A stretch of 64,000 nucleotides of DNA from positions 992,001-1,056,000 of the forward strand of contig NW_020289976.1 in NCBI RefSeq assembly GCF_003144245.1. Direction: 5' to 3'. Of the stretch, positions 1-64,000 are shown piece after piece. The notes beneath the pieces were generated by a model. It was not told the origin of the DNA and did no database searches. It saw nothing but the letters and a program-made list of their open reading frames with translations. Numbering within the stretch: the stretch's first letter is position 1; each line of letters begins with the position of its first letter. This DNA is from Jaminaea rosea (lineage: Eukaryota; Basidiomycota; Exobasidiomycetes; Microstromatales). A program made the translations under genes and the position numbers.

Positions 1-1
1 C

Positions 2-2515
2 CGAGCCGCAGCAGGCAAGAGCGCCTCGATGCTAAGGGCTAAGATTTCTCGTGAGCCTGCAGGGTGGTATACCGCATCAGCCGACGTCAAAATGGCATCA
101 GGCTCCTCTTCCGACCTGCGAACTTCCTTCAAGAAGCACAGCGACGATACTAGCTCCTCCTCAAACCTTGTTTTGCTCGGTCGCTCAGCCATAGACCATA
201 TCCTCAGCCCCGAGGTCCTCCCCTTCCTCCTCGGCCCCCTCTTCCTTGCGCCCATCCCTCGTCATGAGCGGGTGCACGAGACGCTGCGAGAAGCTAAGGC
301 GGCGGCAAACTCACGTCCCACTACGCCAGCGTACGCTGCAGTCGTGATGAACAGCAGCTCGCGCGGCCAGGATATGGAGACAGCATCGGTCGCTAGCAGC
401 AGTCGAATGGATATGGACGCCCAAATGGGTGACGGGTCAATGGCGCTACGCAAGCAAGCTCTCACCATCGTCGAAATGGTTGCTGGCATATTTTCGGCAT
501 GTCTAGGCCTACCTGGCCCGGGTATCTTAGCCTCAAAGGCGGGCAAGTCAGGGTCGTCGTCGGCGTCATTCGCCTCACCGGCGCAGGAGATAGCCACGCG
601 CCGTCGCCACCTCATCGACTTCAATGCCTCTGGGTCTCCCTTCCAAGCAATTGAAGTCAATCTGCAAGACACAGAAGCAGAGCCAATCGCAACGCCGTCT
701 TTCCTCAGCATCCTTCTCGCGGCTGCCGAATCTGGCTATCCGAAGGCACAAGAGTCGGCACTCTGGCTACTCTGCGAGCTCGTTCGGGATAATGCCGATA
801 CGTCAGTGCAACTCTTCCGGCATCAGACCCCCTCTGGCCTCTTGCCCACCTCCATGCTCCTAGCGCTCCGCAATGATCCTAGCGTGGCCGTCAGGCTGGC
901 CGCATTCTCATGCATGGCCAACCTGATCAAGGTGCATCCCTTCACTGCAAAGACAAGTGAGCGAGTGCTGGCTGTACTTGTCGATCTGCTCGACGAGTCA
1001 AGTCAGGGAGGTGGCGAGGTGCAAGTCGCCGCAGCTTTTGCTATCGCCAAGGTGGTCGAGGATGACCCAAGGATGCAGGCGGTTGCGTGCACGCAGGGTC
1101 CCTTTGGGTATCACTGCGTGGAAAAGCTGGGAGGTCTGCTCGATCAGGCGACAAAGACTCTTACCGAGGGCAACGGCAGCAGCACCAGCAAGGCCAAGCT
1201 CACCGTGCCTTCAATGGCAACATCAGCGCGCAACCAAGAAATGGCACACCGTCTGCGTGAAGCTGTCCTCACAGCGCTCGCAGCGCTCTCCTTCACGCGT
1301 GACGAGATCCGCCGCCAGATAGTCGATGGCACCACCCCCTCTCTGCTACCTATCGTCGTAAGCTGTCTCAGTTCCTCCTCTCTCGGTACCCGCGTCGCCG
1401 CCTGCCGCTTGGTACGCGCCCTCAGTCGAAGCATAGGCGTGTTGCGCACTAGCCTCGTTGATGCAGGGGTGGCAGAGAAGCTTGTTGAGATGATCAAGGA
1501 CGAGACTCTTGGAGAGGATGGAGAAGACGACGAATTAAGGACGCAGGCCACCGCTAGCATCTGCAACTTGGTGCTCTCCTTTGCGCCCATGAGGCAGACC
1601 CTGCTGGACAATGGCGGGCTGGATCGACTAGTCTCTCTGGCCAAGACGTGCACCCATGGCCCTACGAAGCTCAACGCGCTCTGGGCTATGAAGAATGTGC
1701 TGTATGCCAGCGAGCTGGAGGTGAAGCGCACGGTCATGTCCAAGCTAGGCTTCGACACTCTCGAGGCACTGGCTCGGGGTCCCTCCTCTTCGACCAGTAA
1801 CGAGCGAGGCAGGGACGAAGCTCTTCCCTCCTCCTTGTCGCCGAGCAACGAAAATTCGCTTGCCCTCCAAGAGAACTCTCTCAATATCATCCGCAACCTC
1901 ACCTCATCCCGAGCAGGTGACATTGCCTTCACCCTCTCCGGCTTTGGTGGCGCTACCAGGTTCTTTGAGCTGATCGAGCACGTCATTTGGCAGCGCCAAT
2001 CGGATCTGGTGACGGAGCAGGCGGCGTACGTCTTGGTCAATGTGGCCACGGGGGACGTGTCGCATAGGAGGGCACTGCTGCGTCGGAACAATTGCCTGGA
2101 CGCGATTGTGTACTTTGCTGGTCATCCCAGGGCAGAGGTCAAGGTCGCGGGATTATGGTGCGTCATGAATCTCACGCAGGGCGTATCAGCAGCGCAGCAG
2201 CAGCAGGCGGCAGCGAGTTCTGCGGCAGCTATGCAGACAGAGGGTGCAGGGCAGGAAGCAGCCGACGTCGATGACTCGACGCCATTCGACGTAGAGCGAG
2301 AGGCTGTCGGAAGACTGAGGCGCTATGGCTTCGATGGAGTGCTGCGCTCTCTCCTGACATCCCCGGACGCCGACGTCAAGGATCGCGCAAGGGCGCTTTC
2401 GGGTCGCTTTGAGACCAAGACGGTCGCGACGGGGGCGAGTTCCATTTCGAACGAGCGACAGAGGTCCTCGTCTGGCACTGGAACAGCTCAGGCTGCCCCG
2501 CCTGCGGCTGCGTGA
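2..2515 (+). CDS. GID5: GID5/ARMC8-like armadillo-repeat protein (5' partial)
   Basis: Armadillo-repeat protein resembling the GID/CTLH E3 ubiquitin ligase subunit Gid5 (Vid28; ARMC8 in animals), which links substrate receptors to the catalytic module. The frame is open to the left edge of the window. The first ATG inside is at 29 (828 residues from there), but the true start may lie outside. Helical Leu/Ala-rich repeats run through most of the length. The best family signal is near the C-terminus, where an ENSLNIIRNLTSS stretch is followed by GFGGATRFFELIEHV and AGLWCVMNLTQ, as in the last armadillo repeats of ARMC8. Ala/Ser-rich inserts interrupt the repeats and a Gln/Ala tract lies near residue 725. 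It converges on the nucleolin-like gene, with 274 bp between stop codons. Family membership is likely. The exact orthology is inferred from memory of the family. Confidence 0.7.
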   Translation, partial: RAAAGKSASMLRAKISREPAGWYTASADVKMASGSSSDLRTSFKKHSDDTSSSSNLVLLGRSAIDHILSPEVLPFLLGPLFLAPIPRHERVHETLREAKAAANSRPTTPAYAAVVMNSSSRGQDMETASVASSSRMDMDAQMGDGSMALRKQALTIVEMVAGIFSACLGLPGPGILASKAGKSGSSSASFASPAQEIATRRRHLIDFNASGSPFQAIEVNLQDTEAEPIATPSFLSILLAAAESGYPKAQESALWLLCELVRDNADTSVQLFRHQTPSGLLPTSMLLALRNDPSVAVRLAAFSCMANLIKVHPFTAKTSERVLAVLVDLLDESSQGGGEVQVAAAFAIAKVVEDDPRMQAVACTQGPFGYHCVEKLGGLLDQATKTLTEGNGSSTSKAKLTVPSMATSARNQEMAHRLREAVLTALAALSFTRDEIRRQIVDGTTPSLLPIVVSCLSSSSLGTRVAACRLVRALSRSIGVLRTSLVDAGVAEKLVEMIKDETLGEDGEDDELRTQATASICNLVLSFAPMRQTLLDNGGLDRLVSLAKTCTHGPTKLNALWAMKNVLYASELEVKRTVMSKLGFDTLEALARGPSSSTSNERGRDEALPSSLSPSNENSLALQENSLNIIRNLTSSRAGDIAFTLSGFGGATRFFELIEHVIWQRQSDLVTEQAAYVLVNVATGDVSHRRALLRRNNCLDAIVYFAGHPRAEVKVAGLWCVMNLTQGVSAAQQQQAAASSAAAMQTEGAGQEAADVDDSTPFDVEREAVGRLRRYGFDGVLRSLLTSPDADVKDRARALSGRFETKTVATGASSISNERQRSSSGTGTAQAAPPAAA

Positions 2516-2789
2516 GGTCGCGTCGCTGGGCGTGTAGGCAAGGCTCCTTCTTACCCTTTGTACATCTGACAACTGCTTCGCCGATCCGCTGTCGTTCATA
2601 CCCAAATGCTCAGGCTTCACATCTTTTATCGCGACGTTTCAATGCATGAGAATTACGAGTCAGGAGCAAAGACGAGATGATCGTGGTAAGATATGACAAG
2701 TCGATGAAGGAATGGGTGAGATGATGCGTGAAAATAGCATTGAGAGGGGCGCCGAGGCCTCGTCTCTTTTGGGGACGCGCAGAGCACGC

Positions 2790-4335
2790 TTAGTCGAAGG
2801 AGACCTTGGTGCCTGAGCCGGAGGCGATAGCGCCCGTCCTGGCACCACCACGACCGCCGCGTCCACCCCATCCGGAGTCACCGCCACCGCGTCCTCCTCC
2901 ACGTCCACCGCCACGACCGCCGCCACGACCGCCTCCGAATCCTCCGCCACGTCCACCACCACGTCCTCCACCGCCGCGTCCACCACCAAATCCGCCACGT
3001 CCTCCACCGCGACCACCACCTCCGCTCTGGTTAGGGTCACGCGGAGGCGCGTAGTCGAGGCGCACGGCACGCCCGCCAAGCTCCTGGCCAGCGAGGGCCT
3101 CGATAGCCTTGTCTGCCGCATCCTGGGCGCTGTACTCGATGTACGCGAAGCCCTTGGGGCGCCCGGTCTCAAAGTCCTTGGGGAGGGTGACGCGCGACAC
3201 TTCACCGTAGGCGCCAAAGGCCTCCCAGAGGTCGTCCTCCGTCAGCGAGAAGGCGAGTCCACCAGCCCAGAGGATGGGGCTCTTCTCGGAGCGCTTGTCG
3301 TTGAACTTCTTAGCGCGAGCATCGTTGACGTCGCGAGCGGGGCGCGGCTGGCTGAGGTCAACGTTGATAGGTCGCCCATCGATCTCGCGGTCCTTTGCAG
3401 ACAAAGCAGCCTTGGCAGCCTCGGGCGTGGTGAACTCGACGTATCCGAATCCCTTGGAGCGGCCAGAGTCGCGGTCGGTCATGACCTTTGCGCGGATGAC
3501 TTCACCGAACTCCTTGAACTCGGAAGCGAGCCACTCGTCGTCGACGTTCCACGAGAGACGACCCACGAAGATGTTGCAGGTCGCGCCAGCGTCATCGCCC
3601 GCGGCGGATGTGTCGGCCTCGACCTTGGCCTTCTTGGCGGAGACATCGTCGTCCTCAGCCTTGCGCTTCTTGGAGTCAGTGGCGGCGGCGGGCTTCTCCT
3701 CCTCGTCAGAGTCGGAGTCGGAGTCCGATGAGTCGTCAGAGCTGTCGTCGCTCGAGTCCTCAGCCTTGACCTTGGCATCAGCTGCGGCGGGCTTCATCTC
3801 CTCATCGTCATCGCTGGAGTCGTCCGAGCTGTCATCGCTGGAGTCGGAGTCGTCCTTCGTAGCACCATTCGTCTTGGCAGCGGCGGCGGCGGCAGGCTTC
3901 GCCTCCTCCTCGTCATCAGAGCTGTCGTCCAAAGAATCAGAGTCAGAGTCAGAGTCAGAGTCAGAGTCGGCCTCCTTGGCGGCGGCGGCGGCGGCGGCGC
4001 CGTTGGTCTTGGCGGGAGCCTGCAGCGAGAGAAGGAAGGATCATCGTCAAAAGGTGTGCAATCATGCACTGTCCGCGCTCATGGGCGCTCACCTCGTCCT
4101 CGCTCGAGTCGTCGCTGGAGTCGTCGTCCGAGTCCTCCTCACTCTCAGAGCTGGAGCTGCTCTCAGGCTCAGGGGTGGGCTCCTTCTTTGACTTCTTGCT
4201 CTTCTTGTCCTTCTTGTCCTCCTTGACGGGGGCAGCGACAGCCTCCTTCTTGGAGCTCTTCTTAGCCTTGACGGGCTCAGCAGCGGCAGGTGTAGCAGCG
4301 GCAGCGACCTTTGTTGACTTGTCCTTCTTGCCCAT
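2790..4335 (-). CDS. NSR1: Nucleolin-like RNA-binding protein (Nsr1/Gar2 type)
   Basis: Nucleolar RNA-binding protein of the nucleolin/Nsr1/Gar2 family, which acts in pre-rRNA processing and small-subunit assembly. Exons on the minus strand are 4335-4093 and 4019-2790, giving 490 residues. The 73-nt intron has a GTGAGC donor and a CTGCAG acceptor. The N-terminus is Lys-rich (start MGKKDKST), followed by long Ser/Asp/Glu blocks that look like casein kinase 2 targets. RRM1 (about residues 229-303) carries IFVGRL and KGFGYVEF. RRM2 (about 329-402) carries LWAGGL and KGFAYIEY. The C-terminus is a Gly/Arg RGG box from about residue 413. The Ser-acidic, two-RRM, RGG order is diagnostic. A tandem 8-mer lies in its promoter (4447-4470). 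Confidence 0.93.
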
Positions 4336-4696
4336 GGTGACGATGAAAGGAAGAGGGGAAGTGTGGGTAGAAGGAAAGGGGAGATGGGAAAGGATGGCAA
4401 GCCAGTTGAGGGCGACTCTGGACCAACTCGACTTGACCTCGTTTCCGTCTGCCCGTCTGCCCGTCTGCCCGCCCGTTCTGCTGCATCCACTTTTCTCACT
4501 CAAAAATCCACGCCGCGAAATCTTGGATAGACCGGGAGGCGGTTGCACTGCCGGCTCCACTCTACCACGCGCCACGCGACAATGGCCAGGCTCAGCGACA
4601 AGGGGCATTGATTAGCAAGGCGACAGAGATGGTGACAAGAATACAAGTGGTTTCGCGCAAACACCTCAAGACTTCAATACAGAGAGAGACCGTGAC
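4336..4696 (-). promoter_or_regulatory. Promoter region of the nucleolin-like gene with a tandem 8-mer
   Basis: This 361-bp gap lies between the nucleolin-like start codon and the stop of the next minus-strand gene. It holds three exact copies of GTCTGCCC in a row at 4447-4470 (read as GGGCAGAC on the gene strand), about 112-135 bp upstream of the ATG. A tandem GC-rich octamer at that distance could be a transcription-factor site cluster or a simple repeat. No gene is seen here. Confidence 0.4.
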
Positions 4697-6485
4697 TCAA
4701 GTGAACAAGCTCTTCGTCGCTGTAAAGGAGATGTTGGGCGAGCTCGTCGCAGACGTCGAGAAGCTTACGCGCGCAGAGCTATCGTGTCCCTGGCTGCTCC
4801 CATGCGTGAAGGACGACTTTGTGGAGGATGAGGCATCCCGACTCTTAGGTCGCACCGAAGATGTCAAGGAGAGAGCAGCCTGGCGCGACGACGGCGAGAG
4901 TCCGGGCAGAGAGGGTCCGTCGTCGTGCTCTGCGCCTCCCTCGGGAAAGCCAATCTGCTGAGCGGAGGCGGCGTGGGTAGACCAGGTAGGCGTCCAAGGG
5001 AGCTCCTCTCGCGACGTGACATCTAGATAATGCGAAGTCTTCGGCACCATCAATGGCATGACAGGGGCGATGCGCCTCGAGGAACGTCTTGGCGGCGTAG
5101 CCACCATCGTCATCCGTTTCGAAGACGCTAGGTCGGGCGACCCAAGAGCCCCGAAGGCAGACCTCGTCGGCGTAGTCGGCGCCGTCGTGGGTCTACGCGG
5201 GCGAGGTCTTGGTGCGCGTGGCGGAGGAGAGAGGGAAGGCATGATAGGCTCCGGCTCGTTGCCAAAGAAGACAAGTCCAGACTCCTGCCTGCCATGAGGT
5301 TCAATGACCTCGCTCAGGGACCGGATGGCGCCGAAGCCTGGATATACGATTGGCGAGCCAAGGCTGAGTGCACCGGCCTCTGCCTCACTCTCAAAGGGCT
5401 TAAATATGCTTTGCGCTGGGTCGAGACCGCATTGTTGCCTCGCGAGGGCAAAGGCGAGCGGAAGTCGTAGCTCGATGATTGACTGCAGAGAGATCCACAC
5501 GTCAGCCCGCGATGTCAGCGACTTCCAGTCCGCCGCAACGTCGACTCACCTGGCGATCCACACGATCTACAGCCAACAGCTCAACCAGCATCCTCTCCGT
5601 TCTCCTCTCTACGCGCTCTACAATGTGTCGAGCGCCGGATCCTGGGCTGTGCAGCCGACGATTCTTGGATGATGAAGACGTCGTGGTGGGCGTCTCTGCC
5701 TCAGCATAGCACGACACCAGCCCCTTGACGAGGTCCACACGCTCCTCAAATGCGTCCTCTGCGAAGCCGAATGGCCTCGGCAATATGTGCGTCACCACGC
5801 TGGCTGTGTCCCTTTCTTCGCTCTCGCTGCGACACTTCTCCGCAGGAGACTGCGGCTGGACGAATTTCGAAGACAGCACAGTAACCTGCTGCTTCGACGA
5901 GGAGGGAGAGCAGGTTGCGAAACTTGCTGGCCGTTTGAAGGGCTGCCGCTGTTGGCCAATGGCGCCGTCTGCCGTAGCGGGCCGACCACTCTTGCGAGTT
6001 CGATTGGCGGTGCGGTGGCGCGCGAGGAAATGCGTTGTTGTCGTCGTCTCGCGATTGGATGATGGTGACTCTTCTCGCAGATTGGGCTGGCTTCGCTCCA
6101 GCGACAGACCAGTTCGACATGGCTCAAAGCGCTCGATATCGTTGCCTTTGCGAGACGTCGTGGCAATGTCGCTGTCGCTTTGATTCATGAGGAGCTTTGA
6201 GATGTCGGACAGAGTGCCCGCCTTGCGCAGCTGTGGTCCTAAACGGAGCGTTGACGTCGGCGTCGAAGACGGCGACATCTTCTGCGGCGTGTGAATGATT
6301 TCGACCGTGTCATCTCCATCGTCTTCGCTAGGCCCACCAGTGCTTTGCTTGGTTGAGTGGGCCGACAGGCTGCTCAGGCTGCGGAAGTCCAAGCTTGGCC
6401 GTGATCCCGCAGCGCTGCCGCTGCCTAGCGGGCTGGGCACCCTGTCCGGCCGACTCTCAGTGCGTTGTCGGCGGAAAAGGCGCAT
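4697..6485 (-). CDS. Unrecognised Ser-rich protein
   Basis: Not recognised. Minus-strand exons are 6485-5550 and 5482-4697, joined in phase across a 67-nt intron (GTGAGT donor, CTGCAG acceptor), for 573 residues. The start is the first in-frame ATG (MRLFRRQRTES). The first 250 residues are Ser/Thr/Pro-rich and probably disordered. The one region that looks folded spans the splice junction: HIVERVERRTERMLVELL followed by SIIELRLPLAFALARQQ, likely two amphipathic helices. A conserved-looking SLGSPIVYPGFGAIRSL segment comes soon after. The C-terminal 150 residues are again Ser/Pro/Arg-rich. The intact frame across the splice and the low-complexity but ordered composition support a real gene. No function can be assigned; a scaffold or signalling adaptor would fit but is speculation. 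Confidence 0.65.
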
Positions 6486-7469
6486 ATCGATGTAGCTCAA
6501 TGATGAGGAGTTGTAAGGAGTTGTTGAAGCAAGCAAGAGATGGCGATGCCATTCGTTGCCGCCGTCAGGACAAATGAGATATACTCGCTCCTTTTACCTC
6601 GCCCCTGCGTACTTGCTCCTGAAGAGGGCGTCAAGATGCGGCCAAGACCATCTGATCAGCGCTTTGTCCTCCTCTGTCGGCATCATTTGAGCGGTCAGAC
6701 CTCTTTTCGTCGCCGCTGTGACTGATCCTAGTCCTTTGTTCCTCTCCGCCGGCGCTACTGCAATTCGGGTCAGACCAGAGAGCCTCGCTCGTGTCACTTC
6801 GCCTCAGGGTCTGGCCGAGTAATCTGGGGTCGACGATATGCGCTGCTGAGATGCCGGTGGCGGTGTGAACGAGGACTGTCCCTCCTGAGTTATTTGTTTG
6901 TACCACACTCCGACAAAATGGGCTAGTCTACTCTAGATGGCTCGAGGATGGACACTTCCTTGGCATAGAGACAGGCGGCTGAGTGTCAAGATCAAATTCA
7001 TCATGAGGCAAGGCTTGATGATACCAGTCACGATCAGTAACAGGTCTAGCCGCAAAGCCGACGGCGGCGGCTGCAACCACTTACCGCTCTCTTCCAATGA
7101 GCAAGTTAGTCAATCCTGTGCCTGTGTGGCTTTGATCCTCTCACGCTATCACCTTTCATCTACGGCATCGCTGAATCTCCATGATGCAAGCCACACTCGC
7201 TAGATCATTCATCACGCCTAGATGAGAAGCACAGGTCCCGCGAGGCTCGCGAGTCCCAGCCTGCAACGAAACGAGAGCACAGCAATCAGGACCCACCACG
7301 TGAGAGCGGACAACATATCAATTAGAGCGTGACAAGATGAGACGAGATGAGATGAGGCGGAAGCAACAGCAGCTAGCTAAACGATCAACGCCGCTACGCT
7401 CAGAGATATGACATGGTAAAGCGGTTCGAAGTGGCGATGGCGGGGTCCTAGCGCGGCTCGATCGATGGA
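6486..7469. other. Intergenic region, 984 bp
   Basis: It lies between the start of the Ser-rich gene and the stop of the secreted repeat protein, so it should hold one promoter and one 3' UTR. The only frames are short (under 92 codons) with no family resemblance. Nothing else is seen. Confidence 0.5.
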
Positions 7470-9482
7470 TCAATGCTTGTGGGCGCGAAGGCGCTTCGCC
7501 GCATGGGCAGCTACGGCATGGTACTCAGCGAGGGCGGGAGGAGTTGCGGGTCCAAAGCCTGCACCGCCGGGGAATGACTTGGTAATGTCGGGCAGTCCCT
7601 TGCCTACAGCGGCGAGCCCATCGGCGAAGGCCTTCTCGTAGCTAGGGAAAGCCTTGACGAAGCTGGCGAGAGCGGCAGCCGTGTTTGGGTCCGAGGCAAG
7701 CTTCGAAGCAAAGGCGATGTAGTCGGGGACATTGATGCCCGTAAAGGAGCCAGCGATAGCCTTGGCGAGGTCAGGAGAGGAGGCGAGGAAGGCTTTGACG
7801 CCCGAAGCTACGGCCTTCTCGGTGTCATCCCAGTCGACCTTGCTGGCGAGGTCCTGCGTCTTGGCCGCGGCGTCGGCGGCTTGCTTTGCGAGGTCGTCGA
7901 AGCTAGGCAGTTGAGGAGCACTATCGCGGCGGCCAAACGTCATGCTGCCCCAGTCGTCGATGTGGCTCTTGACGGCCTCGTACTGAAGTTCAGCCTGCTT
8001 AGCAATGGCGGGGATCATGGCAATGGCCTGGTTGGTGAGACCCTGGCGATCGCGATCCTCTTTGCTCATCTCAGATTCCTTGACGCGACGCTCCATGGTA
8101 GACGGTGCAGACACGCCGCTGCTGAGATCCTCCCTTATCTTCTTGACTACGGCGTCGGCCTGCAGCTGAAACTCCTTCATCTGGACGGGGACGAGAGCAG
8201 CAATCTGCATGGCGATACCTCGGATTGACTTGAGGTTCTGGTCCTCGTCTGCGAGTTTGCGAGCAGTGGGAGGCTTGTTGGCAGAGGTGTCCTCATTGTG
8301 GCGATCAGCAGCGTACTCCTGCATGACCGTGTTCCAGAGCTCTTCAATCTCCTTCTTAGCAGCCGCAACGTCACCGTGGTGCTTCTTGAGCTCGGCCGCA
8401 GCGACGGCTCGGAGCTCGGTGCGGATCTTGTCCATCTTGGCAGCGGTAGCCTTCGACATCTTGGGGGCAGGGTGCGCGTCTCGACGCTGAAGAGGGTTCC
8501 AGTTACCATCGAAGACTTCCACGAAGGGCCAGCCGAGGTGCATGTTACCACCGGCGGCAGCTTTGCCTGCAGCGTCGATACCCGTGAGGCCGGCGTCCAA
8601 ACCGCCTGCCGCGCCAGCAGCACCATGAGCGCTGAGCACAGGGAAGAGCGGAGAAATGATCACCTCACCGCCACCCTGAGTACGGCGCTCGAGAGAGTGT
8701 CCGCCCTTCCCGATTTCAATGAAGGGCCAGCCGAGGTGAAGGTTGCCTTCGCCACCAGCCTTACCCCCGGCGTTGATGCCCCCAATACCAGCATCGATGC
8801 CGCCCGCGCCTCCTGCGGCACCGTGCGCACCAAAGATGGGGCCGAAGATCCCGCCGCCGACAGAGGGAGGGTCCTTGTTGCCCTCGTCATCACTGTGCTC
8901 AGGCTTGGGCGTAGGCATAGGCTTGGGCTTGCCCTCGGGCTTAGGCTCAGGCTTGGGCTTATCCATGCCGGGATGAGGCTTAGGTTTGTCAGCGACAGGA
9001 TGAGGGTGGGGTTTGGGATGGGGGGCGGTGCCAGTGGGAGGCGTCTTCTCGGGCGCTCCCTTGTCCTTGTCGTCGGGGCAAGGCTTCTTGAGGATGGGGC
9101 CAATCGGACCAGCCTTGGCGTTGGCGACTGCCGTGCCAGTAGCCTTGGCCATGAGGCCGCCATCTCCAAGAATCATGTTGAGGATGGCATCGAGGCCGGC
9201 GTTGGCATTGAAACCAGCGCCTCCAAGATTGCGACGCTGATTGTGCTGATTGGTCTCGAGGATCTTGACGCAAGGATTGTTGATCAAAGCGGGGTCCCAA
9301 GAGCCTCCGACTGCGGTGGGATCGTAGTTGTCGTTCATGCAAGAGACCTTGTCACCGCCTGCAGAGATCCAGTCCTTGATCGTGTGGTCACCAGCAGGTA
9401 CGGCGATGGGCACAGCTGAGGCGATGCTGCCGATGGCAATTGCCGTGGCGACAAAGGCGAGGAATTGACTGTCGAACCTCAT
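7470..9482 (-). CDS. Secreted repeat protein with five Arg-Arg (kexin-like) sites
   Basis: Secreted protein of 670 residues with no family I recognise. The start at 9482 (MRFDSQFLAFVATAIAIG) begins a signal peptide likely cleaved after ASA near residue 23. The mature part has a Cys-containing N-terminal segment, then a Lys-Pro-rich linker (about 153-196). Two diverged copies of a Gly/Ala-rich unit follow (about 209-267 and 271-334), each ending in HLGWPF[IV]E and then an Arg-Arg pair (LERR, LQRR). Further Arg-Arg pairs lie at about 83-84, 465-466 and 518-519, splitting the mature chain into separate pieces. The C-terminal half is Ala/Lys/Asp-rich and probably helical. Arg-Arg after a signal peptide is the classic Kex2 site, so a processed precursor is inferred. 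It has no intron and is isolated, with no biosynthetic neighbours. Confidence 0.85.
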   Translation of the reverse strand: MRFDSQFLAFVATAIAIGSIASAVPIAVPAGDHTIKDWISAGGDKVSCMNDNYDPTAVGGSWDPALINNPCVKILETNQHNQRRNLGGAGFNANAGLDAILNMILGDGGLMAKATGTAVANAKAGPIGPILKKPCPDDKDKGAPEKTPPTGTAPHPKPHPHPVADKPKPHPGMDKPKPEPKPEGKPKPMPTPKPEHSDDEGNKDPPSVGGGIFGPIFGAHGAAGGAGGIDAGIGGINAGGKAGGEGNLHLGWPFIEIGKGGHSLERRTQGGGEVIISPLFPVLSAHGAAGAAGGLDAGLTGIDAAGKAAAGGNMHLGWPFVEVFDGNWNPLQRRDAHPAPKMSKATAAKMDKIRTELRAVAAAELKKHHGDVAAAKKEIEELWNTVMQEYAADRHNEDTSANKPPTARKLADEDQNLKSIRGIAMQIAALVPVQMKEFQLQADAVVKKIREDLSSGVSAPSTMERRVKESEMSKEDRDRQGLTNQAIAMIPAIAKQAELQYEAVKSHIDDWGSMTFGRRDSAPQLPSFDDLAKQAADAAAKTQDLASKVDWDDTEKAVASGVKAFLASSPDLAKAIAGSFTGINVPDYIAFASKLASDPNTAAALASFVKAFPSYEKAFADGLAAVGKGLPDITKSFPGGAGFGPATPPALAEYHAVAAHAAKRLRAHKH
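8481..8858 (-). repeat. Two diverged internal repeats ending in HLGWPF and Arg-Arg
   Basis: Inside the secreted protein, two units of about 60 residues share the order GPIFGAHGAAGGAGG or LSAHGAAGAAGG, then [IL]DAG, G[IK]-rich Ala/Gly, then HLGWPF[IV]E and a closing Arg-Arg. The genomic copies are roughly 8682-8858 and 8481-8672. The repeat is coding and old enough to have diverged at many positions while keeping HLGWPF. Confidence 0.75.
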
Positions 9483-10188
9483 CGTGGATGCGCAGTGGTG
9501 AGGATGCGGCGAAGTTGGATTACGATGAGGGTGACGAGGACGAGGATGAGGGGAGACGCTAAGGAGGAGCACAGCGATGGCGGACGTGAGATTCATTGGC
9601 ACCCCTCTCCTTTTGTACGTCTTCGCCATGGTGAGGGGCCGCCGCCTCCTGACGCGGCCAGAGCGGGCCATACCACTATCCGCCCCTCTCCTCAAGCACC
9701 CAGGAAGAGGGGCGGCACGCACGCACTGCGAGGGGCTGTGCCGAATTGACGCTTGGACGGGACGACGGTATCTGGCAGCGGCTTTTTATTGGCGATTGAA
9801 GAATTACCTCTCACGGCAATGGAAAGGAGCGCAGATGAGCGGAGCGACATCGGGTACCGTCGCGGGGCTCGTCGCCGTCACCACCACCACGACCGCCATC
9901 GCGGACCGCCACGGACGGTAATGTGAAGAGCAGTACAAATTGAACTGCAGAGGCAGACTGCCGCGGAGAAATAGATGGGTATGAATACAGGAATGCTGAG
10001 AGAGTGGAGCTTTGATGAAGACGGGACGGAATGGATTGATGCTACAAATGGTATGACGCTGCGAGCAGACACCGCCGCCGCCGCCGCCGCTGCCGTCTGG
10101 CTGTCATGACTTTGAAGAACGTGGATGAGAAGTCTCTTCCCTCTGAGAATGCTCATCGCGAGCCGTTGATGCGGGCCGTTACCGTACG
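9483..10188. other. Promoter of the secreted repeat gene and MED13 3' flank, 706 bp
   Basis: No gene is seen. On the minus strand an AT-rich AATAAAAAG lies at 9781-9790, about 300 bp upstream of the secreted gene's ATG, and could be a TATA element (weak evidence). A CCG-type microsatellite lies near 10073-10090. Confidence 0.4.
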
Positions 10189-13100
10189 TCATGCCATGAC
10201 GTCCTCACTCGATGAGCGCTCGCCATCGACGTCCGCCGCTGTAGCTGGCGTGGCCACAGGCGCGCTCAAGGCCAAGGAGTAGTGTCGCAGTGCGGCGTCG
10301 ACCGCCTCAATAGCCGCCATTGGCCAAGGCGATAGACCCAGATGATGCTCTGAGGACACGATTCGCAGACCCATTAGCGACTGAGTGATTAGTCGAATGA
10401 GCTTGGGCGGAGCATTGGTCTGTATTTTGCCGTCTGTTGCTTGACGATAGCGGACGAGGTGGATCCATGCAGAATGAGTGCGCCCTGCTCGAGCTGTGGA
10501 GTTGACGATGGATGATTGTAGGCTCATCAAAGCGTCTTCATTGTCGTCGATATCGTCGGAAGTGCCAGTCATGAGCATCTGTCGGTCCGGATAGATTGCG
10601 TGAGACACTTGCGAAGAATCGACGAGGACAGCAGAAGCTGGCGCAGCGGCAATCGACTCAGAGGCCGCCTTATGGGTGGCAAAGAACGGCTTGTTGTCTT
10701 GGTAGCTGAGGATTGACACGCTTTCGCACCGCAATTTCGCATGAAGCACAGCCTTGTCCCATGCTGTAGCCTCGCCGGCAGTAAAGCTACCCTTCTTGAA
10801 GATGGCGACGTGCCACAATGATCCACGCCGGCGCATGTAGTCTTGTGTCTGCTGGCTGACCCATCGTACGATATCGACGTTGCTGCTGCTACAATGGCTC
10901 TTGAGCGCTCGATCCTTGCCTTCCCCGTCCATGATGCTCAAGAAGCTCAGCTCTCCTGCCTGGCCAGCGTGATAGCAGACGTGCAGCCAGCCTTGACGGG
11001 TGAAGACGGCGGGGTGAGGCTGATCGCTCAGCGTAAACTGCGATGTCGAGGGCAGCAACGAGCACGGGGCTGCCAAAGTGAAAGCTGGGAAGCTGCGAAG
11101 GTCCATCTTGGTCGGGAGGGTAGAGCGCACGGGTCGAAACTCGACGGCAACTCGCAGAGTATTGTAGAGTGCCAAGGCATGCACTTTGAGCGCCGAAACC
11201 GACTCCTTGACCGATTGTTGCTTGATGCTTGACCAAGGAAGAGGTCGTACGTGAATATGCTGGGACCAGAGGCCCGCCTTTTCTGCGCCAATAACGCGAA
11301 GATCGCGCTGAAGAGCAACCAGGGAGGAAGTAGGTGTAGCTCCAACGGCGTACAGCACGACGTGGCGATCTGGGCCGAGAGCCTCAGCGAAGCGTGACAC
11401 AAGAGAGCGCACAGTGTCTTCCCGCTGGTCAGCGCTGGCGAAGATGTCTTCGATGGCTCGATCGAGGTCTGAAGTAGGGGATTCGCCGAGCTCAATCAAT
11501 GCGTCGTGCGCTGCCTCATGAGAGCCAAGACCGAGCGAGGAGAAGAGCGTGGACAATCGACTGAGCCACTGTGACAGCTCTGCCCTCCAGGCTGGGCTGC
11601 AGCTGGAATGGTGAAGCACGATTCCGACAATTCTACGCTGCCCTCCTGCTGCTGATAGGCCCAATTTCTCCCAGAAGCGAAGGGCTGAAGGTGCCATCTC
11701 GGTGATGCTGCCTTGACATCCCACAAAGACCGAGGGGGCCTCGAGAAGCTCGACGTCAAATTGTGCCTGGCACGCCGAGTCGGTGATTTCGAGGAGCGGC
11801 AGGATGCTGTCGGCATCATCGAAACCCCGAGACGATGATCCGTGGACTTCAGCGCGTAGAAAGGGATTGTCGAGTAGCCAGTCGATCAGTGTCTGTCGAG
11901 TGGCCATTTGCTCAGCGCTGTCGTCAACCACGCTCGATGCGATCGCCGCCTCTCGAGGAGCTTTTGCCGCTGCCGGGATGGAGCGGATCAATGCCATCGA
12001 GGCATCGAGCATGCGGCCCACTTCAGCGATGGCCTCGCCGGGGCGTTGAGCTTCGTTGTCGCGCATGTCGCTGCTGTACTCGTCTTCCTCATCGCTATCG
12101 CCACTTTCTTCGTCGCTTGAGCCATCATGTGTGCCCACGTCAGACATCTCGTCGTCTGTCCTCGGCACCAAACGCAGCTGGCGGCGCGTCGTTGCATTTG
12201 CCTTTGCGGTGTCCGACTGGCCTTCTGCAGCTCGAGCGATACGAGAAAGGCGCGTGGCTCCACCGCCGCCGCCGCTGCCGCCATTGGCGAGCCCGTTCGG
12301 AAGCGCAAACTTCCCTGAGCTGTATTTGTCTCGCAAGTCTTTGAGTTTGCGATTAGAGTCAGGCTCGGCGTCGTCGTGACTTGCTCCCTCAGCCGTAGCG
12401 AAAGCGTGGGGAGCGATGGACATCTGGGCTGCTGAGCGAGGAGTGCTTTCCGCATCTTGATGCGGTGTCCAACCGTCGACGGTGGGAATCGGTCTGACAT
12501 CGTAGTACGGGCTAGTCGGTGTTCTTGGCGTCTGGTCGTGAGGGCCACCTGTGGCGGGTGAGCTGTCGGTGTAGCTGCCCGGAGTGAAGCCTGGAAGCGA
12601 AGATGGGTCCGAGGGGATGCCGCTCGTGCTGGAGGTGGATGTGTTCACCTCGCGGCCCAGTCGCGAGAGAACGTGCGTCGTAGCAATGTCTTCGTCCATG
12701 ATCTGCGTCTGATCGCTGATCGTAGGCGCATGGGCTTCCGTGCCGGTATCCGGCAGCTTCTCCGCAGCGGACGGGGCCGCAGGTGCCGTGACCCCCGCAT
12801 CAGCCTCATCATCCCCGTCAATGTCGTCGAAAAAGGCAAAGTCATCTTCGGTTACCAATCCGTACATCGAGTCGTCTACTTCTCCTCTTGAAGGGCGACG
12901 CGACATGCTCGGATCACTTCCGCCGCTTCTGCTAACCAGGAGTGCTGGCGATGGACCGCGGTCGGCAGTCGACTCTACGCCGTCGGCGTCGGCGTCGCCG
13001 TCGTCGGAGCCAAAGAGGTCGCCATCGTCGCCATCGCCATCGTCGCCGTCGTCGCCGCCAGTGACGTCCTCGTCCATGGCGTCTGCTTTGTCACCTTTGA

Positions 13101-14805
13101 GAGTGATGTCGCCTTCTTCCTCTTGGGCCTCATCGACGACGATAGCGGGTCGAGCTGGACTAGACGGTGACTCTTGCGATGCGGGCTTCTTCTGTTCAGC
13201 GAGCACCTCAGTCGTAGCTTCGAGGAGATCCGCCATTGCGGTATTGCGTAAAGTACTGGCTGTGTGAGAGCTGACGGCATCTCTCTTGCTGAAACAAAGC
13301 TGTCGAGGCCACAAGAAGGTAAGTGCGTCGTCTTCGCCGCCTTGAACAACGAGCCAGCCTCCTTCCATCAGCTGATCAGCGGCAATTCCAGTCTGAATCT
13401 CAAGTACGGCGCAAAGCTGCTGATACGCAGCACGGGTCGACTCGTCCCTCGTGCCAGTCTCTGGCGGAGGCCCGCGGCTGTACGCTTTCCGTCTTGTAGG
13501 GGCGAGTTCGACTGACCCTCCAGCGACGTGATGATGGTCGAGCGTCGCGAGCGTCGTTTGATCCAGAGTCAAATTTGCAAAGAGGACGGGCTGGCCCTCC
13601 GAGCCGTCTAGCTCGTCCGATTGTAAGCGCGGTGAAATTGTGACCTGGAATTCCCCAAACGCAATGCGGTCTGCCTCTGTCAGTACTCGTCTCTGGGCGT
13701 ATGGAGCCATGAAGAAGCCACTGCCCGCCCGAACGGCACGACGAGGGCACAAAGTTGGCCGTCTATCATCTGATGATGCTGCGGCTGTGGCGACCTCCTC
13801 CGTCTTGATCTCGCCGTCTTCATCCTCCTCCATCTGCTCGTCTTTGCAATCTTTGAAGTCCTCGACTCCTCCTTGCACCGCACTGGCGAACAGCTGGCGC
13901 TCAGTGTGCGCTCTTGAGCGCCATACGAATGTATTGGCTAAGCTTGCCTGTACAGCTTGACAAAACTTGCGTTGCAGTGCGCCGTCTTGTGAGGATGTGG
14001 TCGTGTCTACCAGCGAGCAACTGCTGCACGACTCCTCAGGAAGTCGACTGAGCAAATTAGCAAGGCTGCTCTTTGCAACTTCTATGCGCTCCGCCAGCTC
14101 TGCCAATGCCTTGCCGTCCTCGTTCCCCCATTCGGGCGAAGTAGCAGCTGGTGACTCGCCCCACAGATCGTCCTCTGCTGATCGCTTTGCCGGGGCCAAG
14201 TGCTGCGATCGATGAGGAAGGTCTTGAATTTTGAAGAAGGTGAAGAGGTAGCACGTCTTCTGCGCCGTTGAGGATGTGTTGTCCTCGCCGGCTGATGCAG
14301 GAGCTTCATACTTCTGTTCAGCGCCAAAATGCCAGAGGGTGTGGTGTAGGATCTCTGAAGGCCATCCGGTAACCTCGTGCCAGGCCGCTGCTCGGCCTTT
14401 ACCCTTTGCGTGTGCACCTTCTGAAAGTGCCCATCGTCTCGCAGCGTATGAGCTCTCGTAGCTAGTCAGGGCTTTGAGCTGCTGAAGAAGCTGGGCTGCC
14501 TTGGCTTCTTCGTCTATCTCGAGTCTTTGCAGTGCAATTCGTGCATTGTTGGGAAGCGGGATGCTGATGATCGAAGTAGTCGCCGCTTTGGACACAGTCG
14601 GAGGTAGGCTGGACGTCGACGCTTGCTGCGAAGGAGGCAATGTCTCGCGAGACTCGGCCAAAGGGCTGCCCATGCCATATCGCTGATGTTGGTAGTTGGG
14701 GCTAGAGTGTGTGGTGCTGGCATTGATGCGAGACGAAGAGGGGCCGGCCAAGGGCGAGACCACTCCGACGCCGCCCCCTGACGACGACGATCGATATATG
14801 CTCAT
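10189..14805 (-). CDS. MED13: Mediator kinase-module subunit MED13 (Ssn2/Srb9)
   Basis: Large subunit that joins the CDK8 kinase module to core Mediator in the nucleus. It is a single uninterrupted frame of 1538 residues from ATG 14805. The N-terminal domain includes VLTEADRIAFGEFQV and the LTFLWPRQLCF block typical of MED13. The middle (about 560-1000) is low-complexity with long Asp/Gly/Glu runs. The MID-like part contains VFVGCQGSITEM and the IVGIVLHHSSC stretch. The C-terminal PIWI-like domain has QPHPAVFTRQGWLHVCYHAG, a RGSLWHVAIFKKG segment and a final LIRLITQSL...SSEHHLGLSPWP block. The length and domain order fit fungal MED13. A second Mediator-like gene (MED11-like) is at about 40 kb. 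Confidence 0.9.
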   Translation of the reverse strand: MSIYRSSSSGGGVGVVSPLAGPSSSRINASTTHSSPNYQHQRYGMGSPLAESRETLPPSQQASTSSLPPTVSKAATTSIISIPLPNNARIALQRLEIDEEAKAAQLLQQLKALTSYESSYAARRWALSEGAHAKGKGRAAAWHEVTGWPSEILHHTLWHFGAEQKYEAPASAGEDNTSSTAQKTCYLFTFFKIQDLPHRSQHLAPAKRSAEDDLWGESPAATSPEWGNEDGKALAELAERIEVAKSSLANLLSRLPEESCSSCSLVDTTTSSQDGALQRKFCQAVQASLANTFVWRSRAHTERQLFASAVQGGVEDFKDCKDEQMEEDEDGEIKTEEVATAAASSDDRRPTLCPRRAVRAGSGFFMAPYAQRRVLTEADRIAFGEFQVTISPRLQSDELDGSEGQPVLFANLTLDQTTLATLDHHHVAGGSVELAPTRRKAYSRGPPPETGTRDESTRAAYQQLCAVLEIQTGIAADQLMEGGWLVVQGGEDDALTFLWPRQLCFSKRDAVSSHTASTLRNTAMADLLEATTEVLAEQKKPASQESPSSPARPAIVVDEAQEEEGDITLKGDKADAMDEDVTGGDDGDDGDGDDGDLFGSDDGDADADGVESTADRGPSPALLVSRSGGSDPSMSRRPSRGEVDDSMYGLVTEDDFAFFDDIDGDDEADAGVTAPAAPSAAEKLPDTGTEAHAPTISDQTQIMDEDIATTHVLSRLGREVNTSTSSTSGIPSDPSSLPGFTPGSYTDSSPATGGPHDQTPRTPTSPYYDVRPIPTVDGWTPHQDAESTPRSAAQMSIAPHAFATAEGASHDDAEPDSNRKLKDLRDKYSSGKFALPNGLANGGSGGGGGATRLSRIARAAEGQSDTAKANATTRRQLRLVPRTDDEMSDVGTHDGSSDEESGDSDEEDEYSSDMRDNEAQRPGEAIAEVGRMLDASMALIRSIPAAAKAPREAAIASSVVDDSAEQMATRQTLIDWLLDNPFLRAEVHGSSSRGFDDADSILPLLEITDSACQAQFDVELLEAPSVFVGCQGSITEMAPSALRFWEKLGLSAAGGQRRIVGIVLHHSSCSPAWRAELSQWLSRLSTLFSSLGLGSHEAAHDALIELGESPTSDLDRAIEDIFASADQREDTVRSLVSRFAEALGPDRHVVLYAVGATPTSSLVALQRDLRVIGAEKAGLWSQHIHVRPLPWSSIKQQSVKESVSALKVHALALYNTLRVAVEFRPVRSTLPTKMDLRSFPAFTLAAPCSLLPSTSQFTLSDQPHPAVFTRQGWLHVCYHAGQAGELSFLSIMDGEGKDRALKSHCSSSNVDIVRWVSQQTQDYMRRRGSLWHVAIFKKGSFTAGEATAWDKAVLHAKLRCESVSILSYQDNKPFFATHKAASESIAAAPASAVLVDSSQVSHAIYPDRQMLMTGTSDDIDDNEDALMSLQSSIVNSTARAGRTHSAWIHLVRYRQATDGKIQTNAPPKLIRLITQSLMGLRIVSSEHHLGLSPWPMAAIEAVDAALRHYSLALSAPVATPATAADVDGERSSSEDVMA

Positions 14806-15988
14806 GGCTCCACGACGCGATGATGAGGAGAGAGCTGCTAGGGTGTGAGGCGACTACGCCAGCTGAAACACCATCGTAGGAGCCAGACCAGTCGGTCGGT
14901 GAAGGAGATGTCGTCGTGGTAATCAGAGCGAAGCACTGATCTCTACGAGCTGGTGCCTGCAGCTTTCGATTGAGCGTCGTCCAAGTTGATGCGGGGTCAG
15001 TTGGCGGCCGAGATGAGGAGCACCAGCCATCAGCCACCAGGCCGCGCCCCCCGGGCCCGTCTCGCCGCCCTGCAGTCAACTCTCGTTGCCGCCCGTTCCG
15101 GCTTCACGATAGGCAGCCACTTGCAATCTTTCGCTCGATAGCACAGACGACGCATATTGGCAAATGCCATTGATGTTTGATGGTCATCAACGCGAGGCTG
15201 GAGAGACTACCGTTTAATGGCATCTTGTGACTGCTATCATCGCCCAGCGCTACCATCGGGTGGTCGCCGGCAGAATGAGAGGAGCGCTTCGTCACCGCTA
15301 CAGGAACCTGTCCACCTTGGCAGCCTCACTTCACCCTAGGAGCTACAAATAGATCCGTTCTTCACTACTTCGTGAAGAGTTCCAGACCTTGTCATCGTTG
15401 CCGCTGTGACCGCTGTCGCCGCTATCGCCTTAGTAGCTCAAGAGCTGTGAGGACGGAAAATAATTTCCACTCGCCGCTGGCTCGCAGGCGGGACGGACCA
15501 GTGGCGAGGCCGGTTGGGCGAGGCCAGACCCGCGGGCTCGAAGCCGTTCAAAGTCTAGCCTTCTCTGCCCCCCCCCATACACTCACGCACGCAGCCACGG
15601 AGTGAAGCCTAGCTCCTCACTTCCCCATCCTCACTCCCTCAATCACCTCGACATTCACCCACTTGAGGGCTGCTCATCTCCAAACGCCGTAGACTGTTGC
15701 AGCAAGCCCGTCTGCACTTGCCGCTCCTCGACCTCGACGCCCGAGGTCTACGAGCTTAACCTCGACCCAACTCAGCCCAGCCAGATCTCGCGTCCTTTCA
15801 ATTGGCGTCGCACCCGCCTTCGTCGTCGTCGTCGTCGCCGCCGCCAAAGTCCAGATCTTTCAGACCGCACGGCGAGTGACATCGACGGCCTCGAGCCCCG
15901 AGGCCTTGTCAAGAATCTGCCATTAGCAGTACGGCGTGTGGTTGTCGAGCCCAGTTCCCGGGGCAGGTCCGGGGCAAAGTTGCTGATC
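14806..15988. other. Divergent intergenic region, 1183 bp
   Basis: This region lies between the MED13 start (minus) and the first ATG of the PP1-motif gene (plus). A TACAAATAG element near 15344-15352 could serve as a TATA box for the plus-strand gene. An open frame without ATG runs into the gene from about 15602 and includes an Arg-rich stretch; I read this as 5' UTR. No other gene is seen. Confidence 0.4.
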
Positions 15989-17197
15989 ATGTCCATTGAC
16001 GCTCACGCAGAAGGTCCTTCTGTCGAAGCGACTTCACCATCCCTCTTAGCCACCACCTTCATCTCTCAACAGACTCTAGCTCCCCACCTATCCATCTCGA
16101 TCACCCAGCCAACGCCATCTCCTCAATTAGGCCCCATCGCGCCATCTTCTCCAACCAAGACCGTCAGACGCAGCAAATCTGTCTCCTTTGCGGCCGACAT
16201 AGCACCCAATATGACTCAACTTGCGACACACAGGCCCTCGCTTCCAGCTTTGAGTACGTCTAGCTCAAGGCGAGCTCAGCTAGCCCTTCTGGCAGAACAA
16301 GCCAGTCTTGCGGCGGTGGGCACCAGCAGTCTCAGGATCGCTCGAGCACAGAGCATTGTTCTAGACGAAGCAGTCAAGAGCGCCATGGGCCAAGCTGCTC
16401 AGACGAAGGCCGAAGAAGGCAGCGTCGCCTCTACATCTTCTCAGCCACAACGTGACCCAGCATGGGAGCAAGCCTTCTCGTCCTCCGACTTTCTCTCTTC
16501 CGCCTCCTCTCTTGCTCAAATGTTCCACGTCCAAGAGCAAAGCCGCAGAGACTGGGCTGGTCAGGCTCTGGCGCTGCAACGACGCCGGCATACCGTGGCC
16601 TCTGACAGGCTATTCTCGGCTGGTCGAAAAAACGGGAAAGCAGCGGCCAAGCGTCGTGCGAACGATAGCGATGAAGACGGCGAGTCCAATAACGAGCTTC
16701 TTACCGCATCCGACGCCAACAAGAAGCGACGATTCACTGCGGCAGACGCCGCTAGCGCCAAGGGAAAGGATCGCCGTGTATCCTTTGTCGTAAAGGAGGA
16801 GGAAGCGGCAGACAGCAGCGTAGATACTACAGCCACTGAAGCGTCCTCACAAGCGGTCGAGCGAGCTTCTTCGGCGGCACGACCCGCCGGCTCGGGCTCT
16901 TTGGCGAATGTCCTAGCATCCTTCGAGACGCTCCTCGATTATCGTCAAAGGGCTTGTGCTGGCCTTGCAGAGCTGGCCAGGAGCGCAGATGAGATGGACA
17001 CTTTCAGGAGCGGAGCTGCCATCGCGCCACCCATCGTCGCCGCCGTCGCATCCACCGCAGTCAGTGCTGTCGCTGCGGTTGTCGGCAGTAAGGACGCGCC
17101 AGCGTCGAAACTAGAGGAGGTCGAGGACGGGTCTTCACCTACCTCCTCCGTCTTCGAATCTAGCGAGGAAGGTAGCACGCCAGCTGTTGCGGCTTGA
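15989..17197 (+). CDS. Unrecognised protein with two PP1-docking-like motifs
   Basis: Not recognised as a family. The first in-frame ATG is at 15989 (MSIDAHAEG, with A at -3), giving 402 residues without an intron. Two motifs stand out. RRSKSVSF lies near the N-terminus and DRRVSFVV in the second half. Both fit the [RK]-x(0,1)-V-x-F docking motif of protein phosphatase 1 regulatory subunits, and both place a Ser in an Arg-Arg/Lys context that a basophilic kinase could phosphorylate. A possible helical region (RRAQLALLAEQASLAAVG) and a conserved-looking AWEQAFSSSDFLSSASSLAQ stretch lie between. The rest is Ser/Ala-rich and probably disordered, with a basic KKRR nuclear-signal-like cluster before the second motif. 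A nuclear PP1 regulator is a hypothesis only. Confidence 0.65.
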   Translation: MSIDAHAEGPSVEATSPSLLATTFISQQTLAPHLSISITQPTPSPQLGPIAPSSPTKTVRRSKSVSFAADIAPNMTQLATHRPSLPALSTSSSRRAQLALLAEQASLAAVGTSSLRIARAQSIVLDEAVKSAMGQAAQTKAEEGSVASTSSQPQRDPAWEQAFSSSDFLSSASSLAQMFHVQEQSRRDWAGQALALQRRRHTVASDRLFSAGRKNGKAAAKRRANDSDEDGESNNELLTASDANKKRRFTAADAASAKGKDRRVSFVVKEEEAADSSVDTTATEASSQAVERASSAARPAGSGSLANVLASFETLLDYRQRACAGLAELARSADEMDTFRSGAAIAPPIVAAVASTAVSAVAAVVGSKDAPASKLEEVEDGSSPTSSVFESSEEGSTPAVAA

Positions 17198-18041
17198 TCA
17201 TCTAGTCGGCCCCAACAAACGGTCTCGACGTGCGAGCGCCGGGATTTCCTGTGCACGCCTTCTGTTTTATTTGTTCTCAGTTGCTCGGCATTGGAGGGTC
17301 ATACCATCCACGCTCCCGGCCCACCCACCCATCCACGCTTTCTATATACACGTCATCAGCCAGCATTCGTCACCGAAACACTCTTTCCTCCTCCTCCTCC
17401 TCCTCCTCCTCCTCCTCCTCCTCCTCTATTCTCGAACAGGACCGCCTAATGTCTTCCTTGCTTTCCCAACCGCAGCTGGTAATACAAGCCATTTCCAGCG
17501 CATCGAATGTTGACGCGTACCTCTGCTCCAATCCTCGCGCATCACTTCTTTGTCTCGCTCATGAATCAACCACGGATCGCACGCATCGTACGATCACATC
17601 CCGTCTGCCCGCGACTCCGACCCGTCTCGACTCTGGTCCCCCGCTTGTCGGTGGCGTGTCAGTGGCGGCGGCGGGGACGGCGAGTTCCAGGGGTCGCCCT
17701 GACCCTTTCCTGCACGTTGCCACGGTCGCCAGCCTCGTGTCCCCGCTTCCGCTTGCAAGCACACACTGACCCACATACCGCGCCTCCTGTTGATTGCCGG
17801 GGCGCTAAAGTGACTCCAAGATGGTGGAGCACCCACAAAGTCTAGCCTGGGCGTGATTTGGATTTGCAACGCCCTTTCTCTCCTCCATCTACTGTCATCT
17901 AGTGGCCAGCATCTAGAGGCCACCGCTGGCTGCCGTCGCCTACACGGGCTCAACGACACCTGAGCAGCCAACTAGCACGACTCGATTAGAGGAAGACATT
18001 GACTCGCCCTGCCCAGACTACGCGCCAAAACCGCGTCCACG
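17198..18041. other. Intergenic region, 844 bp, with a TCC microsatellite
   Basis: This spans the 3' flank of the PP1-motif gene and the promoter of the TLC gene, both on the plus strand. It holds a CTATATAC element near 17341 and an uninterrupted TCC trinucleotide tract. The short frames on both strands have no family resemblance. Confidence 0.45.
17386..17426 (+). repeat. (TCC)n microsatellite
   Basis: About 13 perfect TCC units in a noncoding stretch. Pyrimidine tracts of this kind are common in fungal promoters and 5' leaders. Confidence 0.9.
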
Positions 18042-19882
18042 ATGCTCTTCACCCACCTCCTCCCAGCGGACTCGGCCCTCAACGAGCCTCTCTTCACCTA
18101 CGCTCTCTGTGCCTCCCTCATCATCCAGCACGGTCTCTTCCACCTGCTCTCACGCACCATACTCGCAGGTCCCGACCTCGCCCAACAGAAGAGACGCGCC
18201 TGGATTTTGACAACCCTCAATGGCCTAGTCACTTCGCTCGCCGCCGTACCCTTTCTGTGGGACCTTCTGGCTAGCGGTTTCGATCTGCACGCTATCAGGC
18301 TGAGAACCCGGTTCGCGAATAGTGTGTGCGCCTTCTTCCTAGTCTACCTCATGAGCGACTTGGGGCTTGGCAGTATTTACTACAGGAAGTTGATCAACTT
18401 GAGCTCGGGATGGATTCATCATACGGTGTACTTGGGCTTCTTCAGCTGGTGGGTCCACAGAGGGTGGGGGCACATTGTCGTTGCGGCGTGCATCTTTGAG
18501 GTGAGCAGAAGATGGAGACGAGACAGTTCGACTCCAGCACTAGCCGCTAATCCTCACGCCTAATCCCACGCGCACAGCTTCCCACCTTCATAATGGGAAT
18601 TGCCTCAATCCACCCACCACTTCGCAGCAACGTCGCCTTTACCTCGACTTTCTTCGTCACGCGTATCTTCCTTCACATCGCTCTCCTCGCATCTTCAATT
18701 ACACCGCACGGCCGCTCTGCTCCGCACATCGACGGCTCATGGGGCGTCGCGACATCCCTCATCGTCACTCTCCCCATGCACCTCTGGTGGGGGTACAAGT
18801 GCGCGCTCAGCGTTCGCCGTCGCATGCACAAGCGCAAGATGGCGGCGAGAGCGGAGAGAGAGAAGGAGGCCAATGCCTTTGCGAACGTGGCGGGCCAGGC
18901 CTTCAATGGGTTTGGGGCCCCAGATGTGCATAGCGCTGTCAATACGCCCCTGCCTACACCTGGACCTAGCCCTGCCGTCGTACCGGCTGCCTTCGCCAAG
19001 GCGGCGGCTGCGGCTAGTCGTAAACCAATTCAGCTCGTATTGGGACGCAACCGTAAGGGATCGGCTGCCTCAGCAGGCTCGACCGCTGCTCCAATGGAGA
19101 GAAGCTCATCGGGCCACGGCTTCCTGCAAGTTCCCGACCCTAACGCCGGATCTTCCACCTCTTCACGTCGTAGCAGTCTCGACTCTCGTCGCTCCTCCTC
19201 CGAGGAAGGCACCGCTTCCACCAAAAAAGCCCCTCGCCCATTCACGCAGCCCGTTCCCCCACCAGGGGCGACGGCCGACTCGCGCGAGCCTTTCCTCGCC
19301 ATCCGCTCCGCGGCAGAGGGACGAGATCGTGCCCGTCGACTCGTGGCGGACGGGGTGCGTCGTATGTGGTTTGGTGCGCCAGTCAGCTGGAGGAGGCAGT
19401 TTGAGGATGAGGCGAGGCTGATGGACGGAGTTCACGAAAAGCCGAGAAGAGCCAAGCGGTCTCTGGCCGAGGCGTCAGATACTGAGCCCGAGGAGGACAA
19501 CGACGATGAGGCGTACAGCTCGAGTCGCGCCCAGCGGGCACGAGCTTTGCTGCGCCGAGGCGTCCTTCGGGCGGTACGTCGTGCCATCAATGGGCGCGGC
19601 GTTCAGCCGGATGACCTCAACTCAGAAGGCGAGGTCTTCCTCACGGCCGACAATGGCGAGCAACAAGCACTCACCGACGACCGTGCCCTGCGCTCTCTTG
19701 ATCTTGGTTCACTTCTCAAGCTCTCCGGCCTTCCACAGCTGCCGCCAGACCTCGTCGGCCAGCCTTTTGAGGTGAGGCCTATGGAGGTGGAGCGACGCGA
19801 GGGGCAGAGGAGGAGGAGTCTTGTTGCTGATCTGAGGAGGAAGATGGAGATCAGGGCGAGGGATGTCGTGGTGTGGGATTGA
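18042..19882 (+). CDS. TLC-domain membrane protein
   Basis: Multi-pass membrane protein with a TRAM/Lag1/CLN8 (TLC) domain, of the TLCD4/TMEM56-like kind. The lipid substrate is unknown. Exons are 18042-18500 and 18578-19882, with a 77-nt intron (GTGAGC donor, CACAG acceptor) joined in phase, for 587 residues. About six hydrophobic segments occupy the first 230 residues. The family signal is SDLGLGSIYYRKL followed by GWIHHTVYLGFF and, across the splice, the ELPTF segment and FFVTRIFLHIALL. The following 350 residues are an unusually long Ser/Arg-rich cytosolic tail ending in VADLRRKMEIR. TLCD proteins normally lack such a tail. It is tandem with the upstream gene and converges on NIT2. Confidence 0.85.
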
Positions 19883-20147
19883 GTCAAGGCGCTGCTATTG
19901 AAGAAAGGCGCTCTCGTGCGGCTGCTGGAGACGGAGGGCCACAACTGGACTTCTTCTACATTCCCTGTCTTGTCGACTCTTTGATACCCTATTGCTCTGA
20001 CTCTCTCACTATCTCATTAACACGAATTCACTCTCATGACTACCATTGAATCCGTATATGCAGGAGTAGAGTAATGTCCATTTGCGCATCATGTATTAGC
20101 AGATGGCCGTTCCGCATTAGCGTAGCGTATAACTGCGGCTCCTCTGA

Positions 20148-21542
20148 TCACATAGCGGGGTCATTGTACACATCGTAGCGTCCTGCATTGGAGAGACGTT
20201 GAAAAGGTTAGCTTGCGCAGCCTTTAATTTCTGGTGGATAGCCGCGATACTTACGCTGCCTAGTAATTGGAATGCCTGTGCGCACTTCCATGACCTCCTT
20301 TGGGTCGAGCTTCCACCGAACGATCGTCTCCTGCTCCTCAGTCGTAGCCACCACCTTCGCCCAGGGATCAGTGACAGTCGAGTGGCCCCACGCAGGGTAC
20401 GCCTTCTCCTTCTCAATAGCCTCCTGCGACGCTCTCGCCGGCGAGCAAGCGGCGACGTACATTTGATTGTCCATTGCCCTGCATCGCTGCAGGAGCTCCC
20501 AGTGGCGTGGCCCAGTGGTGGTATTGAATGCACCTGGGTAGATCATGACGCCTGCTCCCATGCGGGAAGCAATGGAAGCGAGCTCGGGGAAGCGCATGTC
20601 GTAGCAGATTGCGAGACCAAATCGACCGAGGGAGCACTCAAAGACGGTAACACGGTCACCCCCTGTGAGTGTGACGGACTCTTGGAAGGTCATCTTGCCT
20701 GGGATGTCGATGTCGAAGAGGTGCACCTGAGCGAGCATGAGGAGCAGATGTGTCAGTGAGCTGCCAAGGTCCTCGTTGGCATATCCGCGACTTCCTCTTA
20801 CCTTTCTGTGAATCGAGATGAGGCGTCCCTTCTGATCAAAGACGGTGGCGGTATTGAAGAGCTTGCCATCCTTGGCCACCCTCTCAGGGATGGACCCACC
20901 GACAAGCACGATGCCCAGCTCCCTAGCAATCCCACTCATGAACTTGATCGACTCGCTCTTGCACGCTTCGGTATCAATCTCGAGTGCCGCCCCGCCGAGT
21001 CCATCAACGCCCCAACGCTGAAGGAGAGCTTCCTCAGCCTGACCATCGCCCTCCTCATCCCTATCACGGGATCGCGAACCTCTGCGATCGATGGAACGTT
21101 TGATCCTCTCCCAAAGCCCACCGAAATCCTCTGCGTAGTCATTGAAGAAGTGCACGCCGTAAGGTGAATTCCAGCATTCAGGCAGGACGACCATATCTGC
21201 GCCTCCGTCCTGCGTGGCTGCCCTTTTGATGGCTTCGCGAGCATGGGAGATGTTGAAGCCCTTGTCGCGGGAGGTCTGGCCTAGCTGGACGAGGGCGAGG
21301 CGCGTGGGCTGAAGGCGAAGCTGTGGCTGGCGAGAGGACGACGGTGAGCGCCCGCTGGCAGAAGAGGACGAAGCCATTCTGACGGCGATGACGTTGGGTG
21401 ACGAGGTGATGAAAGGTGGATGAGGCAACGAGAAGCGTGGTGCAGCGAGGCAAGAAGGTGCGAGCAATGCTCTCTGAGCGAGTGATGAAGTTCTTGTCGC
21501 TCTCGAGGTTGTGATTGTCACCCGCGAAAGGGTGTTGAGCAT
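20148..21542 (-). CDS. NIT2: Omega-amidase / nitrilase NIT2-like
   Basis: C-N hydrolase of the Nit2 type, which hydrolyses alpha-ketoglutaramate and related omega-amides. Minus-strand exons are 21542-20802, 20726-20255 and 20182-20148, with introns of 75 and 72 nt. The first intron is in frame and would add 25 residues if retained. The catalytic triad is visible: Glu in LPECWNSPYG, Lys in HRKVHLFDIDIPGK (across the splice) and Cys in GLAICYDMRFPEL. The 35-nt last exon supplies the expected ending RRYDVYNDPAM. A charged insert of about 40 residues follows the first catalytic block. The ATG at 21542 gives 415 residues with a mitochondrial-type leader (LNTLSRVTITTSRATR). A second ATG at 21377 (MASSSSASG) would give a cytosolic 360-residue form. 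Confidence 0.92.
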
Positions 21543-22485
21543 ATGAGAAGAAAAAGAGAAGAAGAGTGGGGCAGGGCAGAGGCAAAGGGAGGTCCAAGAA
21601 GATCCGCAATCCATCGCCATCGCTTTCTCGCCTCGCCCGCCGCCTCCCCTTTCTCCAGAGCGCGCTTCGGTGTGCTCGAGAGTCGGTCTCGATGGGCGCG
21701 GAGGGCGCTGCCCGCTTTTTGCTCAGCCAATCTGCCCGCTTGTGCCGCGCTGCTTGGCCCCCCTTCTTCGCACGCTCGCGGATCTCACCTCGCTCGCTGC
21801 TGCCCACGACAAAAATGCGGGGTAGCAGGAGATGAGGAGCAGCCCGTTGTGAAGGGGAAAAAGGGGAGCATCCCCACTACGGGGACGTAAAAGCATCTCG
21901 TCTCGGCCATGAGAATCACAAGATTGATCGTCCGCGATTACTGATCGAACGCCGCCATCGCTGCAGCTTAGCCTAGCGCATCGTCATCTTTGATCGCCGG
22001 GAGGGACAAGTTGGGTCATGCGATTCTCGCTCCTTCGCATGAAAGGCAGTGCCACAAACTAGCTCCAAAAGGTGGGGTCCATGTGATGGCAACTCAGCGA
22101 GCAGACGAAGACGGAGCTTCATGTGGGTCTCACTTGGAACACCATGTCGAGGTACATCCTATCATAGCCGGCTGTACCGGAAGCCTTGTGTGAACGTGTG
22201 GGAGATGCGTGAGAGGAACAATCTCCTCACGGCAGGCCTTGAGTCGCTGACGGATGCCATTGGAGCACGGTCAGCGACGCAGCGCATAACCCAGAGTGTA
22301 CTCTGTCACAGCCTTGACGGTCTTCAAGAACTCAAGCATGGCCACGGGGATCCGGGCCAACGAAGGAGCTCGCTCAATTCACGCCAGTCCCGCCATCGTT
22401 GCCGCCAGTCCGATGCGGGCGAGTCCGTGCGCATCTTCTTGGCTTTCTTGCCCCTCGTTCCTTTTCTCCGTCATCAGTCGCTGCG
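21543..22485. other. Divergent intergenic region, 943 bp
   Basis: This region lies between NIT2 (minus) and dephospho-CoA kinase (plus). A further in-frame ATG for NIT2 exists at 21620, but its first 26 residues look untranslated. No other gene or RNA is seen. Confidence 0.4.
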
Positions 22486-23559
22486 ATGCTTGGTGAGCTG
22501 GACGGCAAACGACAGGCAGGAGTACTTCATCTCCAATCTAACGTTCTCTGCCTCTGATGACGATCGAAAGTCGTCGGCTTGACCGGTGGCATTGCCTCAG
22601 GTGAGCACCTTGGGCGACACTCCTCGCCCAACCTCGTACGTCCGCCTCCTCACCAGCCCTTTCCCCTCTCGCACCGCAGGCAAATCCACAGTCTCTCACC
22701 TCCTCAGCTCAAAGCATCAGATTCCGCTAATAGACCTCGACCTCCTAGCCCGGCAAGTAGTCCAGCCCAACGACCCCTCAGGCGCCCTCTCCCAACTTGT
22801 GGCTCACTTCGGACCAGCCATCATCAATCAAGAAGACGGCACGCTCAATCGTCCCGCGCTTGGTCGTCTGGCATTTGGCGATGGCAATGAGGAATCGCGA
22901 AAGGTTCTCAACAGGATTACGCACTCTGCCATCAGGAAGAGAATGGCCTGGCTCTTGTTCTGGAATTGGGTGAGCGGCGTCAAGGTGACAGTCGTGGATA
23001 CACCGTTGCTGGTCGAGGCAGGACTCTGGAAGTGGTTCGGGGCTGCAGTTCTTGTCTGGTGGTAAGCAGAAAAGGATCAAGGTCAACTGCCATCGTCCAG
23101 CATGGCTGACGATGCGACGTTTCCTCTCCTCCCACTAGCTCTCCCGAGGACCAGCTTTCCCGCATGCTAAGCCGCGATGGACCACAAGGCTTGACCGAGG
23201 ACGATGCCCGCTCCCGCCTCGCCTCACAATGGCCCCTTTCCAAGAAATTGCCCTACGCAGATATCGTTCTGGATAATTCGTCTGCCATATCTGGCAGCGA
23301 GAGTAGCAGCGGGCGTACAGGCCGTGCCTCGGAAGCGTTGGAGGCACAGGTGACCGACATGGTGCGAAGATGGCAACGAAGCTACTCTGGCCTGGTGGGC
23401 ACCCTGTGGTGGTTGGCTCAGTGGCTTTGCCCTCCTTTTACTGCCCTCACAGCTGGCTTGGCTATCCTTGAGAGGAGGGCAGGCGTGGCAAGAAGATTGA
23501 AAGAGGCGGAAGAGAGTGATCGACAAGGCGAGGAGAGAAGGAGTATGGGCAGCCAATAG
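22486..23559 (+). CDS. CAB5: Dephospho-CoA kinase
   Basis: Catalyses the last step of coenzyme A synthesis, phosphorylating the 3'-hydroxyl of dephospho-CoA with ATP. Exons are 22486-22492, 22571-22600, 22680-23061 and 23139-23559 (introns 78, 79 and 77 nt), for 279 residues. The first exon is only seven bases (ATGCTTG). Joined to the second it gives MLVVGLTGGIASG, and the third continues KSTVSHLL, so the P-loop GGIASGKST is split by an intron. Other family marks are IDLDLLARQVV, VTVVDTPLLVEAGLWKW, and VLVWCSPEDQLSRMLSRDG across the third splice. The C-terminus has a hydrophobic LVGTLWWLAQWLCPPF segment like the membrane-associating tail of fungal and animal homologues. It converges on NPC1 (89 bp). 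Confidence 0.93.
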
Positions 23560-23648
23560 ACGAAAGAGAAGATACTAATTCCGGTCAAAAGGGCCAGGCG
23601 GCCACAAATGCGAAAGCGAAAGTCATTGATACCTACAGCACTTCCGGC

Positions 23649-26600
23649 TCAGCGACTGCCCCCGCTGCCAATGCTGCCTCCCTCCTCGTCGTCTTCCTCG
23701 TCGTCGTCCTCTTCTGCTGTAAAAGGTCGATATTCCGCGGCATCCTGCGCTCTCAATAACCTTCTCCTCACTTCACTTTCCTCCTCATCGCTCGCATACC
23801 CACTCCCACCATAGTAGCTCAACAGCACGGGCAGGAGCACAAGACCGTGCAATGCTCCAAGCAGAATAAGCGCTGCCCACATCTTGGCATAGTAGAGCTT
23901 GAGAAGCTCAGACTTGGTGAGGGCGAGGACGGAGATGCCCACCAGCTTGGTTCCCGTAATGCCCGAGAGGACTGATCCGCCCACATCGACCAGAGCGGCC
24001 CAGGCTCTCTCGTCTCTCTCCTTCCCCGCCATAGGGTGGGAGCGGGGCAGGCTGGACGGAGCCTTCATGAATGCCTTGGCTACATGTGCTTGGAACTCGA
24101 CGCAGATGGCTGAGCAGACCGTCAGGTTGACCAAGGTGAGGGCGTTGAACCCAATGCCGGCAGCGCCCATGAAGCCCACCACGCCTGTGACGGCTGAGAT
24201 GACGCACGCGACTACTACAGCTGATGTACGCCAGGAGCCGAGCAGGACCCAGGTGATGAGGAAGATTGCGAGCCCGGCGCTGCTGAGGACCAAAGCGGCA
24301 GTCGTGCGTAGGTGCAGGTACTGGTCGAAGAAGATGGCAAAGATGCTATAGTGGAAGGTGGTCTGCGACGGGTTCGCCTCATTGATAGACTCGACTATTC
24401 TCTCCGCTGAGCGCAAGGCATCGATGAAGTCGGCTTGGGACCGCAAGGGCGTATGGTACGTCCTGAAGTGGCTTGCTGTGACCTCCTTGCCCTCAGCATT
24501 GATGTCTACCGCAGAGCTGTAGGACGCCTGTCCTCCCAGGGGGCAGTCTTCATTTGTTGGGCTCTGCAGCCAATGTCCCAAGTAGCGCATGAACTCCCCA
24601 TCCTCGGGCATGCCGTCCAGCGTGATGTTCCAGGGCGGCTCACGACCCTCGAAGCACGGCTTGCAGCGGAAGTCTGGGTCGCTTGGCAGGCAGAATTGGG
24701 AGGGGTTGGCCTTGCGTACTCGACAGCAAGACTCGAGTACAGGATTCAGGTAAGTAAGGAAGTCGTCCAGCCACGACGAAGCTGGCTCGGCAATGAAGGA
24801 GACGTCAGGGCGCTTGCGCTCCCCTTCGAGGACGTTTGCAACTGAAAGGTCAGCGCATGTTGTGAATCGTCCGCACAACTCTTGCTGGCCTGGACGGTGC
24901 GTCACGTCTGCTTGCGAGACAAAATAGGCCGGTGGACCCACATCGAGGAAGGCGTCTAGCGAATTGAAGTAGTCGCGAAGGTACGAGTCGGCAGGCAGGG
25001 CCAGACGCTGATCTAGACCCATCTCTACCTTGTGCGCTCCGATGAGGGAGAGGACAAAGAGGGCACTGAATGCCACCAGAACGAGCTTCTTGACAAAAGG
25101 CTTGACCAGTGTCGAGGCGTATGTGCGACGAATGAAGCGACCCAGCACTCCCTCGCTTGCGTGCGGTACCATGCTGCCTGAGCCGAGAGCGATGGCGCCG
25201 GGCAATTTGAGACAGGGCAAGCAGTCAATCCTGCTACTCTCCGTGCGATCGGCGTCGAGCTTCATAGCTGCGACGAAGCAGGTGCACTGCAGAAAGACGA
25301 CGATGAACATGCTCAGTGCCGCGTACAGCGCAAAATTGCGCACGGCTGGCATGGGGACGAGCGCGCCGATGAGGAAGGCCGAGATCTGCGTGCTGGCAGA
25401 GAGAAGGATTGACGGGCCCATACGTCCTAGAGAGCGCGCTGCTCGTTCGTTGGATGAGAGGTGGTAAGTGGGCTGCATTGCGCCGCTGTACTCCTCGTCA
25501 TCATCGTCCCCGTTCTCGAAGTCGAAGTCTGGCATAGAGGGCAAAGCCCCGCTGCGCGCCAGGCTAGCAGAAGAGTACGGGTTCGCCGTGCTAGCCAGCG
25601 TGGACTGGCGGTCCATCTCGTTAGACAAGAGGAAGATGTTGTCCACCCCGACCGCGAGCACGAGGAAGGGCAGCACCTCTGCGATGATCAGCGTCGTGCT
25701 CACACCAATGGCGGAGAGCAGGCCAATGGCAGAGGAGACGGACGCGAGGACCATGATGATGCCAAAGAGTCCCAGCGTGAACTTGGAGCGGACGAGCAGG
25801 CGATGCCGTGTAGGGAGGAAGCTGAGCCACTTGTTGCCCTGAGAATTGCCGCCTACAGGGCGATGACCGCCTCCACCGAGGGTCAAAGCAGCGTAGATGA
25901 ACATGAGGAGGTACGACGCGACAATGGTGGGCCCATCGGTGTTGGAAGAGCTGCCGAGCTCTTGCTGCAGGCTACTCTCCGTACTGATTGAGACCTCGAG
26001 GTCGAGTTCGCGGCGACGTCGTCCGAGATCATTCTCGGGCACGCCATGGATTCCGCCTGCGACGCCGAACAGGAAGTTCTCGAGAGTGCGCTCCCACTGC
26101 TGCGCCTTGGCTACCTCGGTTGCATTGAGCGAGTTGTTGACGACGTAAGTGACGACGGCGGAGCGAGCATCTGACGGTTGGCCGGGGCGGCCGTCTTCCG
26201 TGCTTCCGTTGGTAATAGTCGACGGTATACCGCCTAGGATGACATTCGACTTGAGGGGGGCGCCGAAGGGGGGCAGGCACTCGGCGGGGGCTTGGGCGCA
26301 GCGGTTCAGTCGATCTGCCCAATTTGTCTCGTCGATGCCTGACCCGTCGAGGTCGTCTTGAAAGTAGCCCAGCGGTGACTGGACAACGCAAATGCCTGGT
26401 CCAGTCGGCGAGAAGCAAACGTCTTCCAGCGTGTAGCCATCCGGCTCTGAGCGTAACTGGCCGACAGCAGCCTCGACGTCTTGCAACCACCGAAGTCGCT
26501 CAAAGTCCAACGCTTGCGGAAGCTGTCCCACCTCATTCAGCCTCTGCAGATGATCCGGGCTCTGCACAAAGGCCTTCGCCTCCGCATCCATGACGAAGAT

Positions 26601-28082
26601 CTGCTGCGTCCGGTAGAAGGGTCCAAAATGCTCATCGAAGTATTCTTTCCTCACCTTCGACTCCGAGTTGGGCGCCACCCAAAGGCGTACCGGGTCCGTT
26701 TCGACCACGAAACTCGACCAGCCGATATTGCACAGCGCGACGAGGATGAGCCCTCCGGCGAAGGTGAGAAGGGGAGCGTGGGTGACGAAAATGCCGAGCT
26801 TGTAGAAGGCGGAGTTGAGGAAATTGGCAAGAGCGTAGGAGCGCGGTTGCGTGGCGTCCATGGGGCCCGAGGCGAGGCCGCGGGAGAGGGTCGCATCGCT
26901 GCCCCAGCGCCCGAGGCCAGTGGCGCCAAGTAGGCCTCCGCCACCTGATCGTTCTGACGATGCACCATCTGAGCTTGGCCCGAGGCTGCCGCCCTCGCTC
27001 GGAGTGCCTTCCTCTTCGCCGCTAAGCCTGACTCGCTCGTACCCACTGCCCTCGCTTGCCACGCTAATCCCGCTGGCTCGATGCGTGATGCCCATGCGCC
27101 TTCGCCTCTTCTTCCTCGACTTGCCTGCACCGTATCCCACCATGGTGGCGAGGAGCGCCAGGGCATAGACGATGATGAGCGCAAAGCTATAGCACGAGAT
27201 AGCACCCACCGTGCACCTATCTCCCCTCTGCGGGGGATCGACGTGAGGCAGCACGGTGCACACATCTGGGCAGTCTACGCAGGCGCATCTCGAGGCCAGA
27301 TCCTCATCCGAGCACGCCCTTGGCGGGGGATCAAAGCTCGACTCATTGCCGTGTGGGAAGTTGATCTGGAAGGGCGACCCGACGAGGGGCTTCTCATCTC
27401 CCATGAATTTGAGGAACCCATCCGCTTCTTTTGCTCCTCCCCCGAGCAAGTCCATCGCAAACCCATTGGACGCTCCAAACTTGACGTCCTTGCAGCTATC
27501 GAAGAAGCCGCTGCGGAAGGCGTCTGATACCCAGTACTCGACACTCTTCACTGCAATGTCCCCGTCCGGTCCCGGATTCGACGTCTTCTGCGTACGCGAA
27601 ACGTCGAGGAATTGGGCCTGATTGGGTGAGCAGGTGAAAGAGCAGAAGAAGTTGCGGAAATTGTTCCGACAGGCAGGGCAAGAGGAGATGAGTGCCTCTG
27701 CTTGTTGGAGATTGGCAGATAATGCTTCTACTTGCGAAGAGGTACAGCATACGTCTCCTTGGGCGAGGTCGGGCCCGCAGACGGCTTCGATCTGCGAGCG
27801 CAATGCTGCGTCAGGGGCGCTGGCGGGGACGTGGTCGACGGCGCAGGGGAGTGAGGGGGAGAATAGACTGGCCTTGCCGCAGTCTCCGCGCATGACACAG
27901 CGACCTTCGCCTGGCTCATTGTCCAGAGAAGCCATGTTTGATGGTGGCGCGGTAGATGGCAGTGATGGTTGGGGAGCCAAAGATGTGATGCAGGGGCGCC
28001 TCGATTCGACGAGTCGGACGACGCTGTGGAGAAGCAGCGGACTGACGCGTCTGAGGCGCCTTTGAGCCCGGGCCACCGGCAT
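23649..28082 (-). CDS. NCR1: NPC1-type sterol transporter (Ncr1)
   Basis: Membrane protein of the vacuole/lysosome that moves sterol from the lumen into the membrane. It is one uninterrupted frame of 1477 residues. The Cys-rich N-terminal sterol-binding domain is clear: CVMRGDCGK, CCTSSQVEAL, CPACRNNFRNFFCSFTC. Then come a first membrane segment, the large luminal loop (LWVAPNSESKVRKEYFDEHFGPFYRTQQ in part), the sterol-sensing domain (about 770-990, including AVGVDNIFLLSNEMDR and an acidic insert before the STQISAFLIGALVP helix), a second luminal Cys-rich loop, and the last RND-like block with VVGFMGAAGIGFNALTLVNL. The C-terminus is acidic. The start is uncertain: from ATG 28082 the leader is basic and only weakly hydrophobic, and ATG 27935 (MASLDNEP) would lack a signal peptide altogether. 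Confidence 0.93.
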   Translation of the reverse strand: MPVARAQRRLRRVSPLLLHSVVRLVESRRPCITSLAPQPSLPSTAPPSNMASLDNEPGEGRCVMRGDCGKASLFSPSLPCAVDHVPASAPDAALRSQIEAVCGPDLAQGDVCCTSSQVEALSANLQQAEALISSCPACRNNFRNFFCSFTCSPNQAQFLDVSRTQKTSNPGPDGDIAVKSVEYWVSDAFRSGFFDSCKDVKFGASNGFAMDLLGGGAKEADGFLKFMGDEKPLVGSPFQINFPHGNESSFDPPPRACSDEDLASRCACVDCPDVCTVLPHVDPPQRGDRCTVGAISCYSFALIIVYALALLATMVGYGAGKSRKKRRRRMGITHRASGISVASEGSGYERVRLSGEEEGTPSEGGSLGPSSDGASSERSGGGGLLGATGLGRWGSDATLSRGLASGPMDATQPRSYALANFLNSAFYKLGIFVTHAPLLTFAGGLILVALCNIGWSSFVVETDPVRLWVAPNSESKVRKEYFDEHFGPFYRTQQIFVMDAEAKAFVQSPDHLQRLNEVGQLPQALDFERLRWLQDVEAAVGQLRSEPDGYTLEDVCFSPTGPGICVVQSPLGYFQDDLDGSGIDETNWADRLNRCAQAPAECLPPFGAPLKSNVILGGIPSTITNGSTEDGRPGQPSDARSAVVTYVVNNSLNATEVAKAQQWERTLENFLFGVAGGIHGVPENDLGRRRRELDLEVSISTESSLQQELGSSSNTDGPTIVASYLLMFIYAALTLGGGGHRPVGGNSQGNKWLSFLPTRHRLLVRSKFTLGLFGIIMVLASVSSAIGLLSAIGVSTTLIIAEVLPFLVLAVGVDNIFLLSNEMDRQSTLASTANPYSSASLARSGALPSMPDFDFENGDDDDEEYSGAMQPTYHLSSNERAARSLGRMGPSILLSASTQISAFLIGALVPMPAVRNFALYAALSMFIVVFLQCTCFVAAMKLDADRTESSRIDCLPCLKLPGAIALGSGSMVPHASEGVLGRFIRRTYASTLVKPFVKKLVLVAFSALFVLSLIGAHKVEMGLDQRLALPADSYLRDYFNSLDAFLDVGPPAYFVSQADVTHRPGQQELCGRFTTCADLSVANVLEGERKRPDVSFIAEPASSWLDDFLTYLNPVLESCCRVRKANPSQFCLPSDPDFRCKPCFEGREPPWNITLDGMPEDGEFMRYLGHWLQSPTNEDCPLGGQASYSSAVDINAEGKEVTASHFRTYHTPLRSQADFIDALRSAERIVESINEANPSQTTFHYSIFAIFFDQYLHLRTTAALVLSSAGLAIFLITWVLLGSWRTSAVVVACVISAVTGVVGFMGAAGIGFNALTLVNLTVCSAICVEFQAHVAKAFMKAPSSLPRSHPMAGKERDERAWAALVDVGGSVLSGITGTKLVGISVLALTKSELLKLYYAKMWAALILLGALHGLVLLPVLLSYYGGSGYASDEEESEVRRRLLRAQDAAEYRPFTAEEDDDEEDDEEGGSIGSGGSR

Positions 28083-28124
28083 TTCAACTTGTCAACTGAC
28101 CATGACCAAGCATCGCCGAGGACT
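28083..28124. promoter_or_regulatory. Very short divergent promoter, NPC1 / UPF0598
   Basis: Only 42 bp separate the two chosen start codons, which point away from each other. Either the two 5' leaders overlap in antisense, or NPC1 starts further downstream (27935). Confidence 0.4.
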
Positions 28125-29142
28125 ATGAGGATACGACTACAATCCGGCATTGGGACTTCAAGGTGGCAGCGAACACACCCCACTTTCACTCCCACAATAG
28201 CCAGACCTTCACGGCGAGGCTTCGCTACAACAGCAAAATGCTCTGGCCCGGCGAAAGGTGGCGAAAGCGATGAGCTGCCCCGCATGTACCGCTACGTTGT
28301 CGATGTGCATGGCCAGCTCTTCCTCTACGATACGGTGCCCAAGAATCTGACGAGCTGTGAGTGAACAAGAGACGAAGCCTCGACGGACGTCTTCTCTGAC
28401 CATAAGAAGCTCGCTCGTTCGCTCCCTCGCCCACCAGGCTTCAAAGATCCGCGCTTCCTCAACTTCTTCTTCGACCGTGTCAAGCAGTCAGGGGCGGCTC
28501 CAGATGCAGCAAGCAATGGCCATCAGCAATCGCCACCATCAGAATGGCACGAGGATTCCACCTTTCTCTCCTCGCTCCCATCCCCTCGACAGTCAAGCAT
28601 TCTGTCCTTAGCTCGTGAGCAGGGCTACGGGTGGATATCAGAATGCCAAGGAGAGTGGAACTTTGTAAATGTCGACGATGAGCACGGGACGCCAGTTGTG
28701 TTTCGAGGGCTGGTTGCGCCCACACAAGAAAGTGAGAACGATCAGGATGGAGGGCAAGGTAGCTTGACGTGGGGAGGAGATCGGACGATGCCGTTTCAGG
28801 TCGACAAGCTCAAGGTGTGCTCGTGAGTGGCAAGCGAGGAAGGGGTACGCAGAGGATGAGGAGCGTCGATGAACTTACCCTCATCACCTCTCGTCTTGCA
28901 GTCAATCAGGCTACCTCTACCACCCCTCGCCGTATCCGGGTACTCCCTCATGGCAGCGGCGTCTCGAGCGCTCCGACTCGCCACTAGCCTCTCCTTTCGG
29001 CCCCTACTCGCTCATCAGCTCTGACGTCGTCGTCACGCATTTCGCCTCTGATCTCGATGTAGACGAGAGCGGGGGTACGGTGCTCTGGCAAGGCAAGCGA
29101 TGGGAGGTTGGGATGCTACGGGAGGGAGATGTGGTGAGGTAA
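28125..29142 (+). CDS. UPF0598 (C8orf82-like) mitochondrial protein
   Basis: Member of UPF0598, a conserved family of unknown function. Exons are 28125-28356, 28438-28822 and 28902-29142 (introns 81 and 79 nt, GTGAGT donors), for 285 residues. The leader (MRIRLQSGIGTSRWQR to RRGFATT) looks mitochondrial. Family marks are YRYVVDVHGQLFLYDT, LTSCFKDPRFLNFFFDRV (across the first splice), the GYGWISECQGEWNFV block, MPFQVDKL, and SGYLYHPSP (across the second splice), then HFASDLD and VLWQGKRWEV near the end. The TAA at 29140-29142 follows GDVVR. An alternative splice (GTAACA donor at 29139, acceptor near 29195) would replace the stop with a tail reading IRVERSGAPYRLLVP and overlap the NDUFS4 3' end. 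I prefer the simple stop. Confidence 0.85.
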
Positions 29143-29254
29143 CAGGACCCTTCTACTTCACTCTGCTTGGTCGACGACAAAGTGTATCATTCTAGCATCC
29201 GCGTAGAGCGCTCAGGAGCGCCCTACAGGCTCCTGGTCCCTACTATCTGCGCGC

Positions 29255-29939
29255 CTACTTTGTGTGGTGAATCCTCAACTTCCTCGCATCGTATGAGTAG
29301 TTGCTGGCGTAGTTCTTTGGCCTGATCCTGGCACTCTTGGGCTCCTGCACGAAGTAGTTCCATCCTTGCTTCTCAACAAAGTGAATCGCATCCTCCTTGG
29401 TCTTGAACTGCATGTTAAGGTTGTGAACATAGTCTGCCGTGGAAGCCCATCCCATGAGTGGGTTCTCCCATCGGTCTGAGGATTGAATGAGGTCGAAGTT
29501 GACGCGCCAGTGGGCGATACCGGCTCGACCTGAGGAGTTGGCTGTCTTCGCGGGCTTGTAGATACGAACTGTGCGCTGATGAAGCTCAGCTAGTGGGGGA
29601 AGGGGCCGAGAGGAGAAGAAGAAGGTGTTGTCAGAGGAAGGTTCAAAGAATGAAGGTGATTGCTTGCGTCACGCCATACTCACCAGGCGCATCGCTGACG
29701 ATGTGGGCCTCAACAGCAGTGTCATTCCTCTCCCTCTGCTCAGTAGGCAGGTTCCTCTCCTCTCCACTGCCTGAGGCGGATGAGTTTGTTGCCGGCGTGG
29801 GGACAGAGCTGGACTTGGTGGAGACGTCGCATCGCAGTGCAGAGACGCTGAAGCCCCGACGAGCGACGGGGGGCATCGAAGAAGATGCGAGGGAAGCACC
29901 ACGCAAAGCGAGGGATGGTGTGAGCATTGATCGCATCAT
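29255..29939 (-). CDS. NDUFS4: Complex I 18-kDa subunit (NDUFS4)
   Basis: Accessory subunit of mitochondrial NADH:ubiquinone oxidoreductase that stabilises the electron-input module. Minus-strand exons are 29939-29684 and 29589-29255 (94-nt intron, GTGAGT donor), for 196 residues. The leader MMRSMLTPSLALRGASL to RRGFSVSA is a typical mitochondrial presequence. The mature part shows the family core: VRIYKPAKTANSSG, WRVNFD, DRWENPLMGWASTADY, FKTKEDAIHFVEKQGW, and the basic ending YASNYSYDARKLRIHHTK. Length and ending fit fungal orthologues. A further ATG three bases downstream (29936) would be equivalent. It is divergent from LSM12 and convergent with the UPF0598 gene. Confidence 0.95.
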
Positions 29940-30231
29940 GATGGCGTCGAGTCGAAGAGATGGAGGGGTTTGTGGTAGCGAGCGAGGTGCGGTTCGTCGA
30001 TTGGTCACACACACACACACACACTCGCTCGCTCGCCCCGCCATTGCTGGTCCGCCTCGAGTCGATGAGCCAGGTTCCGGTCCGGCCGGCAACGACGACG
30101 ACGATGAGGGCGTGCGAGCGGGCGGGCGGGAAGATGAGGCGCCCTTGAATGCGTCCCCGCATCCAAGGCAACCAACGAAGTAGTCAGTTCAACACACTCG
30201 ACGAAGTAATACGCTCCATCCCCACTCGATC
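29940..30231. promoter_or_regulatory. Divergent promoter NDUFS4 / LSM12 with a CA microsatellite
   Basis: This 292-bp region separates two divergent start codons. A run of about nine CA dinucleotides occupies 30006-30024 and is followed by CTCG repeats. Confidence 0.5.
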
Positions 30232-31238
30232 ATGGCCACACCAGCAACACGGCAGTCCGGTCCTCCTGCAGGATCCTCTTCGCCTGCTACAGGCCCATCA
30301 TCACCTTCTCCAGCCTCAGCAAAACAAGACCTCACCTCGTATCTTGGCCTCCCACTTCGCCTCACCCTCTCCTCACCACCTAATACCCAAGTCTCCGGGC
30401 TCCTCTTCTCACACGATGTCCAAACGGGTCTCGTAGTACTCGAGACGGGCTACAACCCTGCTGCTCCCCCTCCCTATCCGGCTACGGCTGCCGCTGCGCC
30501 CAGCAGCCAAAGGACCAACGCGGTCATTGCGGCGCAGGGCGGCAGCTCGAGCAGGGAGCCGACGGGATTCAAGTTGATAAAGGAGCGATGCATCAAGAGT
30601 GTCGAAGTGCTGCCAAACACCACAGCAGAGGCGGCCGCAGCGTCTTCCAAGCCGGTCAATGGCGCTCCTTCATCGGCATCATCACAGAATGCCCCCGTCG
30701 CATCCGACGTCATCTTCGCCAAGACTCTCTCACCGATCACACCTATCGATGCATCCATCGCGGAACGTCGTGAGGCAGCTGCTTCGAGGGAGGCCCAATT
30801 GAGGGCGAGTAAGATCGGTGTGGGCGTCACAGAATTTGCGCAGGAGATCTTTGAAGGGTTGAGCAAGACGTAAGTCCGCGCGCATTGTCATGCCAACCGT
30901 CGGTGACGAGTACGAGTATTGACATTGACGTCCACCATCCGTCTCATACCCGCAGAATGCCCTGTCGCTGGCACCAAACCCAAATAGTCATCATGGACGA
31001 AATGATGCTCGCAGAGCCTTACGATTTGCCGTCATTACGCGTTCCCCGTTACTCTCAGAGCCTCTTGGAGCGACTGGCTGCGGATGACGAAAAGATCAGC
31101 CAGGCGGATCTCCCTCAGGGGGAAGACGTATCGAGGGCAAAGGCAAAGGCAAGGAGTTGGGAGAGAGTGTGCAAAGTTCTCGAGGGAGAGAGAAGGAGAG
31201 CAGCCGCGAGACGGGCAGCGCAGGGTGGAGGCTTGTGA
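30232..31238 (+). CDS. LSM12: LSM12-like protein
   Basis: LSM12 family: an N-terminal Lsm fold and a C-terminal anticodon-binding-like (AD) domain. In yeast, Lsm12 partners with Pbp1 (ataxin-2) on polysomes; the animal protein is reported as an NAADP receptor. Exons are 30232-30869 and 30956-31238 (86-nt intron, GTAAGT donor), for 306 residues. The Lsm part (about 30-115) reads YLGLPLRLTLSSP, then VSGLLFSHDVQTGLVVLE, and ends in FKLIKERCIKSVEVL. The AD domain (about 175-255) has EAQLRASKIGVGVTEFAQ and, after the splice, MPCRWHQTQIVIMDEMMLAEPY. Pro/Ala/Ser-rich loops extend both domains, and the C-terminus is an Arg/Ala-rich helix. Confidence 0.9.
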
Positions 31239-31311
31239 TGCGGAGAGGAGAGCAAAATGAATAGTATACACAAGTGCAGCAGACAGGCAGATGACATGCA
31301 GGACAGCATGC

Positions 31312-32755
31312 TTACATCTGGGAGCCACGACGAGCAGCCTCCCACTCACGCTCCACCACACTTGGCCACCACTTCCTCGCCAGCTCTGCATCCTCACTTC
31401 TCGTGTCCGGTGCCTCCCTCTCTCCTCCCTTCGCAACCAGCACCTTGCGCACTCCATGATGCGGTGGAGCTCCCTCCTCCAGCCATGGTGACGAGGGCGT
31501 GTCCTGGTCAGCGTCTGCCGACCTGACAAGCGGGAATGCCTCCAGAGGGCGATAGCACGCTTCAGCGATGTTGGCACCCCCTTCTTCGGGTGAGGTGATG
31601 AAGCTGAAAGGCAGGCGAGGAAGGACATATTGCATGAATGTGCGGCCGAGTAGGCTCGACTCCCGACTGAGCCCAGTGTTGGGGGAGAAGCCTTCCAGGC
31701 CAGGGACGAGGGCATGCAGCGGTCAGATGAGGGGAGCTCGATGAGAAGGAGGGCAGGGTAGAGACGCTCACCTGGTTGGACGACAATCACTTCCACGATT
31801 GATCCTGAGCTTCCACCGCGACTCTCACCCTCCTGTATCACCTTTACCAGGTGCTGTGCGCCAAGCAGCTGTAGGAACTTGGAGGCTCCGTAGGACCGCA
31901 TCATGTCCCATGAAGAGGAGGCTTCGCGTCGTGGGTCAAAGAAGGTCTGCAGATCGTCTGTTGGACACGGTGGAATTAGAGGCATCGTTTCAATAGCAAG
32001 TCACTCAAGCTTACTCAGTGGACTCACCGATAGTCCTGAGCTTGCGATGCAATGCCGACCCAGTGAAGACGACTCGTACCGGCCTGCCCCGAGACGGCTC
32101 TCGATTCAGCAGCTGCGGCAGAAGCATTGCCAGCAAAAGCTGCTGTGAGACATGGTTCACACATGCCGTTTCCTCGTATCGTCCAGAGTCATCTCGCAGC
32201 CCCTCTTCTCCTGCCAGGTCGGCATCGCGATCCTGCACCAGCCTCTTCGAAGTGGCTGCAATGCCTGCATTCAGCAGGAAGACGTCGATGCGACCTGGCG
32301 AGATGTGCTTCGCTGCAGCTGTCTGAGCTGTCGCAATATCAGAGGAGATGGTCTTGGCTGCTGATCGGACAGAGCTCAAGGAGGAAAGGTTCTACGTGAG
32401 GTGCTTCTGATGTCAGCATTTCCTCTTGAGCATGGTCAGCTCACATCGCCCAGCTCACCGCCTCTCGCAGCTCAATATCGCTCTCTATTTCACCTCCGAG
32501 CGCTCTAGACAGAGCCTGAAGCTCATCTCTTGCCCGTAGGGAGTGTGCAGCCTTTGGATCTCTTGCCAGGAGGTAGATGTGGTAAGGCGGGGGCAAGGTA
32601 GCTGGAGCTGTCTTGATTAGCTGCCAAAGCGCGTGAAGACCCTGTGGCGAGCGGCGAGCATCGGGACTTAGAGCGTGCCAGTTACAGTGAGTCATACACT
32701 CTGTACTCACAAGCCCACTGGTACAGCCAGTGGCAACGATTCTGCTGCCTACCAT
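31312..32755 (-). CDS. Short-chain dehydrogenase/reductase
   Basis: NAD(P)-dependent oxidoreductase of the SDR superfamily. The substrate is unknown; the layout resembles retinol dehydrogenase, WWOX and keto-sterol-reductase relatives. Five minus-strand exons, 32755-32711, 32641-32459, 32391-32028, 31957-31772 and 31691-31312 (introns 69, 67, 70 and 80 nt), keep frame for 385 residues. The start MVGSRIVATGCTSGL joins GLHALW to make the TGxxxGLG cofactor motif, which the first intron splits. Then come NLSSLSSVRS, DVFLLNAGI (NAG motif), VVFTGSALH with the active-site Ser region, and SYGASKFLQL (YxxxK). Inserts are long and charged. It is divergent from TAD1, with 209 bp between start codons. 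Confidence 0.85.
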
Positions 32756-32964
32756 GCTTTGCAATTCGCGTGAGGTGCGAAGGCAAGCAACGAATTGCTC
32801 AAAAAGGCGCTGGCTTGTGCGTGCGTCCCATCCGACTGGGCGTGAGAGCTTTTCAATTTTCGTGCGAGAACTTCTTGTCCGCTTTCCCACCACGCTGTCA
32901 GGTCTCAATTCACGATGTCTGCCTCGAGGTAGCGCAACAAACGCAGGTTCAAAAAAGCGAGGAA

Positions 32965-34515
32965 ATGACAGCTCGAGATGGGAGCGACGTCACCGCAGAC
33001 CAAGTAGTCGAGGCTGTCTTCTCTCGCTACAGGGCGAGCCTGGCAAGAAGTCATCGCCTCCAGTCCTCTTCTTCCTCCTCCGCAACGGGGCAAGTAATCG
33101 AATGGACGATACTGGCAGCCGTCTGTCTCGTCTCTCCGAGCGGGGTCATCAAAGCCACGCCGATCGCGCTCGGCACAGGAACGAAGACGCTCCCTTTCTC
33201 CAAGCTACGCCACCCTGCGCTGGGAGATGTGCTGCACGACTGCCATGCAGAGGTGATGGCTCGGAGGGCGGCGAGGACGTGGCTTGCCAAACGGATCGCG
33301 GCCGAGAGTACTGCGAGGAAGTTAAGCCTGACGGAGATTGATGGCTTACCCCTGCTACTTCAGCGGGACGAGCAGACCGGGCGAGTCGGATTGCGCAAAG
33401 ATGTCGAGTGCTGGTGGTACGTTTCCACGCTACCTTGCGGTGAATGCTCTTCGCCCTCTTTGATGCGCCGGCGTCAAGAACAGGACAAGCTGGCCGTGGC
33501 TGCCACTGCCGAATGTCAGGATACAGCAGCAGTCGTTTCCCCAGATGCGAGCGCAGGCTCCAGTCTCAGCGTGGTACGAGGACGTCATAATCTACTCGCG
33601 GACAATACGGCCCCTCCGGAGCTGCGCACTGTCCCTGGGCGATGGGACTCTCTGCCTTCAATTTCTCATTCATGTACAGACAAGCTCCTCTTCTGGTCTC
33701 AGGTCGGCTGGCAAGGCGCCGCTCTGTCGCACTGGATTGACCCCATCGGGATCGACGCTCTCGTAGTCTCCAGCCCAGTCAGGGATCACCAAGACCTCAT
33801 TGCGGCTGAGGTACAGAGAGGGCTCGATGTGCGCCTGAGAATGTCAGCATGCCAGGCTGAGTCGGTCGACGTCAAGCCACCACCAGTAGTCATCATAAGT
33901 GATCGCCTCTTTGACCACTCACAAGAAGTCCTCGCCCCGCTCTACCCTCCAACTACCGATCTCATCCCGTCATGGACGTCCAGCTCGTGGATCATGCCTT
34001 CCGCGACGGACGGTAGAGCGAAAGACATCGAGATCGTCGTAGGCGGTATCAAGCAAGGAGGCTCGCTAAGACGCAGTCCGAGCGACGGACCGCTGAGGGA
34101 GAAGGCACGTAGTCGGCTTTGCAAGCTCGACTATCTCATGCTGCTCGAGCGTTGCGGATTGGTGGATACAAACCTCGAGCGGCAAACATACGCCGCTGTC
34201 AAGGGCAAGGAGCTCGAAGCTCTCGAAGGCGCCGGCGTGGTCGCCTACCGTGAGCGCAAATGTCGAATGAGGGGCAGCGATGGTGAGGGGGCTGCGGCCT
34301 GGGACAGGGTTGAGGCTTGGCTGAGAGCTCATCAGCAGCAAGAAGAGGCGAGTGATGGCGAGAAAGCTGGGGACGCGCAACACAGCACCGATGCCGCTCC
34401 CCTAGCCGGCTGGCTTATCACGCCAACCGACGTTGAGCGGTTCACAGCTGCTAGTCAGAAAGCAAACGGCAAAGCTGCTAGTCAGAAAGCAAACGGCAAC
34501 AAGAAAGTAGGGTAA
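32965..34515 (+). CDS. TAD1: tRNA-specific adenosine deaminase (TAD1/ADAT1)
   Basis: Deaminates adenosine 37 of tRNA-Ala to inosine. The first in-frame ATG, at 32965, gives 516 residues in one exon. The deaminase core shows LHDCHAEVMARR (zinc ligand His94 and catalytic Glu96), STLPCGECS (zinc ligand Cys158) and the SCTDKLLFW segment carrying the third ligand. The conserved start of the domain is VIEWTILAAVCLV, then IALGTGTKTLP. The later WSSSSWIMPSA-like region and KLDYLMLLERCG match the C-terminal half of ADAT1/ADAR domains. The C-terminus ends in two copies of a 27-bp unit. It converges on the DUF1295 gene with 75 bp between stops. Confidence 0.93.
   Translation: MTARDGSDVTADQVVEAVFSRYRASLARSHRLQSSSSSSATGQVIEWTILAAVCLVSPSGVIKATPIALGTGTKTLPFSKLRHPALGDVLHDCHAEVMARRAARTWLAKRIAAESTARKLSLTEIDGLPLLLQRDEQTGRVGLRKDVECWWYVSTLPCGECSSPSLMRRRQEQDKLAVAATAECQDTAAVVSPDASAGSSLSVVRGRHNLLADNTAPPELRTVPGRWDSLPSISHSCTDKLLFWSQVGWQGAALSHWIDPIGIDALVVSSPVRDHQDLIAAEVQRGLDVRLRMSACQAESVDVKPPPVVIISDRLFDHSQEVLAPLYPPTTDLIPSWTSSSWIMPSATDGRAKDIEIVVGGIKQGGSLRRSPSDGPLREKARSRLCKLDYLMLLERCGLVDTNLERQTYAAVKGKELEALEGAGVVAYRERKCRMRGSDGEGAAAWDRVEAWLRAHQQQEEASDGEKAGDAQHSTDAAPLAGWLITPTDVERFTAASQKANGKAASQKANGNKKVG
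34447..34500 (+). repeat. 27-bp coding tandem duplication
   Basis: Two adjacent copies (34447-34473 and 34474-34500) that differ only at the last base and encode AASQKANGK/N at the C-terminal end of TAD1. The near identity points to a recent in-frame duplication. Confidence 0.9.
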
Positions 34516-34590
34516 CGTAGATGCTTTGCATAGTCATCGATCCCTTTCGGGCCTATTGAGGACCACCCTGGACTTCTCTTCACGTCGCAA

Positions 34591-35594
34591 TCAGTTCTTG
34601 GGCCCGATGAAAGGAATGAAGGCGGGCGTTTCCTCCTTGTACTTCTTCCACTTAGGATCATCGCCCAACTTCTTGTCAATCGACTTCTCCAACATCGGCA
34701 CACCGGAGATATACCTAATCAAGCAGTACTCGAGCACAGGCGATGCGGCTGCCGCAAAGGTAATCCACGAAGGGTACCAAGGAGCAGAGGAGACGACCGC
34801 GCCCGTGGTAGAAGCGGCAGCGGAGAGGGCAGAGAGGGAGAGGATGTACTGCCCCGTCCAGAGGGAGACTTCACCAAAGTAGTTGGGGTGACGCGTCCAG
34901 CTCCAGGTGCCGCGGGAGATGAATTGCTCATTGTGCTTTCCTTGAGACTTCTCCTCGCGCCAGGCCGACTTCTCGCGGTCGGCGATGACCTCGAGCCCCA
35001 TGCCGAGGGCCCAGACTGTAAGGCCGAGGAAGTCGAGGGGACGGAGACCGGGTTGGAGGACGCGAGGCGTCGTGTTGACTAGCCAGACTGGGAGAGCGGT
35101 CAGGGTGATCCAGGTTGCCTGCATCATCCATGCGCCGAAGAACTTGAGAGGGTTCGGCTTGATGTCGTCGAAACGGGAGTCGCCGCCGTGCTTTTGGATA
35201 CGCTGCGGGGGCGCAGAGTGGGATGGGGCGGAGGATCATTGAGTATTAGCAGTGTGTTCGATGGAGAGCTGCAGCGCATACTCACAGCAAAGAGGAAGCT
35301 TCCCAATCGACCAGCCCAAAGCATAGTTAATCCGCTCATGATAAGCTGGCGCGGAGCGAAGGCTGTGATGGCAGGCAAGGCTGCCGTGCTTCCCATCAAG
35401 TACTTGGCCTTCAAGCTAGGGTAGTAGAGGGAGAAGCCCACAGCAGAGATGAAGCCCAGTGATCCGCAGAGATCGTAGTACTTTTCCGTCTTCTTTGGCA
35501 CGGCGATTGATGCGCAGGCTGCCTGGACTCCGTAGATGAAGCCGACTGTCGGGGCAAGAGCTTTGAGCCCTGCTGTTAGAGGGAGGAGGGGCAT
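34591..35594 (-). CDS. DUF1295 membrane protein (steroid-5-alpha-reductase-like fold)
   Basis: Multi-pass membrane protein of the DUF1295 family, related to steroid 5-alpha-reductases and isoprenylcysteine methyltransferases. The substrate is unknown. Exons are 35594-35286 and 35202-34591 (83-nt intron, GTGAGT donor), for 306 residues. The first exon holds hydrophobic helices and ends TMLWAGRLGSFLFA. The second begins RIQKHGGDSRFDDIKPNP, typical of the family. The conserved C-terminal core is LEVIADREKSAW, then GTWSWTRHPNYFGEVSLWTG, the RHPNY cofactor motif, and VPMLEKSIDKK. Length fits the family. It is divergent from the Nudix gene. Confidence 0.88.
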
Positions 35595-35916
35595 GGTGGA
35601 TGGATTGAGGGGGGGAAGAGCGGATGAAGGGGAGGAGGAAAGAGAAGCTCAGTCGAGGAGGTCAAGTTGAAGCTGAAGTTGAAGGTCAGCTCATCTCAGT
35701 CGTGGACCCTGAATCGACCAGTCTCAATACGTAATCGATGCTGCTGCGCATCTCGAGTCCCGGCGGGCGATTTGACTGGCCAAGTGGAGTTCGCCTGGTG
35801 CAGGGGCCATGCCTGATTGAGCGCGAGCGGAAGAAATGGCAATCAAGGTTTGAGATCGACGGCGACATCGAGCTTCTTCAGCAGCACCAGTCAGCTCGCC
35901 GTCCTCGCCATTAGCG
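35595..35916. promoter_or_regulatory. Divergent promoter DUF1295 / Nudix
   Basis: A 322-bp gap between two divergent start codons. No conserved element or further gene is recognised. Confidence 0.4.
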
Positions 35917-36972
35917 ATGATCGCTTCGTCCACCTCTCAAGGGAAAGCGTCTTCGGCCTCGTTGCTCTCCACCATCCTCACTTGCCACAACCACCCTCAC
36001 CCTCTCTTCTCGTCACCCACGACAGACGAGTACGTCCCCTTCCACCTGCACCTCGACCCAAAGCCAACAGCGCAGATCGGCTTCATCCCGGCCAATGTCC
36101 TCGATGCAATCAAGGCTCGCAATGACAATGCGGAGACGACAGTCTTCGTTCACGACGGGCGTTGGAGTCGCATAGGGCTGCACGCCCGGCTGAATACATT
36201 CGAGAAACGGAGCAAAGCCCTAGCAGACGTTGTAGGGGCATGGCATGAGGAGGGGCTTTTCAGCTCAGCTTTAGACGGCTGGCGCGACGAGATGTATGGC
36301 ATCTACTCATCTCCTTCCTACCCTTATCGCACATGGGAGAACAAGGAGACAGTGCCGAATGAGAGAGCATTTGAGCTGGAGCGGGCGGCGTGCGCCTTAT
36401 TTGGGCTCGCGACGTTTGGAGTGCATATGACAGCTTATGTCGACGGCAGCTCAGCATCAAAATCAGGCAATGCAGGCAGCACAGAAGGTCTTCGCCTTTG
36501 GACCCCACGTCGCTCCCCCACAAAGGCGACCTGGCCCTCCTACCTCGACAACTCCGTCGCAGGCGGCATCACATCGGGAGACTCTCCGTATGAAAGCATG
36601 GTACGAGAATGCTGGGAAGAGGCTGGTTTGCCGGCCGACCTAGTTCGTCAGCACCTGCGCCAGACGGGCGTCATCACCTATGTGTATCGTACGCCGGAGG
36701 GCTATTTGCAGCCCGAGGTGGAGTATACGTACGATCTGCCCCTTCCAGCGGACGTGAGGTTGAGGCCAGAGGACGGGGAGGCAGAAGATTTCAGATTGAT
36801 GGAGGTGGACGAGGTGTTGCAACGGATGGGCAAGGGGGAGTTCAAACCCAACTGTGCCCTAGTGGTCATAGATTTCTTGGTCAGGCACGGGATCGTGACT
36901 GTGCAGGAAGAGCCGCGGTATATGGAAGTGGTAGCGCTGCTGCACAATGACTTGGCATTACCTGGACCATGA
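35917..36972 (+). CDS. Nudix hydrolase with DUF4743-type N-terminus
   Basis: Nudix hydrolase of the group related to the N-terminal part of fungal thiamine pyrophosphokinase proteins (DUF4743 plus Nudix); relatives act on oxidised thiamine diphosphate or similar diphosphates. It is one exon of 351 residues. The N-terminal half includes YVPFHLHLDPKPTAQIGFI and WRDEMYGIYSSP. The MERAACALFGLATFGVHM-like segment (here FELERAACALFGLA) leads into the Nudix fold. The Nudix box reads AGGITSGDSPYESMVRE followed by CWEEAGL; the first acidic position of GX5E is Asp rather than Glu, while the metal-binding REXXEE is intact. The ending VIDFLVRHGIV fits the family. It converges on BET5, only 24 bp between stops. 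Confidence 0.9.
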   Translation: MIASSTSQGKASSASLLSTILTCHNHPHPLFSSPTTDEYVPFHLHLDPKPTAQIGFIPANVLDAIKARNDNAETTVFVHDGRWSRIGLHARLNTFEKRSKALADVVGAWHEEGLFSSALDGWRDEMYGIYSSPSYPYRTWENKETVPNERAFELERAACALFGLATFGVHMTAYVDGSSASKSGNAGSTEGLRLWTPRRSPTKATWPSYLDNSVAGGITSGDSPYESMVRECWEEAGLPADLVRQHLRQTGVITYVYRTPEGYLQPEVEYTYDLPLPADVRLRPEDGEAEDFRLMEVDEVLQRMGKGEFKPNCALVVIDFLVRHGIVTVQEEPRYMEVVALLHNDLALPGP

Positions 36973-36996
36973 TGGCAAGAGCATCACGAAGATCCA

Positions 36997-38041
36997 TCAA
37001 AATACCGTCGAGAGCTTGTTCTGAGCGAGGACTGTGAGCGCGAAGGATGAGAGGGTCATTGGCGTGAGCGCCTGAAATGTCCGCACAATGTAGTTCGAGG
37101 AGCAACTCACCTGCCTCAACTCCACTCCTGAAACCATCCGAGTCCACACCTCTTGACCTCGTGGCCCTCGCAATGCTACCCTTCACCCCGCTTCCCTCGC
37201 CATCCGTCACTCCGTCTGCCTGGCCATCTCCGTCCTCTCCCAGCTCCACATCGTCCATCTCCTCCCACTCCAATCCGCCCGTCCCCAGTTGCTGCTGCTG
37301 TTGCCCCTCTCCCAGCCCTGATCCTGATAGCATAGCCGTTGTTGCGGGGTTGCGAACCACCCACTCTAACCACGGTCCCCCGACAATCTGCTTCAGCACA
37401 CCTGGCAATGACATGCCCCCAGACCCAGGGATTCCCCCGCCAGTAGGAGCTCCACCGCTCATTGGGTCTGACCCTCCTCCCACTCCTAGTAGAGCAGAAG
37501 CAGGCCTCGTAGGAGGAGGAGCCACCCCAAGCCCGCGCGATGGAGGCTGAACAGGGTCAGTCAGCAAGACGAAGGTGTACATGCTCGCCGTTTGGAGGTG
37601 GGAGAGGGAATACGTGGGTGTCGTATAGGTATTGAATGCTGAGGGCAGTGATTGCTGCCGTGATGGATTCGAATCGCCAGAGGAAGGGGAAAGCTTTGAG
37701 AGCATATTACGTAGCGAGTAGACGAGGCCATAGATGAGCTTGGCGTGCTCGGTGAGGGGGAGCTGGCCCGATGGAGCGGATGGGGTCGAATTTGGTCTTG
37801 AAGACGATGATCCACCATTTGGATAGCCCTGACCCACACTGCTAGCCCCATCTCTCGCTGCTGTACTTGACGTCGTGACACACCTGCTCACCCCGGGGAG
37901 GAGGTCAGGGCCAGGATTGAGCAGCGGGCGTGATGGTGAGGGAGTGGAGGAAGAAGGGGAGGAGGCAACGGTCCAGTCATGGTGATAGATCAAAGTGCAG
38001 TGTCTATCGTAGATCCAAAGGGAGTAGGCTTTCGTTGCCAT
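36997..38041 (-). CDS. BET5: TRAPP subunit BET5 (TRAPPC1), expanded
   Basis: Core subunit of the TRAPP tethering complexes that activate Ypt1/Rab1 at the Golgi. Start ATG 38041 gives MATKAYSLWIYDRHCTLIYHHDW, the Bet5 longin-fold opening (first strands). Later marks are LTEHAKLIYGLVYSLRNMLSKLS, a TYSLSHLQTASMYTFVLLTDP block and LEWVVRNPA. Exon 1 is 38041-37111. I place a 79-nt intron (GTGAGT donor, CACAG acceptor) and a 35-nt last exon, 37031-36997, giving FRSGVEA + VLAQNKLSTVF as the last helix, for 321 residues. Another acceptor at 37021 would read a longer tail. Bet5 is usually 140-200 residues; the excess is Ser/Pro/Gly-rich loops and an acidic insert before the last helix. Confidence 0.85.
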
Positions 38042-38231
38042 TATCGTGTGCGATGACAGAGAGGGGAATGGGACAAGAAGGTAGACAGAGAAGAGTTGGT
38101 CTCGCTGCTCTCTCGACGTCTGTCCGGCGCCGCATGGGCCATTTGCATTCACGCGTCGAGCTCCGCCGCTTGCCTATCTTGACCTTCACACTAGCTCGCA
38201 ATCTCTGACCACGACTTTATGCGTAATGATA

Positions 38232-39872
38232 TTAGAGCGACCCATTTGACAACGATGGCGACGATGGCCGTCTTCTCGTCCTCTCCTCCCGCTTAGGCCC
38301 CGCCGGCGCACTCGCAGGCAGCGCAATGGTATAGAAGTTGGGCCAGACGAGCTCGTCCTCCACTGCCTTCCTGAGCACCTCGACGATAAACTTCTCCACC
38401 TTTCCCACATTGCGCAGCCCATGCTTATCCACTTGTCCAACCGAAGACTCGAGCGTGACGTGAGGGAGGAGACGCTCACCTACTGTTGGGGGTCGCTGTT
38501 GATGTGGGTGGATAGGCGGAGGAGGCTGGGTGTGACTGGTGCGCCGTGACCCGTATTGCGGCGGCGTGCGAAGCCCTCGTGCTGATGTAGCTGCCGCTGC
38601 TGTTGTCGTCGCCTGACCCGATGCGATGATGGTATCACTGGTCCCCTCACGACGCCTCGATCCGCCCTCCAGCTCATCATCGTCCACATCATCACTCCCC
38701 TCGTCCGTTCCAATGCCGCTCTCGTCCTCTACCAGGGAGACATGGACCCTTCTCATTGTTCCTCTATCCTCGTCTCCCTCCTCAAATGCCACTACCACGC
38801 CCGCCTGCACGCCCAAACCAATGACCGACACGCTGAGTGGCAGTTGCATGAACGCGGGTGTTGGGTGGTTGATGACGAGGGAAGTATTGATGCCTAGCTT
38901 GAGCGTGTTGGTCGACCAGACGACGGAGAATTGCATTTGCATAGAGGGTAGTTGGGATGTTGACGACGACGACGAAGGGTCTTGCGGCCCTTTAGATCCT
39001 CCCGGCGTATCGGCAGGTGAAGGATCTCCAGTCGAAGGACCCCAGGCAGGTGGTGACCTGCTTGCCGACAGGCCGCTCTGAGATGCTCGCCAGTAAGTTG
39101 GACGTCGATATGGCTGCTGTTGCTGATGATTTGGTGGTAATGCGCCGGGCCAATGACCGAAGTACCCGGACGTATTGGGAGTGTGCATGCCACTGTAGTA
39201 CGGACTCGGTGGGACGACACCTCCGCTCCCCGTTTGCGATCGCTGTGGCCATGGACGGGTACCTAATCCCGCTCCCCAAGCAGGTGTAGTCAGACCGCTG
39301 CCTGATGCTGATCCTGGACCACCATTGGCCCATTGCGGTATCGATGCTGGGAAACTCGCCATAGATCCAGCCGCACCGCCATGGACTTGTTGGATATCGC
39401 TCGGCGTGTACTGACGGAACGTCTGCAGGCGGGGACCGACAACACCTGGCCCTGTGAATGGTAAGGAATGCTCTGCTAGCCTAGCGAGATGATCTCCAGG
39501 CTGCAATCTCTTGCGCATCGGCTGCGGCCCTTGGCCTCTGTATCCCTGCTCCCCTGGCGCAATGACGTCTCCCTCGTCATCCTCCGCCTCATCCTCAAAG
39601 GCCTGCGCAGCCACATGCCTCACCGCAGTAGTCTCGGTAGCTGCCTGCTGCTGCGAGGCGGCCGCCGTAGCCTCATCGCTGAGCTCTCTCCACACATCTC
39701 CCAGATGGGTGAGCGTCACATCCGGCGGGTCCTGCCCGAAGTCGAGGGACGTCAGAGAGATGGGCCCGATGAAGTCTGGACGGGGGGCCTTGCTGAGGGA
39801 CGCATTGAGCTTTGCGAGGAGCGAGTCGGCTAGTTGCGCATCTAGGAGCGACCAGTCAAGGTCGAGGGACAT
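38232..39872 (-). CDS. MDM12: ERMES subunit MDM12, expanded
   Basis: Component of the ER-mitochondria encounter structure, which moves phospholipid between the two membranes. It is a single exon from ATG 39872, 546 residues. The SMP lipid-binding domain starts at once: MSLDLDWSLLDAQLADSLL, then FIGPISLTSLDFGQDPPDVTL. It resumes after a long Gly/Ser/Pro insert with MQFSVVWSTNTLKLGIN, INHPTPAFMQLPLSVSVIGL and VAFEE. The end carries LLPHVTLESSVGQ, GLRNVGKVEKFIVEVLRKAVEDELVWPNF, in the family order. Yeast Mdm12 is near 270 residues; the two inserts (about 100-320 and 400-480) account for the difference. It is tandem with BET5 and divergent from the MED11-like gene. Confidence 0.92.
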   Translation of the reverse strand: MSLDLDWSLLDAQLADSLLAKLNASLSKAPRPDFIGPISLTSLDFGQDPPDVTLTHLGDVWRELSDEATAAASQQQAATETTAVRHVAAQAFEDEAEDDEGDVIAPGEQGYRGQGPQPMRKRLQPGDHLARLAEHSLPFTGPGVVGPRLQTFRQYTPSDIQQVHGGAAGSMASFPASIPQWANGGPGSASGSGLTTPAWGAGLGTRPWPQRSQTGSGGVVPPSPYYSGMHTPNTSGYFGHWPGALPPNHQQQQPYRRPTYWRASQSGLSASRSPPAWGPSTGDPSPADTPGGSKGPQDPSSSSSTSQLPSMQMQFSVVWSTNTLKLGINTSLVINHPTPAFMQLPLSVSVIGLGVQAGVVVAFEEGDEDRGTMRRVHVSLVEDESGIGTDEGSDDVDDDELEGGSRRREGTSDTIIASGQATTTAAAATSARGLRTPPQYGSRRTSHTQPPPPIHPHQQRPPTVGERLLPHVTLESSVGQVDKHGLRNVGKVEKFIVEVLRKAVEDELVWPNFYTIALPASAPAGPKREERTRRRPSSPSLSNGSL

Positions 39873-40034
39873 ACGATGACGAGCCCGAGTGTGGGGATGA
39901 GCTAAGGAGAAGAGGAAAAGGTGTTGGTCGCTGCACAGGCGCGAAGGCACGAAAACAAAAGAGAGAAGCCCGTGCGTCGACCGGACTGCACTCTTTCCTT
40001 GCCATCCGTTCATCCGCATCACCAAGGACTCACA

Positions 40035-40839
40035 ATGGAGGCTCAAGGAGAGGCCAAGCCGCAGAATGGAGCAGCTGTAGCTGGCCCGTCAAGGCAGGAC
40101 AAAGCGCATCAGGCCGAGAGGCTGGCGCAAAGACTAGCAGCTGGGGATGGCGTGAGTCGGGCAAGGCATCAATGATTGAGCTGCCATCCTTTCTGACAAG
40201 ATCGATCTCCTCGCAGCGCCTCGCCCTCCTCCTCACCCAAATGGCAGATGCTCTCGCATCGCTTATTGACAAATCTCAGGAAGCAACAGCGCAGAGTGCG
40301 AATCACGACGGGGAGGAGCAAGAGCCAATCGCCATGAGTGACTATGAGGACCTGCTTCAGGATTGGCTTGCCAGCGTTCATGTGAGTCCATTGGCAGGGC
40401 GAAATTACAGTATGCCTATGGACGTATGGTCTGACATTCTCGCGCTCGACAGGACATTCAACTCACCCTTCGCAAAGCCATTCGCTTCCTCGTTCTCGCC
40501 CAACATCCTCCTGTCCTGACCGCCTCACACGCTCTCGTTGCCGGCGGAGGATCCAACGCAGCCAGAGCTGGCCGAGCAGCCATGCCAGCTCACCTCGCCG
40601 ATCTGCAGCAGCCTCAGCAACCCACATCGAAGTCAGATGGCGACAAGGCGGCAAACGGCACCGAGGGCGAGGAAAGCGAGGATCTCTCCCTCAGTTCCAT
40701 GCGCGTGCAGCATCGGGCGTGGAAGGACCTCCTTACCACGCTGGAAAGCCTGAAAGCCCAGCAAGACGAGCGAGAAGCTTCAGGCCAGACCAAGTGGCCC
40801 GCTTCATTACTCGAGGAGCTGATACCAGTACATAGATGA
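40035..40839 (+). CDS. MED11: Mediator subunit 11-like protein
   Basis: Probable head-module Mediator subunit MED11; a small helical protein in any case. Exons are 40035-40151, 40217-40381 and 40453-40839 (introns 65 and 71 nt, GTGAGT donors, all in phase 0), for 222 residues. After a short basic start, the spliced protein has helix one ending LAQRLAAGDG + RLALLLTQMADALASLI, and helix two YEDLLQDWLASVH + DIQLTLRKAIRFL across the second splice. That pair resembles the MED11 pattern (AgxaLxxL, then FyxxLxdvqxxLRxxIxxL). The C-terminal 100 residues are less ordered. The resemblance is by eye; other small helical-bundle subunits remain possible. It is divergent from MDM12, with 162 bp between start codons. 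Confidence 0.6.
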
Positions 40840-40891
40840 TCGTAAAGAGCGCTGAGTACAATGACATTCTACGCCGTGCATATGTTCTTGC

Positions 40892-43800
40892 TCAAACGCG
40901 TCCCAGCTCCTCCAAGATCTGCTTTTGCCGCTCATCGCTCACCTTTCTGAACCCCTCGAGGCGCATAGTAAAGGTGCCTGTGCCCGCCGTCAAAGCTCGG
41001 AGGCGCGATGAGTAGGAGACGAGCTTCGTCAGCGGAACGAGAGCGACAATGGTCGTCTTCTGTCTCGCGCCAGGAATGGCTCCCTCTGCCTCTCCACCTT
41101 CTCCTTGCGACTCCGGTGGAAGATACACATCCACCGGCCTCCTTTCCGTCCCCTCCTGCGCTGCCCCTTCATGCTCCACCTCAACGATATCCCCGCCTTG
41201 ATCGGTCGTGACATCGCTCACCACTCGCCCCATATGTCCCTCCTCCGTCTCGATCCTCACCCGCATGACAGGCTCCGCAATGCGTGCCCCTGCCTCACGC
41301 ACCGCACGGCGCACAAGGCTCTGGATGATCGCGCCCACCGCGCGAGGGGGACTCTGCTCGGGTCCAAAGGTCTGCACATCGGTGACACGAATGTGCAGCT
41401 TCGTCAAGGGCTGTGAAGCCAGAGGGCCGCGCGAGAGGCAAGCCGTCACCCCCGAAAGAACAGAGCGCCGCAGAGAGTCTGCGTCGATGCCTACGGTACC
41501 GGTCTCGTCTGATCCGGCAGGAGTGGCTCCCTTGCTTCCCTCCCGACGAGCCTGCCTCTGCTCAGCATTGAGGTTTGACACGCCAGATGCGGGATCACCC
41601 TTATTGCCTCGAGCTGTACGACTCTTGGCCTCGGAGCGAGATTCAATGTTGCCCTTCTGGCCCTCTTCGCCACCCAGGCGAACCTCAACGATATTATCTC
41701 CGTAGGCGGGGTCTCCTTCCTCGTTCTCTGCCAGGGCCTGCACGGTCACGCGAGCCCCTGCCTTGACCCGCTTACCGCCCATATCGCGCTCCAGAACGTC
41801 CTCTACGACATGAGGCTCTGCATTGACGCCGCGCAGCTGCTCGTCGACCGTCTCTCTGAAAGCGACTCTGACTCCACCGATGCGCGCTTTCACCCCGAAC
41901 TCATTTTTCAGCCTATCTTTTGCGATATCCAGGTGAAGCTCGCCCATGCCGCTCAGGATGGTCTGATTGGTGCCTGCGGCACCGAAAGCTGACCCTCCGC
42001 CTGCGTCGTCCCCCGATCCAGAATCGAGTCGGAGGGAGGGGTCGGTACGGACTAGCATGGCTAGCGCTTCGTTCACAGCTTCTTCGTCGGATTTGGAGTG
42101 GGCATCGACGCTTACGCTGAATACTGGTGGGGGGACGTCCACCGGTCGCAGGCGGAGCGTAGGATCCATTGTAGCCGCTTTGCCTCCTGCAGGCCTAGCG
42201 TCAACGAGCGTGTCACCCGTTCTTGTGTCCTTGAGGCCGAGCAGGACGCCCACTTGTCCCCCGCCAAGCTTCTCTACTTCGGTATACGTAGACCCGAAAG
42301 GCAAGAGGAGGCGACTGAGTCGTTCCCTCGTGCCCGTGGAGGTATTGAAGAGCGTGGTAGTACGACTCAGCGTGCCCGAGTAGACCCGCACGAATGTCAT
42401 TGGCCCCCGACGCTTGTCCCAGACGACTTTAAATGCCAGGCAGGAGAGGGTCGGGTCTTGTACGTTGATCGAGACACGGTTGGCGTCTTCGGCTGCGGCG
42501 ACCGCATCGTCTTCGCCTGTCAGACGAGGCCCGTCTGAAGCGGCTGCAGCGCTTTCCTTCTTCTCGCTCGCCTCTTTGGACGGTGGAGTAGCCTTGCCCT
42601 GTACCTTGGGCTTGCGCGATCCTCCTCGCCCGACCTCACGGGCGCGCTCACTCGTACCATGGACTGTGCCCTTGCCCATCCCTAGCTCATCACGTACATC
42701 GCCCGCTTCGCCCGGCGAGGGCAAGTAATCGACCACAGCGTCCAGTACAGGCTGTACCCCGACATGCTTGGCTGCCGAGCCGAGGAGGGTAGGGACAATC
42801 TTGCCGGCGATCGTGAGTCGACGGATGCTTTGACGCAGGGATTGGGCTGAGATGCTCTGGTGAGGATCGTCCGACTCGATGCTGAAGAGCTCTTCCATGA
42901 GGACCTCGTCGAGGGAAGCGAGGGACTCGATCAATGAGTGACGGGCGGGCCCTATCTCTGGTGATGAAGAAGGAGTGCGGACTACCTGCTCGCCCGCTCT
43001 GCCTTCGAAGCGCAGCTCTTCCTTGGTGAGAAGGTCGATGACTCCAGCTATACCGCCGTCAATTTCTGTTCCTCCTGATCCCGACGGCAAGATGGGCAGC
43101 TGCAGTAGCAATGGTCTTGCGTGAAGACCCCGCTGAACAAATGACCGCAAGCATCTCGCAATAGATGCTCCGGGCCTGTCGAGCTTGTTCAAGAAGAGGA
43201 CATTCGACTTGATCCCATATCGGCTGCCGATCTTCCAGTTGCCTTCCGTCTGGGCCTCGACTCCCTCTACGCTATCCATCACTACGATGCACCCATCGGC
43301 GACACGGAGGGCGCGCTCGACTTCGATGGTAAAGTCGATATGGCCTGGCGTGTCAACAAGGGTGATAGCTGCCGAAGGGTTATCCTTGCTGCTCTGCGAT
43401 TTCCACCATAGTGGGCCGACGGCTGCACTTTGTATTGTGATGCCTCTTTCTCTTTCTTGCTCAAGGTAGTCGGTGACCGTCGATCCGGAATCGACGTCGC
43501 CCGGCAATGCTGAATTGGCTGCAGAGTGGACCGAGTCAGGTGCACTGGCTTGCCCGCCTGTGTGGTAGAGGAGACGTTCGGTGAGTGTAGTCTTGCCTGC
43601 ATCTATGTGTCCCCAAGCGGAGATGTTGCGAATGGCGGAGAGAGGGACCTCGTGTGGTGTTGAGAGTAGCGGTGCGGAGGAGGAGAAGCAGCGGCGCATA
43701 GCAGGGGATCGTGGTTGAAGAGTCTTGGTCATCGTCATGCGCGGTCCAAGGCTTTGAGCGGACCTGGCCATACCGGCGGGACATGCCCTGAGGGACACAG

Positions 43801-43996
43801 CAATGGACAGCTGCCTGCTTGAAGTCGCCGCATGTCTTGCTGACGCCCTTTGTAGCATCTTTGCCCTCTTTGCTAGGTAGCCTGCTCTCTTGATTGGGCC
43901 TCGAGGTTGAGAAGAAGTCGGAAAAAGTTGAAGCCGCGTCTCTGCCGTCGTCGTGGTCCGCCCGAGGAGTGGAGGCGACGTCAGTCCGACGTGCAT
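40892..43996 (-). CDS. MEF2: Mitochondrial elongation factor G2 (MEF2)
   Basis: GTPase of the EF-G2 type that, with the recycling factor, splits mitochondrial ribosomes after termination. It is one exon of 1034 residues from ATG 43996. ATG 43858 (MLQRASARHAATSSRQLS) also makes a typical mitochondrial leader and may be the true start. The G domain shows AWGHIDAGKTTLTERLL (G1), ERERGITIQSAAV (G2), LVDTPGHIDF (G3) and LFLNKLDRPGAS (G4). Domain II follows with FVRVYSGTL. Then come SGMGELHLDIAKDRL, and the C-terminal domains IV-V with YSSRLRALTAGTGTFTM. Ser/Lys-rich inserts before domain II and in domain IV make it longer than yeast Mef2. It is divergent from AFG1, 92 bp between start codons. Confidence 0.93.
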   Translation of the reverse strand: MHVGLTSPPLLGRTTTTAETRLQLFPTSSQPRGPIKRAGYLAKRAKMLQRASARHAATSSRQLSIAVSLRACPAGMARSAQSLGPRMTMTKTLQPRSPAMRRCFSSSAPLLSTPHEVPLSAIRNISAWGHIDAGKTTLTERLLYHTGGQASAPDSVHSAANSALPGDVDSGSTVTDYLEQERERGITIQSAAVGPLWWKSQSSKDNPSAAITLVDTPGHIDFTIEVERALRVADGCIVVMDSVEGVEAQTEGNWKIGSRYGIKSNVLFLNKLDRPGASIARCLRSFVQRGLHARPLLLQLPILPSGSGGTEIDGGIAGVIDLLTKEELRFEGRAGEQVVRTPSSSPEIGPARHSLIESLASLDEVLMEELFSIESDDPHQSISAQSLRQSIRRLTIAGKIVPTLLGSAAKHVGVQPVLDAVVDYLPSPGEAGDVRDELGMGKGTVHGTSERAREVGRGGSRKPKVQGKATPPSKEASEKKESAAAASDGPRLTGEDDAVAAAEDANRVSINVQDPTLSCLAFKVVWDKRRGPMTFVRVYSGTLSRTTTLFNTSTGTRERLSRLLLPFGSTYTEVEKLGGGQVGVLLGLKDTRTGDTLVDARPAGGKAATMDPTLRLRPVDVPPPVFSVSVDAHSKSDEEAVNEALAMLVRTDPSLRLDSGSGDDAGGGSAFGAAGTNQTILSGMGELHLDIAKDRLKNEFGVKARIGGVRVAFRETVDEQLRGVNAEPHVVEDVLERDMGGKRVKAGARVTVQALAENEEGDPAYGDNIVEVRLGGEEGQKGNIESRSEAKSRTARGNKGDPASGVSNLNAEQRQARREGSKGATPAGSDETGTVGIDADSLRRSVLSGVTACLSRGPLASQPLTKLHIRVTDVQTFGPEQSPPRAVGAIIQSLVRRAVREAGARIAEPVMRVRIETEEGHMGRVVSDVTTDQGGDIVEVEHEGAAQEGTERRPVDVYLPPESQGEGGEAEGAIPGARQKTTIVALVPLTKLVSYSSRLRALTAGTGTFTMRLEGFRKVSDERQKQILEELGRV

Positions 43997-44088
43997 GACT
44001 TGATGGCCTCAGCAATGCTCCTCCAAGGCATTGCGTGCGGGGAAAGTGATACTCGCACTCCTTTTCCTTTGATCCCCAGCCTATCACC
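43997..44088. promoter_or_regulatory. Short divergent promoter MEF2 / AFG1
   Basis: The 92 bp between two divergent genes, both for mitochondrial proteins. Shared control is likely. No specific element is recognised. Confidence 0.5.
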
Positions 44089-47011
44089 ATGATACCCACT
44101 CAAGCTCGCCGACTCGTCTACTTGCGAGCGACATCACCACGCTATGCGCTGCATCACGGGACTCGAAGCTGGCCCTCAGCAGAGTCAGCCAACGAGCTGC
44201 AGATCACCGATCCATTGGCAATCTATCAAGCAAAAGTAGCTAGGGGCGAGCTCGATGAGGATCAAGAGCAGGTCAAAGCATTGGTCAAGCTCCGCAACTT
44301 ATCAAGAAGACTGCAAGACTATACACCGCCTGCTCACTTGCTGGGAATCCTCAACGGCGGGCAGGGACGCTCACTCACTGACTCCCAGGGAGAGACATCA
44401 GCGAGTGGGACTGCCCAGCAACAGCAGCAACAGCAGCAGCAACAGCTCGTGCGCTATCTCACCACGCAACAAACGCTCGCCGACCTCGACACTCCTCGTG
44501 GGCTTCTCATCACCGGTCCACCAGGTACAGGCAAGTCGATGGTGTTGGACATCTGGTTCGACTCGCTCCCCACGAGAGGAAAATTCCGTAGGCACTATCA
44601 TCACCTCCTCCTTACCATCTACCGCATCATTTGGGTAGAGGCAGAGAAGCGCAGGCAGGCATTGAGGGGAGGAGCTCCTCCAACACCGCAAGCCACAAGT
44701 GAAAAGGACCTCGAGTGGGGTCAGCATGTGTCCAGTGGGCCCAGGAGAAACACTGTCCTGCCCTCGCGCGGGACCGGGGTAGTATGGAAACGAGGAGGAG
44801 AGCACGGCTTACGCCCAGACGGCAAAGGATCAGGTTGGAGGCGCGTACTGCAAGGCATGCCCTTCTTTCGCCCAGACTCCCTCTCTGACTCAGATGGGGC
44901 TCAAGCTCATCTCGAGGAGCAAGAGCGCATGTATGCAGAGGCCACGGCTAATGTGGCTACAGCCAGCACCACGACACTGCCATTGCATGCGGCGGCCCAA
45001 ATGTTCCTCAACTACGGGCCCGTGATGCTCTTCGACGAGGTGCAGCTGGTCGACATTGCCTCGGCAGGCCTACTCAAGCGCACTCTGGAGGCGTACTGGA
45101 TGCTTGGTGGGGTCGTCGTTGGGTCGTCGAACCGCTTGCCGGAGGACCTCTACAACAATGGCGTGCAGCAGCAGCAGTAAGTGCCCGCGCGAAGCCGCAC
45201 TCTCCTGGCCGTATGCTGACCATCAGTCCCCTCCCCTCGCCCCTGCCGCCAGACTGGTCCAATTCTTTGAAGCCCTCAAGAATCGCTGCCCCGTCCACGA
45301 GATGAAGAGCGAGCGCGACTTCCGTCGTTCCCCGGGCGCAGTCGAGTTTTGGACCTCCCTTGGGCTCGATGAGGACAAGGCGAAAGCCAAGGTCGACGAA
45401 GGTCCGGCAAGCTCCCACTCACTGGCACGCACAGCGTACTATCTCCGCTCCCAGGAGTCGGCTTTCCAGCAGCGGCTCAACGCGCTCATCGACCATCGTC
45501 AATCAACTCCTACCACGCTCAAAGTATACAACCGACCCCTGCACATCCCCCTCGCCTACCCACCCACTTCCTCCTCGCCCTCCGTCGCAATCTTCACCTT
45601 CCATGAGCTCTGCGACTCGCCACTCGGCCCGGCCGACTACCTTACCATCGTCTCCCACTTCGAGGAGATAGTGGTACGTGACGTGCCGCAATTGCTGCTG
45701 GTCAACAAGAACCTTGCGAGAAGATGGATCACTTTCATTGACGCTGCATACGAGGGTGGGACGCGTCTACTCGTGCTGGCGGACAGTGAGCCGGACGAGC
45801 TCTTCTTCCCCGATGCAAGGGGAGAGAGGAGGGAGAACCGTTCCCGAGGCACTGCCGGGGGACAGAGTAGGAGGGGCCTGGGCCAGGGGCAGGCTGAGCC
45901 TGATGATGTGGTGGACATGTCCGCTCGAGGGGCGCGAAGCCCCTTCTTGACTCCCAAGGCAGGGCAGGGGTACCCGGAAGAGGAAGAGCTCGCGGCTAGG
46001 AGAGCACAGCGGGACGGGCGGGAGGAAGAGGAAGAGTACTACGATCTCGACTCGTCCGATCTGATTCAGAGCGAAACCCTCTCCGAAGCAAGGCAGGACG
46101 TGGAGGAAGGGTTCAGACCCAACATTTCCTCTTACGTGGACGAGGTGTCACCCGAAGCCGCCTCCTCCTCTTCCTCCGCGCCACCACAGCGCACCGCTGC
46201 TCAGGAGAGAGAAGCCCGTCGTCTCGCCAAAGAAGCCGCTCGCGCCCGCGAAGAAGTGGTTGTGGGATTCCCTGACCTGGCCATATTCTCAGGCGCAGAC
46301 GAGCGATTCTCTTACGCGAGGGCGGTGAGTCGTCTACACGAGATGAGCAACGACGAGGTCTGGCGAAGGAGGAAGAGATGGGCTCCTCTTCTGGAGAGCG
46401 AATTGATGCTTTGGGGGGTGCGTGAGGGGAGGGAGGGCGAAGAGGCCCCGGGCAGCTCTGCGAGCCGTGCGGGCCCCACTGGCCATTCGTCGAGGGAGGC
46501 CCATCCAACCTTGGCGGGCATGACCGATTTTGCGGACGAGGCGTCGTATGAGGCATCGACTTTCCCAGGGAGGACATCAGCGTATCGCGACGATGATCTC
46601 GCCAGCGTCGCTTCAGGTGGTCGACCATCAGCAATGAAAGGTGGACCCGTAGCGCACAACATGCCCAGCACTGCCTTTGGACGCTCGCCCCCGCGCGACC
46701 TGGATGCCGACGCTGGGGCGCAGCAGGTCGCCTACGAAGGGGAACGATCCGCCCCTCCTCCGAGTCGCGATGAAGAAGGCGGTCCCCCTCGTATTTCGCC
46801 GGTGCACGTCTGGGGAATGGTTGCCGATTGGGGACCGCGCGCGGGACGATGGGGTCAGGGACCGAAGGGTCTAGCCAAAGCCGGTGATGAGGAGGACCTA
46901 AAGAGGGAGGCTGAACAAGCCGCGAGAGTGGGAAGGGAGCAGAGGGCAAACGCCAGGGAGAGGAGAGAGAGGGACAGGGACAGGGCGAAGCGGGCCAATG
47001 GAGAGGAGTAG
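44089..47011 (+). CDS. AFG1: AFG1/LACE1 mitochondrial ATPase, long C-terminal tail
   Basis: AAA-type ATPase of the Afg1/LACE1 family, which helps remove misfolded mitochondrially encoded subunits from the inner membrane. Exons are 44089-45176 and 45253-47011 (76-nt intron), for 948 residues. Walker A is LITGPPGTGKSMVLD; Walker B is VMLFDEVQLVDI. Other marks are GVVVGSSNRLPEDLY and, after the splice, FFEALKNRCPVHEM and IFSGADERFSYARAVSRL. A Gln tract lies near residue 110. The GTAAGT donor sits inside a CAG run, so the exon ends in Gln codons. Afg1 proteins are usually about 480-550 residues; here the extra length is an insert in the second half and a charged, Arg/Glu-rich C-terminal tail. It converges on the glutaminase gene. 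Confidence 0.9.
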
Positions 47012-47323
47012 TGGCTTGCTAGACTTGAATGCGCTAATGAGTTGCAGCGATTGATTTGTATGACTCGCCGCTGAGGTAACATCGAGCTCGCGACGGTGAT
47101 GATCAAGATTATTCGATTGAATTAGAGAAAGGATGATGATGATGTGAGATCGAGAAGACCGAGAAACAGGAGCATCATACATGAGAATCAAGAAGTGGAA
47201 AGCGAGAGGAAGATCGTGGATCTATCTCAGCCTCTAGCTGCGAACCAGCTGCAGTCGAGTGGGAGGGAAGAATCAAAGAGACGGAAGGTGGTCCACGGGT
47301 GATGACGTGCCAGCGGCTCCACT
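47012..47323. other. Convergent intergenic region, 312 bp
   Basis: This region lies between the stops of AFG1 (plus) and glutaminase A (minus), and holds both 3' flanks. No gene is seen. Confidence 0.5.
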
Positions 47324-50300
47324 CTACTCATCGGGCCCCTTGCTATGCTTCTTCTTGAACCCCATAGCCTTCAAAGGCTCCCAGCACGCCACGCCTTCGC
47401 AGTCTTCGCCGCTCCTCGGCACGCTAAAGAGCTGCTGGGAGAGGCTGGCCCTCTGCTTCGTCTTGTGGGCGTCCAAGACCTTCTGCTTCGAAGGCGGAGA
47501 GCTCGGAGGAGCATCGTTCTTGTGCTCATCCCAGTGCTTCAGCTTGGCTTGAACAGCGGCGTCGTTGGGCTTGGGCTTGGCGGACTCCTTCTTGAAGAGT
47601 TCGTCTTGACTGAGCGCCAGGTCGGTCCCGGTCACGTTGGCTCCGCCGCCGAGTACGTCGTTGCTCTTTGGCCCGTACTTGTAGGGATTGGACGAACTGA
47701 TCTTGTTGGCCTTGTCCGCCTTCTGTATCGCCAGGTGCATGAAATGACCACCGACCACTGGACGAGCAATGAAGTAGATCAAAGGGTCGAATGGCTGGAT
47801 TGATTTCATGGCGCGAAGCGTGAAGGGCCGTCAGTACGGAGCTGCAGCGCATGCACATCTTGCTGCGCCTATACTCACCTGCTTGGGGAAGTCGCCCGTA
47901 GTCGACTCGTACAGGTCCGTCATGGGGGCGTCAGTCTGTGCGTCCGAGTAGAAATTGAACAGCCGGTCGATGAAGAGGTTGCGCGTCTTGTCTGAGGTGG
48001 CAATGCTAGAGGCCCACATCTCCCAGTCAGACTTGGTCCAGTTGTGGCGCGAGTCGAGAGGGACGCCGTACTTCTGTGCCACGGTTGGGTAGTACTTGTC
48101 CTGCAGGTCGTACACCGACTTGGGCACCAGCTGCAAGTTGAGGATGCGATCACCAATCAAGTTGTAGAGCGTGCCCCACGACTTGTCGTCCTGGTAAGCG
48201 AGCTTAAGGTGCGTCTTCTTCTTGTCTACGGCGAGCTTTTGCCATTTCTTAACGTACTCCGTCGAAATGTTGCGGTAGTTGGTCGCATTCTTCGTCTCGC
48301 CGATCCACTCCGCGATCACGCCCATGGCGGCAATGCCCTCGATGCCTTTGATGGCGAGGTTGGTCTGGTTGGCGAGCACACCAGCGAAGTCGTCCGTCGA
48401 GAGCTGGGAGGAGGGGATGAGCGAGTCCTCGATGAGGAACTCGGCCCATTGGCGCATGATGCGGTAGTGCTTGCGGAGGAAGGGGACGGCCACCTTTTTG
48501 CCCACGAGTTGAGCCCAGTGCAGCGTCATGAGAATCCTGACAGAGGAGCAGGAGACCAAGAGGTTCGTCAGTCACCGAGCCACTGCTCCCCCTGCGCTGT
48601 TCAGCTTGCACTCACATGTTGCCACTCTCCTCGACCTGCATGGGCTCATCATTACCGTCGTTGTGCCCGAATGCATTGGGGTAGACGCCGAGGTCGTGCA
48701 CACACCACTTGTTCGGGTACAGGCCGCTCTCGGTGTACTCGAAGATGGGCAGCATGACCAAGCGGAGGAACTCTGGGTTGAGGTATGTGAGGAGAGGGAA
48801 CTGCGGGAAGAAGACGTCGACCGTCGACATGTCACCGTTACTACTGATCTCCTTGAGGAAGATGAGCGTGTCATTGGCGTTATAGTTGCCCTTCTTGTCC
48901 TTGGAGATGGTGAGCTCAAGCGTAGCGAGCGACTGGCGAACAGAGAGGGTCGTGATCGCAGCATAGTGATCGCCCGTGTCTCCACCTCCGACGACGGCCT
49001 TGGAGTCGCTCGCAACCTGCTCATCGAGCTTGATGCATTGCTTCTGAGCGTTCTCAAAGTCGTCAATGAAGAAGGTCGTGGCCTCGTCCATGGTGAAGTT
49101 GGCCGCCCACAGCCCGTAGCGGTCCTCTTGGTAACTGCTCGTGCTGTTCGTGCCCGGGTTTTTGGCGCGAATGTAGTTGACGTAGGGGTCGCGGAACTGA
49201 CCAATGGCGAAGAGGGCGTCCCAGTTGCCCTGATGGCTGTCGAAGTCGACGGCGTAGGCAAAGGCATTGTTGTCACCTGCAACTCGGTCGCGGGTATTGG
49301 TGAGGATTCCCGTGTCGAGGAACTCCTTCTGTGTGACAACGTTGTTGTTGTTTCGAGCGTAGATGGCAGGCCTGTCCCTAGCGGCCCAAGTCACCTGCCC
49401 CCACTCGGCGCGCTGCCTGAACTCGGTGTAGACCTGGGGCTTGTCGCGCGAGAGATAGTAGCGCGCTACGCCCTTCAAGTCTTTGAACTCCTGGTGATAC
49501 GGGTACGTCTCGAACTCCTCAACGTGAGCCGTGACCCACCTCTCATCAATATCGGCGTAGAGCTGCACGTAGTGGTTTTGCGCCGACTTGCTGTCGATTT
49601 CGACGTGCAAGTAGCTGAGCGGAATCGACTGGCGGACGAGGTCGTTGGGCCAGACGGGCGTCATGAAGGTAACCGTGAAGAGGACTCCGTTGGCATTGAA
49701 CTTGAAGATGGTGCGCGTCGCCGTGTACTCTGCAGAGAGCTGCTCGGCATTGGGACCTTTGGCAATGGTGGTGCCAAAGGCGTTGCCCATCCATTGGTAA
49801 GTCGTGTTGTCTACGCGAATGAGTCCGTGCCATCCCAGACGGTAGTCACCATTGGCGCCGTAGCCGGTGGTCCAGAAGGCGGGGTCTTGACCAGCGAGGA
49901 GGCCGCCATTGCCTGCCGCGTTGGGAGGCGTGGCGTTGAGGTTGCCGCCTGTGGGGAGCCAAGCGCTGATGTAGGGGCCCTTGACGGCGAGGGGAAGACT
50001 AGGAGGTGCGATGGGGGTGAAGGTGCCCTTGCCGGCCTCCTTCTTGCCCTCGAGTGCTTGTTGGAAGCTGTTGATGGCCTTCATGACTTGCTTGCGTAGC
50101 TTGTCAAGGGCTCCACCGATGTTGGCCTGACGGGCGAGATGAGGTGAGCAAGAGGAGCAAATTAGTCTTTGGTAGCGAGCATCATGGCACGCCCACTCGT
50201 GCTCACCTCCTGCTCAGTCTGACCGTTAGAGAAGATGGGTGCGAGTCCAGCGAGAGGTAGGCTATTGCCCTGATATTGCCTATTGACAGAGCCAGGCGGC

Positions 50301-50569
50301 TGGCGACCCACGAACTGCGTCTTGGTCACCTTCCAATCGACGCCCTGCACCTGAGGCGGCAGATCCTGACTGCTTTGCTCGATGGAACCAAAGGGCTGAC
50401 CAGGGTGATGCTTGAGCGAGTCAGGTCGAGTCAAGTCAGCGAGTTGCTGAAAGACGATGTTGTCGGAATGCTTGAGTCCGGCGTTGACGGGGGATGGCGA
50501 CGAGGTCAGGAGGACAAGAGCGGCCAAAGCGCTCAAGCCCGAAGGCAGTGCGAGAAGGGAGAAGCGCAT
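47324..50569 (-). CDS. gtaA: Secreted glutaminase A
   Basis: Secreted glutaminase of the GtaA type (DUF4964/DUF4965/DUF1793 architecture), converting glutamine to glutamate outside the cell. Minus-strand exons are 50569-50207, 50126-48616, 48536-47879 and 47794-47324 (introns 80, 79 and 84 nt), for 1000 residues. A signal peptide opens it (MRFSLLALPSGLSALAALVLL, in part). Family marks are YISAWLPTGG, DYRLGWHGLIRVDN, YLHVEIDSKSAQ, VQLYADIDERWV, FPLLTYLNPEFLR, CVHDLGVYPNAFGHNDG, QWAEFLIED, SWGTLYNLIGDRIL, DSRHNWTKSDWEMWA, and IARPVVGGHFMHLA. All four junctions keep the frame and rebuild conserved blocks. The last 130 residues are a Lys/Ser-rich tail not usual in the family. Confidence 0.93.
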
Positions 50570-51678
50570 CTCGATCTACGACGGGACACGGGCCGAAAGA
50601 GAGACAATTGCGATGAGCGAGGGAGGGTGATCGAACGAGGGCGCGGGGGGAAGGAGCGAGGGAGAGGGCGAGCGGGTGGGCAAAGCTAATTGCGGTATGA
50701 GATGGCCAGACGAGATTGCTGTTGGCGGCCCGCAAAATAGTGCAAAGCCAAAGACCAAGGCGTTGCACTTCAGAGCCGTCCGAGAGCCTTGAGTGAGGGA
50801 GTGTCGGGTCGCGGCAATCCGCGCGCGTCGTGGGATGTGAGGTGAGGGAGTGATTTGAAGATGAGAGACGAATGAAAGAGTGACGAAAGTCTGACTGTAT
50901 GGAGATGCGAGCTCGTGATGACAATCGAGCTCTTCTAAAGAGGGGCACAGGAGTAATGCTGATGGCGAGTGCAACAGGAGTAACAGAGAGTGGCTGGCTC
51001 GAAGGCAAGCCAGCGAGCGGAGCAAAAGCCCCTTGGTGCCTTCGACGGGCTCGCGAGCAAGGATCGAATGCCGCCCAACTCGCCTGCCACACGGCCTATC
51101 CGCCGCACGCTCGAGCCACCCCCGCACATCTCGACTGGCTCTTCTCATGCAGCAAGACGTCGTCCGACTTCGGGACCAGCAGGGCGAAATTGACCGAGAG
51201 AAGAAAGAGGGAACTGGGCTGAGGCTGGGAAACACGGCGGCGAGGGGCCTCCTTTTTCCAGGCTTCCCTCATTCAATAGGCGACCTTCAATTAACACTTC
51301 GTTAGCGGGACAAGGACAAAGGCGTGGTCGTCGTGCGGTTGAGCTCTCGTCAAGAGGCGACTTGCGGGTCAGTCTGAGGATAGTAAGCAACGCGCAGCTC
51401 CTTGGCGTGGAAGACCTCGTGACCTTCTTGCGCTCTTAGATCGGCCCTGTCCACCCGCTGTGACCGTGGCCCCAAGCAGGGAGCAATCCAAATAAACAGA
51501 CAAAGGATCAGAAGAAACTCGCATTGATGTAGTAGATGGTAGCGTGGGGGGTATAAGGCGGCACGTGGGCCTCGCGATGTTCATATAGAGAGAGAGCGAA
51601 AGGCCGGAAATGGAAAGAGGGAGAGTCTGCAGCCGGCCCGCCGAAGAGGAGCTGACCAGCATCTAACGCGACAACGCA
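50570..51678. other. Intergenic region, 1109 bp
   Basis: Promoter side of glutaminase A and 3' side of STS1. Both flanking genes are on the minus strand. Only overlapping short frames with no family resemblance are present. Nothing else is seen. Confidence 0.45.
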
Positions 51679-53184
51679 TCAGTAGAGCCCGATGGTCCAC
51701 CCAATCTCGCTCTTGAGCTGTGTGCCCAACTTCTGAACACTACCCTGAATGGCCCGCAAGGCTTCGGCCCCCTCCGATGATCCCTGCTCTGCGGCTCCCG
51801 CCGACCTGTCACCATGCTGCTGCTGCTGCTGCTGCTTGCTCGCTTCGCACTCGGCCAGTAACTGCTCGATCCCCCTGAACCACGACACGACGACCTCTCG
51901 CCCGAGCATCTTACTCTCTACGTTAATGTCGTGGGAGATGCGGCCGAGGAGAGCGTCCCACGCGCCAAGAAGTAGAGGAAGCAGTGTGGTGACGATGAGG
52001 TTTGGCGAGTGAGGGGAGGAAAGCGAAGCGGGCAGAGCGCTGAGGAAGGTCGAGGGAGAAGACGATGACCACGCCGTACGTGCTTGCTCGCCGCTGCCAC
52101 TGAACATGCCCAGAGCCGTAGAGGGGACCGCCGGCAGCAAATCTCGCTGAATCTTGATCGTCCTGATCGTAATACTCAGCAGCAAGCTGAACATCGTACT
52201 GGGGTGCACGCCCTCATTCTGAGCACTCGTCTCTTCCTGCTTAGCGCGGAAGAACTCCATCCATCCCTGAATGCCCGCAACCATGTCCGCCACTGGGCTT
52301 CTGAGGCGATTCCAGGCGTACTCGGCGCGTACAGATCCGGAGCCAAAGGGAAGAGCCTGCTTGATGTCGCTTTCGTAGGCGTCGAGGGACTGATTCACTG
52401 ATTCGAGGGTCGGAATGGGTAGGAGTGAGTGAATGGTCGAGGAGAGTTCGGGTCGGAGCGAGAGGAGGGAGGAGAGGAGAGAAAGGAGATTGGCCTTGTC
52501 CAAGGAGGTGAGGAGCTTGCCCAAGTCGATGTTGCTCGATGACGGAGAGAATGAAGCGGTGGCTGATGCTGGGGTAGCTGATGAGGTCGCGTTAGCGCTG
52601 GGAAGGTCATCGCCCTTGTGCCATGCTGACGTCAAGCCTGAGCTGGAGCTAGAGCCTCCGGGTACATCGACTCCCGTCACTGCCCCAGGTCCAGCCCTGA
52701 TCCTCTTGGGCACCAGACTGCGACCAGCCATGGCGCGCCCCTCGGCAGTTGGTGTGTCTCGGTCCCTCGACGGGCTTCCCCTGATGCTGAGACCGCCCAT
52801 CTCTTCATCTTCGTCCTCATCCTCGAAACGTTTTCGCTTGCTCTCCGACTTGCGGAATTTGTCGGGCGGCGACAGTACGTGCGATGGTGACTCAAGTGGT
52901 TGATGAGAGGTAGATGCGTATGCTGACCCGCCGAATGAGGTATTCGATCCCCACTGCACCGAGGCTGGCAAGAGCGAAGGAGTCGAGCCCCATTGGACTG
53001 CTGGCGAGCTCTGCCAGCCCATCAGTCCTTTGGAAGCATTTGTCGCGGGCGATGCTGATGATGACTGGAACCAAGTTGCATCGTGAGATGAGGAGGAGGT
53101 AGAGGGGACGTTGCGGTGCGGCGTGGGTGGCGGTGATGGCTTAGACGCAGTCATCAGAGGGGATGCCGAGTAGGGAAAGGGCAT
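51679..53184 (-). CDS. STS1: Proteasome nuclear tethering factor STS1/Cut8
   Basis: Tethers proteasomes inside the nucleus and aids their import (Sts1 in budding yeast, Cut8 in fission yeast). It is one exon of 501 residues from ATG 53184. The N-terminal 220 residues are Ser/Pro-rich, with a basic KRKRFEDEDEDEE stretch like a nuclear signal. The folded part begins at about 230 with LLTSLDKANLLSLLSSLLS and LRPELSSTIHSLLPIPTLES, the core Cut8 signature. Then come the helical bundle (EYAWNRLRSPVADMV, MFSLLLSITIRTI, LIVTTLLPLLLGAWDALLG) and a final short helix. A Gln run (QQQQQQ) lies near the C-terminus. It is divergent from riboflavin synthase. Confidence 0.88.
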   Translation of the reverse strand: MPFPYSASPLMTASKPSPPPTPHRNVPSTSSSSHDATWFQSSSASPATNASKGLMGWQSSPAVQWGSTPSLLPASVQWGSNTSFGGSAYASTSHQPLESPSHVLSPPDKFRKSESKRKRFEDEDEDEEMGGLSIRGSPSRDRDTPTAEGRAMAGRSLVPKRIRAGPGAVTGVDVPGGSSSSSGLTSAWHKGDDLPSANATSSATPASATASFSPSSSNIDLGKLLTSLDKANLLSLLSSLLSLRPELSSTIHSLLPIPTLESVNQSLDAYESDIKQALPFGSGSVRAEYAWNRLRSPVADMVAGIQGWMEFFRAKQEETSAQNEGVHPSTMFSLLLSITIRTIKIQRDLLPAVPSTALGMFSGSGEQARTAWSSSSPSTFLSALPASLSSPHSPNLIVTTLLPLLLGAWDALLGRISHDINVESKMLGREVVVSWFRGIEQLLAECEASKQQQQQQHGDRSAGAAEQGSSEGAEALRAIQGSVQKLGTQLKSEIGWTIGLY

Positions 53185-53511
53185 GTTGTGCGGTGCGGAT
53201 GAGAGCGCAATCTACTAGCACGAGCGTCTACCTCGCCTCTGCTACGCTATGTTGGGTGGATTCGATGGAGATGGTGAAATGGGGCGTGAGGGGGTCAAAC
53301 GCCAAGGAGGTTCAAAAGTGCAATTTGGTCCACGTCTCTCTGGTCGGTCCAGCCGCCGCTTGCCTCTGACCGCTTGCAGCCTCAGCCCAGCCCATGAGCA
53401 TCCACGCGCTTTGCAACTCAGCACGGACGGCGACTTTTGGACCGGACTGGCTAGCCGTAAGCGGTCCGCTGCTACTTCTTCTTCTCCACCTCACCACCAG
53501 CATCGCCCGCC
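53185..53511. promoter_or_regulatory. Divergent promoter STS1 / RIB5
   Basis: A 327-bp gap between two divergent start codons. No specific element is recognised. Confidence 0.4.
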
Positions 53512-54421
53512 ATGTTCACAGGTCTCGTCGAGCTCCTCTGCACAATTACCGACGTACAGCCGCTCGACGCTTCGACCTCAGGTGGCGGCGGCTATTCCAT
53601 CGCCATCGGACAGGCAGGCCCAATCCTCGACGACTGCACAATCGGTGACTCGATCGCAGTCAATGGGGCTTGCCTCACTGTGACAGAATTCGATAAGGAT
53701 AGCTTCAAAATCGGCGCTGCGCCTGAGACACTCAAGAAGACGAACCTGGGCGAGCTCAAGATCGGGGACAGGGTCAACTGTGAGAGGGCAATGAAGGGGG
53801 AGAAGCGATTTGGTGGGCACTTTGTTCAAGGACACGTCGATACGACGGCCACTCTGCGGTCCGTCGTGCCCAATGGCAGTGCGTTGACGCTCACGCTGCG
53901 ACTCAACCACGCGCCGGGTACGCTGCCGCTTCCTTCGACCCTTTCGCCTTACATCATTCCAAAGGGATACGTCACGCTCGATGGCGCCTCCCTCACCCTT
54001 ATCGATGTCAGTCCGCCGGCCGGCGGCAGGCTACCCGCGAGCGAGGGCGAGAAGGACGAAGCCGCAGGCCAAGCGAATCAGGCTGAGATTGTCGAGTTCA
54101 GCGTCATGCTTATCAGCCACACGCAAGATGTCATCGGGCTCAGCAAGAAGAAGGCGGGGGAGACGGTCAACGTCGAGCTTGACGTGAGTGCGAGCGAGGG
54201 TTGGTGAGAAGAGGGGAATGGGGTGAATTACGCTGACAATCGTCCTCTACCTTCACACACGAACGCAGATGGTGGGCAAGTACGTCTCCCGATCCATCGA
54301 AATCTCAGCATCCTCAGCGATGCGCGCATCAGACGATCCAAATGGCCAAGCTGCTGCAGGCGAGGACGATGCACTTGTACGCTTGATCCGGCGCGAGGTA
54401 CAACGAGCGCTTGGCAAGTAG
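53512..54421 (+). CDS. RIB5: Riboflavin synthase
   Basis: Last step of riboflavin synthesis: dismutation of two 6,7-dimethyl-8-ribityllumazine molecules. Exons are 53512-54183 and 54269-54421 (85-nt intron, GTGAGT donor), for 274 residues. Two lumazine-binding halves are visible. The first starts MFTGLVELLCTITD and has NGACLTVTEF and the TNLGELKIGDRVNCERAM block. The second starts GGHFVQGHVDTTATL and has GYVTLDGASLTLID. The splice rebuilds the conserved ending NVELD + MVGKYVSRSI. A Glu/Ala-rich insert near residue 190 and a 40-residue C-terminal extension are additions to the usual 210-240 residues. It converges on DPB2 with 56 bp between stops. Confidence 0.95.
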
Positions 54422-54477
54422 AGATCTCAATGCAAGAACAAAGCCGATGCCACACGGATCTGCGTGTTGCGCCTTTC

Positions 54478-56539
54478 TCACGCTCTAGCCAGCTCACTCC
54501 TCTCCCCCCTCCCCGTCGCTGGGTAATACGTCGTCCACCCCGCACCACTTACCCCTAGTCTGTCATCCCCTCCCGCCATAGCCGCCGCGGACGTCGAGAC
54601 GGCGGCAGCGTTGAACGAGCCTGGATTAAAGACGTGGCACGACTCATAAGTGAGCTCGTAGTGTTCCGACGAGTCTGCCAGGATGAGAGCTGAGGGCATT
54701 GGGTAGAGGCGGAGCGTATGGTCATGCTCCCAGAGGACGGGACGCGCCTGTTGATTGAGCGGCGAGAGGTGAGCCTGGTCGAGGAGGGTGGAGACGAGCT
54801 GCGGCGGGAAACAAGGGAGGATATTAGCTTCGTGACCTTGTCAAGGTCGGCTTCTGTGAACGGACTGCACTCACAAACTTCTTCATCCCGCCCTCCTTGA
54901 TCTCCTTCCCCTCTCCCACGGCCACGCCGTTTCTCCTCATCCTTTCTAGCAAATCATCCCTGAATACGACCACGTCCTTGCCCCAGAAGCGCACTCTGCA
55001 CGGGTTCGAGACAAAGTGAACACGTTCCTGCACCTTGGTCCTTGACAAGTTGAGCTTGCTGGACAGGCGAGCATGGAAGGGATCCGATATGAGCGAGGGC
55101 AGGGCCTTGCGCGGGAGGAGCGGCGTGGCGAATGGGTCTGACGGCCCTGGGACCAAGAGGAAGTGACTTGTGGCAAAGAGAGTCGGGAAAGACGCCAACA
55201 AGTCAGCAAAGCCATTGAACGCCTCCTGATACTTGGTCAGCCCTCCGTCCGCCTTTCTTCTCCCCTCCTCCGAAAGGAAGTTGCCACAGAAGACCAGACA
55301 GAAGGGAACGAAGTCTGCATCAATGTAACCGCGCAGCACCGCCTTGAGAGAGTGAAAGGTGCGAGGCAGGTCCAAGTGCACGTCCGACAGGACAATAAAT
55401 GACAAGTCGCGGTGATGCCGCTGCAGAGAGTGGGAGAGGGACTGTTCTTCCTTGAGTGAGAGGACCCCCTTGCCTGTCCAGTCGATGTGTCCGTACATCT
55501 CGCGTGCGCGAGCGCGGGGCTCGCTCGGTGGGTGGCCGATGGCGTGAACGTGCAGCTTTTCGCCGTCCTCATCTGAATATCGGCCCTCAACGAGTACAAG
55601 AGCGCCGAGCGTGAAGATCCCCTCGCCAGGAATCGCCTGGGACATATCCAGCTCCACCCGCCCGTCCTCATCTTCCAGGCACCACCTGCCGTCTGGTGTG
55701 GTGGTAAGAACGCCGAAGAGGAGGAAGCGACCATTGGGTCTCCCCAACAGGTTTGAGGTCGAGGTCAGCTTCATCCACGAGTCGCTGCTGCGGGCTCGGA
55801 TTGAGCCGGGCAAGGGGGGACAGAAGTTCTCGTTGCGTAGAACCAAGGCACGTAGGGCTTGCAGACGATTGCGGATTGCGAGGGGCTTGGAGAGGGGTGG
55901 GGGCAGAATGGAGGCTTGTTGCGGAAGTCTGCGGGAGCGAAGAGAATGATAAGTCTAGCGGCCGATGAGCTAGGATGCCGGTAGCTGTGGCTTTTCTCAC
56001 TTGACAAAGGTCTTGGCCACCGAATCCCACTGCACCCTCGGCATGGCGAAGGAGTCGACGACGTCGAACCATCGATCCGGGGCCGGAGCTCCCTCCTCAT
56101 TCAGAATTGATTCATACTGCGTCCTGCTGATATCAGGATCGAGCACTGCAGCAGCAACACCCGTAGACGAGCCAGACCCGGCCTGCTGCCCATCAGCGAC
56201 GAGCTGCGAGTACACGTGCTGAAGCTGCTTGGCCGTCACGATGCTGCTGGCTCCTCCGCCTGCCTCTTCCAGCACTCCGAGGTCAAGGCAACCTTTGGCG
56301 AGGACCTCTACGGCTTCTCTCTGTGCCGCTTCAAGCTCATCGTCGCCTGGTGTGACGTGAAGAAGCTCGTGCTCGTCGAGGGTCGCAGCGATGAAAGTGA
56401 GGGCAGATGCGTGCAGCTGCAGCGAGTACTTCTTGGTGAAGGTCTGGAGCACTAGTCTGCGGATAGCCGGTGGTAGTGTTCTCGTAGAGGACGACGATGA
56501 TGCTAAAGTGGACGCTGATGCTGCTGTTGCGGCGGCCAT
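54478..56539 (-). CDS. DPB2: DNA polymerase epsilon subunit B (DPB2)
   Basis: Second-largest subunit of the leading-strand polymerase, which binds CMG helicase. Minus-strand exons are 56539-56001, 55928-54875 and 54798-54478 (introns 72 and 76 nt), for 637 residues. The N-terminal AAA-lid-like domain has [18 protein letters not shown]. The splice gives TFVK + LPQQASI. Then [20 protein letters not shown] precedes the OB fold ([27 protein letters not shown]). The inactive calcineurin-like domain starts [14 protein letters not shown], then [10 protein letters not shown]-like (here [12 protein letters not shown]), [29 protein letters not shown], and after the last splice [15 protein letters not shown] and [12 protein letters not shown]. 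The whole order is diagnostic. Confidence 0.95.
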
Positions 56540-57189
56540 GATGGCGCGATGCTGAGGGATGAAGGACTAGATCGGATCGAAGGTGAGAATGAGGTTGCAA
56601 GTCAAGTCCGGTGTTGGACGGACAGAGTGTCGAAACGGACCAAATGGGCGCGAGGCGCGACGCGTTTGGCCGGGCGCCCAGCTTTGAGCTCTACAGAGGT
56701 CATGTCATTGTGGCCATCAAGCAGACTGCATTCTTCTTAGAAGGCAGCGCATAGGCCCTTCGCGTGACTGGATTTTCATTACAGGCCCTCATGAGGGGCG
56801 TCCATCAGTATCGCAACATTTCGAAGTTTGAGGACGGTGCTGGCCATGAAAGAGCCCCTATCTGAGAGAGTGATTCCACTGAGTAGAGTCGTCATTCCGA
56901 AGCAGCAATACCGTCGACTCGCCAGCCCCGTCCTTGCTTATCTTGGCGTAATGGTGTCCCTTCGCCAGCTCTCGTCGCCATCAAGGCCAGCCACCTTCGC
57001 CGAATTGTCTCGATGTGCGGAAACACGCGTCGAGGAGCCAATTTGAGCAGCGACGTCGCCTCTTCAGCTCTTCCGTCCGTTGCTTGCCGCGCCTTTCCTC
57101 AGCACCACATTCCTCATGACAACAGCATCAACATAGGCAACGAGACTCCTTGATACAGCATCAGCACATTGTCCGGATAGCCGGCGGCT
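56540..57189. promoter_or_regulatory. Divergent intergenic region DPB2 / CTK3, 650 bp
   Basis: Promoters of both genes. No further gene, RNA or repeat is recognised. Confidence 0.4.
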
Positions 57190-58581
57190 ATGGAGGACAC
57201 CTTTCAAGTGCGCCTCGACTTTGTGTCGCTGCTGCGCCGCCTCAACGCCTCGCAGCAGTCGATCCATAAGGTCCTAGCCTTCGCAGATCGCCATGCCGCC
57301 AAATCATCGGGTGATATCTGGGACTGCCTCCTCTCCGAGTGTGGCAAAGCCAGTCTCTCTTCACGCTTGAACATCCTCTTCCTCCTCGACGCCCTCTTCA
57401 CCGACTATGCATCGTCACACAACAGCCAGAGCGCATCTCGAGCTCTGCTTCTCTCCAACTTCCGCTCCTTGGCGCAAAGGGACCTGCCTGCTCTCATTGA
57501 CGCTGTAGTGCCCTCAGACAGCTGGCAGGGCATCAAACTCAATTCAGCGGTGACGATCCAGGTCCTCACTTCGTGGAGGCTCAAGCGCCTCTTCCCGCAG
57601 GAGCACATAGCTGAGCTCCTCGAGACGATTGAGGAGAGAAAACGCAAGGCAGCAGAGGAGCATCACGACCCGGGTGAGGCGGAAAGCAATGGCTTGACTT
57701 TGACGAAGGATGAGGTCATGAGAAGGATAGAGGAGGATAGGGAAAGGCACAAGCGAATCCGTGAGAAGCTCTGGGTCCTACCACCGAAGTCCTACGTCGA
57801 TGCTGCGCGAGATAGCAAGCGTCGTGGCGCTTCTCCGTCGTCCGCCGCTGCGTCATACTCGGCGACAAAGCGACAGCGAGTCAAAGACGGTTCCGGCGAT
57901 GCAGAGTCAGCAACAACAGTGTCAGACCCATCTGTGGAAACGACTCTAGCGGGCGACCTCACCGCCACCCTCGCCGACGTGCACGAGATTCAGTTTGAGG
58001 AGCTCTGGGAGACGACATCGGATCTCAACGAGGATGACTTGGTGGCGTGGAAGGAGGAAGAAGAGGAACGATGGTGGGGCTCAGAGAAGCTGCATGAGCA
58101 GCGAAGATTAGAGGAAGAGGAACAAGCGGCAGCGGCAGCCAGGTTAGAGGAAGAGAAGCGTAAGAGAGAAGAGGAAGAGGCCGCAGCAGCTGCGGCGGCC
58201 GCGGCGGCAGAAGAAGCAGAGAAGAGGAGATTAGAAAGAGAGGAGAGGCAGGCGAGATGGGCTAGAGCGGCGCCGCCAGCGACAGAGCCAGATCCGAGAT
58301 CACGCTGGCCTCGTACTGATCCGCCGGGTAGGCCGCCGGCTGCGCCACGTAGCAGCGAGGACTCAAGGTGGCCATCAGCGCGCCCACCACCGCCTGGTCC
58401 GCCGCCTAGAGCACCTGCTCTTCATGCTGCCGCGTCGTCCACGCCGACCACATCGCGGTGGGACAGGAGACAAGGGCCGTACCCAGCCGCAGCCACACCG
58501 TCGACGGGGCCGAGCAGCAGATCGACGACGAACTATAGCACACCACCGACAGGGCCGGGCAGGAGAAGATGGGGTGGATGA
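57190..58581 (+). CDS. CTK3: CTD kinase subunit gamma (CTK3)
   Basis: Regulatory subunit of the CTDK-I kinase, which phosphorylates the RNA polymerase II C-terminal domain. It is one exon of 463 residues. The N-terminal helical domain is strongly like Ctk3: FQVRLDFVSLLRRLNASQQS, IWDCLLSECGKASLSSRLNI, LFLLDALF and a WQGIKLNSAVTIQVLTSWR segment. The second conserved patch is EVMRRIEEDRERHKRIRE, followed by LWVLPPKS. A short C-terminal patch (FEELWETTSDLNEDDL) lies near residue 275. After it come an Ala/Glu coiled coil and a long Pro/Arg/Trp-rich tail ending GPGRRRWGG that yeast Ctk3 lacks. It converges on the DNA methyltransferase with 48 bp between stops. Confidence 0.92.
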   Translation: MEDTFQVRLDFVSLLRRLNASQQSIHKVLAFADRHAAKSSGDIWDCLLSECGKASLSSRLNILFLLDALFTDYASSHNSQSASRALLLSNFRSLAQRDLPALIDAVVPSDSWQGIKLNSAVTIQVLTSWRLKRLFPQEHIAELLETIEERKRKAAEEHHDPGEAESNGLTLTKDEVMRRIEEDRERHKRIREKLWVLPPKSYVDAARDSKRRGASPSSAAASYSATKRQRVKDGSGDAESATTVSDPSVETTLAGDLTATLADVHEIQFEELWETTSDLNEDDLVAWKEEEEERWWGSEKLHEQRRLEEEEQAAAAARLEEEKRKREEEEAAAAAAAAAAEEAEKRRLEREERQARWARAAPPATEPDPRSRWPRTDPPGRPPAAPRSSEDSRWPSARPPPPGPPPRAPALHAAASSTPTTSRWDRRQGPYPAAATPSTGPSSRSTTNYSTPPTGPGRRRWGG

Positions 58582-58629
58582 ATGCAATCAAAGTCTAGCA
58601 CATGTCGTTCCGTCGCCTACTCATGCGCG

Positions 58630-61124
58630 CTACATGGCCCCTGCCTTGCGCTTTTCGCCGCGACGCTCGCTCTTCTCACCAGCAGAACTGCCTTGCGAGT
58701 CCCAGCTCTCGAGGAGACATCTCCCAATAGCCATACCCAGGGGCACCGGCACCGCGTTTCCGACCTGCTGCTGCACCTCATCCGGCGTCCCGTAGAAGGA
58801 CACAGAGTCAGGGAAGCCTTGCACGCGCATCCTTTCGCGCAAAGTTAGCGCTCGCGCAGCATTGTGATGTATGCACGGCCCATTGTACGCTCCAGGCGCA
58901 GCAGTCGTGAACAGCATAGGGCAGGGCTTGTCCGCCTCGATTCTGCGGTACGACCGGTCAGCGCGACGCACCTCGTCACGGATGCGGAGCCGTTCAGCCC
59001 TGTCCATCGGCGTCGTGCCGTCTCCCCATCCGCCGCCGGCGCTACCACCGGCGGGAGAAAAGGCGCTCTGCGACTCGAGTCGGCCAGGCGTGAGGTGCGG
59101 CCGGCCGACGTACGCGCTCGCCCAGCTTTCATGATTAGCGCCTCGTCTGAAGGGTAGCTGCACCACGCGCTCGATTTCCAGAGAACTGAAGCGGAGAGTT
59201 TGGTGCTGCGTCACACGGCCGGCGCTGCCCCATCGCATCAGCGCTTGAAAGACATTTTTCGGCGGCGACGAGTACGATTGCAAGCGTGGGCCAATGAGCG
59301 GGCGCTGCGAGTCGCCGGCATAGACGGGGATACCTTGCTTTCTTCGCCTCGCAAGCTCCTGGTCCTGCTGGGTCTCCTGAATAGCGGAGTGCGGGTCTTG
59401 CCAGTCCCAAATCGGCAGGTCGCTCAACGCAGACGCAACTGTGAGGGCAGGATGGGGTGCGCAACCCTCTGCAAACTCCTCGTCGGTGAAGCAGCGGTAC
59501 TGTCGAGGAGCCGCAGGTGTCGGCTCCAAAGTTACCTTCTCAATGGTGGTGGAAGGTAGCACATTTGTCGCCGTAGGATGGCGAGGCAGTGGCAGCCCCT
59601 CTCTGCTAGCCATCAGAATGATGCGATCGCGCATCGTGGCTGCACCGCACCTCGCAGCCTGGACATGCGACACCCGTACACCGTATCCCAGCTCAAGCAG
59701 CGTCATCACCAGCACCTTCAAAAAGCCCTGTCGCTCCTTGCCCACACTCATTGTTGGAGATATCATCCCCTCGACATTCTCCAGCACAAAATACGACGGG
59801 CGTAGAACCTCAACATAGCTCAGCACACTGAAGACCAGAAAGTTGCGCGGGTCCTCTGGATCTCGTCTGCGGTTCATTGCTGAGAAGCCTTGACAGGGAG
59901 TGCCGGCTGTGACGATGTCTGGGCGGGGTCGGTGGGATGCGGGCAGTTCAAGGAGCTCGGGCAGGAGATTGGCCACGTCGCACTCGTAGACGCGGAGCCT
60001 TTCTGCGCCAAAGGCATTGAGAAGGGTCTGCAAGGCTGCAGTGTCGGTTTCTACTGCCCACTTGGCTGCAGATAGGGTAGGATCAAGGAGGTCAGCAAGC
60101 CCAATCAAGGCCGTTGCCACGTCCGCTCACTCTTGATGCGCGGTCTCTGTCCAGCAGCGAGGTGCAAGCCCTGTGACAGACCGCCTGCGCCGCAGCAGAG
60201 GTCCAGACTCTTGAGGGACGGCCTTTCCGCGGCTGCGTTGCGTTGCAGCTCGCTGTCCTTGTCGCAGATCGAACAATTCATTGGCACGTCGCCTCGAGTT
60301 GCCCAGAAGATAGTGACGAGTCCCTTGATAACCTCGACGGGCGGTGTTGCCCATTCGGCGAGCACAACGGTGCACTTGTTCACCGCTTCTTTCTGCAAGT
60401 CCACGCAGGTGAACGCTTGTCCGCGCGGTCTTATTCGGTGACTTGAGTCACTTGCGAAGGGCTGGAGGCGGGCAATGGTACGCTCGCACTTCTGCTTCAG
60501 CGCCTCGATGCGGCAGATGAGGAATGGGCCAGGTCGCTCGTCGGGCAACAGGTAGACGAAGTCGTACTGGTGGAGCGTGAGGATTGTGGGCTTGGAGGGC
60601 GATTCGTGGCCAAGATGGCTAAAGTAGGGACCAATGTTCTCATCATGCTCGCGCCGGAGGATGTAAGACGAGGGGTCAAGGAGGTTGATAATGTCTAAAG
60701 CGCCGATATCTTGCACGCAGGCTGAGCACCAGGTTCAGGTCATCGTACAGGACTCCGCGTAAATCACATCAGACTCACGCGTAAGGAGCAGCTCATTCTC
60801 TCTCGCTCGCGGCCCCAAGATGTCCGTAGCCCGCACGACACCTCTCACGCGGAGCGTCTCGTCCTTCTCATCAACGATCTCGATCCTTGCGAGCTCGGGC
60901 AGCTTCGTCTTCGCCCACGGTTGAATGAACTCGACTATGTCGCCTTTGACGCGCCTGCCGATGGGGGCCATGAAGCGTAGCTTGGATGACCAGTCGACAG
61001 TAGCGTCGCTCACGCCATCGAGTGTTACGGTGTTGAAGAGTTTGGGATTGAGCTCCATCCTGTCCAGGACTTGCGCTACGATTGGCGTGACAGTGACCGA
61101 GGTGAAGGGGCTGCTGTCCGGCAT
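58630..61124 (-). CDS. C5 DNA methyltransferase with BAH-like N-terminus
   Basis: Cytosine-5 DNA methyltransferase of the DNMT1/DIM-2 type. Minus-strand exons are 61124-60779, 60709-60131 and 60065-58630 (introns 69 and 65 nt), for 786 residues. A CAG 12 bases upstream (exon 2 from 60721) is an alternative acceptor that adds four residues. The N-terminal 250 residues look like one or two BAH-type beta domains (IGRRVKGDIVEFIQP, YDFVYLLPDERPGPFLICRIE) followed by a CSICDKDSE cysteine pair. Catalytic motifs: I DLCCGAGGLSQG (about 283), IV GTPCQGFSAMNRRRD (nucleophile near Cys366), VI FVLENVEGM, VIII AARCGAATMRDRIILMA and X QQQVGNAVPVPLGMAIG. All key residues are present. Room upstream is only 79 bp, so no further exons fit. 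It lacks the long replication-foci region of animal DNMT1. Confidence 0.9.
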
Positions 61125-61203
61125 GTGGTATGATTCTACAGTGACTTAAAGGCGAGAGCGTGTCGCACGGGCAATGCTGAGTTGTTCAAAGTCGCCTCAG
61201 TCG

Positions 61204-62204
61204 CTACATGAATGATCCTGCGCTATCGTCACTCTCATCACCCTCGTCTTCCTCATCATCTGCCGCCGTATCTCCGGCCGCCTTAGCTTCCGCCTTGGCT
61301 CGCGCTGCACGATCCTTCTCGTACCGCTTGGCTGCCTTGCTCTCCTCAATTGCCTCGCTCGAATACACTGGGTGAGAAGTGACGGCGCGAGAGAGCTATG
61401 AGCGGAGTGCACGTTACGGTAGCTCGCGAGTAGGCGTGGCCACTTACAGCTTGAGTAGTCGCGTGCTTTACGGTCGGCATCGCGCTGCCTCTCCTCTGCA
61501 AGACGAGCGTTACGCTAGGTTGTAAGACAAGGTCAGCGACGATCAACAAGAAACGGGCATGCTCTACGTTTCGAATTCACCTCTTCCGTAGCCTTTGCCT
61601 TCTTTTCACGTCCCTTCTGCCTTTCTCTATCTTGTCTAACAGCCTCATGATCGACTTGAACAGTCTTCTTCGTCTTGTTGAGCCGATTGACTATAGCATT
61701 TTCACGCTCTTTGACGAGATAGCGCTTGACCTTGTGCTGGCTATGAAAGGACACCGTTCCCGTGGCAAAGTCGCCCCGCTTCATCACATTGGCCGCAGGC
61801 GTGTAGATGATCCTGTGAGAAGCGTCAGCTTTTCTGCGGATCCGGCAGCTACATATGACTCTATTCACTGTGTGTTCTTCTCCTTGTTCCCCTGTATCGA
61901 GTTTGCCTTGGTCAGCTGCCCGAGATCCTCAAGTAAGGCTGCCGGTATGGCCTCCCACGTCATGCCCTGAGGCATGCGCAGGTAGACGTGTGCGCTGGAT
62001 AGCTTGTCAACCTGTCAGAGAAGAAGCATTCAGAAGCTGTCATTCAGTCGAGAGTGTTATCTTCAGCCTCGCCTAACTACTGACGTGGAACCACACGTCC
62101 TCCTCGAAAGCATACTTGAGCAGATCCTCGTTCTCAAATTTGTCGATGCCCATATAGATCGTGACCGGCGGGTCGAGAGCCCTCGATTCGAAGAAGAGGA
62201 CCAT
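61204..62204 (-). CDS. JLP2: CCDC25/JLP2-like protein (NFACT-R domain)
   Basis: Small protein of the CCDC25/Jlp2 family with an NFACT-R (DUF814) domain. Relatives associate with ribosome quality control, and the human one is a membrane DNA sensor. Five minus-strand exons, 62204-62085, 62011-61869, 61812-61581, 61514-61448 and 61367-61204 (introns 73, 56, 66 and 80 nt), keep frame for 241 residues. The spliced protein reads [37 protein letters not shown] + [31 protein letters not shown] + [15 protein letters not shown], then a basic coiled coil, RKARDYSS + [11 protein letters not shown] and an acidic end closing in GSFM. The first donor is GTCAGT and the second GTGAAT, both weaker than most in this window. 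It is tandem with the DNA methyltransferase (79 bp). Confidence 0.93.
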
Positions 62205-62425
62205 GACGATGAGCGATCTTGAAGATTCTCGCCGGTCTTTCTTCTGGCTTGCTCTTGCGCAAACTCGACTTGAGAGCTGTACCGTGGTGTCTTGTCGTGA
62301 AGTGAAGTCGGGAAGATCAGAAGATCGCCGGCGGCACCTCTCGCTCTCTCGATCACGCGCAGCCTTCGGCGGCTTCAATAAAACCACCGGCCATTCACCC
62401 ATTGCCAAACCTTGACAGGCCACCA
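62205..62425. promoter_or_regulatory. Upstream region of the CCDC25-like gene, 221 bp
   Basis: Start-codon side of the minus-strand CCDC25-like gene and possibly of the small plus-strand gene at 62426. No element is recognised. Confidence 0.35.
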
Positions 62426-62735
62426 ATGGCGATCGTGGAGGACACAGACTGTCATCGCTGTCAGAACAGATTGACAATGCAGACGTTTGCTTTGCTCGGG
62501 CTCCTAAATGGCGTGCTCAGCTATCATCAGTCAGCTGCGATGTCGGGTGAGCGCGAGGCGCAAAGGCGGTGCGGCAGGGCGTGGCGCAAGATCCGGCCTT
62601 CGACACCTCCATCAGAAGGTAGTCACCGACGTCTGATCCGTAGTCATAGGCGCCTCTGACGACCTGGCAGTAAAGACGCGAGAAGGACATTTCAGACTGC
62701 CTGGCTTTGCCGCCGAGGGGCTCACTGAAGATTGA
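62426..62735 (+). CDS. Possible 70-residue protein with one intron
   Basis: Tentative small gene, not recognised. Exon 1 (62426-62546) opens at an ATG with A at -3 ([13 protein letters not shown]) and contains a hydrophobic stretch ([16 protein letters not shown]). A GTGAGC donor follows ATG TCG G. A TAG acceptor at 62642-62643 after CTGAT gives exon 2 (62644-62735), in frame, reading [16 protein letters not shown] then [14 protein letters not shown] and a stop. The intron would be 97 nt, a little longer than its neighbours, and the CTGAT sits close to the acceptor. The evidence is only the kept frame and plausible sites. It could equally be noncoding promoter sequence. Confidence 0.3.
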
Positions 62736-63118
62736 CCTTGCCTGTATGGCATGCGCGTACTCATCTGCGTCCTCCGCTCGACCTCCTGCCGCCGCTAGCC
62801 CCTCTAAATCGCTTCAAGACCGCGGCGGCTCTTGAGATCGATGCCTCTTCGATGGCGGCGGCCAATATGTCAGTCTTACCGCATCGATATCGAAGGAGAG
62901 AATGAGAGCAAGGGCGACGAGAAAGCGATGGGCCAAGGGGCGGGACAGCATGGCATAAAAGAGGAGCGAGGTGAGCTTCCTACCCTCTTCTCCTTCCTCA
63001 TCCAACTTTACTGCTCGCTTCTCGAGGTTGATCCTTGAGCGTTCACCCTTTTGACTGCGTCAAGGCCCACTGCTAGCTACGCCCCTTCCATCGTCCACCC
63101 GACCAACCTACAAACGCC
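62736..63118 (+). promoter_or_regulatory. Promoter of the secreted minisatellite gene, with a TATA-like element
   Basis: This 383-bp upstream region of the 63119 start holds GCATAAAAGAGG around 62953-62964, the best TATA-like element in the window, about 160 bp before the ATG. A TATA box would suit a strongly regulated secreted gene. Confidence 0.4.
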
Positions 63119-64000
63119 ATGCGCCCCGTCTTCGTCCTCGCCACCTTGGCTCTTTCCACCCTCGCGATGGCTTCGCTGGACGGAGCCCGACTTAACAACG
63201 ACGTCGCTGCTCTGCGTGAGCGCGAGGAAGCCGTCGTCTCGCAGTACAAGCACCATGCTCGCGGCCAGCGCAGCGTGCACTTCATGGTTCGTGGCCACGG
63301 CAAGCACTTGCAGCACAAGCGTGCTACCCAGAGCCAGCATGAGGAAGCGGCACGCCAGATCGAGAGCCGCAGCTCTTCCTCCTCCGCCATTGCCGAGACT
63401 CGTGAGCCTTCACGCTCTGGTTCGAAGTCGAGTACGACGCCAAAGACCACGGGCGAACGCGTCAGTACGGGGAGCTTTGACGGCTTCAAGGCCCGTGACT
63501 CCGGGTCCAAAAAGTGCAAGCCTAAGAAGAAGAAGCATCACCATCACCATCATGATGACAGTGGCCTGGGCTCGTCGGGTCCTTCTTCGTCGTCCTCCTC
63601 GACGCCATCGTCCTCCTCCCCAGAGACCGCTCAACCGCCGCAGAACGGTACGACTGATGGTGGCAGCCCGCCATCGTCGTCGACGCCCTACACCAATTCC
63701 TCCTCTTCCACCCCAGAGATCGCTCAACCGCACCAGGACGGTACGAATGGCGATGGCAGCTCGACCCCTTCCGTCAGTAAGCCATCTTCGACGACTCCCT
63801 CTACCAACTCCTCCTCTTCCTCTTCCACCCCAGAGACCGCTCAACCGCACCAGGACGGCACGAATGGCGATGGCAGCTCGACCCCGTCCATCAGCAAGCC
63901 ATCTTCGACGACTCCCTCTACCAACTCCTCCTCCTCCTCCTCCACCCCAGAGACCGCTAATCCGCAGCAAAATTGTGTGAATGACGGTAGCAGCTCGAAC
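63119..64000 (+). CDS. Secreted Ser/Thr/Pro-rich minisatellite protein (3' partial)
   Basis: N-terminal 294 residues of a secreted protein cut by the right edge; the frame is open to the end. ATG 63119 begins a clear signal peptide (MRPVFVLATLALSTLAMA). A charged segment of about 110 residues follows, with a Lys-Arg pair (HKR) near residue 70. Then comes a basic/His cluster KKCKPKKKKHHHHHHDD (about 138-154). From there on it is a Ser/Thr/Pro-rich stalk made of tandem repeats of 39 residues (TPETAQPHQDGTNGDGSS, then P-S-T-rich). Such stalks are usually heavily O-glycosylated spacers before a C-terminal enzyme or anchor domain, which lies outside the window, so the function is unknown. The last repeat here is diverged (ETANPQQNCVND), which may mark the stalk's end. 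Confidence 0.8.
   Translation, partial: MRPVFVLATLALSTLAMASLDGARLNNDVAALREREEAVVSQYKHHARGQRSVHFMVRGHGKHLQHKRATQSQHEEAARQIESRSSSSSAIAETREPSRSGSKSSTTPKTTGERVSTGSFDGFKARDSGSKKCKPKKKKHHHHHHDDSGLGSSGPSSSSSSTPSSSSPETAQPPQNGTTDGGSPPSSSTPYTNSSSSTPEIAQPHQDGTNGDGSSTPSVSKPSSTTPSTNSSSSSSTPETAQPHQDGTNGDGSSTPSISKPSSTTPSTNSSSSSSTPETANPQQNCVNDGSSSN
63620..63992 (+). repeat. 117-bp coding minisatellite
   Basis: The marker CCAGAG recurs at 63620, 63713, 63830 and 63947. The last two spacings are exactly 117 bp (39 codons); the first is 93 bp (31 codons). The units starting at 63713 and 63830 are nearly identical, which suggests recent expansion. All spacings are multiples of three, so the protein frame is kept. 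Confidence 0.9.

Follow-up and report, generated by a model that had tools for sequence, protein, structure and literature searches.

The question raised by this locus is whether a long open reading frame (ORF), lying in the 64,000-nucleotide stretch of DNA that was analysed (the window), encodes a secreted precursor that kexin would cut at Arg-Arg (RR) pairs and, if so, what kind of product would be released. An earlier note on this DNA had read the ORF as a kexin-processed chain of repeated cores, marked by a conserved HLGWPF motif and separated by dibasic sites. The ORF was found intact, its N-terminus reads by eye as the signal peptide that had been proposed, and there are five RR pairs in all (residues 83, 266, 333, 465 and 518), together with a KR at residue 663. 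These sites, the fragments that cutting after them would produce and the duplicated units are listed below.

7470..9482, minus strand: whole ORF, 670 aa plus stop, uninterrupted (from the sequence and from codon adaptation in one frame)
9414..9482, minus strand: predicted signal peptide, residues 1-23, predicted cut between ASA and VP, read by eye
9231..9413, minus strand: fragment 1, residues 24-84, 61 aa, probably an acidic pro-region, containing two of the protein's three Cys, ending HNQRR
9231..9236, minus strand: RR site 1, residue 83, Asn at P4
8682..9230, minus strand: fragment 2, residues 85-267, 183 aa, with the third Cys, a Pro/Lys-rich spacer and the first Gly/Ala unit, ending SLERR
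8868..9062, minus strand: Pro/Lys/His-rich spacer, residues 141-205, inside fragment 2
8682..8861, minus strand: unit A1, residues 208-267, with HLGWPF at 8721-8738 (HLGWPFIE)
8682..8687, minus strand: RR site 2, residue 266, Leu at P4
8481..8681, minus strand: fragment 3, residues 268-334, 67 aa, the sole A unit that would be cleanly excised
Residues 270-334, minus strand: unit A2, in fragment 3, with HLGWPF at 8523-8540 (HLGWPFVE)
8481..8486, minus strand: RR site 3, residue 333, Leu at P4
8085..8480, minus strand: fragment 4, residues 335-466, 132 aa, starting DAHPAP and ending TMERR
8136..8258, minus strand: unit B1, residues 409-449, from alignment against shuffles
8085..8090, minus strand: RR site 4, residue 465, Met at P4
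7926..8084, minus strand: fragment 5, residues 467-519, 53 aa, ending TFGRR
7959..8072, minus strand: unit B2, residues 471-508, from alignment against shuffles
7926..7931, minus strand: RR site 5, residue 518, Phe at P4
7491..7925, minus strand: fragment 6, residues 520-664, 145 aa, ending AAKR
7491..7496, minus strand: KR site near the C-terminus, residue 663, Ala at P4

The whole ORF looks coding and free of introns, since codon adaptation is high in its own frame and along its segments: it reaches 0.532 in that frame, compared with 0.182-0.289 in the other five, and ranges from 0.49 to 0.57 by segment. The start at 9482 is supported because adaptation falls to 0.253 over the 303 in-frame bases upstream of this ATG. 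The reference for these values came from the same genome and consisted of ORFs at three loci of the HSP70 family and one of the EF-Tu family. As a baseline we used 62 ORFs of at least 350 aa from the window and 200 kb of contig C1, a set that includes the 670-aa ORF itself, mixes all localisations and possibly holds some spurious ORFs. Within it the ORF ranks second in codon adaptation (one is higher; median 0.328), the ranking having taken it with its upstream extension. Such a bias suggests that the gene is strongly expressed and that its product is probably abundant. A home-made signal-peptide filter applied to the window and the 200 kb listed mostly doubtful ORFs and missed the 670-aa protein, and was dropped.

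The RR pairs are far more numerous than the composition of the protein predicts (five, against a shuffled mean of 0.59; P=0.0002), and KR, RK and KK show no enrichment over shuffles of the 670 residues. The observed-to-expected ratio for RR, 8.0 (5 against 0.63), is the highest among the 62 ORFs; the runner-up stands at 5.5 on a small count (3 against 0.55), and the pooled ratio of the 62 is 1.49. The strong part of the case is this enrichment, found in a duplicated, codon-optimised and secreted-looking ORF, and not the short motif.

The residues around the pairs add less. At P4, kexin prefers Leu and can also accept Ile, Val, Ala or Pro (PMC8528282). Measured against 381 RR sites from the 61 other ORFs, a residue of the class LIVMF occupies P4 at four of the five sites (67/381 in the background, P=0.004), this class having been picked after the sites were seen. 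Leu alone gives 2/5 against 26/381 (P=0.04), LIVM 3/5 (P=0.03) and LIVA 2/5 (P=0.37), and the published list of L, I, V, A and P gives 2/5 against 119/381 (P=0.50). Because the outcome depends on the residue class, P4 is kept as weak support. Asp stands at P1' in two of the five sites, and the P1' class containing Asp is over-represented at cleaved kexin sites (PMC2515848); in kexin assays one third of candidate substrates stayed uncut (PMC2515848). Dipeptides of the Ste13 type follow the predicted signal cut (VP IA VP) and RR site 3 (DA HP AP), a frequency that is not above chance for the RR sites (1/5, P=0.15) and reaches P=0.015 with the signal cut included (2/6).

A kexin gene, and with it a protease that could act on these sites, is present in the same genome, where one match to the P-domain of kexin was found (locus L005, contig C12, 101833-102093); in the surrounding ORF we read a subtilase, a membrane span and an acidic tail. 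Units A1, A2 and B2 each adjoin an RR, and the B pair is split by RR site 4. Taken from sequence, this is fair evidence that the protein is designed as a kexin substrate, with cleavage predicted at the pairs. The RR enrichment and the kexin gene therefore uphold the precursor logic of the earlier note, but not its picture of repeated cores between dibasic sites: the fragments would be 61, 183, 67, 132, 53 and 145 residues long, and only two of them hold an HLGWPF unit.

What would such cutting release? Our preferred reading, held tentatively and with somewhat less than even confidence, is a strongly expressed, kexin-cut mosaic precursor of surface or cell-wall polypeptides, which would work in the manner of Rep1 and Hum3. 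The precursor would enter the secretory pathway, and kexin would cut it in the late Golgi after the Arg-Arg pairs and perhaps also at the C-terminal Lys-Arg, beyond which a tail of six residues follows fragment 6 (the protein ends AAKRLRAHKH). This would release an acidic pro-region along with roughly five larger polypeptides, the latter serving as cell-wall or surface material outside the cell. Its hydrophobic parts would be the Gly/Ala-rich units, with their Trp/Pro/Phe tail; hydropathy is +0.23 and +0.32 for the A-unit segments (residues 206-267 and 268-334) and lies between -1.0 and +0.09 in the six other segments. The Pro/Lys-rich spacer, which at the DNA level overlaps a degenerate 6/12/18-base tandem repeat at 8897-8961, would hold one Gly/Ala unit in the wall. 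The C-terminal pieces would probably be helical. AlphaFold2 models made without an alignment are of low confidence (mean pLDDT 39.7 for the whole protein and 44.2 for residues 335-670), and for this reason only a probable helical tendency of the C-terminal half, fragment 4 included, was taken from them.

Several results count against the preferred reading. The published P4 list is at background, only one A unit is cleanly bounded, and the fragment that carries A1 is hydrophilic as a whole (hydropathy -0.60 for fragment 2). Helical amphipathicity exceeds that of shuffles in one of eight segments (P=0.024), and that segment is neither A unit. The uncut substrates in the kexin assays mentioned above weigh in the same direction, as do knockouts of genes for KEPs (KEX2-processed repeat proteins) in Coprinopsis, which reportedly gave no detectable phenotype (PMC9769878).

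With published KEPs the protein shares dibasic sites, internal duplication and a signal-like N-terminus (read by eye here). The two surveys of such proteins demand at least three repeats. The pipeline of Le Marquer 2019 asks for a signal peptide and the absence of a membrane span, and needs at least three similar fragments, and at least four fragments after KR/RR cutting (PMC6339444), while Umemura 2020 needs at least three tandem repeats of at least 8 aa between Kex2 sites (PMC7329392). Our protein would give six fragments before the C-terminal one, but pairwise alignment finds at most two similar fragments, and two repeats, per unit type. With two units of each type it is not a KEP by either published definition, although as a secreted precursor carrying kexin sites between its units it would operate along the same lines. 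Since both surveys set this minimum of three repeats, they would miss precursors whose units are few, diverged and of mixed type; if the present protein is cut as predicted, mosaic precursors of this kind are undercounted as a source of surface polypeptides in fungi, and its strong codon bias points to an abundant product.

Rep1 and Hum3 of Ustilago maydis are the nearest functional analogues, likened to our protein by design and not by sequence. Rep1 is likewise secreted, has 652 aa with kexin sites between its units, and includes a single long 228-aa piece as well (PMC4617103, PMC2515848); unlike our protein, with its two plus two diverged units, it is made of units that resemble one another, ten to twelve in number and 34-55 aa in length. 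Hum3 is a secreted mosaic in which imperfect repeats separated by kexin sites are followed by another domain (PMC4617103). There, however, the repeats number seventeen and the domain is a hydrophobin, whereas here there is no Pfam match and there are three Cys. Precursors of the Ece1 type differ in having seven repeats and cleavage shown in vitro (PMC2515848), whereas cleavage of the present protein is predicted. A different kind of precedent is Rsp3 of Ustilago, a repetitive surface protein for which no processing is predicted (PMC5923269).

Because Rsp3 is such a protein, it is a realistic if less probable alternative that the product is a secreted structural wall protein, left intact or losing only its N-terminal pro-region, with the RR pairs lying in exposed linkers between domains. 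The large and unequal spacings between the pairs, the two different unit types and P4 residues no more kexin-like than background on the published list would all suit an uncut chain. What an uncut chain would leave unexplained is the specificity of the enrichment for RR and its first place among the 62 ORFs.

The internal duplication is clear. Units A1 and A2 are identical at 37 of 59 aligned residues (z 19.8 against shuffles), as expected of the two diverged Gly/Ala-rich units described earlier, and B1 and B2, which flank RR site 4, at 12 of 38 (z 6.3, 0/300 shuffles). A third, marginal similarity lies inside fragment 6 (z 3.8, 1/300 shuffles), between halves that have no RR between them; this similarity and the B pair came from 45 segment pairs drawn up by eye. 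The units had also been described as bounded by RR, which is true of A2 on both sides, whereas A1 has an RR behind it only and lies 123 residues from the preceding one. Consequently only A2 would be freed cleanly, as a piece of 67 residues, and A1 would stay on a piece of 183 residues that is on average hydrophilic and includes the Pro/Lys spacer.

The earlier note took the HLGWPF motif as conserved in otherwise diverged repeats and hence as a possible selected short product or surface motif. An exact, unspliced search of the 16.6 Mb genome for codons spelling HLGWPF gave two sites, both in this ORF; 66 residues separate the copies, and the RR follows them at a distance of 11 and 12 residues. 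The block NxHLGWPFxE is identical at 8/10 positions, against 29/49 elsewhere in the alignment (one-sided Fisher P=0.19), AHGAAG is an identical run of the same length between the A units, and the longest identical run is at least six residues in 81% of shuffles. Run length and block conservation thus fit the overall identity of 63%, and both the unusual conservation and the selected core are rejected at the protein level.

At the nucleotide level the motif does stand out. The 18 bases of HLGWPF are identical in the two units (8721-8738 and 8523-8540), and codons are the same in 7/7 informative columns of the block against 6/29 outside it, where 23 of the 29 columns identical in amino acid differ (Trp excluded). 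The probability of this identity is 0.0002 by Fisher's test, 0.002 by label shuffling, 0.009 under the codon usage of the window and 0.04 under that of the gene, the signal being weaker in the last case because preferred codons converge. The pattern was spotted post hoc, on inspecting the alignment, and is only a hint; it could stem from gene conversion, from a constraint on the nucleotides or from preferred codons that the two units share. Estimates of dN/dS between A1 and A2 are 0.28/2.04 (NG86), 0.32/2.42 (ML) and 0.46/0.57 (YN00); with synonymous sites too diverged and composition too skewed, we make no claim of selection on the A units.

These results bear on a second alternative, namely that kexin cuts the precursor as proposed and the pieces act on other cells, as effector-like or signalling products, and not as wall or surface material. 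Bioactive peptides released by kexin and effectors with pro-domains are known (PMC8528282), the shuffles and the ranking among the 62 ORFs would serve this explanation equally well, and the codon-identical block could mark a product. We nevertheless consider it unlikely: the strong codon bias better fits an abundant product, the pieces are large (53-183 aa), and conservation of HLGWPF in the protein is no better than chance.

The preferred reading, of a mosaic precursor of surface material, also admits a more ambitious version. The protein might represent a class of mosaic precursor, processed by kexin, that is new and specific to its lineage; one transcript would yield several unlike surface polypeptides, namely helical pieces and two Gly/Ala units, one of them free and the other held in the wall on the Pro/Lys spacer. 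It would then replace the design of many similar repeats seen in Rep1, and perhaps hydrophobins as well, and the codon identity of HLGWPF would reflect local gene conversion or nucleotide constraint. We regard this version as speculative and rather doubtful.

It seems improbable that the RR excess arose by chance in a secreted protein low in Arg and has no meaning for processing. The gene was chosen because RR looked frequent in it, RR pairs tend to exceed expectation throughout this genome (the 1.49-fold pooled ratio), and the support from P4 varies with the residue class; an 8.0-fold excess that ranks first of the 62 ORFs, with a shuffle probability of 0.0002, is nonetheless difficult to reconcile with chance.

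Pfam searches of 18 other stretches of the window gave matches, at the thresholds applied, to families of a housekeeping type for 13 (ARM/HEAT repeats, RRM, Med13, carbon-nitrogen hydrolase, NPC1, adenosine deaminase, NUDIX, sybindin, MMM1, EF-G, glutaminase, Cut8 and DNA polymerase alpha/epsilon subunit B) and nothing for five. The kexin, Cut8 and MMM1 matches point to a fungal origin, and the genome size together with long uninterrupted ORFs suggests a relative of the smuts. None of the 18 matched a tailoring enzyme, UstYa included, in agreement with the earlier note, which had seen no such gene beside the ORF. Across the genome UstYa (PF11807/DUF3328) had no match, and no control genome matched either; a short domain broken up by introns can be missed. 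A RiPP or pheromone-type precursor with HLGWPF as its core product would account for the signal-like N-terminus, the RR sites and a repeated aromatic motif, but is highly improbable given two copies only, at 66 residues from each other, the 11 and 12 residues that part them from RR, and the lack of a tailoring enzyme among the scanned stretches and of a UstYa match in the genome, the latter qualified by the controls.

Standing alone is common among KEPs, 2560 of 7878 of which do so (Umemura 2020, PMC7329392). No paralogue of the protein was found in its own genome: searches with the whole protein and with its A, B and C-terminal regions returned the locus itself and two weak matches, one of 30% identity over the Pro/Lys spacer (E 0.14, whole-protein query) and one to an ORF that reads as membrane-transporter-like (E 0.47, B-region query). 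Among viral contigs 5 and 292 stretches fitted a pattern, and among prokaryote genomes 28, with none confirmed as a relative, a result that is expected for a fungal gene and therefore no proof of an orphan. Pfam assigned no family to the 670-aa protein (best E 0.074), no PDB chain was found by sequence at E up to 1, and neither HLGWPF nor LGWPF was found in the literature searched.

The hydrophobin domain carries eight Cys. With three Cys in its whole length and no Pfam match, the 670-aa protein does not read as a hydrophobin. The genome gave no family match for class I or class II hydrophobins, and no control genome matched; the domain may also be broken up by introns.

A second secreted-looking repeat protein lies at 63077-64000 of the window, on the plus strand, where it is cut off by the window end. 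The part seen has one KR, no RR and no Pfam match. Its N-terminus, MRPVFVLATLALSTLAMA, is signal-like, and is followed by a Lys/His-rich patch and then by a Ser/Thr/Pro-rich region with a tandem repeat of 117 bases (39 residues), present in 2.3 copies with 93% matches.
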